Below are positions 1 to 64,000 of a DNA stretch of 64,000 nt, piece by piece (positions within the stretch are counted from its first letter, which is position 1; each line of letters opens with the position of its first letter). The notes under the pieces are model-generated. The model worked only from the letters and a program-made list of their open reading frames with translations, did not search any database and was not told where the DNA came from. The stretch comes from Bacteroidota bacterium (GTDB taxonomy: Bacteria; Bacteroidota; Bacteroidia; Chitinophagales; BACL12): positions 62,001 through 126,000 of the forward strand of contig JAKQVC010000048.1 of the NCBI GenBank assembly GCA_029571985.1. Reading direction: 5' to 3'. The position numbers and the translations under genes were made by a program.

Positions 1-1
1 T

Positions 2-688
2 GAAGATAATTATACCGTTACGATTACCAAACCCGGATACTTTCCGGCAAGCGCAACCATAGAACCTGATTTGCGGTATGATGATATGGATTATAATCCG
101 GAAGATAGTCTGGCCCTCATCAAACATCAGATTACGTCAGAAATTAAATCAACCATACGCACGCAACCTTTACGCGAAAAGCAATTAGAAGCAGAGGTTG
201 ATAAATTGTTACCTCAATTACATGCCGATACCACTGCGGAAATCCGGCAGGCTATTTTGCAGGATATTCAGCAGGATTTACAAACAGACTCGATATACAC
301 GGAAGTACAGGAAGATATTACGATGATTCCTATTCGTGAAGGCACCATTATCAGACTTAACAATATTTATTTTGAAGCGAATAAATCAGACTTACGCCCT
401 GAATCAACTTCATCTTTAGATGAATTAGTACTATTCCTCAACGAAAATCCGAATATCTGGGTCGAGATTGGCGGACATACCAATGGCTTACCAAATGATG
501 CTTTTTGTGCCAAACTGTCAAACGACCGCTCAAAAGCCGTTGTCGATTATTTAATTGCACACGGAATTCCAGCTAACAGACTTACCTGGAAAGGATATGG
601 CAAAACGATGCCAATAGCCGACAATGCTACGTTGGAAGGCCGACGAAAAAACCAGCGTGTAGAATTAAAGGTTATCAAAGTAGAATAA
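2..688 (+). CDS. OmpA-family C-terminal domain protein (5' partial)
   Basis: The reading frame is open to the left edge, so the gene begins outside the window; a TTG at 71 is not a convincing start. Roughly residues 95-205 of the visible part form an OmpA-like peptidoglycan-binding domain: a beta strand leading into NIYFEANKSDLRPES, then IGGHTNG and the closing NDRSKAVVDYL...GYGKTMPIADN...RRKNQRVEL pattern. In this family the domain anchors an outer-membrane or periplasmic protein to peptidoglycan. The stretch before it is charged and helical. The first visible residues (TVTITKPGYFPASATI) resemble the end of a carboxypeptidase-regulatory or PEGA-like beta domain, so the whole protein is probably a long Bacteroidota OmpA-type lipoprotein. 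That last point is inference, because the N-terminus is missing. Confidence 0.88.
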   Translation, partial: EDNYTVTITKPGYFPASATIEPDLRYDDMDYNPEDSLALIKHQITSEIKSTIRTQPLREKQLEAEVDKLLPQLHADTTAEIRQAILQDIQQDLQTDSIYTEVQEDITMIPIREGTIIRLNNIYFEANKSDLRPESTSSLDELVLFLNENPNIWVEIGGHTNGLPNDAFCAKLSNDRSKAVVDYLIAHGIPANRLTWKGYGKTMPIADNATLEGRRKNQRVELKVIKVE

Positions 689-729
689 CGAAGTGGGCAG
701 AGTTTCCTTACTTTGCCAAAAATCTGTTG

Positions 730-2457
730 ATGGATATCATTTCTTTCCATGTGCATATGGATGCACCGGATACGCATACCTTCACGGTGCATATGCATCT
801 TCCGGCCCTTGGTGGCGACACCCTCGAAGTGCAATTACCGGTATGGACCCCGGGCTCTTATTTGATTCGTGAATACGCCCGTCATATCAATACCCTGCAA
901 GCCCGAAACGAACAACATGTTTTACCGGTTGAAAAAACGCACAAAAACAGTTGGAAAATTCAAACAGCCGGTACTGCCTGCGTAATCATCTATAGTGTTT
1001 ATGCTTTCGAAGAAAGTGTGCGCACCTGCTGGTTGGATGATACGCGTGCGAGCATTATTCCGGCGGCTATGTTTTTACATATTCCTGAAGTCGCATTACC
1101 GGTGCATCTCCACATACATCCCTATGCGGGTTTTTCTGAAATTGCCACTGCATTACCCGAATATCAAGGTGATAAATGGCAACGCTATGCAGAAAATGCC
1201 GATACATTGTATGATAGTCCTATCGAAATAGGCAACCACAAAACCTATCATTTCGATGCCGCCGGTATTCCACACACTTTTGTAATTGCCGGAGAAGGCA
1301 ATTATCAGCCGGCTAAAATGATTGAGGATTTTAAACGCATTATTGATACTGAGGTACGTATTTTTCAGCATCACCCCTGCCCTGCCTACCTGACTATTTT
1401 ACAAACATCAAACACCATGCGCGGCGGCCTTGAACACATGGACAGCACCAGTTTAATTTTCAAGCGCCTGCAATTTGAACCGCGTGAATCATATCTCGAA
1501 TTTATTTCACTTTTCGCACATGAATATTTTCATCTCTGGAATGTTAAGCGACTTCGTCCAAAAGCATTAGGCCCTTTTGCCTATGGTGAAGAAAATTACA
1601 CCACCTCACTTTGGATTGCCGAAGGATTTACCAGTTATTACGATGATTTAATTGTGTACAGAGCCGGACTTTATTCTGAACAAGAATACCTGCACGTAGT
1701 TGAAAAAAATATCAATCAATCAGAAAATGCGCCTGGCAAACATGTGCAATCAGTTGCAGAAGCCAGCTTTGATGCCTGGATTAAATATTATCGTCAAAAT
1801 GAAAACAGCGATAATAATCAGGTAAGTTATTATGTGCGTGGAGGTGTAATCGCCAACTTACTTGACTTACTCATTATTCACCACAGCGGTGCAACTTATT
1901 GTCTGGATGATGTGATGCGTGAGGCCTATCACCAATTTTATATCAATCGAAATACCGGTTATACAGAAGATGAATTTCGCGAGATATTAACCTCCTTTGC
2001 AGGTATTGATTTACTTGATTTTTATGCTGATCATATTTTCGGCACAAAACCACTTCCACTGCAAACCGTTTTTGGATATGCCGGTTTGGAATTACACAAT
2101 ACACTTGAGCAAACCATAGAAACAGATCATGGTATTGTGATGAATGATCGTTTCATCATTACTTCCATCAGAAAAAACAGCGCTGGTGAAAAAGGAGGCC
2201 TATATGTATTTGATGAAGTACTTGCCATTAACGGGTACAGGATGCATGCAGGTTTACAGGCAACACTTATGCAGCAAATGGCAGCAGGTGAAACACTTCA
2301 ATATATGGTTTCACGGGCAGGATTCATTCAAACGCGAACCATCACCGTGCAGGCAACAGATAAAGTGCAATACATACTTAAACCTGCAGCACAATTAACT
2401 GCAGCACAGCAACGCACCTATGCTAAATGGATGTATCGCGTGTCGGAAAACGATTAA
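730..2457 (+). CDS. M61 family metallopeptidase with PDZ domain
   Basis: A 575-residue protein of the M61 glycyl-aminopeptidase family. The N-terminal third is a beta-sandwich typical of M61. The catalytic region carries the zinc-binding HEYFH motif at about residues 264-268, followed by the family signature WNVKRLRP and a downstream glutamate in WIAEGFTSYYDDL. A PDZ-like segment occupies about residues 470-540 (SIRKNSAGEKGGLYVFDEVLAINGYRM), also usual for the family. No clear signal peptide is visible, so it may be cytoplasmic. The ATG at 730 is preferred over the TTG at 727. A TTACTTTG sequence at 708-715, one mismatch from TAnnTTTG, may be its promoter. It is convergent with the next gene and their stop codons overlap by four bases. 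Confidence 0.93.
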   Translation: MDIISFHVHMDAPDTHTFTVHMHLPALGGDTLEVQLPVWTPGSYLIREYARHINTLQARNEQHVLPVEKTHKNSWKIQTAGTACVIIYSVYAFEESVRTCWLDDTRASIIPAAMFLHIPEVALPVHLHIHPYAGFSEIATALPEYQGDKWQRYAENADTLYDSPIEIGNHKTYHFDAAGIPHTFVIAGEGNYQPAKMIEDFKRIIDTEVRIFQHHPCPAYLTILQTSNTMRGGLEHMDSTSLIFKRLQFEPRESYLEFISLFAHEYFHLWNVKRLRPKALGPFAYGEENYTTSLWIAEGFTSYYDDLIVYRAGLYSEQEYLHVVEKNINQSENAPGKHVQSVAEASFDAWIKYYRQNENSDNNQVSYYVRGGVIANLLDLLIIHHSGATYCLDDVMREAYHQFYINRNTGYTEDEFREILTSFAGIDLLDFYADHIFGTKPLPLQTVFGYAGLELHNTLEQTIETDHGIVMNDRFIITSIRKNSAGEKGGLYVFDEVLAINGYRMHAGLQATLMQQMAAGETLQYMVSRAGFIQTRTITVQATDKVQYILKPAAQLTAAQQRTYAKWMYRVSEND

Positions 2458-2819
2458 ATTAATTTCGATTGTGTGAGCTTCATAAGTGCCTGCACATCGG
2501 TGACAGCGCGCATTTCCGTATCGGGAATATATACCTGTGCAAGTCCATTATAGTAGGCAAAGGCCGCCGGTAATGGCTCTTGAATGGCGCCCGGGTAGTG
2601 CAGCCATTCATCTTTATGCAAAAATTCAACCGGCATGCCAAGCGATTCGATAAATTGCTTCCATTCAGGCAACATACCGCTGTTTGTATAGGTAACTGCG
2701 CATAGTTGACAAGGATAAGTACGCGGGCTAATATTTTTATGTAATAAATCAAGAAGTCCCTGCAATTTTCCTGATTTAGCGTTGTAGACAAAAACAAGTT
2801 TTTCGGGTTGCATATCCAT
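2454..2819 (-). CDS. Conserved hypothetical protein with CxxC, coupled to an SDR
   Basis: A 121-residue soluble protein with no signal peptide. Visible features are an N-terminal beta-strand/turn (KLVFVYNAKSGK), a CxxC pair (PCQLCAVTY) near residue 38, a tryptophan-rich middle (LPEWKQF, DEWLHYPGAI), and a hydrophobic helix-strand C-terminus. I recall similar short proteins in other Bacteroidota without assigned function. The CxxC could be redox-active or bind metal, but the surrounding residues do not match thioredoxin. Its ATG overlaps the stop of the upstream dehydrogenase gene as TAATG, so the two are probably translated by reinitiation and may act together. No function is assigned. Confidence 0.75.
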   Translation of the reverse strand: MDMQPEKLVFVYNAKSGKLQGLLDLLHKNISPRTYPCQLCAVTYTNSGMLPEWKQFIESLGMPVEFLHKDEWLHYPGAIQEPLPAAFAYYNGLAQVYIPDTEMRAVTDVQALMKLTQSKLI

Positions 2820-3577
2820 TATTGTTCTTTATATACGGTTCTGCTATCGCTTTGAGCTGTTGGTAACAGCGTTATTTCTTCGAGGTTCATATGTGGCGGT
2901 CTGGTGGCAGCAAAAAATATGACATCTGCAATATCTTCCGGGTGCAAAGGTTCATAACCTGCATATACCTGACTTGCCTTGTCAGCATCACCCTTAAAAC
3001 GCACCAGACTAAATTCAGTTTCAGCCAATCCCGGACTAATATTTGTTACTTTAATTCGGTACGGCAAAAGATCCATACGCAACCCCTTGCTTAAAGCTGT
3101 TACGGCATGCTTGGATGCGCAGTATACATTTCCCTGCGGATATACTTCTCTCCCGGCCAAACTGCTCACATTTATAATATGTCCGGAACGTTGTTGCATC
3201 ATAGTAGGCACGACCGCTTTTGTCACATACAATAATCCTTTCAGATTCGTGTCGATCATCGCTTCCCAATCGTCCGGGTTTGCATCCTGAAACGCATCGC
3301 GACCGGCAGCCAAACCGGCATTATTAATTAACACATCAATCTGTTTCCAGTGATCCGGTAATTGTTCAAAGGCGATTTTTACTGCAGCCGCATCCCGCAC
3401 ATCCACCGGCATCACGTAAGTTGGTATACCAAACGATTTTTCGAGCTGTTCGCTTAATGCATCTAATCGCTCTTTTCTGCGCGCACACAGAATCACCTGA
3501 TAGCCTGCTGCTGCAAATTTCAAGGCACTTGCCCTGCCAAAGCCGGATGAAGCACCGGTAATACACACAATAGCCAT
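2819..3577 (-). CDS. SDR family NAD(P)-dependent oxidoreductase
   Basis: A 252-residue classical short-chain dehydrogenase/reductase. The cofactor-binding TGASSGFG motif is at about residues 7-14, NNAG at about 86-89, the catalytic serine in INVSSLAG, and the YxxxK pair in YCASKHA at about residue 152. An arginine-rich loop after the second strand (CARRKERL) suggests NADP(H). It most resembles the YdfG/serine 3-dehydrogenase-like branch, which reduces 3-hydroxy acids and related carbonyls, but the substrate cannot be read from sequence. It heads a two-gene unit with the small CxxC protein. The intergenic stretch up to the divergent TonB receptor is about 160 bases. Confidence 0.92.
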   Translation of the reverse strand: MAIVCITGASSGFGRASALKFAAAGYQVILCARRKERLDALSEQLEKSFGIPTYVMPVDVRDAAAVKIAFEQLPDHWKQIDVLINNAGLAAGRDAFQDANPDDWEAMIDTNLKGLLYVTKAVVPTMMQQRSGHIINVSSLAGREVYPQGNVYCASKHAVTALSKGLRMDLLPYRIKVTNISPGLAETEFSLVRFKGDADKASQVYAGYEPLHPEDIADVIFFAATRPPHMNLEEITLLPTAQSDSRTVYKEQ

Positions 3578-3738
3578 ACAAAAATTCTTTGTGCAAGATT
3601 ACTGAAATTGGCGGTTTCTCATGTCATTTACCGATACAAAGGCTCTTTTCACCGAACGGTTATTAAGTTTTAACAGAAAACCATAGATACCGGGCATAAT
3701 TATGCTTTTCTTTGCATGAAATTGAAACAACGTTACCC

Positions 3739-5919
3739 ATGTATCGACTTATACCCTTCATTATACTCCTTTGTTCCACACTCATCATGCAGGCGCAAAC
3801 CACCATCAGTGGCATGGTGACGGATACAAAAAAGCAACCCATTCCCGGCGCAAACATTTATCTCGCCGGAACATATGATGGCGCTTCGAGTAATCCTGAC
3901 GGCAGTTATAGCTTTACTACTACAGAAACCGGACAGCAGGTGCTCACCGTGAGCTTTGTTGGTTATGATTCGTTCACGGATACGATTGTAATTACCAATG
4001 GTTCTTTAACCATCGATATTGCCTTAAAAGAACAATTCAATGAATTAAACGCAGTTGTGGTGAGTGCAGGTGCTTTTGAAGCGAGCGATGAGCGAAAAAA
4101 CGCCATGTTGAAACCACTGGATATTGTTACTACTGCCGGAGCAGATGGCGATATTTACGGTGCGTTAGAAACACTGCCGGGCGCATCAAAAGTCGGTAAT
4201 GAAGATGGCCTATTCGTAAGAGGTGGAAGCGATTATGAAACCAAAACGATTATCGATGGCATGGTGGTGAACAATCCATTTTATTCAACCACCCCCGATA
4301 TTCCGAGTCGCGGAAGATTTCAGCCCTTTTTATTCAAAGGTACTGTGTTCAGCACAGGAGGTTATAGTGCAGAATATGGACAGGCCCTTTCATCAGCCGT
4401 TATCTTAAATACTGAAGATATGCCGGAATTCAGCGCATCCGGTGTAAGTCTTGCGCCGATTTTTGTAGGTGGATTTCACACGCAAAAATTTAAAAATCAA
4501 AAAACAGCCATTGGTGGCGGGATAAATTATACAAACCTGCGTCTGTTCGACAATGTATTTCCACCTGCCACTTTCGACTGGATAAATTCAGTTGAAGCGG
4601 GTGATGCAACACTATATTTCCGCCAAAAAACATCTAAGACCGGATTGCTGAAAGTTTACGGACAATTTGAAACAAGCAACCTGGCTTTGCGCTCACCGGA
4701 TATCGACAGTCTGCCGGTTACCGATGATGTATTTCTCGGAAACAGATATCAATATGTAAATGCTTCCTGGCGGGAAATACTCACCAAAAAATGGGGCGTT
4801 CAGGCTGGATTAAGTTATAGTAATAATACAGATGATGTTACCATCGATGGGTTTGATGTAGGTAAAAACGACGATGCCCTGATGGCCAAAATACGTTTCA
4901 ATAATGAGATAACAGAAAAAATCAGTATTCACTATGGCGTCGAACATCAACGCATACATTACACGCAGCATGCCGGTGACTTCCGCTTTCAGGCAGAAGA
5001 TAATTTTACTGCCGGATTTGCTGAAAGTGATATTTTCATTACGAATGATATTGCAGGACGCATCGGCGTGCGCACAGAATACAGTAGTATAGTGGATGAA
5101 GTGAATATCGCTCCGCGTATTTCACTCGCATTCAAATCAGGTAAAAATGCACAGATAAATCTGGCTTATGGCGAATTTTATCAAACTCCACAACCGAATT
5201 ATCTGTATACCATCGACACCTATCCCCTCACCTATGAGCACGCGACACATCTCATTGCCAATTATCAGTATGTTACAAACGACCGCACATTCCGTGTGGA
5301 AGGTTATTATAAATTATACAGTGATTTAATCACCCTGAGTCCAGATTCACTCAATCCGTTTGTGCCCGTTTCGGCCAATCTTGGTGGAGGTTATGCACGC
5401 GGCATCGATTTCTTTTTCCGCGACCGTAAAACGATACCTTATGCGGATTATTGGGTGAGTTACAGTTTTCTGGATACACGCAGAAAATTCCTCGATTATC
5501 CCGAAGAAGTTACACCAACCTTTGCTGCGCAGCATATTTTAAGTTTGGTGTATAAACATTATTTCGCCAACATCAATACACAGGTAAGTGGTACCTACCG
5601 GTTCATTTCGGGCTGGCCTTATTACAATCCGAACAATCCGCAATTTTTAGGAGATGTATCGCCTGCTTTGCATAATCTCGCGCTAAGTGCCAGTTATCTC
5701 ACCAGCTTATGGGGTAATTTCACTGTTGTATTTTTGAGTTGGGATAATGCGCCGCAGTTTGATCAGATATATGGGTACCGTTATTCGGCAGACGGAACCA
5801 ATATGCTCACCAATCAGGCGCCGGTAAAAAGTACCATATTCTTTGGTGTGTTTGTGAGCATTTTATATGGACAGGACCGCCGCGAAAATGATCAGGATAT
5901 AGACGATTCAAACAGATAA
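3739..5919 (+). CDS. TonB-dependent receptor with CarboxypepD-regulatory-like domain
   Basis: A 726-residue outer-membrane receptor. A signal peptide (MYRLIPFIILLCSTLIMQAQ) is followed by a carboxypeptidase-regulatory-like fold at about residues 22-105 (GMVTDTKKQPIPGANIYL...GSYSFTT), a plug domain (LETLPGASKVGNEDGLFVRGG...IIDGMVV) and a beta-barrel rich in alternating aromatic strands. The barrel ends in FFGVFVSILYG and then an unusual hydrophilic tail (QDRRENDQDIDDSNR) rather than a terminal aromatic residue. The ATG at 3739 is chosen because it begins the signal peptide; the frame extends upstream only to a TTG at 3712. TTTCTTTG at 3708-3715 is one mismatch from the -7 element. Its cargo is unknown; no SusD partner is adjacent. 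Confidence 0.93.
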   Translation: MYRLIPFIILLCSTLIMQAQTTISGMVTDTKKQPIPGANIYLAGTYDGASSNPDGSYSFTTTETGQQVLTVSFVGYDSFTDTIVITNGSLTIDIALKEQFNELNAVVVSAGAFEASDERKNAMLKPLDIVTTAGADGDIYGALETLPGASKVGNEDGLFVRGGSDYETKTIIDGMVVNNPFYSTTPDIPSRGRFQPFLFKGTVFSTGGYSAEYGQALSSAVILNTEDMPEFSASGVSLAPIFVGGFHTQKFKNQKTAIGGGINYTNLRLFDNVFPPATFDWINSVEAGDATLYFRQKTSKTGLLKVYGQFETSNLALRSPDIDSLPVTDDVFLGNRYQYVNASWREILTKKWGVQAGLSYSNNTDDVTIDGFDVGKNDDALMAKIRFNNEITEKISIHYGVEHQRIHYTQHAGDFRFQAEDNFTAGFAESDIFITNDIAGRIGVRTEYSSIVDEVNIAPRISLAFKSGKNAQINLAYGEFYQTPQPNYLYTIDTYPLTYEHATHLIANYQYVTNDRTFRVEGYYKLYSDLITLSPDSLNPFVPVSANLGGGYARGIDFFFRDRKTIPYADYWVSYSFLDTRRKFLDYPEEVTPTFAAQHILSLVYKHYFANINTQVSGTYRFISGWPYYNPNNPQFLGDVSPALHNLALSASYLTSLWGNFTVVFLSWDNAPQFDQIYGYRYSADGTNMLTNQAPVKSTIFFGVFVSILYGQDRRENDQDIDDSNR

Positions 5920-5934
5920 AACATACTTTGGCCC

Positions 5935-5942
5935 TAATTTTG
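5935..5942 (+). promoter_or_regulatory. TAnnTTTG -7 element upstream of the 5991 gene
   Basis: TAATTTTG matches the Bacteroidota -7 consensus TAnnTTTG exactly. It lies 48 bases before the ATG at 5991 and just after the TonB receptor stop, so the downstream gene can be transcribed on its own. Confidence 0.55.
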
Positions 5943-5990
5943 TGTGCATTGGGCCTGAACACTTTTCTTATAGCACTAAACACCATACAA

Positions 5991-6674
5991 ATGAAAAAAA
6001 TTACCCTGCTCGTCGCTTTAATTGTTGGCCTGTACGGCCTTGAGGCGCAAACGGTTGACAAATTCACAGAAACCATGACCAAAACGCTCAAAGACATGGA
6101 TACCGTAAAAACGGCGGATGGCATGATGGGTTTTGCCAATAAATTTGAGCGGATTGCACTTGCTGAAAAAACGCAATGGCTACCTTTCTATTATTCTGCA
6201 TTGTGCAGAACTACAGCGTCATATATGTATAACGATGCTACCAAATATGACGCTATTCTCGATGTGGCTGAAAAGCATTTGAACATTGCAGATTCGCTCT
6301 CACCAACCAACAGTGAAATTTTAGTGGTGAAAAGCATGATTTTGGGCGGTCGCATCATGGTAGATCCCATGAGCCGTGGTCAGTTGTATGGAATGCAAAG
6401 TATGATGATGCTCCAAAAAGCAATGACAACTGATCCAACCAATCCACGTGCCTATTATATCATGGGTCAAAGCTTGTTTTATACGCCACCTCAATTCGGC
6501 GGTGGACAGGAATCAGGCTGTGCAATGACGCAAACAGCCAAAGAACTTTATGCAACGTTTCAACCCAAGTCACCAATTCATCCAAATTGGGGCGAAGATC
6601 AGGTTGATGAATTGTTAAAACAATGTCCGTCGACAAGCACCGACACCGAGACAAAAACGCCGGAAAACGAATAA
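5991..6674 (+). CDS. Secreted TPR-like protein downstream of TonB receptor
   Basis: A 227-residue exported protein. The start is set by the signal peptide MKKITLLVALIVGLYGLEAQ at 5991. The mature part is helical with a TPR-like arrangement (DVAEKHLNIADSLSPTNSEILVVKSMI, MLQKAMTTDPTNPRAYYIMGQSL-type helices), one cysteine pair (CAMTQ, LKQC) and a Ser/Thr/Glu-rich C-terminal tail. Proteins of this type are often found beside TonB receptors or carboxypeptidase-regulatory proteins in Bacteroidota, which fits a periplasmic scaffold or accessory role, but no activity can be named. It follows the receptor by 71 bases and has its own promoter-like element. Confidence 0.82.
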   Translation: MKKITLLVALIVGLYGLEAQTVDKFTETMTKTLKDMDTVKTADGMMGFANKFERIALAEKTQWLPFYYSALCRTTASYMYNDATKYDAILDVAEKHLNIADSLSPTNSEILVVKSMILGGRIMVDPMSRGQLYGMQSMMMLQKAMTTDPTNPRAYYIMGQSLFYTPPQFGGGQESGCAMTQTAKELYATFQPKSPIHPNWGEDQVDELLKQCPSTSTDTETKTPENE

Positions 6675-6736
6675 TAAACTGCTGATAATCAGCACTTTAC
6701 GATGAAATTATCCGTGTACACACGGGTAGCTTCCCA

Positions 6737-6775
6737 TATATTTGACTACCCCTTACCTGAATATTGTGTAAGGGG
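6737..6775 (+). promoter_or_regulatory. TAnnTTTG element followed by a short hairpin
   Basis: TATATTTG at 6737-6744 matches the -7 consensus. Five bases later is the perfect inverted repeat CCCCTTAC (6749-6756) / GTAAGGGG (6768-6775), followed by TTTGT. A transcript from this promoter would begin with the hairpin. It may be an early terminator, a 5' stabilising stem, or the end of the previous gene. Confidence 0.4.
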
Positions 6776-6809
6776 TTTGTCATATAAACAATTATTAACA
6801 GTATGAAAC

Positions 6810-6839
6810 TTGTGAAATTGCGGTGTTTCCTTATCTTTG
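6810..6839 (+). promoter_or_regulatory. Bacteroidota-type promoter of the T9SS thioredoxin-fold gene
   Basis: TTG at 6810-6812 and TATCTTTG at 6832-6839 are separated by 19 bases, the classic -33/-7 spacing of Bacteroidota primary-sigma promoters. Transcription would start near 6845, giving a leader of about 25 bases before the ATG at 6870. Confidence 0.7.
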
Positions 6840-6869
6840 AATAGCGAAAAAATGCTTAATCGGCTTACT

Positions 6870-8333
6870 ATGAAAAAACTTTTCCTCTCACTTACGCTTG
6901 CTGCAGCCATGATTTTCGGCTTGAACAGCAATGTAAACGCCCAGTTGGAAGATGGCAGCCTTGCCCCTGACTGGACTTTGACCGACATTAACGGTACAAC
7001 CTGGAACCTGTACACCTTGCTGGACGAGGGTTACGATGTGTTCCTTGACTTTTCAGCTGTGTGGTGCGGACCATGTTGGTCATACCATAACAGCGGTAAC
7101 CTGGAAATGCTGTATGAAGAATACGGCCCGGACGGAACCAACGAAGTAATGGTTTTTTACATCGAAGGTGATGGTGCTTCTACCATCGACGAATTGAATG
7201 GTATTGGAGCTGGTACTCAGGGCGACTGGGTTACAGGCACTCCTTATCCAATCATTTTGACTCAGGCAGGTTATCCTAGCTATCAGGCAGTATCAGATTA
7301 CCAAATCGCTTACTTCCCTACTATTTACCGCGTTTGTCAAAACCGCATCGTAGATGAAGTTGGCCAGGTTTCAACTGCAGCATTATATGCTTCAATTGAT
7401 GATTGCGCTGCTGCTACTGTGAATGTTGACCCTTCAATCCTGACTTACAATGGTCCTGTTGCTTCTTGCGGCGAGGTGCCAATTGAGGTTACTATCCAAA
7501 ACATGGGTTTCAACGAATTAACTTCTTGCACCATCACTGCTTTTGCTGACGGCGCTGAAGTTGCTTCTTTAGACTGGACAGGTTCTTTAGGAACTTATGA
7601 AATTGCTACTGTAGACGTTGGCTCTTTCACTCCAGCATCTGCTAACGTTGAGTTATCAATCGAAATCACTTCTGCTGATGACAATGATGTTAACAACGTA
7701 ATTACCACTAACCTGACTTACGAAGATAACATCACGCAAATCATCCATGTTGAAATCAAAACTGACGACTACCCTACTGAAACACGTTGGGAAATAGTTG
7801 ACGAATCAACCGGCGATGTTGTTGCAGAAGATGGTCCTTATACCAATGCTGAGAAAAATGAAATCGTTTTCAATGAAGACGTTGTATTACCTGCGTTAGG
7901 CTGCTATACCTTCACTTGCTACGATAGCTATGGCGATGGTATCACCGGTTCAGGATATTATAAATTATTCGATGCCAACGGTGATTTGATCAGCCAGGGT
8001 ATGGAAAACATCAAATACATCAAATCTGATGCCCTGAAAGTAAATTCAAATGTTGCTATTTCTGATAATAGCGTTATCAATGGTATGTCAGTGTATCCAA
8101 ACCCTGCAAATGATCAGGTAACTGTATCACTTGACATGACTGCTTCTGCTGATGTAACAGTTACTGTTGTAAATATGTATGGTGCTTCTATTGAAACCAC
8201 TACTGCCGGCACATTAGTTGCAGGTGCAAACAACTTTACTGTGAACACTGCTACTTTAGCAAATGGTGTTTATTTCATCCAGGTTACTGGTGACAATGTA
8301 AACAATACAGTTCAATTTACTGTGTTGCATTAA
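6870..8333 (+). CDS. T9SS-secreted thioredoxin-fold protein
   Basis: A 487-residue secreted protein. The signal peptide MKKLFLSLTLAAAMIFGLNS starts at 6870 and sets the start. Next comes a thioredoxin/AhpC-TSA-like domain with the CxxC active site in SAVWCGPCWSYHN at about residues 64-67. The middle is a low-complexity Ig/CARDB-like beta region (VPIEVTIQNMGFNELTSCTI), then a domain with CYTFTCYDSYGDGITGSGYY, seen in other secreted Bacteroidota proteins. The C-terminus is a type A T9SS sorting domain (MSVYPNPANDQVTVSL...NGVYFIQV). It is probably exported and attached to or released from the cell surface. Codons are strongly biased to AAC, TAC and GCT in its first half, suggesting high expression. 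Confidence 0.92.
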   Translation: MKKLFLSLTLAAAMIFGLNSNVNAQLEDGSLAPDWTLTDINGTTWNLYTLLDEGYDVFLDFSAVWCGPCWSYHNSGNLEMLYEEYGPDGTNEVMVFYIEGDGASTIDELNGIGAGTQGDWVTGTPYPIILTQAGYPSYQAVSDYQIAYFPTIYRVCQNRIVDEVGQVSTAALYASIDDCAAATVNVDPSILTYNGPVASCGEVPIEVTIQNMGFNELTSCTITAFADGAEVASLDWTGSLGTYEIATVDVGSFTPASANVELSIEITSADDNDVNNVITTNLTYEDNITQIIHVEIKTDDYPTETRWEIVDESTGDVVAEDGPYTNAEKNEIVFNEDVVLPALGCYTFTCYDSYGDGITGSGYYKLFDANGDLISQGMENIKYIKSDALKVNSNVAISDNSVINGMSVYPNPANDQVTVSLDMTASADVTVTVVNMYGASIETTTAGTLVAGANNFTVNTATLANGVYFIQVTGDNVNNTVQFTVLH

Positions 8334-8360
8334 TTTCCCACCATTAACGGAAAATATAAA

Positions 8361-8395
8361 AGAGGCTGTCTCGTGTGAGACAGCCTCTTTTTTTT
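8361..8395 (+). terminator. Strong Rho-independent terminator
   Basis: Perfect 12-bp arms AGAGGCTGTCTC / GAGACAGCCTCT around a GTGT loop, followed by eight T. It ends the T9SS gene 28 bases after its stop. Confidence 0.95.
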
Positions 8396-8702
8396 AATGC
8401 CAGTCATGCAAGTGTTTCCCTGCTAATCCGCTAAAGCGACCTATTCAATCTGCATAGTCAATTATACGCAGGAGAAAACAGGATGCACCAATCACTTTTT
8501 TGAAATCATATAATTCGAAAAATAGACATGTCATCTTGAACAATGAAAACATCGTATCAGCACAAATTCTATTCTTAAAGTAAATATCCTGACAATCATA
8601 TTTTCACCTCATCAATGCGTGCAGTATATCTTGTAGATGGTGAAAATCAATTACAACAGGCTCCGCATGTATGATATACATGCATAATTATAATTGAGAA
8701 AT
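8396..8702. other. Intergenic stretch with a near-perfect palindrome
   Basis: About 300 bases of AT-rich DNA between a terminator and the 3' end of the DASS transporter gene, with no convincing ORF. The one clear structure is GCATGTAT (8665-8672) and ATACATGC (8676-8683), 8-bp arms around GAT, about 20 bases past the transporter stop. There is no T-run, so it is not an obvious terminator; it could be a protein-binding dyad. Confidence 0.4.
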
Positions 8703-10184
8703 TCAAAATCCAAAAATCAGTTTGCCCAGGGTAAAGGTAAACGCGAGAATTACAATTGCGCCAATAATATCCAGCCACAATCCTACCCTTAGCATGGTTT
8801 TAACCTTTATCATTTCAGTGCCGAAAACGATGGTGTTGGGTGGTGTTCCAACCGGTAGCATGAAGGAATAACTTGCAGCCAACGTTACCGGCATCATAGC
8901 TAGCAAAGGAGGAATGCCCAAATGCGGAATTACCGGCAATAAAATCGCCATAAATAAACTAACCGTTGCTGTATTACTCGCAAATTCGCTGAATATGGTG
9001 GTGATAATGCACAAGCACAATATCATCAACCAGGGTGCCAATACACCCAAGCCTGCACTCTGATTGGCAATCCAGTCATCAAGTCCGCTAACCTCCACCC
9101 CTTTTGCCAGCGCAAAGCCACCACCAAATAAAAACAGAATACCTAAGGGCATTTTCTTCACATCATTCCAGGTTACGAGGCTTTCACCTTTTTTCACGCG
9201 TGAAGGGAAAAAGAATAATGTCATACCCATTAATATGGCAACAAAACTTTCATTGATAAATTTCTCATCCGGAATAATGCCCCACTGCAACAAATAAGTG
9301 CGCCAGCCGGTCAGCTGTATACCCCAAATCATTTTATCATCAAGGGTAAACCACAAAACAATCGCTGCACAAAAAATCCAGGCAATAGCCTTTTCCTCAA
9401 ATTGCATTTTACCCAATGCGCGATATTCCTGTCGGCATACATCTAAATCCGGTGCATGGTGATCGCTGTTGCGCAATAAAAGCATTTTGAATACCACATA
9501 ACAAATCACAAGCAATGTAAGACTCACCGGCAATCCAAATAAAAACCAATTGGTAAAATCAAGCGGTACAGCGTCCTGAAAATGCTCATCATAAAATTTC
9601 TTCATCACCATATTCGGCAGCGTGCCCACAAGGGTTGCTGTTCCGCCAATGGTACTTGCATAACTAATCCCCAACAATATGGCACTTGACATGCCCGTGC
9701 GTTTTTCTGCATCGCCACCGTGTAATTGTTTAATGACAGCAAGCGCAACCGGCAACATCATTAAAGTGGTGGATGTATTGTTTAACCACATGCTGATAAA
9801 ATAAGTAACCAGCATGAATCCAATCAACAGTTTCTCAGGTGTGCCCCCAAATTTGAGTAAAATGCCTAAAGAAAATCGCTTGTGTAAATCCCAGCGTTCG
9901 ATGGCAAAGGTGAGTATAAAGCCACCTATGTATAAAAAGATCACATCCTTCATATATTGAGGCGCGATGGCATCAATACCCATAATGCCCAGAAGAGGGA
10001 ACAATACAACCGGCAAAAGACTGGTCACGAAAATATTGACCGATTCTGTCATCCACCAATAAGCCATCAGTACTAAAACTGCCGCCATCTTGGCCACGAC
10101 AGGTGTATTACCGGTCCAATAAAAAGCAAGTCCCGCCGAAACGGCAAGCAAGGGTCCCAACCAACGAATCAACTGAACACGCAT
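8703..10184 (-). CDS. SLC13/DASS family divalent anion:Na+ symporter
   Basis: A 493-residue inner-membrane transporter with about a dozen hydrophobic segments spread along its length. Family landmarks are WWMTESVNIFVTSLLPVVLFP near residue 45, the first SNT-like hairpin WLNNTSTTLMMLPVAL, GTATLVGTLPNMV, and the second half repeat SEFASNTATVSLFMAILLP followed by LPVGTPPNTIVFG. The paired SNT-type motifs coordinate sodium and the carboxylate substrate in the VcINDY structure, so succinate, fumarate, malate or citrate uptake is likely; sulfate is a less likely alternative. It is divergent from dapD with only about 50 bases between them. Confidence 0.92.
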   Translation of the reverse strand: MRVQLIRWLGPLLAVSAGLAFYWTGNTPVVAKMAAVLVLMAYWWMTESVNIFVTSLLPVVLFPLLGIMGIDAIAPQYMKDVIFLYIGGFILTFAIERWDLHKRFSLGILLKFGGTPEKLLIGFMLVTYFISMWLNNTSTTLMMLPVALAVIKQLHGGDAEKRTGMSSAILLGISYASTIGGTATLVGTLPNMVMKKFYDEHFQDAVPLDFTNWFLFGLPVSLTLLVICYVVFKMLLLRNSDHHAPDLDVCRQEYRALGKMQFEEKAIAWIFCAAIVLWFTLDDKMIWGIQLTGWRTYLLQWGIIPDEKFINESFVAILMGMTLFFFPSRVKKGESLVTWNDVKKMPLGILFLFGGGFALAKGVEVSGLDDWIANQSAGLGVLAPWLMILCLCIITTIFSEFASNTATVSLFMAILLPVIPHLGIPPLLAMMPVTLAASYSFMLPVGTPPNTIVFGTEMIKVKTMLRVGLWLDIIGAIVILAFTFTLGKLIFGF

Positions 10185-10221
10185 GTTAACAGAAACAGAA
10201 GTGATGTGGTCAAATATACCC

Positions 10222-10229
10222 TAAATTTG
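10222..10229 (+). promoter_or_regulatory. TAnnTTTG promoter element 4 bases before dapD ATG
   Basis: TAAATTTG is an exact match to the -7 consensus, and the dapD ATG begins at 10234 after only CAGC. Since the start site lies a few bases past this element, the transcript should start at or next to the ATG (leaderless). The -33 region is weak. Confidence 0.65.
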
Positions 10230-10233
10230 CAGC

Positions 10234-11040
10234 ATGCAAAACATTATAGAACAGGCCTGGAACGACAGGTCATTGCTACAAAGTGAAGAGGTGCGTGCCA
10301 CTATCCGACAAGTAATCGCCGAATTAGATGGCGGGAGATTGCGTGTTGCCGAAAAACAAAATGGCCAATGGATGGTGCATGAATGGGTGAAAAAAGCGGT
10401 CATACTATATTTCCCGATACAGCAAATGGAAACGATAGAGGTAGGACCTTTTGAATTTCATGATAAAATACCGCTAAAGAAAAATCTGAAAGAGGCCGGG
10501 ATACGTGTTGTGCCCCATGGACTTATCCGATATGGCAGTTTTGTGGCGAAGAATGTAATTGTAATGCCGGGTTATGTCAATATTGGCGCATATGTAGATG
10601 AAGGCACCATGGTTGATACCTGGGCTACAGTTGGCAGTTGCGCGCAAATCGGAAAACATGTACACCTCAGTGGTGGTGTGGGCATAGGGGGCGTTTTAGA
10701 ACCCGTGCAGGCCAGTCCGGTTATTATTGAAGATAATTGTTTTATTGGCAGCCGGTGTATTGTAGTGGAAGGCGTGATTGTTGAAGAAGAAGCCGTATTA
10801 GGTGCAAATGTGGTATTAACTCAATCCACAAAAATTATAGATGTCACAGGCTCCGAACCTATTGAATATATTGGTCGTGTACCGAAACGTTCAGTAGTGA
10901 TACCGGGAACGTACACTAAAAAATTCCCCGCCGGTGAATTTCAGGTCCCTTGCGCTTTAATCATCGGACAACGCAAAGAAAGCACCGATAAAAAAACAAG
11001 CTTAAACAACGCATTACGCGAAAATCAGGTAGCGGTTTAA
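10234..11040 (+). CDS. dapD: 2,3,4,5-tetrahydropyridine-2,6-dicarboxylate N-succinyltransferase
   Basis: A 268-residue cytoplasmic enzyme (E. coli DapD is 274) of the succinylase branch of lysine/diaminopimelate synthesis: it transfers succinyl from succinyl-CoA to tetrahydrodipicolinate. The N-terminal helical domain is followed by a left-handed beta-helix of hexapeptide repeats (VIVMPGYVNIGAYVDEGTMV, TWATVGSCAQIGKHVHLSGG, GVGIGGVLEPVQASPVIIED). The VDTWATVGSCAQIG and GGVGIGGVLEP stretches are diagnostic for DapD. It starts a run of housekeeping genes: the CCA-type gene begins four bases after its stop. dapB is about 14 kb away on the other strand. Confidence 0.97.
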   Translation: MQNIIEQAWNDRSLLQSEEVRATIRQVIAELDGGRLRVAEKQNGQWMVHEWVKKAVILYFPIQQMETIEVGPFEFHDKIPLKKNLKEAGIRVVPHGLIRYGSFVAKNVIVMPGYVNIGAYVDEGTMVDTWATVGSCAQIGKHVHLSGGVGIGGVLEPVQASPVIIEDNCFIGSRCIVVEGVIVEEEAVLGANVVLTQSTKIIDVTGSEPIEYIGRVPKRSVVIPGTYTKKFPAGEFQVPCALIIGQRKESTDKKTSLNNALRENQVAV

Positions 11041-11044
11041 TCCA

Positions 11045-12499
11045 GTGAATCATATACCGTCATATCATCAACAGTTGCTCTTCAGCGAACAGGAAACAGC
11101 ACTCATGCACCATATAGGTCAGGTTGCTGAACAACTGGGCCTGCCTGTGTATGTAGTTGGCGGATTTGTGCGTGATAAAATTTTAAAGCGCGACTTTAAA
11201 AAAGATATTGATTTTGTTTGTGTTGGCAGTGGCATCAAATTAGCAAAAGCCGTGGCAGCATCGCTTCCTGGCAATCCGCATGTGAGCGCCTTTAAAACTT
11301 TTGGTACTGCGCATTTTCGCTATCAGGATTTAGAAGTAGAATTTGTAGGCGCCCGCAAGGAATCGTACCGGCATGATTCACGTAATCCGATAGTTGAAAA
11401 CGGCACACTGGCAGATGATCAATTGCGTCGCGACTTTACAATAAATGCTCTGGCCATTTCACTCAATACTGCTGATTATGGCACGCTGATAGATCCATTC
11501 AACGGCCTGTCCGATTTAACCGACCGGATAATACGCACGCCACAGGAACCAAGCATTACCTTCAGCGATGATCCGTTGCGTATGATGCGGGCTATCCGGT
11601 TTGCTGCGCAATTAAATTTTGATATTGAAGAAAACACCTATCAGGGTATCCGACAAGCTGCTCAGCGAATTTCCATCATTAGTCAGGAACGGATTACGGA
11701 TGAGTTTAACAAGATATTATTATCGCCCAAACCATCTCTGGGTTTATATTATCTGAGTGATTCGGGTTTATTAGAATTAATATTCCCGGAGTTGTGGCGC
11801 ATGCATGGAACAGATATAGTAGATGGTAAAGGACATAAGGATAATTTTTACCACACACTGGAAGTAATTGATAATATCAGCGCACTCACCAACGATTTAT
11901 GGCTGCGTTGGGCGGCTTTGCTGCACGATATCGCTAAACCGGTTACTAAAAAATTTATTCCGCCCGCAGGCTGGACCTTTCATGGCCATGAAATTGTTGG
12001 GGCACGCATGACCAAAAAAATATTTACACAGCTGAAACTGCCACTGCAGCAGGAATTGAAGCGTGTGCAAAATATCGTGTCATTGCATATGCGTCCAATT
12101 TCTCTGACAAAAGAAAATGTGACGGATTCTGCCATCCGACGTTTATTATTTGAAGCTGGAGATGATTTAGACGGATTATTACTCTTATGCCAAGCCGACA
12201 TCACCACAAAAAACAGAATTAAAATAAAACAGTACAAAGAAAATTTCGAACTCGTAAAACAAAAATTAGCTGATGTTGAGGCGCGTGATCATATTCGAAA
12301 TTTTCAACCGCCGGTAACCGGAGAATTAATTATGACTACCTTCCGTATACCACCGGGAAAAGAAGTGGGCATCATAAAAGAATATGTGCGTGAAGCTATT
12401 TTGGATGGACATATTCCAAATGAATATGCGGCTGCACATGCACTGATGCTTGAAAAAGGTATTTCGCTCGGGCTAACACCGGTTGCACAAAACGAATAA
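11045..12499 (+). CDS. CCA tRNA nucleotidyltransferase / poly(A) polymerase family with HD domain
   Basis: A 484-residue class II nucleotidyltransferase. The head domain has VYVVGGFVRDKIL and the catalytic DxD in KDIDFVCVG near residues 55-60. RRDFTINALA and the DPLRMMRAIRF motif follow, then the RNA-binding region, and an HD phosphohydrolase-like domain (LLHDIAKPVT, HGHEIVGARM, HMRPISL). In this family the enzyme adds or repairs the 3' CCA of tRNAs. The start is taken as GTG at 11045, four bases after the dapD stop; the next in-frame ATG would remove 20 residues that are not strongly conserved, so the start is uncertain. The tRNA-Arg in this window already encodes CCA, so a repair role is plausible. 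Confidence 0.92.
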   Translation: MNHIPSYHQQLLFSEQETALMHHIGQVAEQLGLPVYVVGGFVRDKILKRDFKKDIDFVCVGSGIKLAKAVAASLPGNPHVSAFKTFGTAHFRYQDLEVEFVGARKESYRHDSRNPIVENGTLADDQLRRDFTINALAISLNTADYGTLIDPFNGLSDLTDRIIRTPQEPSITFSDDPLRMMRAIRFAAQLNFDIEENTYQGIRQAAQRISIISQERITDEFNKILLSPKPSLGLYYLSDSGLLELIFPELWRMHGTDIVDGKGHKDNFYHTLEVIDNISALTNDLWLRWAALLHDIAKPVTKKFIPPAGWTFHGHEIVGARMTKKIFTQLKLPLQQELKRVQNIVSLHMRPISLTKENVTDSAIRRLLFEAGDDLDGLLLLCQADITTKNRIKIKQYKENFELVKQKLADVEARDHIRNFQPPVTGELIMTTFRIPPGKEVGIIKEYVREAILDGHIPNEYAAAHALMLEKGISLGLTPVAQNE

Positions 12500-12504
12500 G
12501 CAGC

Positions 12505-13425
12505 ATGCTCAAACCACATCGGTATCTGATTGTGATTGCCGGACCAACCGCATCCGGAAAAACAGCAGCGGCTATTCGCATCGCGCAGGCTTACACATGT
12601 GCGATTTTGTCGGCAGATGCACGACAATTTTATAAAGAAATGCCCATCGGAACAGCTGCACCGGATTCTATCGAATTGCAGCAGGCACCGCATCATTTCG
12701 TAGGTCAATTAAGCATACACGATCAGTATGATGCAGGCACGTTTGAACAGGAAACCATTCAATTATTGGAGCAGTTATATCTGCAACATACTTATGCTGT
12801 TTTATGTGGCGGTTCCGGTTTATTTATTAAAGCTGTAACAGATGGTTTAGATGTACTGCCGGATGTACCACTCGACATTCGCGAACAGGTACGTGTTTTG
12901 TACAGTGAACATGGTTTAACGCGACTACAGACTGAACTTGCATCTCGTGATCCTGAACATTATGCGCGTGTCGACAAACACAATCCGCAACGATTGATGC
13001 GGGCATTGGAAATTTGTCTCGCCACAGGAAAAACCTACAGTGAATTTCGTGCAGGAAATCCGGTAGCACGTTCGTTTATTCCCATTAAAATTTGTCTGGA
13101 TATTCCTCGCAATGAATTGTATGATAAAATTGAACAACGCGTAGATGCTATGATGCAGGCCGGATGGGTGGAGGAAGCCAAAGCACTATATCCGCACCGT
13201 CATCTTCCGGCGTTACAAACAGTTGGGTATAAAGAACTTTTCGATTTTTTTGATGGGCAATACAGTTTGGAAGCAGCTACTGCCTTGATTAAACAACGCA
13301 CCCGTAATTACGCTAAACGTCAATTAACCTGGTTCAGAAATACCGGTGGTTATCATATGGTGCATCCACGAATGCTTGATACCCAACTCATCGATCATCT
13401 TGCTCAAAAAATGGACCATACCTAA
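12505..13425 (+). CDS. miaA: tRNA dimethylallyltransferase
   Basis: A 306-residue enzyme that adds the dimethylallyl group to N6 of adenosine-37 in tRNAs reading UNN codons. The P-loop GPTASGKT is at residues 13-20. The following DSRQ-type motif reads SADARQFYKEMPIGTAAP, with alanine for the usual serine and TAAP for TAKP. Further landmarks are GGSGLFIKAVTDGL, the Arg-rich NPQRLMRALEI and the C-terminal QRTRNYAKRQLTWFRN. It starts five bases after the nucleotidyltransferase stop and is followed 14 bases later by the phosphodiesterase gene, so 10234-13946 looks like one operon with two tRNA-maturation genes. Confidence 0.96.
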   Translation: MLKPHRYLIVIAGPTASGKTAAAIRIAQAYTCAILSADARQFYKEMPIGTAAPDSIELQQAPHHFVGQLSIHDQYDAGTFEQETIQLLEQLYLQHTYAVLCGGSGLFIKAVTDGLDVLPDVPLDIREQVRVLYSEHGLTRLQTELASRDPEHYARVDKHNPQRLMRALEICLATGKTYSEFRAGNPVARSFIPIKICLDIPRNELYDKIEQRVDAMMQAGWVEEAKALYPHRHLPALQTVGYKELFDFFDGQYSLEAATALIKQRTRNYAKRQLTWFRNTGGYHMVHPRMLDTQLIDHLAQKMDHT

Positions 13426-13439
13426 CTCGTGAAGATGAT

Positions 13440-13946
13440 ATGCGGATTTTACTGCTGAGCGATACACATAATTATCTGGATGATGCCATTCTGCAATATG
13501 CATCGGAAGCTGATGAAATCTGGCATGCAGGAGATGTGGGTACCATTTCCATTATTGAGCAGCTCTCCCAACTAAAACCTGTGCGCGCCGTTTATGGGAA
13601 TATTGATGGCAGGGATGTACGCGCGGTTTATCCGTTGGATACTGTATTCACCATCGATGGCATACGCTTTTGGATTACCCATATAGGCGGTTATCCCAAT
13701 CACTATGAACCCAGGGTGCGCAAACTAATGCCGGAGTACAAACCGGATGTATTTATATGCGGACATTCGCATATCCTGAAAGTTATGCGCGACCCTTCTA
13801 CCGGCATCCTGTGCATGAATCCGGGTGCTGCCGGCGTGCATGGATTTCATAAAATGCGCACTATGCTGCGGTTTTCCATCTCCGAAGGCAAAATGCAGCA
13901 ATTGGAAGCTATTGAGCTCGGACTCCGAGGCAAACTCAAGGAATAG
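13440..13946 (+). CDS. YfcE/MJ0936-type metallophosphodiesterase
   Basis: A 168-residue calcineurin-like phosphoesterase with all metal-ligand motifs: LLLSDTHNYLDD, EIWHAGDVG, RAVYGNIDGRDVR, and the C-terminal FICGHSHIL and MNPGAAGVHG. The compact size and order match the YfcE/MJ0936 group, which hydrolyses phosphodiesters with bis-metal catalysis; the physiological substrate is generally unknown. It is the last gene of the dapD operon. The 150 bases after it lead to hsp20. Confidence 0.93.
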   Translation: MRILLLSDTHNYLDDAILQYASEADEIWHAGDVGTISIIEQLSQLKPVRAVYGNIDGRDVRAVYPLDTVFTIDGIRFWITHIGGYPNHYEPRVRKLMPEYKPDVFICGHSHILKVMRDPSTGILCMNPGAAGVHGFHKMRTMLRFSISEGKMQQLEAIELGLRGKLKE

Positions 13947-14098
13947 GTCATTTTGTCCGATTTATATACGACAACCAGCCATTTAGTCAGTTCGATTATG
14001 GCTTTTCTGCAAATTTTTCATCAAAAAGGCTCAAAAAGTGGGTTGGTATCCAATTTGACGGTAACAAATTATCAATCAAAAAATTAAAACGAATACAT

Positions 14099-14536
14099 AT
14101 GACTATGTTAACCGTAAAACGTAAACCGAACAGCATCCCAGCCATGATGCACTTATTTGACCTTGCAAACAGTTTTTCAACTCCTTATGCAGGGCACAAA
14201 GGCAGTTTTCTGCCGGCCGTAAACGTATCTGAAACCGAGAAAGGATTTACCATGGAATTTGCAGTTCCCGGGTTTGATAAATCACATTTTACGGTGCAGA
14301 TGGAAAAGGAGACCTTAATTGTAAGTGCGAAGAAAGAAAGCACACAGGAAACCCAGGAGAAAAATTACACGCGCAAAGAATTCACCTTTGGCAGTTTTGA
14401 GCGCAGGTTTACCATTCCTGAAACAGTAGATGCTGAAAACATTCAGGCAAGCTATATCAATGGTATTTTACATGTTGAGTTGCCAAAGAAAACGAATCCG
14501 GCAACTGAAGTAAAAAAACACATTGAGATTAAATAA
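14099..14536 (+). CDS. Hsp20/alpha-crystallin small heat-shock protein
   Basis: A 145-residue small heat-shock protein. The alpha-crystallin domain spans about residues 38-135, with VNVSETEKGFTMEFAVPGFDKSHF, the VSAKKE strand, the conserved F-x-R-x-F/xIPE region (SFERRFTIPETVDAENIQ) and the closing INGILHVELPKK. A short C-terminal KKHIEIK replaces a clear IxI motif (IEI could serve). It acts as an ATP-independent holdase. It has about 150 bases of upstream DNA without a recognisable heat-shock element, and its own terminator, so it is monocistronic. Confidence 0.95.
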   Translation: MTMLTVKRKPNSIPAMMHLFDLANSFSTPYAGHKGSFLPAVNVSETEKGFTMEFAVPGFDKSHFTVQMEKETLIVSAKKESTQETQEKNYTRKEFTFGSFERRFTIPETVDAENIQASYINGILHVELPKKTNPATEVKKHIEIK

Positions 14537-14563
14537 TTGAGTTTAGGGTAGTGTTTGATTTGG

Positions 14564-14592
14564 GCTCCGTTCCTTGTGAACGGAGCTTTTTT
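14564..14592 (+). terminator. Rho-independent terminator of hsp20
   Basis: GCTCCGTT (14564-14571) pairs with AACGGAGC (14579-14586), followed by six T. Confidence 0.9.
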
Positions 14593-14612
14593 ATGCTGGG
14601 TAATGCACACAA

Positions 14613-14644
14613 AAAAGCCTCTGATACAAGTACCAGAGGCTTTT
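14613..14644. terminator. Bidirectional terminator
   Basis: AAAAGCCTCTG (14613-14623) and CAGAGGCTTTT (14634-14644) form an 11-bp stem with A on one side and T on the other. It can end the minus-strand T9SS gene, whose stop is at 14670, and back up the hsp20 terminator. Confidence 0.88.
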
Positions 14645-14669
14645 GTTGGTTGTATGTGTAAGAAGGAAA

Positions 14670-15584
14670 TTACTTCTTCACTACAAATTTGTTGCTATAT
14701 ACTTCAACACCGTTATCAACGAGGCGGAAAGAGTAAATGCCGCTTGCATATGATTCGAGGTTGATGGTATTCATTTCAGGTGAAAGTGTTTGTACATCAA
14801 CTCTTTGTCCTGTCATGCTGAATACTTCCAACATAACAGAATTTTGTGCAGGGTTATTGATGTTGATATAATCCTGAGCTGGGTTAGGATAGATGTTACG
14901 GGAAACAGCGTAGCCACTCCAATCATCTATTGCAGCACCACCGGTTACGGCTAAATCATCAACAAACAATACAGAACCGGGAACCAAAGAGGTAAAACCA
15001 CCTGAAGAGGTAATCGTGATTTGCATTTTATCAGCTGTTCCTACACCTGTGTAAGTGATAGGACAGTTAAACATCTGATATGCAGCAGATGTGGTTTCGT
15101 CGCGATATTGACCAACGCCAATGGTGTCAGTTCCTGCAATCATATAAACGATTACGTTCATGGTATCGGAGCCACTTGGCGCATACTGGTAGTAACCAGT
15201 TACCGCATCATAGTTTGAGGAAACAGAAGCACCACCTTCAACAGACGGTGTAAATGTGATGAAGTCAAAACCAATGATACCGGTAGTAATTGTTCCCGGA
15301 ACATCCAGAGGTGTTCCTAAAACGTTCAATGATTTTGTTTCGAGGCGGGCAGCAGCAGCGCCACCGTGTACGTTAACTGTCTCTTTAGTACAGTTACGGT
15401 CAGTAATACCTAAGTCGGCAGCAATTTTATCTGGTACATCCCACTGATCCGGAACATCACAGGTTACACCTGTGGCAAGAGAAGTGTAGGTTGTCCATGC
15501 CTCCATGTTTCCGTTCGGCATTTGCCCAAACGCAGCAACAGAAGCGCCTAAAAGGGTTACAGTTGAGAGTAAACGAAGATTCAT
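14670..15584 (-). CDS. T9SS-sorted secreted protein of unknown function
   Basis: A 304-residue exported protein. The signal peptide MNLRLLSTVTLLGASVAAFGQ is followed by a beta-rich jelly-roll-like domain that opens with PNGNMEAWTTY and contains FVDDLAVTGG near its end, the pattern of galactose-binding or PCMD-type carbohydrate-binding modules. The C-terminus is a T9SS type A sorting domain (RNIYPNPAQDYININN...ASGIYSFRLVDNG). No catalytic motif is visible, so a surface-binding role is more likely than an enzyme. Monocistronic, with a shared bidirectional terminator. Confidence 0.88.
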   Translation of the reverse strand: MNLRLLSTVTLLGASVAAFGQMPNGNMEAWTTYTSLATGVTCDVPDQWDVPDKIAADLGITDRNCTKETVNVHGGAAAARLETKSLNVLGTPLDVPGTITTGIIGFDFITFTPSVEGGASVSSNYDAVTGYYQYAPSGSDTMNVIVYMIAGTDTIGVGQYRDETTSAAYQMFNCPITYTGVGTADKMQITITSSGGFTSLVPGSVLFVDDLAVTGGAAIDDWSGYAVSRNIYPNPAQDYININNPAQNSVMLEVFSMTGQRVDVQTLSPEMNTINLESYASGIYSFRLVDNGVEVYSNKFVVKK

Positions 15585-15734
15585 ACGTATGTTTTTTGTG
15601 TAAAAATATTATTCCAAATGTAAATATAGGTATTTTTCCATATTTCACGTGTCTTTAGGGGACTGGGTTGGGTGTGTTGGTCGAAGGAAATGCACGAGGC
15701 CGGGAAGGCTGTAAGACGGTAAGGTTGGCTGCGG

Positions 15735-15790
15735 CCACTCACCATTCACCCCTCACCTTTCACTATTCACCACACACTATTCACCATTCA
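15735..15790. repeat. Degenerate 7-bp repeat (CATTCAC type)
   Basis: Read in steps of seven, the DNA is CACTCAC, CATTCAC, CCCTCAC, CTTTCAC, TATTCAC, CACACAC, TATTCAC, CATTCAT: eight units sharing NNNTCAC with variable first bases. It lies in the intergenic region before the peroxiredoxin gene. The reverse complement (GTGAATG) recurs at 30.9 kb. Confidence 0.8.
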
Positions 15791-15848
15791 TGAACTAAAG
15801 ATGCGATTTGCCTGTTCAATATACTTAACACTTAAAACAAATTCACAT

Positions 15849-16319
15849 ATGAAACTTTCGCCCGGTCAAACAGCTCCGGATTTTTTGATGTATGATACGG
15901 ATAAACAGGCTGTTCGACTTTCTGAATTACAAGGTGCTCCTGTTGTATTGTTGTTTTTCCCTTTTGCATTTACCAGTGTTTGCACAGCCGAATTATGCAG
16001 CACGCGAGATGATATCGCTTTTTACAATAACCTCAATGCCCGTGTATATGGCATTTCTGTTGACGCCCCGTATTCATTGAAAATATTTAAAGAACAGCAG
16101 GCATTGAATTTTCCTTTATTGAGCGACTTCAATAAAACCGTTTCTGAAACTTATGGCTGTATTTACGACCGTTGGGGTATGGAATTAAAAGGTGTTTCAA
16201 AACGCAGCGCTTTTGTTATTGATAAAGCGGGTATTATCCAATATGCAGAAGTTTTGGAAAATGCCGGTGAACAACCGAATTTTGAAGCTATCAAAAATTG
16301 CCTCAACGCACTATCGTGA
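15849..16319 (+). CDS. Peroxiredoxin (Bcp/AhpE-like)
   Basis: A 156-residue thiol peroxidase. The ATG at 15849 gives the usual start MKLSPGQTAPDF; an upstream frame extension to 15801 is unlikely. The peroxidatic site is PFAFTSVCTAELC near residue 46, matching PxxxTxxC, with a second cysteine five residues later as in Bcp/PrxQ enzymes. Downstream KGVSKRSAFVIDKAGIIQY matches the R/F-V-I-D-x-x-G-x-I strand pair. It reduces hydrogen or organic peroxides in the cytoplasm. Its TGA stop overlaps the GTG start of the Nudix gene (GTGA), so the two are translationally coupled. Confidence 0.93.
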   Translation: MKLSPGQTAPDFLMYDTDKQAVRLSELQGAPVVLLFFPFAFTSVCTAELCSTRDDIAFYNNLNARVYGISVDAPYSLKIFKEQQALNFPLLSDFNKTVSETYGCIYDRWGMELKGVSKRSAFVIDKAGIIQYAEVLENAGEQPNFEAIKNCLNALS

Positions 16320-16765
16320 CGACGCATTTCAACATACGGGTTTATGGTTTATGCATACACGAAGGATCAATACTTGCTGTGGAGGAACCCGTAGGTGAAA
16401 AACGGATACTCAAATTTCCGGGTGGCGGACTTGAATTTGGTGAAGGTCTTATCGATGGGTTAAAGCGAGAATTTCGTGAGGAGCTGCATTGTGCGATAAA
16501 AGATATACGCCATTTTTATACGACTGATTTTTTTGTGCAGAGTTTCTTAAACCCGTCGCATCAGGTAATCAGTGTGTATTATACCGTGCAGGCGGATGTG
16601 CGCAGGATGCAGTTAGATGGCGATGACCAATTGCAATTTAAATGGATTCCGATGGATACTTTGCATGAGGACATGTTTGCCCTTCCGATAGATAAAGTGG
16701 TGGTGCAAATGTTACATGCCGATGGAGCAGGAAGTCTGGAAGCTTATCATTATTTTCCTTTGTAA
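16316..16765 (+). CDS. Nudix hydrolase
   Basis: A 149-residue Nudix protein. The box GX5EX7REUXEEXGU is visible as GLEFGEGLIDGLKREFREEL, but the terminal Gly is histidine (REFREELHC). All catalytic glutamates are present. The fold hydrolyses a nucleoside diphosphate linked to another moiety; the substrate is unknown. The GTG at 16316 is chosen because it forms a GTGA overlap with the peroxiredoxin stop and gives a sensible beta-strand start (TTHFNIRVYGLCIHEG). A TTG at 16298 would add six residues. The pairing with a peroxidase is compatible with clean-up of oxidised nucleotides, but that is inference. Confidence 0.88.
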   Translation: MTTHFNIRVYGLCIHEGSILAVEEPVGEKRILKFPGGGLEFGEGLIDGLKREFREELHCAIKDIRHFYTTDFFVQSFLNPSHQVISVYYTVQADVRRMQLDGDDQLQFKWIPMDTLHEDMFALPIDKVVVQMLHADGAGSLEAYHYFPL

Positions 16766-16773
16766 TCGCTTCA

Positions 16774-18402
16774 CTACTTTTTGCGCACATAACGTAAATC
16801 CAGCATGTTCAAACCATTTGGTTCTAACCCGGTGATGTTATGTCGCACAAACCGAAATACCTCATCATAAAATAAGGGCACTACCGGCGCATCCCGAATT
16901 AAAATACTATCCATTTCCCGGTAATAGGTTAATCGTGTAGCATAATCAGGCTCAGCCACCGCACTGGCATACAACACATCATAGTCGCTGTTGTGATATC
17001 GCGTATAATTTGGTGGTGCATCGCTTCCTCCGTAAAATACGGTGAGATAATTTTCTGCATCGGCATAATCAGCAATCCAGCTGGAACGAAAAAACATAGT
17101 TGTCCCATTCAGACGCATTTCGCGCATTAATCTGGGATCAACTGTTTCTATGGTTAAGGCAATGCCAATATCTTCCAATTTATCTTTGAGATATACAGCT
17201 ATATCCTGATACTGCTCTGTGGTGTGCACAATAATTTCAGGTAGCCCTACCCCATTTTCAAATCCTGCAGCTTTCAGCAAGGCGAGGGCTGTATCCGGAT
17301 TGTAGGTGTAACCATAAGACACAGTCGGATTATTTAACAAGGCCGGTGGCACTATACCCGCAGTTGCCGGCTCGCCACGGTTGTTTTTGAGAAACAACAG
17401 CATTTCATTTCTGTCGAATGCATAATTAATAGCTTGTCGCACCTGTTGAAACGATAAAGGACTAGCCTGCACTAGTACATTGGTGGTATCCATTAAAATT
17501 GAGAAATATTCAACATTCAGATAGGGCCCTTTTATGAGTTGAATGTCGTCGGCATATTTCGGTTGCAGTTGTCCGTCTTTGGTAAGTATATCATCCTTTA
17601 ATGCGGCATCCACATCACTCACAAAATCTAATTCACCGCTTAAGAATTTTAAAAATTCCGTTGATTTATTGGTGATGAAATGGATATTCACTGCATCCAG
17701 ATAAGGCAACTGATATCCAAATGCATCGCGTTCAAAATAGCGTTCGAAGCGATGTAAAATAATTAATTCACCTTCATCCCATTGCACACAGGTAAATGGT
17801 CCGGTACCAACAGGATGACTCCTGAAATCGAGACCGTATTTTTCAATTGCTTCATGCGGAACAACCGAACAATATGGAATACTGAGGCGCTGTAAAAATG
17901 GTGCAAAGGGTTTAAGCAAATGCACTTGCAAAACAGAATCGTTGATTACTTCAAATGGCAGCACCGTATCTACGATATTATTAAACACCCAGTTGCCACG
18001 TGCCGCCACATCAGGGTCAATTAATCGATTAAAAGCATAGGCGACATCTGAGGCTACTACCTTTCTGCCCGTGTTATCCGGAAAACAGGGATCATCATGA
18101 AAATATACATCAGAGCGTAAATAAAAAGTGTAAGTAAGCCGGTCGCTGCTGAGTGACCAGTCCTTTGCAATGCACGGTTTCACCTGCAAATCAGCATCCA
18201 GTTGAACAAGACCATTATATAATAAATTTACCGACCAGGTATTGGGCTGATCACTGGCAAAGGCCGGATCCAGGGAGGTGACAGGGCTGGATAAATTCAG
18301 GTGAAAAATAGACTTGTCTGCACCAGCCTGATGAGAACGGCATCCGGATAGCACGGCAACACACGCGGAAAACCAGACAATTAACCTAAAACACATACGC
18401 AT
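16774..18402 (-). CDS. ABC transporter substrate-binding lipoprotein, family 5 (OppA/DppA-like)
   Basis: A 542-residue lipoprotein: MRMCFRLIVWFSACVAVLSG with lipobox LSGC at about residues 18-21. The mature part matches solute-binding family 5, with LNLSSPVTSLDPAF, LLYNGLVQLDADLQ, the LTYTFYLRSDVYFHDD signature, VASDVAYAFNRLIDP, and VGTGPFTCVQWDEGE. These proteins bind peptides, nickel or other small ligands in the periplasm. No permease or ATPase genes are adjacent, so it is an orphan receptor here, as is common in Bacteroidota. It converges with the Nudix gene, with only eight bases between stops and no visible terminator. Confidence 0.92.
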   Translation of the reverse strand: MRMCFRLIVWFSACVAVLSGCRSHQAGADKSIFHLNLSSPVTSLDPAFASDQPNTWSVNLLYNGLVQLDADLQVKPCIAKDWSLSSDRLTYTFYLRSDVYFHDDPCFPDNTGRKVVASDVAYAFNRLIDPDVAARGNWVFNNIVDTVLPFEVINDSVLQVHLLKPFAPFLQRLSIPYCSVVPHEAIEKYGLDFRSHPVGTGPFTCVQWDEGELIILHRFERYFERDAFGYQLPYLDAVNIHFITNKSTEFLKFLSGELDFVSDVDAALKDDILTKDGQLQPKYADDIQLIKGPYLNVEYFSILMDTTNVLVQASPLSFQQVRQAINYAFDRNEMLLFLKNNRGEPATAGIVPPALLNNPTVSYGYTYNPDTALALLKAAGFENGVGLPEIIVHTTEQYQDIAVYLKDKLEDIGIALTIETVDPRLMREMRLNGTTMFFRSSWIADYADAENYLTVFYGGSDAPPNYTRYHNSDYDVLYASAVAEPDYATRLTYYREMDSILIRDAPVVPLFYDEVFRFVRHNITGLEPNGLNMLDLRYVRKK

Positions 18403-18523
18403 AGCACTACAAGTATACTATTTACTTATAAATAGCCGGACTGCCTGTATGTGGGTAAGCTATTCCTTTATACTGGTTAAAACCCGCATAAAGAACTGAG
18501 AATGAACAGATTACATGTATCAT

Positions 18524-18554
18524 TTTGAATTTATTCCTACGTATATTATCTTTG
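18524..18554 (+). promoter_or_regulatory. Promoter of tRNA-Arg
   Basis: TTTG at 18524-18527, 19 bases, then TATCTTTG at 18547-18554: an exact Bacteroidota -33/-7 pair. Transcription would start near 18560, about 65 bases before the mature tRNA. Confidence 0.8.
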
Positions 18555-18625
18555 CACTCCGATTGTTCCTATACAGGGTATTTCCGCATCAACAGATGTG
18601 TAGCATTATCCGGTAAGTACATCAT

Positions 18626-18702
18626 GGCCTCGTAGCTCAACTGAATAGAGCATCTGACTACGGATCAGAAGGTTACAGGTTTGAATCCTGTCGAGGTCAC
18701 CA
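18626..18702 (+). tRNA. tRNA-Arg (anticodon ACG)
   Basis: A 77-base cloverleaf. The acceptor stem GGCCTCG pairs with CGAGGTC (one G-U), the D arm carries AGCTCAACTGAATAGAGC, the anticodon stem TCTGA/TCAGA encloses the loop CTACGGA with anticodon ACG, and the T arm is ACAGGTTTGAATCCTGT. CCA is encoded at 18700-18702. A34 is expected to be edited to inosine so that it reads CGU, CGC and CGA. Confidence 0.97.
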
Positions 18703-18703
18703 C

Positions 18704-18728
18704 TCCCGCTTCTGCGGGATTTTTTTTG
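18704..18728 (+). terminator. Terminator of tRNA-Arg
   Basis: CCCGC (18705-18709), loop TTCT, GCGGG (18714-18718), then A and eight T. Confidence 0.9.
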
Positions 18729-18745
18729 TGGTTACCTGATGTGTA

Positions 18746-19729
18746 TTATTTCTCGTCTTTTTTACTCTGGCCTTTACCCAGCGACTCGCGCATATCGGTA
18801 TCTGCCTGCAGGTTTTTAAGTCGATAATAATCCATCACCCCAAGGTTACCTGTGCGGAAAGATTCTGCAATGGCTTTTGGAATTTCAGCTTCGGCTTCAA
18901 TTACTTTAGCACGGGCTTCCTGGGCCTTGGCTTTCATTTCCTGTTCGGCTGCAACAGCCATCGCACGGCGCTCTTCTGCTTTTGCCTGCGCAATATTTTT
19001 ATCGGCATTCGCCTGATCCATTTGCAATTCGGCACCAACGTTTTTTCCAATGTCGATGTCGGCGATATCAATGGATAAAATTTCAAAGGCTGTACCGCTA
19101 TCTAACCCTTTTGCTAATACGGTTTTAGAAATCGTATCCGGGTTTTCTAATACGGCGTTGTGATTTTCGGAGGAACCGATAGTGGTTACAATCCCCTCTC
19201 CTACACGGGCTAAGATAGTTTCCTCTCCGGCACCACCCACCAATTTCTGAATATTGGCACGCACGGTTACCCGCACACGGGCGATAAGCTGAATACCATT
19301 TTTCGCAACGGCTGTAACCGGTGGAGATTCAATTACTTTTGGCTGAACACTCATTTGCACGGCTTCAAACACATCGCGTCCTGCGAGGTCAATGGCAGTG
19401 GCAGATTTAAAATCCAAAGGAATATTGGCTTTATCTGCACTCACCAGCGCATTTACAACGCGTTTTATATTTCCACCGGCCAGATAATGCGCTTCCAACT
19501 GATCGCGGGTCAGGGGAATACCGGCTTTATGGGCGGTAACCATATTGTCGACGATGGCGCGGGGATCTACTCTTCTCCAACGCATTAATACCATCTGCAG
19601 CAGACTTACACGCACGCCGGCAAGTATGGCCGAGAGCCATAAACCAACCAAACGCATGAAAATGAGCACAAAGGCTAAAACTGCTATGGCCACTATGATG
19701 ACCAATATGAGTACTACTTGATTATCCAT
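18746..19729 (-). CDS. floA: Flotillin-like protein FloA
   Basis: A 327-residue membrane scaffold protein of the FloA (YqfA) group of SPFH proteins. The N-terminus is a membrane hairpin ([20 protein letters not shown]...[13 protein letters not shown]). Next come the FloA-specific [19 protein letters not shown] and the SPFH core ([57 protein letters not shown]). Then there is an Ala/Glu-rich coiled coil ([20 protein letters not shown]). The protein organises membrane microdomains. It follows the nfeD-like gene by ten bases, the standard pairing for the family, because NfeD proteins are its partners. It converges on the tRNA gene. Confidence 0.96.
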
Positions 19730-19739
19730 GGCTACGAAT

Positions 19740-20210
19740 TTAATCTATTTGTGTGACAAATATTTTATTATGTTCAATTTTAATAATGCGAATGGCTTTG
19801 TCTTTATCGATAAACGAACCGATGCTATACACCGTAATACGTTCATCATTGGCAAATATGGCCTTTCCTTCAGGGCGCAGATTCGTAAACGCTATCCCCT
19901 TATCTCCTACTGCGTAGGCCGACAGATTTTCATTATTTACCTTGCCATCAATTTCTGTTTTGAGGGCCCATTTTTTGGATTGTGTGCGCTTATAGCCCCA
20001 ATACATCACGGCACCCAGGGCAAGCAAAGCCCCGATAAACATCCAGTTTCCGGTATTTTGCCCGTAATGGTGATAGCTTAGATATACACCAATGCCACTG
20101 ATGATGAACCCCAGCAGTGAAAAAATGGAAATGCCGGGTATAAAAAAGAATTCTACAAAAATGAAGAGTATCCCAACAAGGATAATGGCTACAATGAGGA
20201 TAATGCTCAT
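19740..20210 (-). CDS. NfeD-like membrane protein, partner of FloA
   Basis: A 156-residue protein with about three hydrophobic helices in the first 90 residues ([53 protein letters not shown]). A C-terminal OB-fold domain of the NfeD type follows, with [21 protein letters not shown] and [26 protein letters not shown]. NfeD short forms (YuaF/YqeZ tail) interact with flotillins. It is the first gene of a two-gene operon with floA. Confidence is high from both the domain pattern and the neighbour. Confidence 0.94.
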
Positions 20211-20251
20211 AGGGCGAAAGTAAGCAGGAAAAAGCGAATATTCAACCGCTG

Positions 20252-22549
20252 TCAGAATAAAGGAAGCAGCGTTACGGTATAAGTATAATCTTCATATACC
20301 TGATCATAGACCTGTTTTTCTTCATTCCAGATGGCGTCTACACCAATATGTTTCACCACCACCTTGAACGTGCATTCCTTGCTTAAATCAAAAGGACTCA
20401 AATCGGGCGTCCACACAATGGTAGGTGAGCCATAACCATATGCAAGGGGGAGGATTTCCAATTGAACACGTTTATTATTGCAATACATCTCTATCCGGGT
20501 GTCATCGAAGGTTGCACCATTCCGGCTAAGTGACCACCGATAAGGCGCGAGATGCGTTGGGAAGTAGTATTGCGCCGGCCAGGCAACAAATGTTTCATCA
20601 TATTGCTCACGAATTTCCGGCGATTGCAAACTATTTTCACTGCCCAATGCCCATAAGGCCATTGAATTAGGAGTAGATCCATGACCAAAAACCTTTCTGT
20701 CGGGATACAAAATCCATCTGCGGTGTCCTACAGATTCATTATTGCCACCATCATCTTCTACCTGACCGTACAAAGCCTCTGAACCGCCATAACCAAGCGA
20801 CAAATTACTACTTCCAGCACTTGCCGCACCATCTTGCGAATAACATAACCAGTCTTTTGGTGGGCCATGCGATAGACTATAATTTGCAGCCATCATGAGC
20901 GCGGCCTCCATGCATTTTTTATTGAGCGCACTGTTAAACTCACAATTATCCGGAACGCCTGCTAATCGCCGGATATAATTCAAACGGTCCAATACCTTTG
21001 CATGCACAGAATCCGGTAGCGTTCCCGCGCGGCATTCTTCTGTTGAGCCTGTCCATGTGTCTAAATCATAAGCTGTAGAGCTATTCATAAAATGCGCTAT
21101 ATAATCATCTACCAACCATTTTTTATAGAGCGATTTAAGTGTCGGGTCATTGGGTTCAATTTGCATTTGTAAACGCAACTTCTTTGCCGCGTTGGTATAA
21201 TCATGTTTATCTAAATATTTTGCAATGAGTAATTTACTTTCATCTTTCTGTAATTTTCTGCCAATCGTATTTGCCGGAAACATCACACTCAATGCATATA
21301 AATCAATTTGGTCAAGCACCTCCTTGGGTTGATTGCCGATTGTTGTAAATAATTTATTTTCCGCAGATTTCACATTGGTCCGTGCCATCGACGAACCACT
21401 GATATTATATAATAAGGCTCCTGCCCAATTAAAATCCTGTTGTGTCAGGGCATCCTCAAACAGCGACCAGATAGCACTTTCAGCCTGCTGCCAGTCCGTA
21501 TTATGCATACATGCATATCCCTGCAGCCAGAAATCAATTTTGTGTGGTATCCGGGAAACCGAAACACCACTGGCTTTCACCTGCAAATAAGTGCCCTGTC
21601 GCAGCTCCTGCATAAATGTATCTAACACAGCTAATTTCAGATCGGCACAAGCGAAAAAGAGTAAACGTGTTTCGCCTTGCCCGAAAATATTTCCATAATA
21701 TAACCATTCATCAGCCACTTTATACTGATGAAAAATACAGGACCATTTTAATTCCTCAAATAACTCCGTGTGTTGGGTACCGGGAGGTAAAGTATCTAAA
21801 AATGCAGCTACACGCATGGTAAAAGTTGTATCCGTACTACTAAACCAACTTGTAGCCGCATCATGTAAAAGCGTATAGCACCTATTACTGATGTCGTCAC
21901 TTTTAAATAAACGGATTCCGCGCGCATACAAAATCATAGCGCTGTTAAAATCATCATCCTCTGCAACCGCATCAGCCAAATCGGCAAAAATGATATACCA
22001 TTTCGGTTCTGGCTGAATACCCTTTTGCGCATCTGTCCATATTTTCGCTGCGGCATCATTCAAATATTGCACAGCTTCATCATGTCGGTTATCTGTTTCA
22101 GCAATGGTGCCCAACAAATAATAGTATGCCGGTGTCGGTTGCACGAGCAGCATATCTTGCAGCAGTGCCTGTGCCCGCTTAATTTGTTTTTTCTCTACCC
22201 ATTCGCCGGCGAGGGTATATCCTTCAGCAAGTATCGTATCGCGTTGAGCCTGATGCGCTTGTGTGAAGGCACCTGTTTTGTCTTTCTTCTGAATAACCTG
22301 CCATGTATTAATTGCCATGGATGGGCCTGAAGGATAATCTGCATGTGTTTCAGGATCGCGATATAAATGGATATAACACATAGCCTTTGTCAGATAAGCA
22401 TCCAGGTTTTTGCTATCTGACTCTATTGCATGTTCAGCTGATTTTAACGCCTTGGCATACTTGCCCGACCGATAAAAATCAGCATATTTTTGGGCAAACG
22501 TGCTGTTACATCCTAAAAGGAACAGGCATACAACGAGTGTGTGTCTCAT
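20252..22549 (-). CDS. Secreted TPR protein with C-terminal CAP (SCP/PR-1) domain
   Basis: A 765-residue exported protein. The N-terminus MRHTLVVCLFLLGCNSTFAQ can be read as a lipoprotein signal (LLGC) or an ordinary signal peptide cut after FAQ. About residues 20-500 are TPR-like helices (YADFYRSGKYAKALKSAEHA, AYLTKAMCYIHL). About residues 530-660 are a CAP domain: LDRLNYIRRLAGVPD, MMAANYSLSHGPP, the ESVGHRRWILYP motif and the downstream GSTPNSMALWALGSENS. CAP proteins bind lipids or act in surface processes; the ligand is unknown. A beta-domain follows the CAP fold. TPR plus CAP is an uncommon combination. It is monocistronic and starts 63 bases from the divergent DUF983 gene. Confidence 0.87.
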   Translation of the reverse strand: MRHTLVVCLFLLGCNSTFAQKYADFYRSGKYAKALKSAEHAIESDSKNLDAYLTKAMCYIHLYRDPETHADYPSGPSMAINTWQVIQKKDKTGAFTQAHQAQRDTILAEGYTLAGEWVEKKQIKRAQALLQDMLLVQPTPAYYYLLGTIAETDNRHDEAVQYLNDAAAKIWTDAQKGIQPEPKWYIIFADLADAVAEDDDFNSAMILYARGIRLFKSDDISNRCYTLLHDAATSWFSSTDTTFTMRVAAFLDTLPPGTQHTELFEELKWSCIFHQYKVADEWLYYGNIFGQGETRLLFFACADLKLAVLDTFMQELRQGTYLQVKASGVSVSRIPHKIDFWLQGYACMHNTDWQQAESAIWSLFEDALTQQDFNWAGALLYNISGSSMARTNVKSAENKLFTTIGNQPKEVLDQIDLYALSVMFPANTIGRKLQKDESKLLIAKYLDKHDYTNAAKKLRLQMQIEPNDPTLKSLYKKWLVDDYIAHFMNSSTAYDLDTWTGSTEECRAGTLPDSVHAKVLDRLNYIRRLAGVPDNCEFNSALNKKCMEAALMMAANYSLSHGPPKDWLCYSQDGAASAGSSNLSLGYGGSEALYGQVEDDGGNNESVGHRRWILYPDRKVFGHGSTPNSMALWALGSENSLQSPEIREQYDETFVAWPAQYYFPTHLAPYRWSLSRNGATFDDTRIEMYCNNKRVQLEILPLAYGYGSPTIVWTPDLSPFDLSKECTFKVVVKHIGVDAIWNEEKQVYDQVYEDYTYTVTLLPLF

Positions 22550-22601
22550 GCTTTGTGACTAAACGCACAAATTTACTTTCCTATTTTGTAGGATAAAGCG
22601 G

Positions 22602-22609
22602 TAATTTTG
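22602..22609 (+). promoter_or_regulatory. TAnnTTTG element 3 bases before the DUF983 ATG
   Basis: TAATTTTG followed by CAT and then ATG at 22613. An exact -7 consensus match, implying a leaderless or near-leaderless transcript. Confidence 0.65.
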
Positions 22610-22612
22610 CAT

Positions 22613-22987
22613 ATGGCTTCTAAACGTTCTACATTTCGCATACTTACTCAGGGAAAATGTCCTCGCTGCGGTGAAGGAGATATGTTTCTGGATGGAAATC
22701 CTTATCATTTAGGCAATATGGGTAAAATGCATAAAACCTGCAAGCAATGCGGATTGCGATTTGAACCTGAAACCGGATTTTATTACGGCTCTATGTATCT
22801 GAGTTATGCTATTGGTGTATTCTCAAGTCTGATTGTGTTTGCCATTTTCAATTTTATATTTGGCATTTCCACCACTTGGTCTTTTATCATTGTTGCAGGC
22901 GTTTGGATTGGTATTTCACCCTTTCTGTTCAGATTCTCCCGAACACTCTGGTTAAGTTTATTCACAAACAGGCATCGGGATATTTAA
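22613..22987 (+). CDS. DUF983 family membrane protein
   Basis: A 124-residue protein with two CxxC knuckles near the N-terminus (GKCPRCGEG and KTCKQCGLRF) that probably hold one metal ion. They are followed by the family signature EPETGFYYGSMYLSYA and two transmembrane helices (IGVFSSLIVFAIFNFIFGI and SFIIVAGVWIGISPFLFRF). Function is unknown; the family is widespread in Bacteroidota and alphaproteobacteria. The ATG at 22613 is chosen over a TTG at 22607 because it sits directly after the -7 promoter element. It converges with dacB, with 11 bases between stops. Confidence 0.92.
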   Translation: MASKRSTFRILTQGKCPRCGEGDMFLDGNPYHLGNMGKMHKTCKQCGLRFEPETGFYYGSMYLSYAIGVFSSLIVFAIFNFIFGISTTWSFIIVAGVWIGISPFLFRFSRTLWLSLFTNRHRDI

Positions 22988-22998
22988 TCCGGATACAT

Positions 22999-24477
22999 TT
23001 ATAAACCTGCCATTAATACCGCCAATTTCTCCAGAGCGGAACGAATTTCTGCGTTATTGTAACTGTAATTATTGACGAGTACACAAAACGTCAATAATTC
23101 TCCTGAAGATGTTTTCACGTAACCCGAATAGGATCGCACCTTATACATACTTCCACTTTTGGCAATGATATCACCTTCTGCTGAGGTATTATCTGCAAAT
23201 GATTTCAATGTGCCGGTTTTGCCTGCAATAGGAAGCGATGCATAGAAAGTAGAAAAGTAACTACTCTTGTTGGCATGTGTCAACAATTGACACATGGACT
23301 TTGGTGTAAAATAATTTAACCGGGATAATCCGCTGCCATCTTCAATATGCACACCAGAAACATCTACACCGGCAGATACACAGTATTGTGTTACCGCATC
23401 TGCACCGGCTGACCTGTTACCATTTCCTGACGTTTGTTTGGCAACTGCTTTCAATAAACATTCTGCATACAGATTATTGCTTTTCATATTGGTGGCTTTT
23501 ACTATTTCACCAATGGTTGGAGAAGTATGCGTATACAGTAGTCTGCGTGTAGGATTAACCGGAATTTGTGCGCGGCGTAAGGCATATACAGTTGTCGCCT
23601 GTTTTTCAACGGGAATACCTGATTGTATGAGTGCCTGTTTTAATTTTAATGCAAGAAATAAAGGCGGATCAGGCATAGAGCCATCAACCGCATATCCTTT
23701 TTTATTCGCCGGAATTGTTCCGGTTATATACCGGTAATAATTATCCGGAGCGCCATATATAAAAGCATTATCGCTCGAACCACTAACGGTTACATCATTC
23801 CAAAATGTAAGCCCTTCAATTTCAGGAACCACACTGTCAATCGTTGCATTTTTCGTTGTGCTACTATAATAAACAGTGTACGTATTTTCCATAAAATTGA
23901 GGGCGGATGCACCGGCGCCATAATATTGTCCAATATCATCCCAATTCCAGCTGCCAACGGTTGCATAATCTTCCCAGGCTGATGCATCGGCAATAATGCT
24001 TCCTGTAATACGGTTGATGCCTTTTTTTCTGATGATGTGTGCCCATTGCGCCAAGAGTGTATCAGCCGGTATTGAATCAATGCGCATTGAACCCAGTGTT
24101 GGATCACCGGTACCCCGTATATAAATATTACCCTGTAACACAGAGTCTTTTCCTAGTATGCCATCATATTCGAGATAGGTTTCAAAGCGATAATCAGCCC
24201 CTAAATAATGGAGGGCGGAAAGTGTAGTAAATACTTTCTGACTACTGGCGGGTGTAAGACTTTTATTTTCTTCATAGCCGGCTAAAACATTTCCGGTTTT
24301 TGGGTCCATCAGACAAAATCCCCAAAGGGCATGTTCTAATCCTGCCTGCTTCGACATAGATTTTAAACCCGATTTTAGTTTCTGTAATCCGGCTGTATCA
24401 ATTTTCACCTGCGCAGTAGCAGTTGACAGCAAGCCAAACAACAGCATATATACAAAGAGAATACTTCTTTTTTTCAT
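22999..24477 (-). CDS. dacB: D-alanyl-D-alanine carboxypeptidase/endopeptidase (PBP4, S13)
   Basis: A 492-residue periplasmic penicillin-binding protein, type 4. The start at 24477 gives the signal peptide MKKRSILFVYMLLFGLLSTA and overlaps the dapB stop as ATGA; the longer frame upstream is not needed. Catalytic motifs are SxxK in PASSQKVFTTL near residue 79, SxN in TNMKSNNLYAE, and KTG in IAGKTGTLKSF. It removes terminal D-alanine from peptidoglycan stem peptides or cleaves cross-links. It is the last gene of the parA-parB-DUF5683-dapB operon, so DNA segregation, diaminopimelate synthesis and wall remodelling are co-transcribed. Confidence 0.94.
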   Translation of the reverse strand: MKKRSILFVYMLLFGLLSTATAQVKIDTAGLQKLKSGLKSMSKQAGLEHALWGFCLMDPKTGNVLAGYEENKSLTPASSQKVFTTLSALHYLGADYRFETYLEYDGILGKDSVLQGNIYIRGTGDPTLGSMRIDSIPADTLLAQWAHIIRKKGINRITGSIIADASAWEDYATVGSWNWDDIGQYYGAGASALNFMENTYTVYYSSTTKNATIDSVVPEIEGLTFWNDVTVSGSSDNAFIYGAPDNYYRYITGTIPANKKGYAVDGSMPDPPLFLALKLKQALIQSGIPVEKQATTVYALRRAQIPVNPTRRLLYTHTSPTIGEIVKATNMKSNNLYAECLLKAVAKQTSGNGNRSAGADAVTQYCVSAGVDVSGVHIEDGSGLSRLNYFTPKSMCQLLTHANKSSYFSTFYASLPIAGKTGTLKSFADNTSAEGDIIAKSGSMYKVRSYSGYVKTSSGELLTFCVLVNNYSYNNAEIRSALEKLAVLMAGL

Positions 24478-25202
24478 TTCGTTATGCCTAAAACATCTTG
24501 CATGGTAAATACACCTTTTTTTCCCAAAATCCATCGGGCAGCTAACCAGGCGCCATCAGCAAATCCATCACGTGTATGTGCACTATGTGTAAACGTTAAC
24601 TGATCAACGCTACTATTATAGGTTACCGTATGTATACCCGGCACATGATCTATGCGATGTGCCATTATGGGTATTGCATCCGGTTGCTGTTCAGGATGTA
24701 ATACCCAACCTTTCGTGCGTGGCATATGCGTGTTAATGGTTTGTGCAAGGGTGATTGCTGTGCCGCTTGGTGCATCCAGTTTTTGTGTATGATGCGTTTC
24801 TTCAATGCGCACCTCATATTGTTTTTGATGCTGCATGATTTCTGCCAAATGAGCATTCACCGCTAAAAATATATGTACACCGATACTAAAATTAGTGGCA
24901 CATAACATAGCGCCGTTCTTTTGCATGCAATACGCAGCAATTTCAGGATAATGCTCATACCAGCCTGTTGTTCCGCTGATTACAGGTACACCGGCATCAA
25001 TACACATGCGAATATGTTGTGCAGCCGTAAGTGGTGTTGTAAATTCTATCACCAGATCTGCCTCGCTCAGTGATGCCACCGTTACCGCATCCATATTGGA
25101 GCGGGAAAATGTATGCAGAATGGTAACAGGCACACCCGAGCGATGGATAGCCTGCTCTATCGCCTTCCCCATTTTGCCATAACCCAGCAGAATAACTTTC
25201 AT
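24474..25202 (-). CDS. dapB: 4-hydroxy-tetrahydrodipicolinate reductase
   Basis: A 242-residue enzyme of lysine/diaminopimelate synthesis. The N-terminal nucleotide-binding motif is VILLGYGKMGKAIEQA. The substrate-binding signature is RIEETHHTQKLDAPSGTA, followed by the C-terminal HSAHTRDGFADGAWLAARWI. It is shorter than E. coli DapB (273), as usual in Bacteroidota. Both ends overlap neighbours as ATGA, with DUF5683 upstream and dacB downstream, so translation is coupled along the operon. Confidence 0.96.
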   Translation of the reverse strand: MKVILLGYGKMGKAIEQAIHRSGVPVTILHTFSRSNMDAVTVASLSEADLVIEFTTPLTAAQHIRMCIDAGVPVISGTTGWYEHYPEIAAYCMQKNGAMLCATNFSIGVHIFLAVNAHLAEIMQHQKQYEVRIEETHHTQKLDAPSGTAITLAQTINTHMPRTKGWVLHPEQQPDAIPIMAHRIDHVPGIHTVTYNSSVDQLTFTHSAHTRDGFADGAWLAARWILGKKGVFTMQDVLGITK

Positions 25203-25864
25203 TTTAATGAAAATTTTAATTGTAATCCAACACTGCCTGTCTGTGGCGTTTGAAATCCTCGAACCGGCAAATAAGTGGGAGAAACCTGCATACTCAGGTC
25301 GTCTGAAATATCAAAAGCATATAAATGTGCATCAACAATAGCATCAATAATATTCAGCGCATATACACCGGCGGTAACAACCACCATTAAATCCAAATAT
25401 TGCTTTGACTGCTCAACATATTGCAATAAAATTTCATCAGATGGAATGTAAGCATATAATGCATCTATAGTTTCCGGATCGGAATCTGTTCTTGCCAGGT
25501 AGGCTGTGCGGAGTTCATCATAAAAATCATACCAGTAATAAATAAAATAACCGGAAGTACCTATAGCCGCATACACAATCGGAATTTTCCAATATTTACC
25601 ATTGTAGGCCTGACCTAATCCAGGTAATATTGCGCTGTATAAGGCTGCACGTTTAACACTGTGTGGATCGTGCGACCAAAAATTCGTGAATGGATTAAAG
25701 TGAAAAGCGGTTGTATCTAATGACGTATCAGCCAGTGTGGCTATCGGAAGAAATTCGATACTATCAGCTGTGGTAATCGTATCTGTCTGAGCACTCAGGC
25801 TGCCTGACAACAGCACAAGCACACACCAAATACCGATTCTATGCCGAAACATATTAGCCCTCAA
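25199..25864 (-). CDS. DUF5683 domain membrane-associated protein
   Basis: A 221-residue protein with a signal peptide (MRANMFRHRIGIWCVLVLLS...AQ). The hallmark DUF5683 core is RAALYSAILPGLGQAYNGKYWKIPIVYAAI, followed by a hydrophobic segment (GTSGYFIYYWYDFY) and a second one (LMVVVTAGVYALNIIDAIVDAHL). The GLGQxYNxxYWK pattern resembles the TM2-like motif. Its position between parB and dapB is a conserved Bacteroidota arrangement, but its function is unknown. The start overlaps the parB end by 11 bases and the stop overlaps the dapB start (ATGA). Confidence 0.9.
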   Translation of the reverse strand: MRANMFRHRIGIWCVLVLLSGSLSAQTDTITTADSIEFLPIATLADTSLDTTAFHFNPFTNFWSHDPHSVKRAALYSAILPGLGQAYNGKYWKIPIVYAAIGTSGYFIYYWYDFYDELRTAYLARTDSDPETIDALYAYIPSDEILLQYVEQSKQYLDLMVVVTAGVYALNIIDAIVDAHLYAFDISDDLSMQVSPTYLPVRGFQTPQTGSVGLQLKFSLK

Positions 25865-26750
25865 TAATATCCTTTATGCGATATAAATCATCATCCGAGA
25901 AAAATGAAATGACAATTTCACCTTTACCCTGAGTTCCCTTTTTAATGATTACACGAGTAGCCAGATGAGAGGATAATGCATCTTGCAATTTGCGTTGCTC
26001 ATATGAAATACCCGTTTCTTTTTTTCCGGCCTGAGGCACGTTTTTCTTTGGTTGATACGTGCGCACTAAAGCTTCAATTTCACGTACGGATAAATGCTTT
26101 GCAACAGCTTCCTTATACACGGCAATTTGTGCAACCGGATCTTCCAATGTTACCAGTGCGCGCGCATGACCCATAGAAATGATTTTTTCTTTCAGTCCGC
26201 GCTGAATATCCGGAGGTAACTTTAACAAACGCAAAAAGTTTGTTACGGTTGACCTGTCTTTTCCCAAACGATCAGCCAGCGACTCATGCGTCAGGTTACA
26301 TTCATCTAACAGTCGACGAAAGTGAATAGCAATTTCAATCGCATTTAAATCTTCCCGCTGGATATTTTCAATTAAGGCAATCTCCAGCATTTCCTGATCA
26401 TTGGTATTGCGTACATAAGCCGGAATATCTGTTAGTCCGGCCATTCTGGATGCACGGAGGCGTCGTTCGCCACTGATCAGCTGGTATTTATTCGTTCCGA
26501 TTGTACGAACCGTAATAGGTTGAATCACTCCGTGTATACGAATAGATTCAGACAATTCTTTCAGCGCTGTTTCATCAAAATCTGCCCTGGGCTGAAAGGG
26601 ATTGAGTTCGATTGTATCGAGCGGTATTTTGGCGGTAGAGGATAATTCCTGCGCCTGCTTTTTAGGTATAATCGGGTCAGAGGCGTCTGACTCCATACTT
26701 TCGAGCAATGCGCGAATACCCTTACCGAGATCCGTTTTCTTTGGATTCAT
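25854..26750 (-). CDS. parB: Chromosome partitioning protein ParB
   Basis: A 298-residue ParB. The start MNPKKTDLGKGIRALLES at 26750 is the usual one; a longer frame to 26792 is unsupported. The CTP-binding ParB/Sulfiredoxin domain includes NPFQPRADFDETALKELSES, the HGVIQPITVR loop and the GERRLRASRMAG motif. A KorB-type helix-turn-helix follows (LTHESLADRLGKDRSTVTNFLRL). The C-terminal dimerisation part holds LQDALSSHLATRVIIKKG. It binds parS and loads SMC near the origin. A parS-like sequence with two mismatches is at 49873-49888. It lies 71 bases downstream of parA. Confidence 0.95.
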   Translation of the reverse strand: MNPKKTDLGKGIRALLESMESDASDPIIPKKQAQELSSTAKIPLDTIELNPFQPRADFDETALKELSESIRIHGVIQPITVRTIGTNKYQLISGERRLRASRMAGLTDIPAYVRNTNDQEMLEIALIENIQREDLNAIEIAIHFRRLLDECNLTHESLADRLGKDRSTVTNFLRLLKLPPDIQRGLKEKIISMGHARALVTLEDPVAQIAVYKEAVAKHLSVREIEALVRTYQPKKNVPQAGKKETGISYEQRKLQDALSSHLATRVIIKKGTQGKGEIVISFFSDDDLYRIKDIIEG

Positions 26751-26821
26751 AACGTACAGATTCACTACACAGATAATCCCATATAAACGCACATGGGGTC
26801 ATCCTGCATATATAAAATTAA

Positions 26822-27634
26822 TCAATTGTTGTGAATATTCAGCAATTCATTATTCACCTGTGAGCCGGAGCCGTTGTTCTTTTGCAACACCTCACGTGCC
26901 AGATTCAGATAATTAATGGCACCGGTGCTGTCGGCATCATACATGATAACCGGTTTCCCAAAACTAGGTGCTTCACCCAACTTTGTATTCCGATGGATAA
27001 TCGTGTCAAATACCAGGTCGCTGAAATGTCGCTTCACCTCAGTAACAATTTGATTGCTCAATCGTAAACGGGCATCATACATGGTGAGTAAAATACCTTC
27101 TATCTGGAGTGGATTATTCAAACGATTCTGAACGATTTTAATGGTGTTCAGTAATTTCCCTAAACCTTCCAGGGCAAAGTATTCGCACTGAACCGGCACT
27201 AATACCGCATCAGCGGATGTGAGTGCATTAACAGTTATTAAACCCAGGGAAGGAGAGCAATCAATAAAGATATAGTCGTATTGATTTTTCACCTCATCGA
27301 GTACACTTTTCAAAATGCGTTCACGATTCGGGTGATTAATTAATTCAATTTCCGCACCAACCAAATCGAGATGAGATGGCAATAAATGTAAATTAGGTGT
27401 TTCTGTTTCAACGATGGCATCTTTTGCGTGCTTATCGTTCATCAGACAATCATAAATATTCACCCGGTTTTCCTTGGGGTCGAAGCCTACCCCACTGGTT
27501 GAATTTGCCTGCGGATCGGCATCCACCAACAATGTTTTAAATTCCAAAACCGCAAGGCTTGCTGCCAGGTTTATGGCTGTGGTGGTTTTTCCAACTCCTC
27601 CCTTCTGATTCGCTATTGCAATAATTTTTCCCAT
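26822..27634 (-). CDS. parA: Chromosome partitioning ATPase ParA/Soj
   Basis: A 270-residue Soj-type ParA ATPase. The deviant Walker A box KGGVGKTTTAINLA is at about residues 11-24, Walker A' in LLVDADPQANST, Walker B in YIFIDCSPSLGLIT, and VLVPVQCEYFALEGLGKLL follows. With no N-terminal DNA-binding domain it is of the chromosomal type. It forms the nucleoid-bound gradient that moves ParB-parS complexes. First gene of the five-gene operon; 29 bases separate it from the upstream hydrolase gene on the same strand. Confidence 0.96.
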   Translation of the reverse strand: MGKIIAIANQKGGVGKTTTAINLAASLAVLEFKTLLVDADPQANSTSGVGFDPKENRVNIYDCLMNDKHAKDAIVETETPNLHLLPSHLDLVGAEIELINHPNRERILKSVLDEVKNQYDYIFIDCSPSLGLITVNALTSADAVLVPVQCEYFALEGLGKLLNTIKIVQNRLNNPLQIEGILLTMYDARLRLSNQIVTEVKRHFSDLVFDTIIHRNTKLGEAPSFGKPVIMYDADSTGAINYLNLAREVLQKNNGSGSQVNNELLNIHNN

Positions 27635-27663
27635 GGATGAATGTGCTTATTTGTGATTGTTTG

Positions 27664-28350
27664 TTACTTGGTCCATTCTATAGTTTGACCGATCTCCATT
27701 AAAGTAAGAAGTCGGTCGCGTTGTTTAAATTTTTCAATTGCCTGTGCATGATCCACCTGAATAAATCCGAACGTATCAAAATGCATCCCAATAATCTGAT
27801 CGCATTTGATAAAACGGCTGGCGATAAGCGCATCGTCTACACCCATCGTAAAATTGTCGCCTATAGGCAAAAAGGCAAGGTCGACGTTATGATATTTACC
27901 CAGCATTTTCATGCCATTAAATAAGGCGGTATCTCCGGCATAATACAAGTTACCTTCGGTGGTTTCGATATAGAATCCGGCCGGACTTCCGCCATAACTG
28001 CCATCTGCGAAGGAACTTGAATGAACGGCATCTGTCATTTTAACGGTGCCGAAATCAAACTTCCAGCTACCGCCGATATTCATCGGATGGGCTTTCTCAA
28101 TACCATTACGCAAAGCCCAACTATATATCTCCCAAATGCCCACAATCGTTGCTCCCGTGCGCTTTGCAATGGCAATGGCATCGCGGGTATGGTCGTCGTG
28201 TGCATGCGAAATCAAAATATAATCTGCGGCAATGTTATCTATGTCGATGCCCTCTGCCAGCGGGTTTCCGCTGATAAAAGGATCGAAAAGCAGGTGTTTG
28301 CCACCAACTTCTACCTGAAAACATGCATGTCCGAAATAGGTTATTCGCAT
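27664..28350 (-). CDS. UPF0173-type metal-dependent hydrolase (metallo-beta-lactamase fold)
   Basis: A 228-residue MBL-fold hydrolase. It starts MRITYFGHACFQVEVGGKHL with the typical FDPFISGNP, the metal-binding HAHDDHTRD motif near residues 49-55, YYAGDTALFNGMKML and the late histidine in IGMHFDTF. These match the UPF0173 (YtkL-like) family, whose substrates are unknown. A TAATTTTA sequence on the minus strand upstream is near the -7 consensus. It sits 29 bases upstream of parA and could be co-transcribed with it. Confidence 0.93.
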   Translation of the reverse strand: MRITYFGHACFQVEVGGKHLLFDPFISGNPLAEGIDIDNIAADYILISHAHDDHTRDAIAIAKRTGATIVGIWEIYSWALRNGIEKAHPMNIGGSWKFDFGTVKMTDAVHSSSFADGSYGGSPAGFYIETTEGNLYYAGDTALFNGMKMLGKYHNVDLAFLPIGDNFTMGVDDALIASRFIKCDQIIGMHFDTFGFIQVDHAQAIEKFKQRDRLLTLMEIGQTIEWTK

Positions 28351-28720
28351 AGGTTAACTGAACGGGTGTAAAATTAAACCCTTATCTCGCCCTTGCACAC
28401 CTTAAACCCTTAAACTTTTTAACAGGTAATTTGCCGTTTGTGGATAAGTACACCCCCGTTTTGTAGTTTAAGAAAACTGTGTATGAAAGCGCATTTCATT
28501 GAGTTTCAGCGGATGGTTGGCATGCAAAATGACTTGCAAACCACCAGTTTGTATGGCTCACGGATTAGGCCGACCCGGTTTTAGGGTTTTGGGAAATGAC
28601 CGGTTCAGACAAATTATGTGACCCGGTTCAATAAAATTTATGATTAAAATCATTTCCAATTCCCTGACGGTTTCGGTATATTGCAAGTCTTATTTCATTC
28701 AAAACCAAAAGGAGGAACAG
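28351..28720. other. 370-bp intergenic region with DnaA-box-like and direct repeats
   Basis: Between two divergent genes. It holds a perfect DnaA-box 9-mer (TGTGGATAA, complement TTATCCACA, 28439-28447). It also holds three copies of GACC(C)GGTT at 28572-28580, 28598-28605 and 28620-28628, and a strong Shine-Dalgarno AAGGAGG about seven bases before the EF-G-like ATG. No RNA gene is recognised. Confidence 0.45.
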
Positions 28721-30850
28721 ATGAAAACGTATAGTAGTGAGCACATTAAAAATATTGTGCTGGTAGGCCATTCCGGCTCCGGAAAAACAACACTGGCAGA
28801 ATGTATGTTGTTTGAATCAGGAGCCATAAACCGAAGAGGAAGCATTGCCGAACAAAATACCACCAGCGATTATAATGATTTAGAGCACGAGCGCGGAAAC
28901 AGTGTATTCAGCACCGTGATGCATGCTGAATGGAAAGACACTAAAATCAACATCATCGACACACCCGGAATGGATGATTTTGCCGGTGAAATGATTGCGG
29001 CCTTTAAAGTGGCCGACACGGGCATATTAGTGCTCAATGCCGCACATGGTGTTGAGGTGGGTAGCGAAATTGTGTGGGAATATACCGATCACCTAAAAAA
29101 ACCGATGATTTTGGTGGTCAATCACCTCGATGAAGAGAAATCAGATTTTGACAATACCGTTGAACAGGCCAAAGAGCGCTTTAGTAAACATGTTACTATT
29201 GTGCAATATCCCTATAATCAGGGTGTTGATTTCAACGCCATTATAGATGTGCTGACGATGACGATGTACACCTTCGCTGCCGATGGTGGTAAGCCGGAGA
29301 AAAAGCCCATCCCGGAGGCAGAAATGGCAAAAGCACAGGAACTGCATAACGCCTTAATTGAAGCTGTAGCCGAAAACGATGAGGGGTTGATGGAAAAATT
29401 CTTTGACAAAGGCACATTAGAAGAGGATGAAGTGGTAAAAGGGATGATGTTATCTCTGCGTCATCATGATATTTTTCCTGTTTTCTGTGTGTCAGCAAAA
29501 CACAATATGGGGAGTGGCCGCCTGATGGGATTTATCGACAAATGTTGTCCATCTGCAGCCCATATGCCTGCCGAAAAATTAACCAACGGAGCTGATTTAC
29601 CTTGTAATAGCGACAACCCGACGGTAGCATTTGTGTTCAAAACAGTCAGTGAGCCGCATCTGGGTGATATGAGTTTCTTTAAAGTATGTAGTGGAAAAAT
29701 TTCTGCCGGTATGGATTTAAACAATACCGACACAGATTATCCGGAACGTATGACACAATTATTTATCCTGCAGGGTAAAAAACGTGAAAACGTGCAGGAG
29801 TTGATGGCCGGTGATATTGGCGCAACTGTAAAATTGAAAAAAACACATACGAATAATACGCTTTCCGTAAAAGGACAACAGATTCAGATTGAACCCATAC
29901 ATTTTCCGGAGCCAAAAGTACATGCTGCGATTGAGGTGAAAAACAAAGGAGATGAAGAAAAAATGGGGCTGGCTTTGCACCATATTCATGAAGAAGATCC
30001 AACAGTGGAAATTGACCACAACATGGAATTAAAACAAACCATAGTGAAGGCTCAGGGTGAATTACACTTGCAGGTGTTGCGCTGGAAAATTGAACATAGC
30101 TATGGCGTAAAATTTGATTTTGTAAAACCGCGCATCCCATATCGCGAAACTATTCAGAAACCGGTGCGTGCCGATTACCGACATAAAAAACAAAGCGGTG
30201 GCGCCGGACAATTTGCCGAAGTACATATGCTGGTAGAACCCTGGTATGAAGGCATGGCCGACCCTGCAGATTTAAATGTGCGCGGACGCGAAGAACATCC
30301 ATTAAAATGGGGTGGAAAACTGGTATTTCTGAATTGCATCGTGGGTGGTGCTATTGATACACGTTTTCTGCCGTCAATTTTAAAAGGTGTGATGAGTAAA
30401 ATGGAAAACGGTCCATTAACCGGCTCTTACGTGCGCGATGTGCGTGTGAGTGTATTTGATGGCAAGATGCATCCCGTCGACAGCAATGATATGGCCTTTA
30501 AATTAGCCGGTATGATGGCGTTCCGCAATGCATTCCGCGAAGCCGATCCGAAAATTCTGGAGCCGATATACGATGTCACCATTTTAGTTCCCGGCGATTA
30601 TATGGGTGAAGTCATCAGCGATTTACAAACCCGACGCGGTATTGTTATGGGTATGGATACAGATGGTCACTACCAAAAAATCATCGCCCGCGTACCACTC
30701 GCCGAATTATATGACTACAGTGGAAGCCTTCGTTCCTTAACGCAAGGAAGAGGAAAATACCACCGCGCCTTCGCCGAATACGCACCGGTTCCGTTCGAAG
30801 TTCAACAAGAACTGATGTCATCGCATAAGGAAGAACTGGCAGAAGCGTGA
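28721..30850 (+). CDS. Elongation factor G-like protein (EF-G paralogue)
   Basis: A 709-residue translational GTPase. The start at 28721 (MKTYSSEHIKNIVLVG) is fixed by AAGGAGG a few bases before; the frame extends upstream without support. G1 is GHSGSGKTT, not the canonical AHIDAGKTT. Switch II holds DTPGMDDF, and G4 reads VVNHLDEE where NKxD is expected. EF-G domains II-V follow, with GELHLQVLRWKIEH, the domain IV region KPRIPYRETI...HKKQSGGAGQFAEV and the domain V end. These deviations place it in the EF-G2/FusA-like paralogue group rather than the main ribosomal EF-G. Its role may be ribosome rescue, recycling or a stress-specialised EF-G. Monocistronic, with repeats directly after the stop. 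Confidence 0.92.
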   Translation: MKTYSSEHIKNIVLVGHSGSGKTTLAECMLFESGAINRRGSIAEQNTTSDYNDLEHERGNSVFSTVMHAEWKDTKINIIDTPGMDDFAGEMIAAFKVADTGILVLNAAHGVEVGSEIVWEYTDHLKKPMILVVNHLDEEKSDFDNTVEQAKERFSKHVTIVQYPYNQGVDFNAIIDVLTMTMYTFAADGGKPEKKPIPEAEMAKAQELHNALIEAVAENDEGLMEKFFDKGTLEEDEVVKGMMLSLRHHDIFPVFCVSAKHNMGSGRLMGFIDKCCPSAAHMPAEKLTNGADLPCNSDNPTVAFVFKTVSEPHLGDMSFFKVCSGKISAGMDLNNTDTDYPERMTQLFILQGKKRENVQELMAGDIGATVKLKKTHTNNTLSVKGQQIQIEPIHFPEPKVHAAIEVKNKGDEEKMGLALHHIHEEDPTVEIDHNMELKQTIVKAQGELHLQVLRWKIEHSYGVKFDFVKPRIPYRETIQKPVRADYRHKKQSGGAGQFAEVHMLVEPWYEGMADPADLNVRGREEHPLKWGGKLVFLNCIVGGAIDTRFLPSILKGVMSKMENGPLTGSYVRDVRVSVFDGKMHPVDSNDMAFKLAGMMAFRNAFREADPKILEPIYDVTILVPGDYMGEVISDLQTRRGIVMGMDTDGHYQKIIARVPLAELYDYSGSLRSLTQGRGKYHRAFAEYAPVPFEVQQELMSSHKEELAEA

Positions 30851-30956
30851 GGGAAAGAGGAAAGAGGAAAGAGGAAAGAGGAATAAGGAATAAGGAATGA
30901 GGAATGAGGAATGAGGGATGGTGAGTGGTGAGTGGTGAATGGTGAATGGTGAATAT
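30851..30956. repeat. Heptameric repeat array with drifting unit
   Basis: About fourteen contiguous 7-bp units whose sequence changes stepwise: AGAGGAA (several), TAAGGAA (2), TGAGGAA (2), TGAGGGA, TGGTGAG (2), TGGTGAA (3). It begins directly after the EF-G-like stop codon. The phase of seven is kept throughout although the unit changes. Confidence 0.85.
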
Positions 30957-31060
30957 TGGTTCGAAATTGCATTTATATATCACCAAAAGGGTTTCTCGCA
31001 AAGACGCAGAGCCGCAGAGGGCTAAATTTAGTCCGAAGGATCTTTGCATTCGTCATTGCC

Positions 31061-31137
31061 AGATACCTGATACCTGATACTTGATACCTGATACCCCGCG
31101 AAGTAAGGAATGAGGAATGAGGAATGAGGAATGAGGA
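31061..31137. repeat. Two further 7-bp arrays (GATACCT and GAATGAG types)
   Basis: 31061-31096 is five units of GATACCT type. 31105-31137 is four units of GAATGAG type. The DNA between the first array and these (30957-31060) includes TTCTCGCAAAGACGCAGAG, a sequence type I recall as common intergenic clutter in bacteria. No gene is seen. Confidence 0.8.
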
Positions 31138-31153
31138 TTAAACAATAATACTA

Positions 31154-31223
31154 TTGGCCAGCTCTGAAGTATATTTTTTTCGACGTGAAGCTGAGAAAAT
31201 TTTGTAATTCAGGGCTGGCTCAA
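31154..31223. repeat. Imperfect inverted repeat (REP-like)
   Basis: TTGGCCAGCTCTGAA (31154-31168) faces TTCAGGGCTGGCTCAA (31208-31223): arms pair over about 13 of 15 positions around a T-rich and A-rich centre. It resembles a decayed mobile palindromic element. Confidence 0.65.
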
Positions 31224-31239
31224 ATTATTCACTATTCAC

Positions 31240-31291
31240 CTATGAAGTAGAATTTTTTCTCCGCTGCGCTACGCAAAAATTCACTTCATAG
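31240..31291. repeat. Palindromic element, parent of the 64-bp repeats
   Basis: CTATGAAGT (31240-31248) with GAATTTTT (31250-31257) faces AAAAATTC (31275-31282) with ACTTCATAG (31283-31291): 17 paired bases with one bulge around CTCCGCTGCGCTACGC. The right half continues into the 64-bp tandem array. Confidence 0.8.
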
Positions 31292-31559
31292 CAGGCACTC
31301 ACCATTGACCTTTGAATAGAATCATTTCTACGCTGCGCAAACATTCACTTCATAGCAGGCACTCACCATTGACCTTTGAATAGAATCTTTTCTGCGCTGC
31401 GTAAACATTCACTTCATAGCAGGCACTCACCATTGACGTTTGAATAGAATCATTTCTACGCTGCGCAAACATTCACTTCATAGCAGGCACTCACCATTGA
31501 CCTTTGAATAGAATCATTTCTACGCTGCGCAAACATTCACTTCATAGCAGGCACTCACA
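31280..31559. repeat. 64-bp tandem repeat, about 4.4 copies
   Basis: Units start at 31280, 31344, 31408, 31472 and 31536, exactly 64 bases apart. Each contains TTCACTTCATAGCAGGCACT and a CTACGCTGCGCAAA core, with few substitutions. The unit keeps half of the neighbouring palindrome and a stretch of heptamer-like CACTCAC/CATTGAC/CTTTGAA. No ORF of note runs through it. Confidence 0.92.
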
Positions 31560-31570
31560 GATCATCCTCC

Positions 31571-31790
31571 AGCCCCAGCGGGGCGACACATCCACTAACA
31601 ACACTAAGCCCAAACCGCATAGCCCCAGCGGGGCGACACATCCACTAACAACACTAAGCACAAACCAAACAGCCCCAGCGGGGAGATACATCCACTAACA
31701 ACACCAAGCACAAACCACATAGCCCCAGCGGGGCGACACATCCACTAACAACACCAGGCACAAACCACATAGCCCCAGCGGGGCGGCACA
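31571..31790. repeat. 50-bp tandem repeat with GCCCCAGCGGGGC hairpin, 4.4 copies
   Basis: Units begin at 31571, 31621, 31671, 31721 and 31771, exactly 50 bases apart. Each starts with the palindrome GCCCCAGCGGGGC (one copy altered to GGGAG), then a conserved ACACATCCACTAACAACA and a slightly variable CTAAGCACAAACCACAT. The apparent spacers are near-identical, so this is not CRISPR. A small ORF at 31504-31698 that reads through it is probably not a gene. Confidence 0.93.
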
Positions 31791-31872
31791 ACGTATCCTA
31801 CAAATGAACCAGGCCTTAAATTAAACATAGCGGCCAAGCCACCTTTATATTCAAATTGCAGTAATATTCGAT

Positions 31873-32526
31873 TTAATAATTCAACAAACCAACTTGCTCC
31901 TCCAAATATGGATAGTATTCAAAAATATTTCTATATAAAGTTGTTGAAGTCAGCAACCAAATTCCGGTTAAAACATTCCGATACTGCGCCTGATTTTCAA
32001 TAGAAAAAATATTATTTCCCAATGACACTTCAAAAGTAGTTGAGTCATTGAATTCATTACAGTATAAGAATGTCGCATCTCTATCGTCTCCATTATCTAT
32101 GATGCGCTTACTCAATGTATCGATTTGATTGACTAAATAGGCAATTTGCAATTCAAGCTTAGGGCTATATTGCCGCTGAAAACTATTACGCGATTCAACC
32201 ATAAGCACCCCATCTTGGCGCGAAAATTCAGCAATTGTAATTAAAACTGAACTATCCTGGCTACATGGATAAACTTTGATTAGAGAACATAAATTTGTCG
32301 GATTCATCAAAAACATGGTCAACCTAGGAGTAGTCGAGTCAGTGCCATATGCACTGCAATAAATACTATCAAATAATGCAATTTGCTTATTTTTATAAAT
32401 CGAATGATAAACAGGTGTAATCGCTTCACCATCAATAGCAGGCATACTTCCTTTGTCCATTTCATCTTTACATGACGAAAGCGTGAGCGCGAAAGCGCAT
32501 GCAATTACAACTACAGCGGAATTCAT
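31873..32526 (-). CDS. Hypothetical lipoprotein
   Basis: A 217-residue predicted lipoprotein: MNSAVVVIACAFALTLSSC with lipobox LSSC at about residues 16-19. The mature part is soluble, without repeats or recognisable motifs, and has a helical middle (LELQIAYLVNQIDTLSKRIID) and an aromatic C-terminus (IFEYYPYLEEQVGLLNY). I do not recognise the family. Its base composition is more AT-rich than its neighbours, and it is isolated between repeat arrays and a long intergenic stretch. That suggests an accessory gene. It could have been acquired, but there is no mobile element beside it. Confidence 0.65.
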   Translation of the reverse strand: MNSAVVVIACAFALTLSSCKDEMDKGSMPAIDGEAITPVYHSIYKNKQIALFDSIYCSAYGTDSTTPRLTMFLMNPTNLCSLIKVYPCSQDSSVLITIAEFSRQDGVLMVESRNSFQRQYSPKLELQIAYLVNQIDTLSKRIIDNGDDRDATFLYCNEFNDSTTFEVSLGNNIFSIENQAQYRNVLTGIWLLTSTTLYRNIFEYYPYLEEQVGLLNY

Positions 32527-33164
32527 TGACCGTTCTCGAATTTTAGGATGACATTAAAATAAACTATACAACTTAGGATTATAGCTCAACAGATAGTTCA
32601 AAAGCAAAAATGCTATCGCTATTGATATAATTACTGGTTTCATTTGCTTGCGTTCATCTAAACCGATGCTCACCAAAATGCAGCATCACTTAAAAATAAC
32701 AAATTCCGGGAAAGAAACCCTTTAAAGGGGTAAATCGCGGTCAATATCAATAAATTTCCGGCGAAGTTCTACATCCATCTCCTGACAGGCATCAACCGAC
32801 AAAACTCAATCGGTTTGGCAATTATAGCGCAGCAAAAGATTAATCGGGAGCAGGGGCACTAGTTGTTCCATTAAAAAAGCCGCTACAACAAGTAACGGCT
32901 TTGTACAAGCATCAAAACATACTACTAATTGGCCATATTATCGCCTGATCCGCAGGCTGTGGGAGGGCGATATTGTTATTTTAAATGATGTTGAGTTGCT
33001 ATGACTGTATCAACTGCTTTGTAGATACAAAGGTATTTGTACCGGAAAACACGGTTTGTGTGAATTGGTACACAAGGCATGATTTTTTTTTAAAATGGCA
33101 TCAACCACGGTCATACGTTGACCATGACCGTTAAAGCATTACAACAAGGATACCGCTGTCCGCA
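32527..33164. other. Long intergenic region with a possible minus-strand small RNA
   Basis: About 640 bases without a convincing ORF. On the minus strand TACCTTTG (33028-33035), an exact -7 match, is followed about 150 bases later by a good terminator (32873-32902). The stretch between can form stems such as CCTG/CAGG and ATCGCC/GGCGAT around 32950-32975. The terminator could instead serve the cytochrome gene that ends at 33165. Confidence 0.4.
32873..32902 (-). terminator. Minus-strand Rho-independent terminator
   Basis: AAAGCCG (32876-32882) and CGGCTTT (32896-32902) form a 7-bp stem. On the minus strand the stem is followed by six T. Confidence 0.8.
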
Positions 33165-34184
33165 TTACTGCGCTTCCTGCACGAAATAGGATTTCAAATC
33201 CATTACCTGCTGGTCGGTCATACGCTCGGCTGTATAATGCGGCATGTAAGGTTCATGGCCGGGATAGGAATAGAATCCGTGACGAACTGCTTTAAATAAC
33301 CACCAATAATCTTTTTCGAAATCGCGGTTAAATTTTTTGAAGGTGAAACCGGAATCATCAAACACATTGTCAGAACAACCGTATGCCTTGTGACAATGCT
33401 GACAGCTCAAATTGTAAATTGCCTTACCTCTTGCAGGATCGCCAACCGGCAGGCTATTCCCCTTTTCGTAAGGTGGCTCAACAAAAGTGGCCGGCGATTT
33501 TAAAGCATATTTTCCCCGTATACGTGTAATCCAATCGGCATACTTTTCCGGATGTGCGACATCTGCATTTAACTGCGCAATTTCAGCATCTGTTAAAATA
33601 TCACTGAGTTTATAACTGATAGAAATATAATAGGCCAGAATTACATCTTCCTCCCATTGCAACAGCGGCCGGCCTTTCGAACACTCCATGGCACATAATT
33701 GAATGGCTTCGCGAATATTTTCCTTCGCCGGTTTCACGAGGTCGCCATACTTCTTATAATAATCATCATTATACCAGGTTTCTCTATTCGTGGCACCGTA
33801 AAAAGTTGTTCCCTGCAAAAAGGGTAAATTCTTTTCAATGGCATACGTTAATCGCGCTTCAGGATCCATGTTTGAGAGTACAGGGTCTTCAATCACAGAG
33901 TTGTGGCAATTTGTACATACATAATACACACTCACATATTTTGATCGTCCGCCACTCGGGTCATCGGTATAACCATTTTCCACGATTTCCTTACCTCTTC
34001 TGATATCCTCTTCCGTATAATTCGCCGGAAACCAGGCAGGTTTCGGGAAACCCATGTCATATAATACGTCATGTACATAACTATTTTTGGTATAGGCCGA
34101 ATCCTGCTCTGACGGACTTAACTGCATAAAAGACAGGAAAATCAGGCCACTGCCTGTGAATAGTATCAAAAGAAGCTTTTTCAT
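33165..34184 (-). CDS. Dihaem c-type cytochrome
   Basis: A 339-residue exported protein with an N-terminal hydrophobic signal or anchor (MKKLLLILFTGSGLIFLSFM). Two CxxCH haem-binding sites are visible: CTNCH in YYVCTNCHNSVIED near residue 94 and CQHCH in YNLSCQHCHKAYG near residue 255. The methionine ligands could be YMPHYTAERMT and similar. The layout (RRGKEIVENGY, then PARGKAIYNLSCQHCH) is that of tandem class I cytochrome c domains. It probably shuttles or receives electrons in the periplasm, but no oxidase or dehydrogenase genes are adjacent. It is divergent from the small-RNA cluster. Confidence 0.9.
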   Translation of the reverse strand: MKKLLLILFTGSGLIFLSFMQLSPSEQDSAYTKNSYVHDVLYDMGFPKPAWFPANYTEEDIRRGKEIVENGYTDDPSGGRSKYVSVYYVCTNCHNSVIEDPVLSNMDPEARLTYAIEKNLPFLQGTTFYGATNRETWYNDDYYKKYGDLVKPAKENIREAIQLCAMECSKGRPLLQWEEDVILAYYISISYKLSDILTDAEIAQLNADVAHPEKYADWITRIRGKYALKSPATFVEPPYEKGNSLPVGDPARGKAIYNLSCQHCHKAYGCSDNVFDDSGFTFKKFNRDFEKDYWWLFKAVRHGFYSYPGHEPYMPHYTAERMTDQQVMDLKSYFVQEAQ

Positions 34185-34292
34185 ATTTGTCCGAAAATTA
34201 GCATTTATAAAATTACAATCCGGGTCACAAATCGTGTAAGACAGATAACAACCAAATCCGAAAAAAATTTGGAAATCCCGTATGCCCTTACC

Positions 34293-34300
34293 TATATTTG
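34293..34300 (+). promoter_or_regulatory. TAnnTTTG promoter element of sRNA copy 1
   Basis: TATATTTG matches the primary-sigma -7 consensus; a TTTG lies 21 bases upstream (34268-34271). A transcript would start near 34305 and run to the terminator at 34386-34427. Confidence 0.5.
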
Positions 34301-34305
34301 CCTCA

Positions 34306-34427
34306 TCAACCGTAAAGGTTCTTAAAAACGTTCATGATTTCCACGCTGGTGGGTCTATCATAAAGATTTGTGTTTTCATGGGGATAGCAGAGGAATCGGA
34401 GTTCTTCCGTGCACTCTGCTTTTTTTT
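34306..34427 (+). ncRNA. Candidate small RNA, copy 1 (long leader, primary-sigma promoter)
   Basis: Predicted RNA of about 120 bases from the TATATTTG element to a terminator. It contains the family core TTTTCATGGGGATAGCAG at 34373-34390, identical to copies 2 and 3. The leader can form AACC/GGTT and CCAC/GTGG hairpins. The terminator stem AGCAGAG (34386-34392) / CTCTGCT (34414-34420) differs in sequence from the other copies but begins at the same place in the core. At the position where copies 2 and 3 have a sigma-54 promoter there is only a degenerate CCACGCTGGTGGG. The 5' end is a prediction. Confidence 0.6.
34386..34427 (+). terminator. Terminator of sRNA copy 1
   Basis: AGCAGAG / CTCTGCT, with a possible inner GGAA/TTCC stem, then eight T. 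Confidence 0.85.
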
Positions 34428-34447
34428 GCCTGTTCAGGGCTGAAGCA

Positions 34448-34463
34448 TGTGATTGATGTCACA
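34448..34463. promoter_or_regulatory. TGTGA-N6-TCACA dyad upstream of sigma-54 promoter
   Basis: A perfect CRP/FNR-type palindrome, TGTGA-TTGATG-TCACA. Its centre is about 83 bases before the predicted start of sRNA copy 2, a distance typical for enhancer-binding-protein sites at sigma-54 promoters. It could bind either a CRP-family regulator or the bacterial enhancer-binding protein itself. Confidence 0.5.
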
Positions 34464-34513
34464 ATTCCTTGCAATTAATTCAATATTTTCGACTTTTTCT
34501 GCAAAATAGTGAT

Positions 34514-34529
34514 TGGCACGCAATTTGCT
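34514..34529 (+). promoter_or_regulatory. Sigma-54 promoter of sRNA copy 2
   Basis: TGGCAC-GCAAT-TTGCT, with ten bases between the GG and GC dinucleotides, is a full match to the -24/-12 consensus. The start would be near 34539. Confidence 0.85.
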
Positions 34530-34538
34530 ATACTAGTA

Positions 34539-34599
34539 TTGTGTGTGTTTTCATGGGGATAGCAGGATAGGCCACAGCGGTTTATCCTGCTTTTTTTTT
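34539..34599 (+). ncRNA. Candidate small RNA, copy 2 (sigma-54 dependent)
   Basis: Predicted RNA of about 60 bases from the sigma-54 start to the T-run. The family core TTTTCATGGGGATAGCAG is at 34548-34565. Its last five bases open a 13-bp hairpin, 34561-34573 with 34579-34591 (two G-U pairs), around the loop ACAGC, followed by nine T. The AUG in the core starts a five-codon ORF (MGIAG). I do not recognise the RNA family. Sequence and promoter support are strong; there is no expression evidence. Confidence 0.78.
34561..34599 (+). terminator. Terminator hairpin of sRNA copy 2
   Basis: AGCAGGATAGGCC / GGTTTATCCTGCT, loop ACAGC, then nine T. Confidence 0.93.
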
Positions 34600-34681
34600 A
34601 TAGTTGCCCCCTTCTGCAGCAACTGCCCTGTATAGCCCTTCTGTCTTTACTTTCCGCTACAGTTTCCATCTAAATTGAAGT

Positions 34682-34697
34682 TGGCACGCAACTTGCC
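34682..34697 (+). promoter_or_regulatory. Sigma-54 promoter of sRNA copy 3
   Basis: TGGCAC-GCAAC-TTGCC with the same ten-base GG-GC spacing. The distance from GC to the TTTTCATGGGG core is the same as in copy 2 (20 bases). Confidence 0.85.
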
Positions 34698-34706
34698 TTA
34701 TTATAT

Positions 34707-34767
34707 ACGTGTGTGTTTTCATGGGGATAGCAGGGTAAGCCACAGCGGTTTATCCTGCTTTTTTTTT
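34707..34767 (+). ncRNA. Candidate small RNA, copy 3 (sigma-54 dependent)
   Basis: Predicted RNA of about 60 bases, core at 34716-34733. The hairpin 34729-34741 with 34747-34759 has the same right arm and ACAGC loop as copy 2. The left arm differs at two positions (A to G, G to A), both of which keep a pair. The five-codon ORF MGIAG is also kept, since GGA becomes GGG and TAG becomes TAA. The duplication is therefore old enough to have diverged outside the core but not within it. Confidence 0.78.
34729..34767 (+). terminator. Terminator hairpin of sRNA copy 3
   Basis: AGCAGGGTAAGCC / GGTTTATCCTGCT, loop ACAGC, then nine T. Confidence 0.93.
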
Positions 34768-35292
34768 GCCCCTACCCCAGCCCTCTTCCCAAAAAGTATA
34801 AAAACCCCTGAAAATCAAGCCTGCATTGAGTTATGCGCGCTGACTGATGAACGGTTATATCCACTTTACACACTTTACGTGCAGTATAAACACGGATGAG
34901 CAGCGGCTAAAACCTGTCAGATTACAAATTTTGCAATTTGAGGCCACTGGTACAAAATGGGGAATTTTTGCGCGCATGTGGGGAAATTTTCCCCAACTTG
35001 TACCACATTCCACACTTTTGGTCTGATCATCACGATTGAGTCGCCACTGAAAAAAGTGCAATTTTTTTGACTTCTGCTTCATGCCAGTTCGGTTTATAAA
35101 TATTTATGGGTTGTTTTCACCATGTGAACGGCTTGCAGGGCAATATGGGCAGCTTGTAGTCAGTACAAATCAATTGCTTCAAAAAACGGCATCTGGTTTC
35201 GAGGTATGGGAATGACTGTGGATTATTCCGGGAAAATTGGTGAACATGCCGACAGAATGGCAATCAGGCAGGCAATTGAAATGAGTTCTGGT
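34768..35292. other. Intergenic region with a large dyad upstream of guaA
   Basis: About 520 bases with no convincing gene. TGGTACAAAATGGGGAA (34948-34964) faces TTCCCCAACTTGTACCA (34989-35005): 15 of 17 positions match as an inverted repeat. A second perfect palindrome, GGGGAAATTTTCCCC (34980-34994), overlaps the right arm. ORFs across it (for example 34855-35082 minus) are probably chance. Confidence 0.55.
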
Positions 35293-35300
35293 TATCTTTG
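35293..35300 (+). promoter_or_regulatory. TAnnTTTG element 3 bases before the guaA ATG
   Basis: TATCTTTG followed by CGC and ATG at 35304. An exact consensus match implying a leaderless mRNA. Confidence 0.65.
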
Positions 35301-35303
35301 CGC

Positions 35304-36845
35304 ATGACTGAAAAGATTCTGATCCTTGACTTTGGATCACAGTATACACAGCTGATAGCCAGGAGAATCAGGGAATTACATGTTTACAGCGAAATTGTTC
35401 CCTGCACCAAGATTCCGGAAATTACAGATGACATTAAAGGTATCATCCTCTCTGGCAGTCCGTTTTCAGTTTCTGCTGCCGATCGGCCTGCATTCCAGAT
35501 AGAACAGATATTAAATAAAAAACCTATCCTGGGCGTATGTTATGGCGCCCAATTTATAGCACAGCATTTTGGCGGTGTGGTTCAGCCTTCCTCCAAACGT
35601 GAATATGGTCGCGCCTTTCTGCATATTCAGGACCGCGATTGTCCGCTATTTTATGGTGTTGACGACGAAAGTCAGGTGTGGATGAGTCACAGCGATACCG
35701 TTATGCAGGTGCCAAAAGGATTTCATGTTACAGCCAAAACCGCCAGCATTGATGTTGCAGCCTATGCTGCCGACAATGGCACATTCCAATATCCTTTGTA
35801 TTGCATTCAGTTTCACCCGGAGGTGACACATAGCACGGAAGGCAAAAAAATGCTGGAGAATTTTGTGGTTGGTGTGTGTGGATGCACTCAAAGCTGGACG
35901 CCGGAATCCTTTGTTGAAGAAACTGTGGCGCATATCCAAAAAACGGTTGGCGACGACCAGGTGGTTTTAGGTTTATCCGGTGGTGTTGATTCGAGTGTTG
36001 CTGCCATCTTATTAAACAAGGCAATTGGTCAGCGATTAATTTCCATTTTTGTAAACAATGGCCTTTTGCGTAAGGATGAATTTCATACCGTACTGCATAG
36101 TTACCATGATATGGGCCTGAACGTTGTGGGTGTTGATGCGGAAGATGAATTTCTGCAAGCCCTGCACGGCGTGAGTGATCCGGAGCAAAAACGAAAAATA
36201 ATCGGCAAGGTATTTATTGATGTATTTGAACGTGAGGCCAAAAAACTGCCAAATGTAAAATGGCTGGCACAGGGCACGATATACCCGGATGTGATTGAAT
36301 CCGTTTCTGTTCATGGTCCTTCAGCAACCATTAAATCGCATCACAATGTTGGCGGATTGCCCGATAAGCTCAATTTAAAGGTAATTGAACCCTTGCGCTT
36401 TCTATTTAAAGATGAAGTGCGTTTGGTGGGCGAAACCTTAAAACTGAAACATGAAATTCTGCATCGCCATCCTTTCCCGGGACCAGGATTAGCCATTCGG
36501 ATAATTGATGCCATCACCAAAGAACGCGTGCGCATTGTGCAGGAAGCAGATGCTATTTTTATTCATCATCTCAAACAAAGCGGCTGGTATGATCAGGTAT
36601 GGCAAGCCGGCGCTATTTTATTACCGGTGCAAACTGTTGGCGTGATGGGCGACGAGCGTACGTATGAAAATGTAGTTGCGTTGCGTTGTGTTAATTCAAC
36701 AGATGGAATGACTGCAGACTGGTCGCATTTACCACATGGATTATTGGCACAGATTTCGTCTGATATCATCAATCATGTTAAAGGTATAAACCGGGTAGTA
36801 TACGATATCAGTTCAAAACCACCTGCAACCATTGAGTGGGAATAA
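35304..36845 (+). CDS. guaA: GMP synthase (glutamine-hydrolysing)
   Basis: A 513-residue enzyme converting XMP to GMP. The class I glutamine amidotransferase domain holds [20 protein letters not shown], the nucleophile in [16 protein letters not shown] and the HPEVTHS histidine/glutamate. The ATP-pyrophosphatase PP-loop is [16 protein letters not shown] near residue 225. The C-terminal dimerisation domain includes [14 protein letters not shown] and ends [14 protein letters not shown], the standard GuaA terminus. ATG 35304 is preferred to the TTG at 35298, which lies inside the promoter element. The downstream lipoprotein gene overlaps its 3' end. Confidence 0.98.
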
Positions 36846-38148
36846 ATACCATATTATTATTTGGATAGCGCTTACACTGGTAATTACCGGATGTGGGTTA
36901 TTTACCCGTGCACAATCACCGCAGGAGAAACCTACTCCTGTTGCCCCGCCAAAGGAAGAAACTGCAGTAGTTGAACAGCCGCGTGATACGGCCAGAAAAA
37001 TTGTAAAGGATACAGTAGGAAAGTTTGCCATTGATAAAACAAAAAAATGGAACAAGAAAAGTATCTATTCTGTGTGCATGGTACTTCCTTTTTCTACAGA
37101 TGCCGGTGAATTAGAAAAATTATTAGCAGAAGAAAATATCACCGGATATCAACCCCTTGCTGCGGTTGAATTTTATGAAGGTGCATTAATGGCATTAGAT
37201 ACTTTAGACAGTTTGCATATCAACCTCGATATTCAAGTATTTAATCATTTTAAAGACAGCAGTTTAACAGCGGCCTTGTTCAGCAAACCGGAAATCAGAA
37301 ACACAGATGTAATTATTGGCCCAGTATTTAATGAGGGGTTGAAAGCCGCTTCTTTAGTAGCACAGGAAGAAGAAATATTTCTGGTGAGTCCATTGTCGCC
37401 AATGCATCAGTTTACAGACAGCAATCGCTATTTTATGATGGCAAACCCGCCTGCGGTTTCACAAATTGAAGAAATGTTGTCGTATGCACAGGATAGTTTC
37501 GCAACTGCCAATATTATTTGCGTGTATCGCACAGACAAGCCAATAGAAGCCAAATTAGCTCAGGAATTTAAAGATGCGTTTCAGCATGTAAATAAAGGAC
37601 GCATGCAATTGCATGAAACCTACACCTTTAGTGGCATTTCGGATGCATTACAGGCGCAGGGTAATTACGTATTTATTGCCTCTTTCGACGAATTGTATAC
37701 CAATGGGTTAATCAGAGATTTATCTAAAATATCCCGCACTACTCCACTCACCCTCATGGGATTGCCGCATATATTATCCTTCGAATCGGTTTCGATTGAT
37801 TATTATGAGAATTTGCATTTCACCTATCCGGCATCGTATTATATCGACAGGCTTGCTCCAAAAGTGCGCGATTTTGAAAATGCTTTTGCAGCTAAATATG
37901 AAACGCGACCAAGTGATTATGCCTGCCGCGGCTACGATATGATGTTGTATATCGGTATGATGCTCAACACTTATGGTCCTGATTTAGGAGCTTCTGCTGC
38001 CAGCTATAATCCGGCTGAACGCTATATGCTATTTCCATTCCATTTTGCGCCGGTTTTAGACACCGACGGCAATATTGACCACATGGAAAATACGACCATT
38101 CGTATTTTACGATTTGATCAGTTCCGTTTTGAAGTAGTGAATCAATAA
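36832..38148 (+). CDS. Type I periplasmic-binding-protein-like lipoprotein
   Basis: A 438-residue lipoprotein. The only start that preserves the signal is TTG at 36832, giving [20 protein letters not shown] with lipobox ITGC. It overlaps guaA by 14 bases in another frame. After a Pro-rich linker the protein has the type I periplasmic-binding fold: [54 protein letters not shown] and [17 protein letters not shown]. Homologues next to guaA in other Bacteroidota often carry LysM repeats; none is seen here. The ligand is unknown and there are no transporter genes nearby. Confidence 0.85.
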
Positions 38149-38157
38149 ACCAGCATG

Positions 38158-39552
38158 TTATTTGTCGTATCCCAGGATCGACAACATGCTGTCAACTTCC
38201 TGTTCCTCCGCAAATACATCATAAGTAAATTCACCGTCTGCATTTTTATTAATCAGGATATGTTTAGGCGATGGAATCAAACAGTGTTTTGTACCACCGT
38301 AGCCGCTGATACTTTCCTGATAGGCGCCTGTATGGAAAAAGCCGACATATAAAGGTTCCCCACGATTAATTACCGGCAGATATAATTCATTGGTATGTGA
38401 TTCTGAATTATAATAATCCATTTGATCACAGGTTAGTCCGCCGATATTGATACGTTGTACCTCGTTGCCCCATTTATTTATCGGTAATAAAATAAACTTA
38501 CTGTTAATACCCCAGGAATCCGGCATGGTAGTCATGAGGGAATTATCAATCATATACCAGCGCTCTGAATCATTCTGACGTTTTTCACCCAGAACCTGAA
38601 AAATAAATGCGCCGCTTTCAGCAACTGTAAAACTGCCAAATTCGGTAAAGATGTTCGGGCATTCTACTTTTTCTTCTTCACATGTTTGCTTGATTCGATT
38701 TAATATCTCCTCCGCCATGTACGGATAATCATATTCAAATCCGAGCGAATTGCGATAAGGCCAACCACCACCAATATTTAATCCGTCTAATTCAGGACAA
38801 ACGCGTTTTAAGTCAATGTAAACCTTTAACGATTTAATGAGCTCATTCCAATAGTAGATATTGTCCTTAATGCCGCTGTTTATGAAGAAATGCAACATAC
38901 GCAGGCGGAACTTCGGATTATTTTTAATCTTATTGAGATAAAAGTCGCGTATTTCACTATATCGCACACCCAGGCGACTCGTATACAGTTGAAACTCAGG
39001 TTGTTCTTCTGAGGCGATGCGTATACCGATATCTACTGTATCAATAATGGTATGTTCATAGGCATCCAGTTCTTCCATATTATCCAGCACCGGAGTAATA
39101 TTGAAGCCAAGGTTGGCCATTTTACTGATGCGCTGGGTATAAATGGCCGTTTTATAGCCATTACACACAATAAGTGTGTCTTTAGTAACCAGTTTACGTA
39201 AATATAACTTCTCGATAATATCTATGTCGAAGGCCGATGATGTTTCGAGATGGATATCGTTTTTGAGCGCCTCCTGCATCACATGGAAGAAATGTGAGCT
39301 CTTGGTACAATAGCAATAATTGTAAGTACCCGGGTAGTTTAGCTTGGAAATAGCGTCATTAAAGTACTTCTTAGCGCGCTGAATATTATCTGAAATTTTG
39401 GGCAAATAGGTAATGCGCATAGGGGTTTCAAACTCCTCAATCAGGCGTTTGAGCGGTATCCCGTTGAAATACAGATAGTTGTCTTTTACTTCGAAACCCT
39501 CCTGCGGAAAGTAGAATGTTTGCTGGATGAGATCAAGGTAAGTATTTTTCAA
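38158..39552 (-). CDS. speA: Arginine decarboxylase, PLP fold III type
   Basis: A 464-residue form of biosynthetic arginine decarboxylase (arginine to agmatine) typical of Bacteroidota. The PLP-lysine region is NYCYCTKSSHFFHVMQEAL, followed by IHLETSSAFDIDIIEKL, the substrate/PLP glycine loop GLNIGGGWPYRNSLGFEY, and FTEFGSFTVAESGAF. The frame continues upstream into the divergent arginase gene. The likely start is TTG at 39552 (KNTYLDLIQQTFYFP follows), which matches where homologues begin; GTG at 39603 is an alternative. No ATG is available in the plausible range. It faces the arginase gene across about 70 bases. Confidence 0.88.
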   Translation of the reverse strand: MKNTYLDLIQQTFYFPQEGFEVKDNYLYFNGIPLKRLIEEFETPMRITYLPKISDNIQRAKKYFNDAISKLNYPGTYNYCYCTKSSHFFHVMQEALKNDIHLETSSAFDIDIIEKLYLRKLVTKDTLIVCNGYKTAIYTQRISKMANLGFNITPVLDNMEELDAYEHTIIDTVDIGIRIASEEQPEFQLYTSRLGVRYSEIRDFYLNKIKNNPKFRLRMLHFFINSGIKDNIYYWNELIKSLKVYIDLKRVCPELDGLNIGGGWPYRNSLGFEYDYPYMAEEILNRIKQTCEEEKVECPNIFTEFGSFTVAESGAFIFQVLGEKRQNDSERWYMIDNSLMTTMPDSWGINSKFILLPINKWGNEVQRINIGGLTCDQMDYYNSESHTNELYLPVINRGEPLYVGFFHTGAYQESISGYGGTKHCLIPSPKHILINKNADGEFTYDVFAEEQEVDSMLSILGYDK

Positions 39553-39611
39553 TGTCTGGCTCGTGGTTTTAGATGAAAAGGCCCCGGATGTATAAAGCAG
39601 CACAAAAATAA

Positions 39612-39619
39612 TAACTTTG
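39612..39619 (+). promoter_or_regulatory. TAnnTTTG element upstream of arginase
   Basis: TAACTTTG, then CCTATT and ATG at 39626. An exact consensus match with a six-base gap to the start codon. Confidence 0.6.
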
Positions 39620-39625
39620 CCTATT

Positions 39626-40579
39626 ATGCGACGTGTAAAAGTTATCTCTGTTAACAGCGAATTGGGTGCCGGAACAAGAGGCGCCGGTTTGGGATTTGAT
39701 GCCATTCGGGTTGCTGCCTGGACAAAAGGCAGCCGATACTTCAAAGAGCATCCTCCACTGATTATTCAAAGTAACAATGATGAGGTACTCGACGACATTG
39801 AAACCGCCTATGGTGTGAAGATTCAGTTCATTGTGGAGATGTACAGGCGCATTGCGGATGTGGTTATCGAAACCATGAAGAAGAATGAGTTTCCGATTAT
39901 CATCAGTGGTGACCACAGCAATGCCGGTGGAACAATCGCCGGTTTGAAAATGGCCTATCCAAAAGAAACGCTGGGCGTAATCTGGGTGGATGCGCATGCC
40001 GACCTGCACAGTCCCTACACCACCCCTTCCGGAAACCTGCACGGGATGCCGCTCGCAACTGCAACTGCACTCGATAACAAGGTGTGCCAGATCAATCAAC
40101 CGGAGAAGAAAACCATCGAAGCTTGGGAAAAGCTGAAAAAATTAGGCGGCATTTCTCCAAAAATCACGTTTAAGGATTTGGTGTTCATCGCAGCCCGCGA
40201 TATGGAAAAGGCAGAAAAATTCATTTTAAAGAAAAATAATGTGCGCATTTATTCTGTGCAAAAAATGCGTGAAACAGGTATACAATCCGTAATTGATGAT
40301 GCCATGAAACGTTTGGCACATTGCGACAGGATTTATGTTTCGTTTGATGTTGACAGTATGGATGCCAACGTATCGCGCGGAACCGGAACACCTGTAAAGA
40401 GCGGATTATACGAAAGTGAAGCCTTTCAGATTATGTCGGCACTGGCTAAACAGGAAAAAGTGTGCTGTATGGAAATTACAGAAGTTAATCCTACCCTCGA
40501 CAATAAGAAAAATCTGATGGCAGAAATTGCCTTAGAGATTTTAGAACAATTTACTCAGGAAGTAGAGAAAAGATTATGA
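39626..40579 (+). CDS. Arginase family ureohydrolase (arginase)
   Basis: A 317-residue ureohydrolase. The binuclear manganese motifs are ISGDHSNAGG, WVDAHADLHSP and SFDVDSMDANV. The loop TTPSGNLHGMPLA is of the arginase type (T-x-SGN-x-HG) rather than the agmatinase type, so arginine to ornithine plus urea is the likelier reaction. Formimidoylglutamase or agmatinase are alternatives, the latter because speA is divergent. The ATG at 39626 directly follows a -7 element; a TTG at 39617 is inside it. Its TGA stop overlaps the argS ATG (ATGA), so the two are translationally coupled. Confidence 0.9.
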   Translation: MRRVKVISVNSELGAGTRGAGLGFDAIRVAAWTKGSRYFKEHPPLIIQSNNDEVLDDIETAYGVKIQFIVEMYRRIADVVIETMKKNEFPIIISGDHSNAGGTIAGLKMAYPKETLGVIWVDAHADLHSPYTTPSGNLHGMPLATATALDNKVCQINQPEKKTIEAWEKLKKLGGISPKITFKDLVFIAARDMEKAEKFILKKNNVRIYSVQKMRETGIQSVIDDAMKRLAHCDRIYVSFDVDSMDANVSRGTGTPVKSGLYESEAFQIMSALAKQEKVCCMEITEVNPTLDNKKNLMAEIALEILEQFTQEVEKRL

Positions 40580-42360
40580 CAGATTTTACCGAACAGTTGC
40601 GGCAACAAGTAGCTGCCGTGGCTGCGCATGTATATCAATTTCAGATTGAGGCTTCCGCTATCAAAATAGATAAGACTCCTCCTGAATTTCAGGGAGAATA
40701 CACGGTTGTAATATTCCCATTTGTAAAAACAAGCAGGAAAAGTCCGGAAGCAACCGGTAATGAAATCGGTGCTGCCCTGATGGAGCGTATGCCTGCCATC
40801 AGCCAGTATAATGTGGTAAAAGGTTTTCTGAATATCAGTTTTGCCGATGAGGCCTGGCTGAACACGCTGCGTGATATGCGTGCTGAAAAACAATTTGGAC
40901 AACTTGCGGCTACCGACAAAAAAGTTGTGCTTGAATATTGTGGTCCTAATACCAATAAGCCTCTGCATCTAGGTCATGTGCGCAATGTTTTGCTTGGATA
41001 TGCAGCAGCCAATATTTTACAGGCTGCAGGACATACCGTACATAAAGTAAATATCCTCAACGACCGGGGCATTGCCATTTGTAAAAGTATGGTTGCTTAT
41101 CTGCGCACGGGCAATAACACCACACCTGCCTCAACCGGCATAAAAGGCGATCATTTCGTTGGAAATTATTATGTTGAATATAGTCGCATAGCCGATGCGG
41201 AGATACAAAAGCTGGTTGCCGGTGGCATGACCGCCGAAGCAGCTGCGAAACAAGCCCCCATTTATCTGGAAGCCCAGGAAATGTTGCGCAAGTGGGAGGC
41301 AGGCGATGCTGAAGTGCTGCAATTATGGAACACGATGAACAACTGGGTATATGCCGGATTTCAGGAAACCTATCAGCGCATTGGTATTGATTTTGAAAAA
41401 GAATATAAAGAAAGTGAGTTCTATCTGAAGGGAAAAGATTTAGTGTTGGAGGGATTGCAGAATGGCACATTTACAAAAAAACCGGACGGCAGTATTTGGG
41501 TTGATTTAACGGCTGATGGTTTGGATGAAAAAGTATTGCTCCGCGCAGATGGCACCAGTGTTTATATAACACAAGACATGGGTGTGGCGTGGCAACGGTA
41601 TCAGGACTATCAAATGGATACCAGCGTTTACGTGGTTGCCAATGAGCAGGATTATCACTTTAAAGTTTTAAAACTGGTGATGCAGAAATTGCATTATCCA
41701 TTTGCCAACGGTATATATCATCTCAGTTATGGCATGGTTGACCTGCCGGAAGGCAAAATGAAAAGTCGCGAAGGAACCGTTGTAGATGCAGATGATTTAA
41801 TTGCAGGCATGACGGATGAAGCACATGCTTTTTTATCCGCATCTGAAAAATCAGCAGAATTTTCTGAAGCTGAAAAGCAGATACTTGCGCATCAGATAGG
41901 ATTATCAGCATTAAAATATTTTATATTAAAGGTAGATCCGCGAAAACGCATTTTGTTTAACCCAAAGGAGTCTATTGACTTGCATGGACATACCGGCCCG
42001 TTTATTCAATATGCTTACGCGCGTATTCAAAGCATATTCAGAAAATTAACAGAACAACAGGTTGCTATAACCGATGCTTATGGAAGCAGTCTATTACCTG
42101 CTGAAAAAGAATTGATTGTCTGGTTATCTCAATATCCGACTACAATTGCGCTGGCTGCAGAAACCTATTCGCCTGCTGAGATTGCTAATTATATTTATAC
42201 ATTGGCAAAAAAATTCAATTCGTTTTATGCAGATCACCCTATTGCAAAGGCAGCGTCGGTTGAAAAGCAAAACCTGCGTGCAGCCATTGCAGAACGCACA
42301 GCCTATGTATTGCGTCATGGCTTGCAGTTACTGGGAATAGAAGTTCCTGAAAAAATGTAG
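40576..42360 (+). CDS. argS: Arginyl-tRNA synthetase
   Basis: A 594-residue class I synthetase charging tRNA-Arg. The N-terminal Add-1 domain covers about residues 1-110. The HIGH motif is NTNKPLHLGHVRNVLLGY, and KMSK-like GKMKSREGTVVDADDL is in the second half. The C-terminal anticodon-binding domain contains HTGPFIQYAYARIQSIFRK and ends RTAYVLRHGLQLLGIEVPEKM. Length and motifs are normal. It overlaps the arginase stop by four bases and ends at a bidirectional terminator. Confidence 0.98.
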   Translation: MTDFTEQLRQQVAAVAAHVYQFQIEASAIKIDKTPPEFQGEYTVVIFPFVKTSRKSPEATGNEIGAALMERMPAISQYNVVKGFLNISFADEAWLNTLRDMRAEKQFGQLAATDKKVVLEYCGPNTNKPLHLGHVRNVLLGYAAANILQAAGHTVHKVNILNDRGIAICKSMVAYLRTGNNTTPASTGIKGDHFVGNYYVEYSRIADAEIQKLVAGGMTAEAAAKQAPIYLEAQEMLRKWEAGDAEVLQLWNTMNNWVYAGFQETYQRIGIDFEKEYKESEFYLKGKDLVLEGLQNGTFTKKPDGSIWVDLTADGLDEKVLLRADGTSVYITQDMGVAWQRYQDYQMDTSVYVVANEQDYHFKVLKLVMQKLHYPFANGIYHLSYGMVDLPEGKMKSREGTVVDADDLIAGMTDEAHAFLSASEKSAEFSEAEKQILAHQIGLSALKYFILKVDPRKRILFNPKESIDLHGHTGPFIQYAYARIQSIFRKLTEQQVAITDAYGSSLLPAEKELIVWLSQYPTTIALAAETYSPAEIANYIYTLAKKFNSFYADHPIAKAASVEKQNLRAAIAERTAYVLRHGLQLLGIEVPEKM

Positions 42361-42435
42361 GTTACATCTGCATTGATTTATAATGCCTTCTGCTTGTATC
42401 TTGCGTTTTTCGGAACAGAGATAAGCAACATAAAA

Positions 42436-42464
42436 AAAGAGCTGCCCATGACAAGCAGCTCTTT
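42436..42464. terminator. Bidirectional terminator between argS and the haloperoxidase gene
   Basis: AAAGAGCTGC (42436-42445) and GCAGCTCTTT (42455-42464): a 10-bp stem with an A-run before and T after. Confidence 0.88.
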
Positions 42465-42490
42465 ATAATTGCAGTTTGGTTGTTCGTTTA

Positions 42491-44050
42491 TCAGTGACCA
42501 CCGTCAGCCTGCATGGCTGTTACGGCATAAGCACCTACCGCATTTCCGGCGGTTAATCCGGCTTCACTGTCAAATCTAAAATGTATCCTTGAATATACGC
42601 GCGAATCGGCTGCTTCCTGTGCCTGTTCCATAAAATAGGAACCTTCAGCCGGGAAGAAAGCACTCAATACGGTTGCAGCAGCAGCACTAAATGTAGAGTG
42701 ACCACTTGTGTAACTCGGGAAGTTTGGTAAACCAAATAACGCCTTGATGTCGCTATTTGCCTGTGGAGGACGTGGATAGAAATAATAATATTTTGTATCC
42801 CAACAGCTAATACCTGCATCCATCATTGACGTATTTAAATAAGCAAATACGCGTGCAGTTTGCAATGGATTTAACTGATAACTTACCATGTATTCAGCCG
42901 CTATTCTACCCCAATGTCCGGGAGGTGAATATGTACCAAAGCCATCACCCCAGAAATATGCAATTGCTTCCTCCTCTTTGGTGGCATTATTAGTATAATC
43001 CAATAATTCAGCTTCAGCCTCAAGATATTCAGCAGAACCTAATGCAGGTGGTGGGCCGGGACGAACAGCGGTTAAATCATCAACCCACCAGGTAGTTACG
43101 CTGCTGTATTTCGGTGTAATACCAACCGGGCGTTGAGGTATTTCCAAATTTTCCCAGTGTGGCCATTGATCGCTCCACATCGCGTCGGCAGTAGCTTCCA
43201 TGGCCTGGTATGTTGGCTTATCTACCTGTGCAAATTTCATACTGTCATTTGCAGCGCGGGCTTTGTATTTGCGGAAAACATAGGCACCGATTTCTTCTCC
43301 TGCCAGTAAATCGCTTTCCACATTCATGCCGGCATATTTTCTGGAGTTGCGGCAATCGGCTGCGAGGTCATTTAGATAATCCACTTCCAGGGGGAACATG
43401 AATTTAAGTATCTCGCTCGAAACTTCTGCGATCGTTGCATCTTCTGACGGCCATGAAGGCAAAGCATTATCCGGATAAGCCGGCTCAATGCTACCATCAA
43501 CCGTATAAGGTGCCGGGCGATTATGTGTGTATTTATGATTCCAGGTAACGATTAAGGCATCATATTGTGCAGCACCTAAATATGCGTAAACTCGGGCTGC
43601 ATAAGTAGGGTGTGCAAACGGAAAATACGGGTACACATCAGGTGCTGCCGAACTTGGGGAAGGATAATTTCCTTCAGCATCAGGTGATGGCGCCAGGTTG
43701 TATTTGGCTACCAATTCCTGAGCAATTTCCTGCCAGCGAATTACCGTATTGTTTCCCCAATAATCAACAGCTTCCTGCTCGTCGGCACTTAAAGAGCCAT
43801 TGTATGATTTCACTTCATCGAGTTCTGCAATATAAGCCGGATCGGTTGTAGCTAAAGGAGCTGTTAGTACGGTATCAGCACCTGAGGTTAACAGAATGGG
43901 GTGCCATGAACCGCCATCTTCACTCGCTGAAGCATATAAGTATGGTTCAAAACCGACATATTCTGGTAAATCCTTAGAACAAGAGCCGATGATGGCTAAA
44001 ACCCCTAATACCGGGGCAATTTTTATGATATTTTGAGTGCTTAGTTTCAT
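42491..44050 (-). CDS. Vanadium haloperoxidase-like PAP2 superfamily lipoprotein
   Basis: A 519-residue lipoprotein: MKLSTQNIIKIAPVLGVLAI with lipobox IGSC. The C-terminal half carries the PAP2/vanadium-haloperoxidase active site: FPSYTSGHSTFSAAAATVL (PSxxSGH-like) and SRIHFRFDSEAG (SRxHxxxD). A lysine and arginine pair upstream (YYYFYPRPPQANSDIKALF) may complete the phosphate/vanadate pocket. It could be a halide-oxidising enzyme or an acid phosphatase; sequence alone does not decide. It follows the outer-membrane protein gene by two bases, so the two are one operon. Confidence 0.87.
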   Translation of the reverse strand: MKLSTQNIIKIAPVLGVLAIIGSCSKDLPEYVGFEPYLYASASEDGGSWHPILLTSGADTVLTAPLATTDPAYIAELDEVKSYNGSLSADEQEAVDYWGNNTVIRWQEIAQELVAKYNLAPSPDAEGNYPSPSSAAPDVYPYFPFAHPTYAARVYAYLGAAQYDALIVTWNHKYTHNRPAPYTVDGSIEPAYPDNALPSWPSEDATIAEVSSEILKFMFPLEVDYLNDLAADCRNSRKYAGMNVESDLLAGEEIGAYVFRKYKARAANDSMKFAQVDKPTYQAMEATADAMWSDQWPHWENLEIPQRPVGITPKYSSVTTWWVDDLTAVRPGPPPALGSAEYLEAEAELLDYTNNATKEEEAIAYFWGDGFGTYSPPGHWGRIAAEYMVSYQLNPLQTARVFAYLNTSMMDAGISCWDTKYYYFYPRPPQANSDIKALFGLPNFPSYTSGHSTFSAAAATVLSAFFPAEGSYFMEQAQEAADSRVYSRIHFRFDSEAGLTAGNAVGAYAVTAMQADGGH

Positions 44051-44052
44051 GA

Positions 44053-45015
44053 TTAATCAATTTTTGGGGTTACGACTGTGGAGGTTGAATTGTTGCTATT
44101 CCAAAGTTGGAATTGATAGGAAACACCACCGGATAGCATAGTTGCTTTTCCGATATTGCTGCCTGCCAGCACGTAACCTGTGTTGAGATGCACGGCAAGA
44201 CCTTTTGTAAGCAAATCGTAATAATCAAAATTCAATCCTATGCGCATGCTTTCAAAGTCATTTGACGGGAAAACCCCATCCTGACGACGGATATCAAAAC
44301 CATTGAAAGTAGTTAAACCATTAAAAGCAGCTTCTGCCTGGAACTTTTTGTTCTTCGTGATATAACCCACTGTTGCGTTGTAGTCCAGCGCATTGGGCAT
44401 ATCAACCTCGTCACCATAATAGGACTGCGTAGTATAATAGTAAGACCGTTCCAATGCTGCAGTTCCGCGGAGGTGGTAAGCTGCATCTAGACGGGCATAG
44501 AGTCCCATATCAGCATCATATTGTGTAATACCCCTAAAAATGGCATCAGGGCAAGCTAATCCAATTGGGAAAGCTGCATCCGGCACATAATCAGCTATCG
44601 GCGCTGCATAGCCGACTGAAGCAAGTGTTTTGAAATTGCCTTTGCCTAAGGATTTTTCGAGTAATAAAGCCTTCACAAATACAGAAATATCCTGAAAATC
44701 CTGCACATCAGCTACTACACCGGCACTTGGTGCATTTTTGATGTAGGGCAACATAGCTAATATATTTACCCGGTCCATGATTCCCAACATAAACCCGCCT
44801 GCGTAGGTGGTTGTTGTCATGGTGCCTATATTACCATTATCGCGGAGGCTATCGCCTTCCCAGTATTCATTCCAGGTGCTGTATCCAAAAGATACATCAA
44901 AACACACTTCGCCGGGCTTCATCATAACCGCGTCCGCCGGGGTTTGAGCGGCCAGTTTTCCAAATGGCAAACACACGATTGCCATTAGAAATGCCTTAAT
45001 CTTAACATTTTTCAT
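44053..45015 (-). CDS. Outer-membrane beta-barrel protein (transporter-like)
   Basis: A 320-residue exported protein with a signal peptide (MKNVKIKAFLMAIVCLPFGK...AQ) and alternating strands typical of a beta-barrel (VCFDVSFGYSTWNEYWEG, FMLGIMDRVNILAMLPYI, GLAVHLNTGYVLAGSN, MLSGGVSYQFQLW). It resembles the phenol/MetA-pathway transporter-like barrel family. It is the first gene of a two-gene operon with the haloperoxidase-like protein, which suggests that it passes that enzyme's substrate or product, but this is inference from position. Confidence 0.8.
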   Translation of the reverse strand: MKNVKIKAFLMAIVCLPFGKLAAQTPADAVMMKPGEVCFDVSFGYSTWNEYWEGDSLRDNGNIGTMTTTTYAGGFMLGIMDRVNILAMLPYIKNAPSAGVVADVQDFQDISVFVKALLLEKSLGKGNFKTLASVGYAAPIADYVPDAAFPIGLACPDAIFRGITQYDADMGLYARLDAAYHLRGTAALERSYYYTTQSYYGDEVDMPNALDYNATVGYITKNKKFQAEAAFNGLTTFNGFDIRRQDGVFPSNDFESMRIGLNFDYYDLLTKGLAVHLNTGYVLAGSNIGKATMLSGGVSYQFQLWNSNNSTSTVVTPKID

Positions 45016-45306
45016 TTCAGAGTTTTAGGTTGTTCTTTGAATCTGCCGGCAAATATAGAGGAGTGATCAAGGTGCCATGGTGTGATTTACACAACATTTA
45101 CAGAATTTGAAAATGTTTAAGAAAGCGAAAGTGTCCCGAAATGAGCATCCTACGTCATCCATTCATGCTTTTAACGAGGCATTAATAGAAAAATTCCTGT
45201 ATGAAAGGCGAAACCACCATTTGGCGCGGATGCAATAATCGGGCGGATGTGATGTCTGGAATACAATCTAGCTAAACACCTTGTTTACAAAGGGTGCCTG
45301 ACAACT
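45016..45306. other. Intergenic, nothing recognised
   Basis: 290 bases of promoter-side DNA upstream of the barrel gene (minus strand). A weak inverted CACC/GGGTG around 45278-45295 is the only structure; no ORF or RNA is recognised. Confidence 0.4.
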
Positions 45307-45711
45307 TTAATTGAAGTTGTCAGAAAAAGCTACTATTTCAAACTCAGTTTGGGTAGCGTGCACGTATCTGGCATTGTTGCGCACGTAATCCTGATTAGTA
45401 GAAATGTAATATACCTTAGCTGTTGCCGAACTTACCGCAGCAGAATCAGGAAAAGTCATTCCTTCAGGGGCTTGAGACTGCAAATACGCTTGAAAGACAT
45501 CTGATGACTGATCTTCGGCGAGTTGCATAATGAGTGGATAGCTGTTGCCTTCATAGTTGATGAGGGTTATATGAACGCCCTCAGCAGAAACTGAATCGAT
45601 TACTGCAACATCTTCCGGAATTACACAATCATAGCCGATGCAGGCGGTTTCTTTAGAACAACTAAATAAAAATGGAAAGATCAGAATAGCGATGATAGAT
45701 AAGGTTTTCAT
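45307..45711 (-). CDS. Small hypothetical lipoprotein
   Basis: A 134-residue predicted lipoprotein; the start at 45711 gives MKTLSIIAILIFPFLFSC with lipobox LFSC. The frame is open for 20 further codons upstream, which lack signal character. The mature part begins with an acidic, cysteine-bearing segment (CIGYDCVIPEDVAVID), then beta strands and FPDSAAVSSATAKVYYISTN. I do not recognise it. It stands alone, with about 350 bases of AT-rich DNA (45712-46063) towards the next gene in which I see nothing else. Confidence 0.65.
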   Translation of the reverse strand: MKTLSIIAILIFPFLFSCSKETACIGYDCVIPEDVAVIDSVSAEGVHITLINYEGNSYPLIMQLAEDQSSDVFQAYLQSQAPEGMTFPDSAAVSSATAKVYYISTNQDYVRNNARYVHATQTEFEIVAFSDNFN

Positions 45712-46063
45712 TTTTTTTTGCTTGTAATGCATATACGCATATTCTACATCAGTTGGTTTTCTCAATGTCAATTTCGACCTATTACAGTCTCAAATTTGAC
45801 ATCCTGAATGTAAAACATGATAATGATTACTGGATGATAATTCTTACATTTAGAAAATATCCATATTTTACCAAGGCTCTATTTTATCATACCAAATATA
45901 ATAGCCTCAATAACTGATCTATAGTTGGTTGTCAGGTATAGACAGACAAATGGAAGTGCCATTTAAAGCTAGAGGCAAGAACATGTTGCAATATTGAAGG
46001 GAATTGAATGTTTTGCGAACAATATAAACCTGGACATGCCTGAAATTTCCCTGCTTAAAGTCG

Positions 46064-49000
46064 CTATTGAATAATGAAGCGCGTTATCGCATTCTCAACC
46101 TGCGCAGTATACATGCCTTTGGCAAGATGATCAACGGATATTTCTAATTCATATCCAGGTGATTGTGCAACCAAAACTACCTGACCTATTGCATTATATA
46201 TATTCACCATGGCATCCTGTTTTAATCCTGTGATAGTTATTTGTGTGGTCGCTGGGTTTGGAAATACTGAAATGGCAGACGTATTAGCCATGACACCTGC
46301 ATCACAAGGCACAGAAACTAATATACCGCTACTCAGTTTGCTGCAACCTGTTGCCATTTTGGTCACCTTGCATTTATATGCGCCTGCTGTTGTTGCTGTA
46401 TAATTAATATTTGTGGCGCCCGGTATCAGAACTGGTCCATTGTACCATTGGTAACTTAGCCCGGCCCCGGCATTTGCGGTGAGTGTAACGCTGCCTCCTG
46501 CACAGAATGTAGTTGGACCTCCGGCTGTAATAGAAGCCGGTGGGTTTTTGAGCACGTTGACAAAAATTGGCGCAGACTCTGCTGTACCGCAATCGCTTAA
46601 CGTTTGACACGTATAATTCCCTTTGGTAGTTGCGGCATAGGTAGAGGATGTTGCGCCAGGCAGTATGGTGCCATTTCTCATCCATTGAACTGTAGCCCCT
46701 GTGTATGTAGCCTCAAGCAATGCACTTCCACCAGAACAAAACGTTAATGGGTCAGCTGTTGAAATGGTCACAGATTCTATCACGTCATCATCAATTAAAC
46801 CATCACAATCATCATCCAATGTATTACACAATTCATCGGTAGGATTACAGGTGTAATCTAGTTTGACCACCCAACCATCCACATCCGGTAAAATCGGGTC
46901 ATCCGATGATTCGCCTTCATAAAATATTTCAATTAATTCACCCACAGGGTCTTCTGATTTATCCGCCATTGAAAAGGATGAAGAATATCCTGCGAGCAAT
47001 AAATCACCTGCATTCGTCAAACACAAATCTGTAGGCATTTCCATCCTGTTTCCACCAATCGTGTTTTGCCAGGTAATGGTGCCGAGTGCATCAATATGTA
47101 TCAACCAGTAATCCTGATTATCGTAATTATAATTGAGCAGAATTGGGTTGGAGGGTTTGGTTACAAATGGTTCTGTCTTATCATAATCATCTAACGATTC
47201 ACTGGCTGATAGCAACAGAAAACCTGCTACCGGATCTTTAACCATATCCGTTACGATTTCCTGATCTTCAGCCTGTATTGTATTTTCCCAGACAATATTT
47301 CCGATGCCATTCAGTTTTAACAACCAAATATCTGCTTCGTAAGAAAGTTCTGATTTCAGGATGGAAATACCTGATGTTGAGCTTCCGAAAACTACATATC
47401 CACCTTCATCACTTTGAACAACCTTGGCTAATACTTCATATCCTGTTCCACCATAAGACTTTTGCCACGTTATTGAACCGGTGGAAGTAAGTTTGAGTAT
47501 CCAATAATCCTGAGAACCAAAATTGAGCGTTGTTTTTTCTCCGGATATGCCTGAATAAGAATTTGCACCAACTATAAAACCACCATCTGCTGTTTCATAA
47601 ATACTCGCAACTGCATCCTGAGCACTTCCGCCAATACTGTTTTGCCATTGAATGGTTCCAGTTGAGGTTAATTTAATCAGCCAAACATCTTGCGAGCCGA
47701 AGCTCAGTTCAGTTTTATCGCCGCTATTGCCGCTGTAACTTGAAACGGCGAGCAGATAACCGCCATCACTTGTTGGAATTGCGCTTGCTACTTCATCGGT
47801 TGAAGCACCACCAATTGTATTCTGCCAAAGTATATTTCCATCTGCATCCAATTTCACCATCCAACAATCTAGGCCTCCCATGGATGCTTCCGTTTTATCT
47901 CCCCCCACTCCACTGCTCGAACTTCCAACAACAAGCATGGTGCCATCGGGATGACCAATAACATCGCGACCATAATCACCAGAGATGCCATCAATCGTTC
48001 TGTACCAAATCAGTTCGCCGTTTGCATCCGACTTTCTTACACTTATATCGTAATTTGTTTCACCCGGGGTTGTCGGATTGTAGGTTGATTTTGTTCCCAC
48101 ATACACAAAACCATCAGGCAGCTCGGCAACGGCTTCAATCCGGTCAAGACTATCGCTTCCATAAGTGCGATTCCATTCTATTTCAGGACCTGGATTACAA
48201 TCGATTAAACCTTCATCAATTAAACCATCACAATCATTATCAAATCCATCACAAATCTCCGGAGCATCCGTATAAATTGATGATCTGGTATCATCACAAT
48301 CAGCAATGGTGGATATTGTGTACTGACTAAAGCTTGTGCAGGAAGCTGAAACTAAATCGCCTCCGGCATCATCATTGTCGTAGTCGGCATACAAAGGCAT
48401 GAGTGTGCATGTATCCGGAACCAATTTTATCACCCAAAAATCATCCGTATCATCGCCAAGGCAATCTTCCGATTTGTAACCATTTTCTAAGGCATCAGAT
48501 GTGGCAACAATTATAATCGAACCATCATCCATCGTAAACAAATCACCGATAGTTGTATTACCGTTCGTATAATAATAAGAGGAACATTCATCATCGACAA
48601 AATAGAGGCCGCCATTTATCTGCCCGGTCCATAATACATATCCGCCATCATTTATGGTGGTGAGGGTCATTTCATCAGGTCCATCATCGTAATAACCTGC
48701 TGCTACAATCGCATATCGACCGGAGTTGGTCTGAAAAATTCTTTTTGAATCGGTCTGATCATAATCCTGATAAGTATCTTCCCATTCCACTTCACCTGAT
48801 GCAGTTAAACGCAAATACCACTGATCAGAATTATCATCCCAATTGCCATAATCAGGCTCATCGCATGGATATGAATAATCGTTGCCGCTGAATTCAGATT
48901 TATCCTCATTGATATTAGAGCTGGAAGAGGCCGCTAACATGATATGGCCATCATCCGTTTCCAATATATCACCCACTTCATCGTACTCTGCACCGCCAAT

Positions 49001-49801
49001 ATCTTTTTGCCAGGTGATGGTACCACCACCGGCCATTTTTATCAGCCAAATATCTTTATACCCTTTTGATGGTTGTGATTTATTTCCGGATACGCCCGAG
49101 TCACTATCACCGCTCAATAAATAGGTGCCATCAGATAGGCGCATCACTTTGCGCAAATAATCATTCGCACTTCCGCCAAAAGCATATTGCCAAAGTATAT
49201 TGCCTGTGAAATCAACTTTAATCAACCAATAATCATAGCCACCAAACGAAGCTGAAGTCTTATCACCACTGATGCCTGATGCCGAATATCCGCCAACCAC
49301 ATATCCGCCTGAAACCGCAACGACATCTGAGGTGTAATCATCGAAATTACCGCCAATAGTATTTTGCCAGACAAGAGTGCCTGTTGCATCTAAACCAAGC
49401 AGCCAATAATCTCTTCCACCAACGGCGGCTTCAGTTTTGCTTCCGGAAATACCACCGGTTGTATACGCAGCAATCATGTATTTCCCATCAAGACCCTGCA
49501 CTACACCGGATACATAATCATAGGTGGAAGTGCCATAGGTTTTGTCCCATTCAACAATACCGGATGCATTTAATTTAACCACCCAGATATCGGTACTGCC
49601 GAATCCGGGTTGAGTTTTATCATATCCTACGCCGGAGGAGGATGTACCAACAATCAGAATACCTCCATCCATTGTCGAAATAGCAGATACAGCAACATCG
49701 GCGCCAGCTCCACCAATAGTATTATCCCAAATTTTTAAAGGCACCTGTGCTGTTGAAAAACAATAGGCAGCCAGGCAAAGCAGGGTTAGGAGGTTTCTCA
49801 T
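46064..49801 (-). CDS. Large T9SS-sorted surface protein with repeat and MopE-type metal-binding motifs
   Basis: A 1245-residue secreted protein; start MRNLLTLLCLAAYCFSTAQ at 49801. Most of it is about a dozen beta-propeller-like repeats of some 50-60 residues around W-x-NTIGG...DGGYLLA...D-W-x-KL-x-x-x-G-x-I-x-W. The propeller is interrupted and followed by two MopE-type calcium-binding motifs (FDNDCDGLIDEG and LDDDCDGLIDDD). After these come two Ig-like domains (VQWMRNGTILPG, YQWYNGPVLIPG) and a T9SS sorting domain (ISVFPNPATTQITITG). The protein is probably displayed on or released from the surface; adhesion or extracellular binding is likely, and no catalytic motif is seen. TATCTTTA before the start on the minus strand is near the -7 consensus. 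Confidence 0.9.
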   Translation of the reverse strand: MRNLLTLLCLAAYCFSTAQVPLKIWDNTIGGAGADVAVSAISTMDGGILIVGTSSSGVGYDKTQPGFGSTDIWVVKLNASGIVEWDKTYGTSTYDYVSGVVQGLDGKYMIAAYTTGGISGSKTEAAVGGRDYWLLGLDATGTLVWQNTIGGNFDDYTSDVVAVSGGYVVGGYSASGISGDKTSASFGGYDYWLIKVDFTGNILWQYAFGGSANDYLRKVMRLSDGTYLLSGDSDSGVSGNKSQPSKGYKDIWLIKMAGGGTITWQKDIGGAEYDEVGDILETDDGHIMLAASSSSNINEDKSEFSGNDYSYPCDEPDYGNWDDNSDQWYLRLTASGEVEWEDTYQDYDQTDSKRIFQTNSGRYAIVAAGYYDDGPDEMTLTTINDGGYVLWTGQINGGLYFVDDECSSYYYTNGNTTIGDLFTMDDGSIIIVATSDALENGYKSEDCLGDDTDDFWVIKLVPDTCTLMPLYADYDNDDAGGDLVSASCTSFSQYTISTIADCDDTRSSIYTDAPEICDGFDNDCDGLIDEGLIDCNPGPEIEWNRTYGSDSLDRIEAVAELPDGFVYVGTKSTYNPTTPGETNYDISVRKSDANGELIWYRTIDGISGDYGRDVIGHPDGTMLVVGSSSSGVGGDKTEASMGGLDCWMVKLDADGNILWQNTIGGASTDEVASAIPTSDGGYLLAVSSYSGNSGDKTELSFGSQDVWLIKLTSTGTIQWQNSIGGSAQDAVASIYETADGGFIVGANSYSGISGEKTTLNFGSQDYWILKLTSTGSITWQKSYGGTGYEVLAKVVQSDEGGYVVFGSSTSGISILKSELSYEADIWLLKLNGIGNIVWENTIQAEDQEIVTDMVKDPVAGFLLLSASESLDDYDKTEPFVTKPSNPILLNYNYDNQDYWLIHIDALGTITWQNTIGGNRMEMPTDLCLTNAGDLLLAGYSSSFSMADKSEDPVGELIEIFYEGESSDDPILPDVDGWVVKLDYTCNPTDELCNTLDDDCDGLIDDDVIESVTISTADPLTFCSGGSALLEATYTGATVQWMRNGTILPGATSSTYAATTKGNYTCQTLSDCGTAESAPIFVNVLKNPPASITAGGPTTFCAGGSVTLTANAGAGLSYQWYNGPVLIPGATNINYTATTAGAYKCKVTKMATGCSKLSSGILVSVPCDAGVMANTSAISVFPNPATTQITITGLKQDAMVNIYNAIGQVVLVAQSPGYELEISVDHLAKGMYTAQVENAITRFIIQ

Positions 49802-49872
49802 GTGGGTTGATTGTACTCTTAAAGATAATCTATGAGTCATTTAAAATGAATACACATGCGTGAAATGGCCAA

Positions 49873-49888
49873 TTTTTCATGTGAAACA
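49873..49888. promoter_or_regulatory. parS-like 16-mer
   Basis: TTTTTCATGTGAAACA matches the parS consensus TGTTTCACGTGAAACA at 14 of 16 positions, with a perfect right half. It is intergenic and about 22 kb from parAB. Two mismatches make binding uncertain. Confidence 0.3.
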
Positions 49889-49907
49889 CCCGAATAAGTG
49901 TACCAAA

Positions 49908-49937
49908 TAAAAACGGCCCTCACCAGGAGGGCCGTTA
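49908..49937 (-). terminator. Terminator of the M13 peptidase gene
   Basis: AACGGCCCTC (49912-49921) and GAGGGCCGTT (49927-49936): a 10-bp stem followed on the minus strand by a T-rich tract. Confidence 0.92.
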
Positions 49938-49960
49938 AAGGAAAATAATTTAAAGTCTGA

Positions 49961-52003
49961 TTACCAGATTTTAGCACGTGATTCAGGAGCGAGGTACATG
50001 GCTGCATCCTCTTTAATACCCCAGGCATCGTACCATTCTGGCATATTCACAACGGTTCCGTTCACACGCCATTCGCCGGGGCTGTGCGGGTTGGTGAGTA
50101 ATTGTGCACGCATTGCATCTTCGCGATAGCTGCCTGCCCAAATTCTGCCAAAGCCTAAGAAAAATCGCTGTTGAGGTGTAATGCCGTCAATTGTTTTACC
50201 GGCTTTGTATTCATCCGTCATTTTATACGCTTCATAAGCAATTGTTAAACCCCCGAAATCGGCGATGTTTTCACCGAGTGTTAATTGACCATTGATACAA
50301 AGACTGTCTAATGGACAATAACTGTTGAATTGGGTAACAACCACATTCGCACGTGTCATGAACTTCTCATTGTCTTCTGGTGTCCACCACATATTCAAAT
50401 TACCCTTCGCATCATATTGACGTCCCTGATCATCGAAACCATGTGTAATTTCATGTCCGATAACCGCGCCGATACCACCATAGTTTAAGGCATCATCTGC
50501 CTGCGCATCAAAGAATGGTGCTTGTAATATCGCTGCTGGGAAAACAATCTCGTTATTACTTGGATTATAATAAGCATTTACAGTTTGCGGAGTCATGCCC
50601 CATTCGGTTTTATCAACCGGTTTTCCAATTTTATCATAATTGCGTTTAGCCTCAAATTCTACGGCATGGATAACATTCAACACATAAGCACTACGATCAA
50701 TTTCAAGTGCAGAATAATCACGCCATTTGTCAGGGTAACCAATTTTAACGGTAAAGCTGTTCAGCTTTTTGATAGCCTGCATTTTGGTGCTGTCGCTCAT
50801 CCAATCCAATTGATTGATACGCACGCCCATAGCAGTTTTGATGTTAGCCACCATTTCATCAGCGCGTTTTTTCGCTTCAGGACTAAAGGCTTGCTTTACA
50901 TACTCTTCACCTAAAGCTTCACCAATACAGAAATCGGCAGTTTCAACTACACGTTTCCAACGCGGTTTAATTTGTTCAATACCATTGAGTTTTTTACTGT
51001 GAAAATCAAAGTGCTCCATTACAAAAGCATCGTTCAGGAACTCAGAGGTGCCATCAACAAAATGGTAAGTGAGATATACTTTCCAGTCATCCAGTGGTAC
51101 GGATTTCATCAACCCATTCATTGTTTTAAAGAATTCAGGTTGTGCCACATTAATACCGGTCTTAAATTCCGGTGTTTTTAATTCACCAAAATATACTGAC
51201 CAGTTCATGTTCGGTGTCATTTTTTGAAAATCGGCCACAGACATTTTGTGGTAGATATTTTCAGGCACACGCATATCGGTATTTGTCATGCTGGCTTTAG
51301 CCATTTGCATTTCGATGTTCATGATGGTGCTTGCATTTTTTTGTGCAGTTGCCTCATCAGCACCTAATAACATGAATACATTTTTCACGTGTGCGATATA
51401 ATCTGTGCGGATTTGCTGCATGCGGGCATCAGGCAGAAAGTAATACTCACGATCTGGTAAGCCTAAGCCACCCTGCCACATACTCATAATAACATCGGCG
51501 CTGTTTTTATCATCCTGACCCACCCAGTTCATAAACATGGCAAAGGTGTACATGCGGTGCATTTGTGCTGCAGTGCGCATGAGGTCATCGGACGACTGAA
51601 TGGCTTGAATATTATCCAAATACGGTTTAATTGGTGTAATGCCGGCTTTTTCAATGGCAACGGTATCCATACCTGTAACCCAGAAATCACCCACTTTTTG
51701 GGTATTGGTTCCCTTTTGCGCTTTAGCCTTGGAAGCTGATTCCAGCGTATTGCGCAACATGGACAAACTGTTATCGTCCAACATATAAAAGGCACCGTAT
51801 TTCCCCTTATCGGCCGGAATAGGATGAGCAGCAATCCATTTGTTGTTAACGAATCCGAAGAAATCGTCGCCAGGATTTACTGTAGTGTCAAGTGATGAAA
51901 CATCAAATGCTTTGTAATCGGATTTAGCATCCTGTTTCTTGTCGCCACAAGAAGCCGCCACAAACGGAACGGCCAGTAGCAACCATAATGCTGATTTTCT
52001 CAT
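49961..52003 (-). CDS. M13 family metallopeptidase (PepO/neprilysin-like) lipoprotein
   Basis: A 680-residue lipoprotein: MRKSALWLLLAVPFVAASCG with lipobox AASC. The M13 N-terminal lobe begins DTTVNPGDDFFGFVNNKWIA. The catalytic lobe holds NAYYNPSNNEIVFPAAIL, the zinc motif GHEITHGFDDQGRQYD near residues 515-525, the third ligand in ENIADFGGLTIAYEAYK, and the family terminus GEWRVNGTVVNMPEWYDAWG followed by a final W. These enzymes cleave oligopeptides. A minus-strand TATCTTTG at 52023-52030 is about 20 bases before the ATG. Monocistronic with its own terminator. Confidence 0.96.
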   Translation of the reverse strand: MRKSALWLLLAVPFVAASCGDKKQDAKSDYKAFDVSSLDTTVNPGDDFFGFVNNKWIAAHPIPADKGKYGAFYMLDDNSLSMLRNTLESASKAKAQKGTNTQKVGDFWVTGMDTVAIEKAGITPIKPYLDNIQAIQSSDDLMRTAAQMHRMYTFAMFMNWVGQDDKNSADVIMSMWQGGLGLPDREYYFLPDARMQQIRTDYIAHVKNVFMLLGADEATAQKNASTIMNIEMQMAKASMTNTDMRVPENIYHKMSVADFQKMTPNMNWSVYFGELKTPEFKTGINVAQPEFFKTMNGLMKSVPLDDWKVYLTYHFVDGTSEFLNDAFVMEHFDFHSKKLNGIEQIKPRWKRVVETADFCIGEALGEEYVKQAFSPEAKKRADEMVANIKTAMGVRINQLDWMSDSTKMQAIKKLNSFTVKIGYPDKWRDYSALEIDRSAYVLNVIHAVEFEAKRNYDKIGKPVDKTEWGMTPQTVNAYYNPSNNEIVFPAAILQAPFFDAQADDALNYGGIGAVIGHEITHGFDDQGRQYDAKGNLNMWWTPEDNEKFMTRANVVVTQFNSYCPLDSLCINGQLTLGENIADFGGLTIAYEAYKMTDEYKAGKTIDGITPQQRFFLGFGRIWAGSYREDAMRAQLLTNPHSPGEWRVNGTVVNMPEWYDAWGIKEDAAMYLAPESRAKIW

Positions 52004-52022
52004 GTTTAGTCAATTAAGGCTG

Positions 52023-52030
52023 CAAAGATA
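52023..52030 (-). promoter_or_regulatory. TAnnTTTG element of the M13 gene
   Basis: CAAAGATA on the plus strand reads TATCTTTG on the minus strand, an exact -7 match, 20 bases upstream of the ATG at 52003. Confidence 0.6.
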
Positions 52031-52214
52031 CATACCTATATGACCTGAGGCGTTAAATGGGGTTAAGTCTTGTTAATACGGGCTGCTGATTTCCTTACCT
52101 GTTTACCCTTTTGAACTGTCAAAAACCTTATCTGCAAACGATTACAGCGGATTTCACGGGCTTGGCAGACGGTAGGAAATGCGCAATTCAGGGCATGCTA
52201 TTTGCAGCAAATTG

Positions 52215-52222
52215 TATATTTG
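52215..52222 (+). promoter_or_regulatory. TAnnTTTG element 4 bases before a GTG start
   Basis: TATATTTG followed by CAAG and GTG at 52227, the same geometry as dapD. It supports the GTG as the leaderless start of the His-rich protein. Confidence 0.55.
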
Positions 52223-52226
52223 CAAG

Positions 52227-52577
52227 GTGATAGGGCGTTTGCGAAATATGACTTTTGTTGCCTGGTTAGTGCTGGCAATGTTGAGCATCGTGGGTGGTGG
52301 GCAACATGTGGTGCACTACACCTTTGCGCACGAGGAAATTCATCATTATTACGAAAACGACTGTTGCAAACCCGACCACAGATTGCCTCATTTTCACGAA
52401 GCCAAATACTGTGCTTTATGTGATATTGATGTTTCTGTGGTATTGCACCAAGACGTATTTCATGTACAACAGGTTTCGCGTGCATTAGATGCAACCGACT
52501 TTGTCACTTGTACCCCATCTCCTACCCTTCAGGCAACAGCCTGCATTACACTTCGTGGACCTCCGGCAACGGCCTGA
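52227..52577 (+). CDS. Small exported His/Cys-rich protein upstream of TonB receptor
   Basis: A 116-residue protein with an N-terminal hydrophobic signal or anchor (MTFVAWLVLAMLSIVGGGQ) and a mature part very rich in histidine and cysteine: HVVHYTFAHEEIHHYYEND, CCKPDHRLPHFHEAKYCALC and more. This strongly suggests metal binding (zinc or copper). The GTG at 52227 is favoured by the promoter element just before it; ATG 52248 is the alternative. It lies 51 bases before a TonB receptor, and a His-rich exported protein before an outer-membrane receptor fits a metal-uptake locus. No named family is recognised. Confidence 0.75.
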   Translation: MIGRLRNMTFVAWLVLAMLSIVGGGQHVVHYTFAHEEIHHYYENDCCKPDHRLPHFHEAKYCALCDIDVSVVLHQDVFHVQQVSRALDATDFVTCTPSPTLQATACITLRGPPATA

Positions 52578-52628
52578 TGGTTTTATGCTCACTATTAGCT
52601 GAGCCTATATTCACGAATGTAAATTTTT

Positions 52629-54938
52629 ATGCGATTTATTTTAGTCACATGGTTATGCGCACTATTGTGTGCAGGACATGCTCAAACACATGATTGTTCC
52701 TTTTCACTGCAAGGCCGTGTAGTAGACGTGCATGATGAATCTCCTGTTTCATTTGCTACTGTCGTATTATCTCCGGGTAACCTGATTACCTCTTGCGATG
52801 AAAAAGGAAAATTCAGATTCGACATCCTGTGTGCCGGTTTGTATACGATACAGACGGTAAGCATTGGGTTTACGAGTCGGCTTGACACTGTCGATATACA
52901 ACAATCCGGATTTATCGAAATTGCCTTAGAGCATGGATTAATCGAATTGAATGGCGTGCAGGTGCATGGTCACAATGAGGGCGTTGTCACTACACAAAAA
53001 GTAAATACCATTGACGGCAGGTTGCTCGAGCGGCAGAGCGGTAAGTCGCTTGGAGCTCTCTTAAAAGAAGTAAATGGTATTACCACCTTGCAAACCGGAA
53101 ATAGCATTGCTAAACCAGTTATTCACGGTTTACATAGTAATCGCATATTAATTCTGAATAATGGTGTGCGCCAGGAAGGCCAGCAATGGGGCAATGAACA
53201 CGGACCGGAAATTGATCCATTTGTGGCGAATACCTTCACAGTAATCAAAGGAGCATCATCCGTTCAGTATGGCAGTGATGCAATTGGTGGTGTGATTTTA
53301 GTAAACCCTGCTGCCTTACGCGATAGTGTTGGCACATCGGGACAGCTTCAGCTTGTGGGCATGTCAAACACCTATGGTGGAGCAGCAGCCGCTCTGGTTG
53401 AGCACCGGTTTGCCAAAATAACGCCGCTTGCTTTCAGGATTCAGGGCTCTGCACAGCGTGAAGGAAACATCCACACACCTAATTATTATCTGGCGAATAC
53501 GGCGCATGGTGTTTACGGTATTTCCTCAACCATTGAATACCACAAAAAAGATTTGATGCTTGAGGTTTATTATAGTTTATATCATGCTGATGTTGGCATA
53601 TTCAGTGGTTCGCATATTGGCAACCTTACCGATTTGGAAAATGCATTTGCTTCGGATACGCCTTTAATTCAACAGGATTTCACCTATACAATAGGCCGTC
53701 CACGCCAATCGATAACGCATCACCTGGTAAAGGGCGTGCTCGATTATCACAATGAACAATTAGGTACGATGTTACTTACTGTCGCCTACCAAAATGATTT
53801 TCGAAGTGAATACGATGCACATGCTCCTCTTAATGACAGTTTAGCAGCCTTGCATTTACCATCGTTGTATTTCGAAATTGGCAGTCTGACGATTGACGGT
53901 TCATGGGAGCAACACCCAACTAAATACCGCACGGGTAAAATTGGATTTAATCTGATGAATCAACAAAATGTTACCCGGTATGCCACCTTTATTCCAAACT
54001 TTAAAAATTACAGCGGCGGCATTTTCGCGGTTCAGCAATTTTCATTTACACATTGGTTGTTGGAGGCTGGCATGCGTTATGATTACAAATGGATGCAGAT
54101 CTATCGATATGTTGGCAACGAATTAGATACACCTGAACGCACATTCAGCCATGTTTCTGCACAATTAGGTGCCAGATATTTTGATGGAAAACACAGCATC
54201 ATCCATTTGCAGGCAGGCTCTGCATGGCGTGCACCGGCAGTGAGTGAATTATATAGCTTTGGACTGCATCATGGTGCTGCCTCACTGGAATACGGCAACG
54301 AGCTGCTGGAAATTGAACGCAGTAATCAATTAATGGCCAGCTTTGAGCATGATTCCGAAAAATGGTTTGTTGATGCCGGTATTTATGTTAATTACATCCG
54401 TGATTTTATTTATCAGCAACCAACACTTCCCGCCGAATTAACTATCAGAGGTGCGTTTCCGGTTTTTCACTATCAACAGGATGACGCTTTATTGCATGGT
54501 GGTGATGTTACTATTAAATACATGCTGACGACCCAATTAGCCGCAACAGCAAAAGCATCAACAGTGAGAGCACGCAATCTGGAAACAGATACGTGGATTG
54601 TCATGATGCCTGCTGACCGAATTAGTGGTGAATTAAGTTATAGCGGTAAAGACCTGGGTAGTCTGCACAATTGGAAAGTGCGTACAGAGGTAGCGCATGT
54701 TTTTGAACAAAAGCGTGCTGAAGCACTGGAAGATTATGTGGCACCACCAAAAGGATACACTTTATTAGGGGCCTCCATTGAAGGGGATTTACTGATACAT
54801 GCATCAACAATAGGCTGGAGTGTTGAAATCGAAAACGCCCTCAACACCGCCTACCGCGATTATCTGAACCGCTTCAGATATTTTGCTGACGACATGGGGC
54901 GAAATATTACGTTAAGAATAAAAATTCCATTTAACTAA
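52629..54938 (+). CDS. TonB-dependent receptor, probable metal uptake
   Basis: A 769-residue outer-membrane receptor with signal peptide MRFILVTWLCALLCAGHAQ. The carboxypeptidase-regulatory-like domain contains CSFSLQGRVVDVHDESPVSF, with paired cysteines (HDCSF, LCAGLY) as in many Bacteroidota receptors. The plug contains GKSLGALLKEVNGITTLQTG, PVIHGLHSNRILILNNGVRQ and IKGASSVQYGSDAIGGVI. The barrel ends NITLRIKIPFN with the typical aromatic residue near the end. The arrangement with the His-rich protein before it and a lipoprotein after it (15 bases) suggests ZnuD-like zinc or another metal as cargo; this is inference. Confidence 0.93.
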   Translation: MRFILVTWLCALLCAGHAQTHDCSFSLQGRVVDVHDESPVSFATVVLSPGNLITSCDEKGKFRFDILCAGLYTIQTVSIGFTSRLDTVDIQQSGFIEIALEHGLIELNGVQVHGHNEGVVTTQKVNTIDGRLLERQSGKSLGALLKEVNGITTLQTGNSIAKPVIHGLHSNRILILNNGVRQEGQQWGNEHGPEIDPFVANTFTVIKGASSVQYGSDAIGGVILVNPAALRDSVGTSGQLQLVGMSNTYGGAAAALVEHRFAKITPLAFRIQGSAQREGNIHTPNYYLANTAHGVYGISSTIEYHKKDLMLEVYYSLYHADVGIFSGSHIGNLTDLENAFASDTPLIQQDFTYTIGRPRQSITHHLVKGVLDYHNEQLGTMLLTVAYQNDFRSEYDAHAPLNDSLAALHLPSLYFEIGSLTIDGSWEQHPTKYRTGKIGFNLMNQQNVTRYATFIPNFKNYSGGIFAVQQFSFTHWLLEAGMRYDYKWMQIYRYVGNELDTPERTFSHVSAQLGARYFDGKHSIIHLQAGSAWRAPAVSELYSFGLHHGAASLEYGNELLEIERSNQLMASFEHDSEKWFVDAGIYVNYIRDFIYQQPTLPAELTIRGAFPVFHYQQDDALLHGGDVTIKYMLTTQLAATAKASTVRARNLETDTWIVMMPADRISGELSYSGKDLGSLHNWKVRTEVAHVFEQKRAEALEDYVAPPKGYTLLGASIEGDLLIHASTIGWSVEIENALNTAYRDYLNRFRYFADDMGRNITLRIKIPFN

Positions 54939-54953
54939 ACAAGAATTATAACT

Positions 54954-55505
54954 ATGAAATCAATATCGCGTTTTTTAGCTATTTGCTCGCTGATTGGTAT
55001 TGCAATGACCTATACCGGTTGTAAAGAACCTGAAGTGCCAGAGGTTATTAATGAAGAAGAACTTATCACCACCCTGATGCTCACCTTTGAAAATGAGCTT
55101 ACCGGCGACATAGATACCGTTGCCTTCCGAGATCTGGATGGTGCCGGTGGAAATGCACCAACAGAGTTTGATACGCTTCGACTGACACCGGGTGCTACCT
55201 TTCATGTACACGCTTATTTATTAAATGAAAGTGTGAGCCCTGCGGATGACATCACTTTAGAAGTAGAAGATGAAGCGGTAGATCATCAAATGTTTTATAC
55301 CGTTGAAGGTGCAGATATTACATTTACTTACGATGATACAGATGCAAATGGCGCTCCAATTGGCTTGCATATGATGGCTGAAACAGGCGTTGCCGGAAAT
55401 GGCTCTGTAACCGTAACCTTAAAACATCAGCCCGGCATTAAAGATGGTAATATCACTACCGGTGAAACGGATGTTGAAGTAACATTCGTTACTGAAATCG
55501 AATAA
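54954..55505 (+). CDS. Lipoprotein partner of the TonB receptor
   Basis: A 183-residue lipoprotein: MKSISRFLAICSLIGIAMTY with lipobox YTGC. The mature part is very acidic and beta-rich, containing EEELITTLMLTFENE, VAFRDLDGAGGNAPTEFDTL, ATFHVHAYLLNES and EAVDHQMFYTVEG, with several His and Asp/Glu residues that could bind metal. Similar proteins follow TonB receptors in other Bacteroidota without assigned function. It ends the three-gene unit before a strong terminator. Confidence 0.82.
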   Translation: MKSISRFLAICSLIGIAMTYTGCKEPEVPEVINEEELITTLMLTFENELTGDIDTVAFRDLDGAGGNAPTEFDTLRLTPGATFHVHAYLLNESVSPADDITLEVEDEAVDHQMFYTVEGADITFTYDDTDANGAPIGLHMMAETGVAGNGSVTVTLKHQPGIKDGNITTGETDVEVTFVTEIE

Positions 55506-55540
55506 TCGATTCCAAGAAAACACACTTACAAACAAGGGTT

Positions 55541-55580
55541 ATCGCAGGGGAGACATATGTGTTGAACCTGCGATTTTTTT
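55541..55580 (+). terminator. Terminator of the TonB receptor/lipoprotein unit
   Basis: ATCGCAGG (55541-55548) pairs with CCTGCGAT (55567-55574), followed by seven T. Confidence 0.88.
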
Positions 55581-56973
55581 ATAGTTCAATTCGATCGCCG
55601 AGTCGCGGGATTTCGATATGGTTATACCCTGCCTCTTCCAGATGGCCTTTGTAACCGGTGAGTGCATCCTGATCACCATGCACTAAAGCTATCTTGCGCA
55701 ATTTCTGTTTATCCTGTAATTTGAGAAAATCTATCATTTCCCGGTAATCACCATGTGCAGAGAAACTGCTCATTATTTCAACGCGGGCATTTACAGATTT
55801 ATATTCGCCGAACATGCGTATTTGCTGAACACCACTCCTCAATTGACCTCCGGGCGTATTCGGCGCGCAATAACCAACCATTAAAATTGTATTTGCCGGA
55901 TTTTCTATTCCGTTAAATACGTGGTGCTTAATACGGCCTGCATTTATCATTCCGGAAGCGGCAATAACGATGCATCCTTTTTTGTTGTTGATCATTTTCG
56001 ATTCTTCAACCGATCGCGTGTACTTTAAGCGGTCAAATCCAAAAGGATTTGGATCCACTTGCATATATTGAATTAATTCTTTGTCGAAACATTCAGGATG
56101 CATCTCGAATACGCGTGTGGCATTAACAGCCAGCGGTGAATCAACATATACTGGTATATCCGGCAATCTGTTTTCACGCACGAGTTGATCCAGCATATAT
56201 ACGATTTCCTGGGTTCTGCCAACCGAAAAAGCCGGTATGAGTAACTTCCCTTTTTGCACAACACAGGTTTGCTCTATCACGCGCAAAAAGTGTTCTTTTT
56301 CTGAAGGAGCCTCTTCATGTAATCTGTCGCCATAAGTGGATTCACTAATCAAAAAATCGCAGGCATCCATAGGAACAGGGTCACGCAATATCGGGCGATT
56401 TGGCCTGCCGATATCTGCCGTAAATCCGAGCAGCATATCACGGAGACCGTGACGTTTTATTTTTAACGTTACTGTTGCACTGCCTAAAATATGTCCTGCA
56501 TCCTTAAATATTACTTCAACATCCGGATGAACGCCAAACCAGCTATTATAGCCTACCGACCTGAATAATTCCATTGTATCTGCCACATCCTGCGCATCGT
56601 ACAAGGGTTCATCCTGCTCTTCTTCCTTTCGTTTTCTGTTGGTGAAACTGCTTTCTCTATCCTGAATATGTGCACTGTCGAGCAACATAATCGCCGCCAG
56701 ATCACGTGTGGCATGCGTAGCATAAATGCGGCCTTTGAATCCTTCTTTTACCAGGTACGGGAGACGACCGCAATGGTCGATATGTGCATGTGATAAAATG
56801 ACCACATCTATTTCGGAGGGTTTAAACAGGAAGCGTTCATTGAAATGCTCATATTCCGGTTCATTACCCTGGTATAAGCCGCAATCCAACAAAATTTTCT
56901 GACCATCGTCCAAAACAAGTAAATGACTGCTGCCTGTAACCGTGCCAGCTGCACCGCAAAACTGAATATGCAT
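55579..56973 (-). CDS. MBL-fold beta-CASP RNA-processing-type hydrolase
   Basis: A 464-residue metallo-beta-lactamase/beta-CASP protein. Motifs: MHIQFCGAAGTVTGSSHLL, the zinc-binding SHAHIDHCGRLPYLV, KDAGHILGSATV, the beta-CASP region (LIPAFSVGRTQEIVYML and VYVDSPLAVNATRVF), GMINAGRIKHHV and the C-terminal MSSFSAHGDYREM of the RNA-specificity (RMMBL) domain. It belongs to the CPSF-100/Ysh1-like bacterial group, expected to be a nuclease for RNA; DNA cleavage is less likely. Cytoplasmic, monocistronic, 58 bases downstream of the acyltransferase gene. Confidence 0.94.
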   Translation of the reverse strand: MHIQFCGAAGTVTGSSHLLVLDDGQKILLDCGLYQGNEPEYEHFNERFLFKPSEIDVVILSHAHIDHCGRLPYLVKEGFKGRIYATHATRDLAAIMLLDSAHIQDRESSFTNRKRKEEEQDEPLYDAQDVADTMELFRSVGYNSWFGVHPDVEVIFKDAGHILGSATVTLKIKRHGLRDMLLGFTADIGRPNRPILRDPVPMDACDFLISESTYGDRLHEEAPSEKEHFLRVIEQTCVVQKGKLLIPAFSVGRTQEIVYMLDQLVRENRLPDIPVYVDSPLAVNATRVFEMHPECFDKELIQYMQVDPNPFGFDRLKYTRSVEESKMINNKKGCIVIAASGMINAGRIKHHVFNGIENPANTILMVGYCAPNTPGGQLRSGVQQIRMFGEYKSVNARVEIMSSFSAHGDYREMIDFLKLQDKQKLRKIALVHGDQDALTGYKGHLEEAGYNHIEIPRLGDRIEL

Positions 56974-57031
56974 AATGAAGTGTTAGACGACAATAATAAG
57001 GGAAATTCAACAGAATTCAACAAACACCTGT

Positions 57032-57775
57032 TCAGTGAGAGCTGAATTTCAGGAAGGTTTCTTCTATCAGGGCGCGCACAGATTGCTTGAGTGCCGGGAT
57101 GTCGGCGTCGGTAAGTCCTGCCACCGGAATCGGATCCAGTTGATAAATGTCGATAATACCCGGTCGCAACAAGGGGCGTTTATTGGGCATAATCCCATCA
57201 CTACCCACATAAATCATAGGCATAATAGGTGTCTGCGTTTGAACTGCGATTGTAAATGCGCCATCCTTAAAGTCAATCGTGGGCTGATCGGTTTTATTTC
57301 GTGTTCCTTCAGGAAACAGAAATATGCTGTCGCCCTCGTTTAAATATCTTTTAAGTTTTTCTACACTTGCACGTCGATCCTGCGAACTACTGCGATCGAC
57401 ATACACCGACATCACTTTAAATATCTGTCCCATAACCGGCACTTTGAGCAGTTCTTTTTTTGCGAGATAACGCACACGTCCTTTACAACTGATTGCGGCT
57501 ACCGGTGCATCCATATTGGAGCGATGATTGGCAATAATTACAAATGGTGTATTTCTTGTGTAAGCCGGATTTCTGTGGAATCGATACACTATTCCGCAGA
57601 AAAACATCAACCCCAAAGCAATAAACCGGCAAAGCCACAGCATCGGCAACAATGATTTATCACCGAATAATGCCAGCATCATAAAAAAGGGAAAGGTAAT
57701 GAGCAACAAAATAACAAACACGAGTGCCGTGTAAATGGTGTAGATGTATTTCAAACCAATGATGAATGGCTGCAT
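57032..57775 (-). CDS. plsC: 1-acyl-sn-glycerol-3-phosphate acyltransferase
   Basis: A 247-residue PlsC-type acyltransferase making phosphatidic acid from lysophosphatidic acid. An N-terminal membrane segment (IYTALVFVILLLITFPFFMM) is followed by the NHX4D motif VIIANHRSNMDAP and the FPEGTRNK motif, with the substrate-pocket stretch VPVMGQIFKVMSVYVDR between. The ATG at 57775 is chosen; just upstream on the minus strand is TATCTTCG, one mismatch from the -7 element, which leaves no room for the 18 extra N-terminal residues of the longer frame. Confidence 0.92.
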   Translation of the reverse strand: MQPFIIGLKYIYTIYTALVFVILLLITFPFFMMLALFGDKSLLPMLWLCRFIALGLMFFCGIVYRFHRNPAYTRNTPFVIIANHRSNMDAPVAAISCKGRVRYLAKKELLKVPVMGQIFKVMSVYVDRSSSQDRRASVEKLKRYLNEGDSIFLFPEGTRNKTDQPTIDFKDGAFTIAVQTQTPIMPMIYVGSDGIMPNKRPLLRPGIIDIYQLDPIPVAGLTDADIPALKQSVRALIEETFLKFSSH

Positions 57776-58001
57776 AAGGCGAAGATATAAAATATAGCGG
57801 TGAGGCACCGCAGATAGGCGCCTCATCAAAAGTCCGAAGCAAGCGGAGCGACTTGTGATATGGAGATGGTTCCTCCTTGCCTAGGCCGACCGGCTATTTA
57901 TCCTGAGCGGGCTCCCAATCTGTTTTCCATTGCAGACGAAAATGATTTTTTTGTGGATTAATTCCTATTTACTGAACCGAGGCAAACAGTAGCTTTACAG
58001 C

Positions 58002-59390
58002 ATGTATGCTATTGTGGATATAGAAACAACAGGTACGAATGCCGGTTATCATGGCATTACGGAGGTTGCTATTTATATGCATGATGGCGAGAAGGTGGTA
58101 GACAGCTGGCAGTCGCTCATTAATCCGCAAGTTGAAATTCCGCCTTTTATACAGCAGATGACCGGCATCACCAATGAAATGGTGGCCACTGCTCCCCTGT
58201 TTGAAGATGTTGCAGCCGAAATTTATGCGCTTTTACACAACACCATTTTTGTTGCGCATAACGCAGGGTTTGATTATGGTTTTATTAAAGCTCAATTAGC
58301 CAACTGCGGATATGCTTTGCACACCAAAAAATTGTGCACGGTCAGGTTAAGTCGCAAAATAATTCCGGGCATGAAAAGTTATTCGCTCGGCCGATTGTGC
58401 GATGCACTCGGTATTGTCATCCATGACCGGCATCGGGCAGCAGGTGATGCGTTAGCAACGGCAGCATTATTTACGCGACTGGTAAAACAAGATACGGGCG
58501 AACATATACAAACTGCGCTGAAACGCGGCACAAAGGAGCAGTTACTTCCACCGCATATGGATAAGCATATGCTCGAAAATCTGCCAACAGCCTGTGGTGT
58601 TTATTATTTTCATGATGCCGGCGGAAAAATAATTTATGTAGGCAAGGCGAAAAATATTAAAAGCAGAATCTATGGTCATTTTACGTATGCCGACAGTGAC
58701 GGTAAAGAAAATGCGCTGCGCGATGCCGTGCATGATATCACCACAACCCTCACCGGCAACGAATTAGTTGCGTTGTTATTGGAAAGCGAGGAAATCAAAC
58801 GCAAATTTCCCCGATTCAATAATGCGCAAAAAAAATGGGATAGGAATTTCTGCATCTTTACATTTATCGATCAACTTGGATATCGACATTTAGCTATTGA
58901 ACGATATTCTGCTAAAAAAGAAGTGCTGAAAGTATTTCCGGATTATCTGAGTGCGCGTAATTATCTGAACGATAAGTTGACAAATTTTCAACTGTGTGGC
59001 AAATTGACACATTTACAAACGTCGCGGGCAGCCTGTTTCAATCATGACCTTGGTTTTTGCCTGGGTGCCTGTGTCGGGAAAGAACAACCTGATGCATATA
59101 ATAGTCGCATTGCTGAAGCCATAGCCGCTTTCAAAGAAGACGGCGATTCCTATTTTATTTTTGGAGTTGGACGATCGCCGGATGAAACCGCTGTTGTTTG
59201 CGTAGAAAAGGGGCATTACCTGGGCTTTGGCTACTTTCATACAGAAAGCACCCCACAAGACCTGGAGTCAATAAAATCCTGCATAAAATGGCGTCCCGAT
59301 ACCCCGGATGTGCAGCGTATTCTCACCGGATGGGTGAGCAGGAACCTGCAAAACAAACATTATAAAATCGTCAAAATTTCGGATTTGTGA
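58002..59390 (+). CDS. DEDDh exonuclease fused to GIY-YIG nuclease (Pol III epsilon/UvrC-N-like)
   Basis: A 462-residue two-domain nuclease. Residues about 1-175 are a DEDDh 3'-5' exonuclease: YAIVDIETTGTNAG, FVAHNAGFDYGFI and HRAAGDALATAALF. From about residue 195 there is a UvrC-type GIY-YIG domain: ACGVYYFHDAGGKIIYVGKA, then NIKSRIYGHF. A C-terminal part of about 150 residues contains LCGKLTHLQTSRAACFNHDL and a cysteine group (CFNHDLGFCLGAC) also known from Cho/UvrC relatives. Such fusions are known from several phyla and are thought to act in DNA repair. TAGCTTTA-CAGC-ATG before the start resembles the dapD leaderless geometry. Confidence 0.92.
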   Translation: MYAIVDIETTGTNAGYHGITEVAIYMHDGEKVVDSWQSLINPQVEIPPFIQQMTGITNEMVATAPLFEDVAAEIYALLHNTIFVAHNAGFDYGFIKAQLANCGYALHTKKLCTVRLSRKIIPGMKSYSLGRLCDALGIVIHDRHRAAGDALATAALFTRLVKQDTGEHIQTALKRGTKEQLLPPHMDKHMLENLPTACGVYYFHDAGGKIIYVGKAKNIKSRIYGHFTYADSDGKENALRDAVHDITTTLTGNELVALLLESEEIKRKFPRFNNAQKKWDRNFCIFTFIDQLGYRHLAIERYSAKKEVLKVFPDYLSARNYLNDKLTNFQLCGKLTHLQTSRAACFNHDLGFCLGACVGKEQPDAYNSRIAEAIAAFKEDGDSYFIFGVGRSPDETAVVCVEKGHYLGFGYFHTESTPQDLESIKSCIKWRPDTPDVQRILTGWVSRNLQNKHYKIVKISDL

Positions 59391-59473
59391 TGTCACAAAT
59401 CGCCTGATGACAATCCAAAACTTTGGGATTAAAGCCCTACCTTTACAGGTCCAAACCTGACTGTGAAAATACT

Positions 59474-60922
59474 ATGGGCTTGATTATACAAAAAGGACAT
59501 CGAAAGGAGGCTGAAGGCAGCATTTATCTCATCCGACAGGCTGAAGACTTGAATCACGAAGATTTACAGCCGTTTAAGTCTATTTTAGACAAAAAGCTGC
59601 AGATGGTCGAAAATGGCCCTGCGGTGTTTTATACAGGCGATTCAGTGCTTTTTGCCGTGGTCATGAAAGTGCCAGATCAGGATAGTAATCCCGGCGATAC
59701 CTTGGAGGAATTGCGTGCAAAGGGAGGTCACATTTTTAAGCGAATTACGCCGGAAAAACTGAAGACTGTTAGTCTTAATCGCGCAAGTTCCAGCATTACC
59801 CCGGAAGAATTATGTGCTTTTGCTGAAGGGATGGCTTTAAGCAGCTATCAATTTCTAAAATACAAGTCAGATAAAAAGGTGCATACCACCCACACCTTGC
59901 TGATAGATGATGCGAATATCGACCAGATTGAATTAGATGAATTAAATCAGGTAATCGCTGCGAATTTTATCGCCCGTGATTTAGGAAATGAACCGGTAAA
60001 TGCACTCAACGCCTTACAATTGGCGGCATTTGTAGAGAACCTGGGCAGTTCAAGCGGATTTGAAACCGAAATTCTGCATAAACAGCAAATTCAGTCGCTG
60101 CGCATGGGTGGATTATTAGGCGTAAATGCCGGTAGCAGCGTACCGCCTACTTTCAGCATCATGACGTACAAACCACGGAATGCAGTGAACACCGACCCGT
60201 TTGTTTTTATTGGTAAAGGCGTTACGTATGACACCGGTGGCTATAGTATAAAAACCGGCGGTTCAATGCCGGGGATGAAGATGGATATGAGCGGTGCAGG
60301 TGCTGTAATTGGCGCTATGCATGCCATTGCTGTCAATAAATTACCGGTATATGTGATTGCCGTTGTTCCGGCTACCGACAACCGCATAAATGCTGATGCC
60401 ATTGTGCCGGATGATATCATTACGATGCATGATGGCACTACAGTGGAAGTATTAAATACAGATGCTGAAGGCCGATTAATTTTAGGGGATGCGCTGAGTT
60501 ATGTAAAAAAATACAACCCGGCTCTCGTTATTGATTTAGCCACCTTAACCGGTGCGGCAGCTGTTATAACAGGTTCGTTAGGATCTGCCATGATGGGAAC
60601 AGATAAAACCTACACCGAAATACTCAAAGCCTCAGGCGAAAATACCTTTGAACGTGTTTGGGAAATCCCATACTGGAAGGAGTATGCAGATATGCTGAAA
60701 AGCGATATTGCCGATTTGAAAAATATTGGTGGAGCTGTAGGCGGAAGTGCAACAGCCGGTAAATTTCTGGAGCATTTTACCGACTACCCATGGATACATC
60801 TGGATATAGCCGGACCTGCGATTTTAAAAGAAGATGAGCCTTATAAGCAAAAGGGAGCAAGTGGTGTAGGTGTGCGATTATTATACCATTTTATTAAAAC
60901 CATTGCGCGGCAAACGGTGTAA
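59474..60922 (+). CDS. Leucyl aminopeptidase (M17)
   Basis: A 482-residue cytosolic aminopeptidase. The dimetal site motifs are VFIGKGVTYDTGGYSIKTG, MKMDMSGAGAVIGAMHA and the family signature NTDAEGRLILGDALSY. The C-terminal region contains GSATAGKFLEHFTDYPWIHLDIAG and KGASGVGVRLL. The ATG at 59474 (MGLIIQKGHRKEAEG) is preferred to a TTG at 59423 that would add a poorly conserved stretch. TACCTTTA just before it is near the -7 consensus. It processes N-terminal residues from short peptides. Confidence 0.95.
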   Translation: MGLIIQKGHRKEAEGSIYLIRQAEDLNHEDLQPFKSILDKKLQMVENGPAVFYTGDSVLFAVVMKVPDQDSNPGDTLEELRAKGGHIFKRITPEKLKTVSLNRASSSITPEELCAFAEGMALSSYQFLKYKSDKKVHTTHTLLIDDANIDQIELDELNQVIAANFIARDLGNEPVNALNALQLAAFVENLGSSSGFETEILHKQQIQSLRMGGLLGVNAGSSVPPTFSIMTYKPRNAVNTDPFVFIGKGVTYDTGGYSIKTGGSMPGMKMDMSGAGAVIGAMHAIAVNKLPVYVIAVVPATDNRINADAIVPDDIITMHDGTTVEVLNTDAEGRLILGDALSYVKKYNPALVIDLATLTGAAAVITGSLGSAMMGTDKTYTEILKASGENTFERVWEIPYWKEYADMLKSDIADLKNIGGAVGGSATAGKFLEHFTDYPWIHLDIAGPAILKEDEPYKQKGASGVGVRLLYHFIKTIARQTV

Positions 60923-61049
60923 TCTGTGCGTGTGCATGTTTTGATTTAAGCCATTCTGTCCCGATACAATTGTAAAAGGTTTTTATTTATTGGGTTTACC
61001 TTTTTTAGCGGCTCGCTTTACTTTACTGGGCAATTGCTGCAGCCCAACA

Positions 61050-61646
61050 TTATTCATCATCTTCCACCTTTGGCGCTAAATCCTGTTTTTTCTTAAACGG
61101 ATTCGCATTTTTATCCTTGTTATTTAAGATATTGAGTATTAAACCACCTTCAGTAAATACTTTATTATTGTGAGCAGCATCCGGTTGAAAATATAACTGT
61201 GTAAGTATGTTGATTTCAAAACCCACTCTTCGTGAAAAGAAGTAAGAAACACCGGGACCAAAGGTTACGCTGCTGTGATCCAGAATGGTTTTATCATAAC
61301 CAAAGGTTGTGTTTCGGTCGAGTCCATATTCAGCAGTACCTAAAACAAAAAAATGATCGTTTACCGGATAATAGTATTTAATTAATGGATTAAATTTTAA
61401 TGCAGAAACGAGTTCTGTATCAATTTCCATGGCATAGTTCATAGTGAATCCGGTTAATATCCGGTCTGTTACAAAGTAACCAAATCGCGGTGTTATCTGA
61501 ATTTTGTAGGAATAAAAATCACCCTTATCAGAAACACTCATACTTCCACCCCCACCGGCGCGATAAGTACCTTTTCCGGTAGGGTATCGCTGACTAAATC
61601 CCAGCAGAGGTATGAGTAAAAAAATTACAGTAATGGCGTAGCGCAT
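61050..61646 (-). CDS. Outer-membrane beta-barrel protein
   Basis: A 198-residue exported protein with signal peptide MRYAITVIFLLIPLLGFSQ, then glycine-rich and alternating strands consistent with an 8-10-stranded barrel: YRAGGGGSMSVSDKGDF, KIQITPRFGYFVTDRILTGF, FFVLGTAEYGLDR, VTFGPGVSYFFSRRVGFEI. A charged tail follows. The ligand and role are unknown; it fits the Bacteroidota OMP_b-brl families. It follows udk by 25 bases and is the last gene of the alkB-like/udk unit. Confidence 0.8.
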   Translation of the reverse strand: MRYAITVIFLLIPLLGFSQRYPTGKGTYRAGGGGSMSVSDKGDFYSYKIQITPRFGYFVTDRILTGFTMNYAMEIDTELVSALKFNPLIKYYYPVNDHFFVLGTAEYGLDRNTTFGYDKTILDHSSVTFGPGVSYFFSRRVGFEINILTQLYFQPDAAHNNKVFTEGGLILNILNNKDKNANPFKKKQDLAPKVEDDE

Positions 61647-61671
61647 GTTTTCATTTTTGGGGTTATAACGG

Positions 61672-62277
61672 TCAGAGTTTTGCCTGAATATATCCGCTTA
61701 ATAATTCAATGGCGACATGATTATCACCACCAATAGGCACAATAATATCCGCAAACCGCTTACTGGGTTCAATAAACTCTTCATGCATAGGACGCACGGT
61801 TTTGATATAGCGCTGCATCACCTGGTCGATATTGCGGCCACGTTCCTCCATATCCCGTTTTACCACGCGCATAAATCTATGGTCGGCATCGGCATCAATA
61901 AATATTTTGAGCGACATCAGGTCGCGGATAAAGGGCTGGGTAAGCACCAGAATACCTTCCACAATCAGCACTTTTTTGGGCGTAACCGCAATCGTCTCAT
62001 TTTCCCGCAAACAAGTGAGCATGCTGTATACGGGTTGATCAATCACATCTCCAGATTGCAATTGCCGGATATGTGTTTCAAGCAGTTCCCATTCGATGGC
62101 ATCCGGATGATCAAAATTCATTTTTTTTCGATGCTCCTCCGGTGTTTCAGGATTATGCCGGTAATAAGCATCCTGCATCAATAGTGAAACGGCATCCGCA
62201 TCTAATGTTTTAATCAGATTACGTACAAACGTTGACTTTCCTGAACCGGAGCCGCCGGCAATGCCTATAATAAACAT
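61672..62277 (-). CDS. udk: Uridine kinase
   Basis: A 201-residue kinase phosphorylating uridine and cytidine in pyrimidine salvage. The P-loop GIAGGSGSGKSTF is at about residues 5-17, the nucleoside-binding part has QDAYYRHNPETPEE and NFDHPDAIEWELLETHI, and PVYSMLTCLRENETI, VLIVEGILVLTQP and the lid DMEERGRNIDQVMQRY follow. Length and motifs are normal. It starts one base after the alkB-like gene's stop (spacing 1), so the three genes 63343-61050 form one unit. Confidence 0.95.
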   Translation of the reverse strand: MFIIGIAGGSGSGKSTFVRNLIKTLDADAVSLLMQDAYYRHNPETPEEHRKKMNFDHPDAIEWELLETHIRQLQSGDVIDQPVYSMLTCLRENETIAVTPKKVLIVEGILVLTQPFIRDLMSLKIFIDADADHRFMRVVKRDMEERGRNIDQVMQRYIKTVRPMHEEFIEPSKRFADIIVPIGGDNHVAIELLSGYIQAKL

Positions 62278-62278
62278 A

Positions 62279-63343
62279 TTATTCTTTTTCTGAGTGTGCT
62301 GTCAAAATAGCTTTAACACGTGGATTCATCACATAAAAAAAAGCCGGCGGAATTAATGCCAGTAAAATCATGGCCGGATATCCCATGGGCAATTGCGGGG
62401 CTTCATCATGATGACGTAAAATCTGATATTTTCTGCTGGCTAAATAATGATGATCGCTATGTCTGGTTAATTCGTACAGTACCATGCGACCAAATATATG
62501 ATCAGAATTCCATGAATGCCAGGGCATAACACGTTCAAACTGACCACTTTGTTTTAAGGCGCGTTGCAGGCCATAATGTTCGATGTATTGCACTGACTCC
62601 AATAATAAAAACCCGCCAACTGCAGCCAGTATAAAATACAGACATGCAGCTAATCCGGCAAAACAGGCAATACTAATCAAGAGGATGAGTTCAAATACAA
62701 ACAGGATTCCGAGTGTATTCTGCATTGAAAAAAAACGCGCTCCTGATTGTTTTAATTCCTGCATCTGAATATGCCAGGCTGATTTGAATGTGCCTATTAT
62801 CGTTCGGAAATAAAATAAATATACAGGTTCATTATAACGAGCCGATGAAGGGTCTTGTGGCGTGCTTACATGCTTGTGGTGACCTTTGTTATGTTCAATA
62901 AAAAAATGCGCATATAAACTCGTCGACAATAAGGCGACAGCCATAACCTGTTCCGATTTTTTTACCCGGTGTCCGAGTTCATGCGCCACATTGATACCGA
63001 TAACGCCGCAGGAAATACTCATGGCCAGTATTTTTCCAACACGTTCATAAACCTCCAAACCGGGTTGTTGGATCTGATACAGAAAAAGAATCAAAACGGC
63101 ATATTGAACAGGCACATGACCATATAACATCCAGTCGTAAATACGGTCTTTTCGAACAATCTCTTCCTCCAGCGCCTGCAGATTATATCGGTCGGGCGGA
63201 AACAGCAACTCCACAAAGGGAATGAACAGAAAGGCATATACCAAAGCGGTGTACACCCAAATACCGTGAGATAGCAGGGAAAAACCTACCACTGCCGGCA
63301 CCGAATACCCTACCAGATACTTTAAGGCTCTATATGGGAGCAT
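62279..63343 (-). CDS. AlkB-type membrane-bound alkane/fatty-acid hydroxylase
   Basis: A 354-residue integral membrane di-iron oxygenase. The start MLPYRALKYLVGYSVPAVV at 63343 opens the first helix; the longer frame has no support. The eight-histidine set is visible: HELGHRVKKS, EHNKGHHKHVSTPQDPSSAR and RHSDHHYLASRKYQILRH, and the AlkB signature region VQYIEHYGLQR. These mark alkane 1-monooxygenases or closely related xylene/fatty-acid hydroxylases. Rubredoxin and its reductase are not nearby. The divergent thioredoxin-like gene begins about 100 bases away. Confidence 0.92.
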   Translation of the reverse strand: MLPYRALKYLVGYSVPAVVGFSLLSHGIWVYTALVYAFLFIPFVELLFPPDRYNLQALEEEIVRKDRIYDWMLYGHVPVQYAVLILFLYQIQQPGLEVYERVGKILAMSISCGVIGINVAHELGHRVKKSEQVMAVALLSTSLYAHFFIEHNKGHHKHVSTPQDPSSARYNEPVYLFYFRTIIGTFKSAWHIQMQELKQSGARFFSMQNTLGILFVFELILLISIACFAGLAACLYFILAAVGGFLLLESVQYIEHYGLQRALKQSGQFERVMPWHSWNSDHIFGRMVLYELTRHSDHHYLASRKYQILRHHDEAPQLPMGYPAMILLALIPPAFFYVMNPRVKAILTAHSEKE

Positions 63344-63445
63344 GCGACAAATGTATAAAAAACGAAGGTCATTCGCATATGTGATGCTTGTCACGATACG
63401 AGCGTCGAACTTATTAGAACTTTGTTTTGTTAAAAACAGATAGTT

Positions 63446-64000
63446 ATGGCAATAGAAGCACCATCAGGTATTTTTTTACCTTTTAATATTCAACACGCTT
63501 ATGATTATGAGGCGTTTGTTCAATTAACAGCCCGTATGGTTCAGGAGAATACGACTACCGGGCCGGTTAAAAGCGAATCTCGCATCAGCGCTACCAAATT
63601 GAATTTGCAGCGACTGAACCGGATTACTAAAACCATGCACTTGTTGCCTGAGTGGGATACCGTAGACACATCAAAAACTTCCCGGTTGAGTTTCTTTGTG
63701 ATATCCGAAACCTGGTGCGGGGATGGTGCGCAGATAGTACCCGCCTTATATAAGATTGCTCAGAAACTGGGTATTGACATGCGCATTATTTTGCGGGATG
63801 AATATCCGGATATTGCCGACCAATACCTCTTCAGAGGCACCAGGTCAATTCCGATTCTCGTTGTTTTCGATCAGGTGACCGGAAAACAATTGGGTGTTTG
63901 GGGGCCCAAACCAAAAGAAGCCCAGCAAATTGTGGATGATGCCAAACGTGATGGCATTCCGCATGATGATTATGTAATTACCTTACAAAACTGGTATAAT
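63446..64000 (+). CDS. Thioredoxin-like protein (3' partial)
   Basis: Open to the right edge; 185 residues visible from ATG 63446 (MAIEAPSGIFLPFNIQHAYD). A thioredoxin-9-type fold: the helical N-terminal part is followed by SFFVISETWCGDGAQIVPAL near residue 92, with only one cysteine in the active-site position (WCGD), then IRDEYPDI-like ILRDEYPDIADQYLF, the cis-proline RGTRSIPILVVFD, and KQLGVWGPKPKEA. This WCGD-type family is common in Bacteroidota and Firmicutes and is of unknown redox partner. The gene is incomplete here. Confidence 0.88.
   Translation, partial: MAIEAPSGIFLPFNIQHAYDYEAFVQLTARMVQENTTTGPVKSESRISATKLNLQRLNRITKTMHLLPEWDTVDTSKTSRLSFFVISETWCGDGAQIVPALYKIAQKLGIDMRIILRDEYPDIADQYLFRGTRSIPILVVFDQVTGKQLGVWGPKPKEAQQIVDDAKRDGIPHDDYVITLQNWYN

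Follow-up and report, generated by a model that had tools for sequence, protein, structure and literature searches.

Small RNAs (sRNAs) of the CrcZ and NrsZ kind are switched by an enhancer-binding protein acting with sigma-54, NrsZ being built of repeats, whilst the Qrr RNAs are about 100 nt in length. In Vibrio, the Qrr sRNAs are encoded as several near-identical copies, and every copy has a separate sigma-54 promoter and terminator; their seed is invariant, they depend on Hfq, and LuxO drives them (PMC11443567, PMC8043402). CrcZ and NrsZ are sigma-54-dependent sRNAs of Pseudomonas (PMC8395346, PMC9308961), and in Enterobacteriaceae a sigma-54-dependent sRNA is released from the 3' UTR of the glutamine synthetase mRNA (PMC9731577).

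Sigma-54-controlled sRNAs are known mainly from Proteobacteria and the multicopy sRNAs of Bacteroidota mainly from Bacteroides; among open-licence papers we found no description of sigma-54 sRNAs in Bacteroidota. Bacteroides thetaiotaomicron encodes many paralogous FopS sRNAs of 65-70 nt that share one conserved 5' seed, which pairs with the translation initiation region of susC-type mRNAs (PMC11697453). One member derives from an mRNA 3' end, and the genes are scattered and have canonical sigma-ABfr promoters (PMC11697453). Rfp18 of Flavobacterium, also conserved in Bacteroidota, is an sRNA predicted to pair with secreted-protein mRNAs; unlike the family described below, it is a single gene whose RNA has several stem-loops, with the pairing region in the third, and the excerpts of that report mention no sigma-54 promoter (PMC9723704).

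The locus considered here lies in a 64,000-nt stretch of Bacteroidota DNA (the window, to which all coordinates refer; features are on the plus strand unless stated). Three units stand in tandem, each with the core TTTTCATGGGGATAGCAG, which comprises the seed and the start of the terminator stem, at 34373-34390 (copy 1), 34548-34565 (copy 2) and 34716-34733 (copy 3). These are the only three exact sites of the core in the 4.0-Mb assembly. Directly 3' of each core is a GC-rich hairpin followed by 8-9 T, forming intrinsic terminators at 34386-34427 in copy 1 (stem 34386-34420 plus T run), 34561-34599 in copy 2 (13-bp stem 34561-34591 around ACAGC, then T9) and 34729-34767 in copy 3 (13-bp stem 34729-34759, then T9). 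Compared with shuffled sequences, the folding z-scores are -2.15, -4.0 and -4.6, respectively, and the differences between copies 2 and 3 are A-U/G-U exchanges that preserve pairing. A shared peptide was considered and rejected: read from the core ATG, copies 2 and 3 give the five codons M-G-I-A-G and then a stop, so that no common peptide is encoded, and the other copies read differently. Between copies 1 and 2, at 34449-34464, is a perfect CRP/FNR-like palindrome, TGTGATTGATGTCACA (TGTGA-N6-TCACA), which did not turn up in the relatives.

Copies 2 and 3 are preceded by the sigma-54 promoters TGGCACGCAATTTGC (34514-34528) and TGGCACGCAACTTGC (34682-34696), both TGGCAC-N5-TTGC with a GG-to-GC spacing of 10 nt and a distance of 19 nt from the -12 C to the core. 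The original prediction had read from these letters three units whose common 18-nt core runs into an intrinsic terminator, 13-bp hairpins around ACAGC with pairing-compatible differences in copies 2 and 3, and consensus sigma-54 promoters with ten-base spacing before those two copies, and every one of these features was recovered. TGGCAY-N5-TTGC has 34 sites on both strands of the whole genome (7 for the reversed control), and because the pattern is so rare, two correctly spaced sites are not a matter of chance. Across the ten array units known from four genomes (see below), TGGCA[C/T]-N5-TTGC stands ahead of seven, with 19-20 nt from the -12 C to the core; sigma-54-type promoters are thus the majority among array units, unlike the sigma-ABfr promoters in the style of FopS. 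Copy 1 has a promoter of the sigma-ABfr type at 34268-34300 (TTTG at 34268-34271, N21, TATATTTG at 34293-34300), a layout we take to be that of the Bacteroidota housekeeping promoter. Among array units it is found only at copy 1 of the source genome (G000) and of a sister genome of the same genus (G001, L038), at 72 and 74 nt from the core, respectively; copy 1 of a third genome, G003, has no clear promoter. Sigma-54 control of most array copies is very likely.

The fixed sigma-54 spacing predicts an RNA of about 60 nt with its 5' end at U/CGUGUGUGUUUUCAUGGGGAUAGCAG (also written U/CGUGUGUGUUUUC). For copy 2, placing +1 12 nt past the -12 C gives a predicted 60-nt RNA at 34540-34599 that begins UGUGUGUGUUUUCAUGGGGAUAGCAG, and for copy 3 the predicted 60-nt RNA spans 34708-34767. 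A covariance model (R1) built from the ten array units gives 82 bits on copies 2 and 3, both of which went into its building. The copy 1 RNA, with its start placed from the -7 element, is predicted to be about 122 nt (34306-34427), with a poorly conserved 5' leader followed by seed and terminator.

That the observation is real is decided by conservation in other genera. The core is present in the nearest genomes of the same GTDB family, G001, G002 and G003, so that the sRNA family is found in four genomes of three genera, four of the six genomes of that one Chitinophagales family, and is absent from G004 and G005, which belong to a fourth genus. Core-bearing metagenome-assembled records in Chitinophagales are JACMJP010000273 (ES-bin-175), JAIBBA010000067, JAIBBA010000187 (SSF59) and DDYY01000025 (UBA3022). 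A 22-nt block, TGTGTTTTCATGGGGATAGCAG, is identical in all ten array units, and the seven sigma-54 units lengthen it to GTGTGTGTTTTCATGGGGATAGCAG; the adjoining guaA DNA, by contrast, is just 69-77% identical between genomes.

Outside this GTDB family, neither the roughly 400 genomes sampled from the order nor a class sample of 395 genomes yielded the sRNA family. The exact 16-mer does not occur in the rest of 299 order genomes, save at one chance site, and the one-mismatch core sites outside the family in the class sample all lie in open frames, with none before a terminator. Wider spread in the order was rejected: R1 matches outside the family reach 36 bits and are mostly to the terminator half only, by chance or in other contexts. 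Exact matches in other phyla and viral contigs were likewise set aside as single sites with no following terminator. Against Rfam at the gathering score, tRNA is the sole family matched in the whole window, and the region 34200-34900 matches no bacterial sRNA family up to an E value of 5. The suggestion of an undescribed regulatory RNA family of Bacteroidota therefore stands as to an undescribed, conserved, multicopy family with sigma-54 promoters, given homologues with that promoter in three genera, RpoN and enhancer-binding proteins in the genomes, and the lack of an Rfam match; its breadth shrinks from the phylum to one GTDB family. The family of predicted multicopy small RNAs is real, conserved and undescribed.

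New here is that the transcribed block UGUGUUUUCAUGGGGAU recurs beyond the array, joined at every place to another terminator. When R1 was run on 398 genomes of the order, further full-length members, with scores of 38-46 bits, appeared only in this GTDB family, and these carry the same TGTGTTTTCATGGGGAT ahead of a different hairpin. Members lie at the 3' ends of rpoD in G000, G001 and G002 (L132, L134 and L137), at 35, 34 and 36 nt past the stop, and at ABC-exporter 3' ends in two genomes (L133 and L136), at 78 and 107 nt past the stop. G002 has two intergenic members with TATATTTG just upstream, and G001 one weaker member with two mismatches. The exact 17-mer occurs 5, 5, 5, 2, 0 and 0 times in G000 to G005, with two of the members in the source genome outside the array. 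At L135:1346-1409 is a weaker member, where TTTGTTTTCATGGAGAT stands before a hairpin, 44 nt past the stop of a gene for a protein that looks T9SS-sorted. The transcribed block stays the same although its promoters, host genes and terminator sequences differ, which argues that it acts as RNA. What is conserved is a seed joined to a terminator at the 3' end of an RNA, with sigma-54 promoters, sigma-A promoters and mRNA 3' ends as its predicted sources, and the member at the rpoD 3' end may be an sRNA derived from the 3' UTR of the mRNA for the main sigma factor.

Our preferred reading, to which we give a probability of roughly 0.6, is that the copies encode short regulatory RNAs that act in trans as a multicopy family and would work like Qrr or FopS. 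In each RNA the invariant single-stranded seed, which the sigma-54 copies extend at the 5' end to GUGUGUG, would lead straight into an intrinsic terminator with a variable stem. Activation of sigma-54 RNA polymerase by an enhancer-binding protein would switch on copies 2 and 3, whose RNAs would measure about 60 nt; copy 1 would yield a longer RNA from a housekeeping (sigma-ABfr-type) promoter, and further copies would terminate the rpoD and ABC-exporter mRNAs. We propose that, with the same seed offered to the same targets by all copies, several signals would feed one regulon. More tentatively, alternative and housekeeping sigma activity may meet in a single post-transcriptional regulon of Hfq-less Bacteroidota, where the rpoD mRNA would itself release or carry a member; we would rate this possibility at less than even.

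Trans base pairing is likely, and its most likely mode would be pairing near mRNA start codons that blocks translation. Within the seed, CAU has UUUU and GGGG on its two sides, which would allow pairing with CCCC-AUG-AAAA around start codons, CAU with AUG and UUUU with the AAAA of ATGAAAA starts. At 918 called gene starts (1.25 Mb, 31% of the genome), the real seed does no better than shuffled seeds, whether by contiguous run or by duplex energy. One gene on the same contig, encoding a secreted protein of 731 aa that has a T9SS sorting tail, starts with CATGAAAACACACAC and is thus perfectly complementary to the sigma-54-type seed over 15 nt; the protein begins MKTHT, with its gene start at about 35026 of contig C4 of G000. 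Shuffled seeds reach a 15-nt match in 2 of 1500 cases, or in 37 of 1500 if TTTTCAT is kept. Sites for the 15-mer with two mismatches at true starts in other genomes are few and concern different genes, none of the candidate targets recurred in a second genome, and start-codon matches in G000 to G003 are hardly commoner than in G004 and G005, which are without the exact seed. Antisense matches of the 17-mer with three mismatches and of the 15-mer with two, taken across the six genomes, were rejected as targets, giving one perfect start-codon site and nothing general. L282:5701-19382 holds a tandem run of genes whose products are large secreted repeat proteins sharing C-terminal parts, and one of these genes is the candidate target. 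Start-codon pairing is accordingly a working hypothesis with one candidate target. For the family as a whole we infer transcription, sigma-54 dependence, trans action and start-region pairing.

In another reading, the block is the site for an RNA-binding or 3'-end-protecting protein and the RNAs are protein sponges or a module for mRNA 3'-end stabilisation or processing. Hfq gave no hit over the cut-off in the six genomes (the best, in G003, had an E value of 0.0076 and fell below it), and a narrow motif scan turned up no RRM-like protein in the 31% of the genome that it covered, a result that carries no weight either way. The Hfq result and the lack of genome-wide seed enrichment at starts are points in favour of a protein site, as is the position of the block, always directly before a terminator, including in the 3' UTRs of rpoD and the ABC exporter; moreover, in Bacteroides the RRM protein RbpB binds the conserved part of FopS RNAs (PMC11697453). 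However, a protein that binds single-stranded RNA would hardly need a site as long as the 17 invariant nt (25 in the sigma-54 units), free-standing sigma-54-driven units are ill suited to a mere mRNA-stability element, and base pairing and protein binding can coexist, as for FopS. We consider a protein site unlikely as the whole explanation.

The conservation of the block relative to its stem also bears on whether the copies are simply a duplicated terminator cassette of common ancestry with no regulatory RNA function. Every copy does end in a good intrinsic terminator, and the rpoD and exporter copies act as the terminators of those genes. Stem pairing persists through sequence changes, with 8 cells changed on both sides and a covariation score equalled in 4 of 500 shuffles, in a comparison of few sequences, all from draft genomes; such covariation is expected of any kept terminator and alone proves no more. 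What a cassette does not explain is that the stem varies whilst the unpaired upstream block is invariant, for termination requires no conserved upstream 17-mer, or that dedicated sigma-54 promoters stand at fixed spacing in three genera. A cassette of this kind is very improbable.

Trans-acting RNAs under sigma-54 would need an activator. Each of the six genomes has one RpoN and several enhancer-binding proteins, four of the latter with the full domain in the source genome. The native ones, on contigs C264, C119 and C2, are two NtrC-type response regulators, neither linked to the array, and one protein encoded beside miaB and an lptE-like gene. The fourth (L356) is encoded on a 13-kb contig of that genome (C49) among ccoG-, pqqC-, trxC- and ZIP-like genes; by eye these neighbours look proteobacterial, and the contig may be a binning contaminant. 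Upstream of the sigma-54 promoters no common motif or palindrome for an activator was found. Tandem sigma-54 sRNA copies with one seed, in a genome encoding NtrC-type response regulators, would suit a true Qrr-type quorum circuit, with a LuxO-like response regulator driving copies that repress a master regulator. Yet no Hfq passes the cut-off, Rfam gives no match, no quorum gene adjoins the array, and the sigma-A and 3'-UTR members are without a Qrr counterpart, which leaves such a circuit with little chance of being correct.

Beyond the array, the next gene downstream is guaA (GMP synthase, 35298-36845), and on the other side lies a divergent c-type cytochrome gene (33165-34184, minus strand), which also flanks the array in G003. 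The array is found upstream of guaA in G000, G001, G002 and G003, wherever the neighbourhood is readable, and in G001 the copy-1 type is on a separate contig downstream of fusA, indicating that copy 1 is a unit of its own. The synteny with guaA might suggest a cis-acting leader or attenuator of that gene, but each unit has its own terminator and the sigma-54 units separate promoters, guaA starts about 530 nt past the last terminator here, and members are found far from it, including the G001 copy by fusA, making a leader the least credible explanation of all.

Regulatory RNAs acting in trans, if the preferred reading is right, would join sigma-54 control with the multicopy sRNAs of Bacteroidota and would place the same seed on free-standing sRNAs and at the 3' end of the rpoD mRNA. 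The family would also show how Hfq-less Bacteroidota build sRNA networks, and would offer a well-defined 60-nt RNA whose activator and seed can be tested.

How, then, does the family compare with known systems? To our knowledge, no proteobacterial sigma-54 sRNA mixes sigma-54, sigma-A and 3'-UTR members under one seed, and the proteobacterial sigma-54 sRNAs are unrelated to the present family in sequence and phylum. Features general to sigma-54 sRNAs were nonetheless found here, namely consensus -24/-12 elements, a conserved distance to the predicted RNA start, and RpoN and enhancer-binding proteins in the genome. The label Qrr-like, given to the array at the outset, holds for its layout, with tandem copies and, in seven of the ten array units, a sigma-54 promoter at fixed spacing, but not for an Rfam match or for Hfq: unlike Qrr, the family has RNAs with a predicted length of about 60 nt, sigma-A and 3'-UTR members, and genomes in which Hfq gives no hit over the cut-off. 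Those 3'-UTR and sigma-ABfr-type members resemble FopS more than Qrr. FopS shares with this family its phylum, paralogous RNAs of about 60-70 nt (predicted lengths here) with a common 5' seed, a 3'-end-derived member and a lineage without Hfq; the differences are that most array copies here are tandem and have sigma-54 promoters. The FopS sequence probably differs as well; no terminator-associated core site with one mismatch or fewer was found elsewhere in the class sample. By this comparison, FopS would be the nearest known system in working, and the family probably represents undescribed gene-regulating small RNAs like the multicopy families of Vibrio and Bacteroides.
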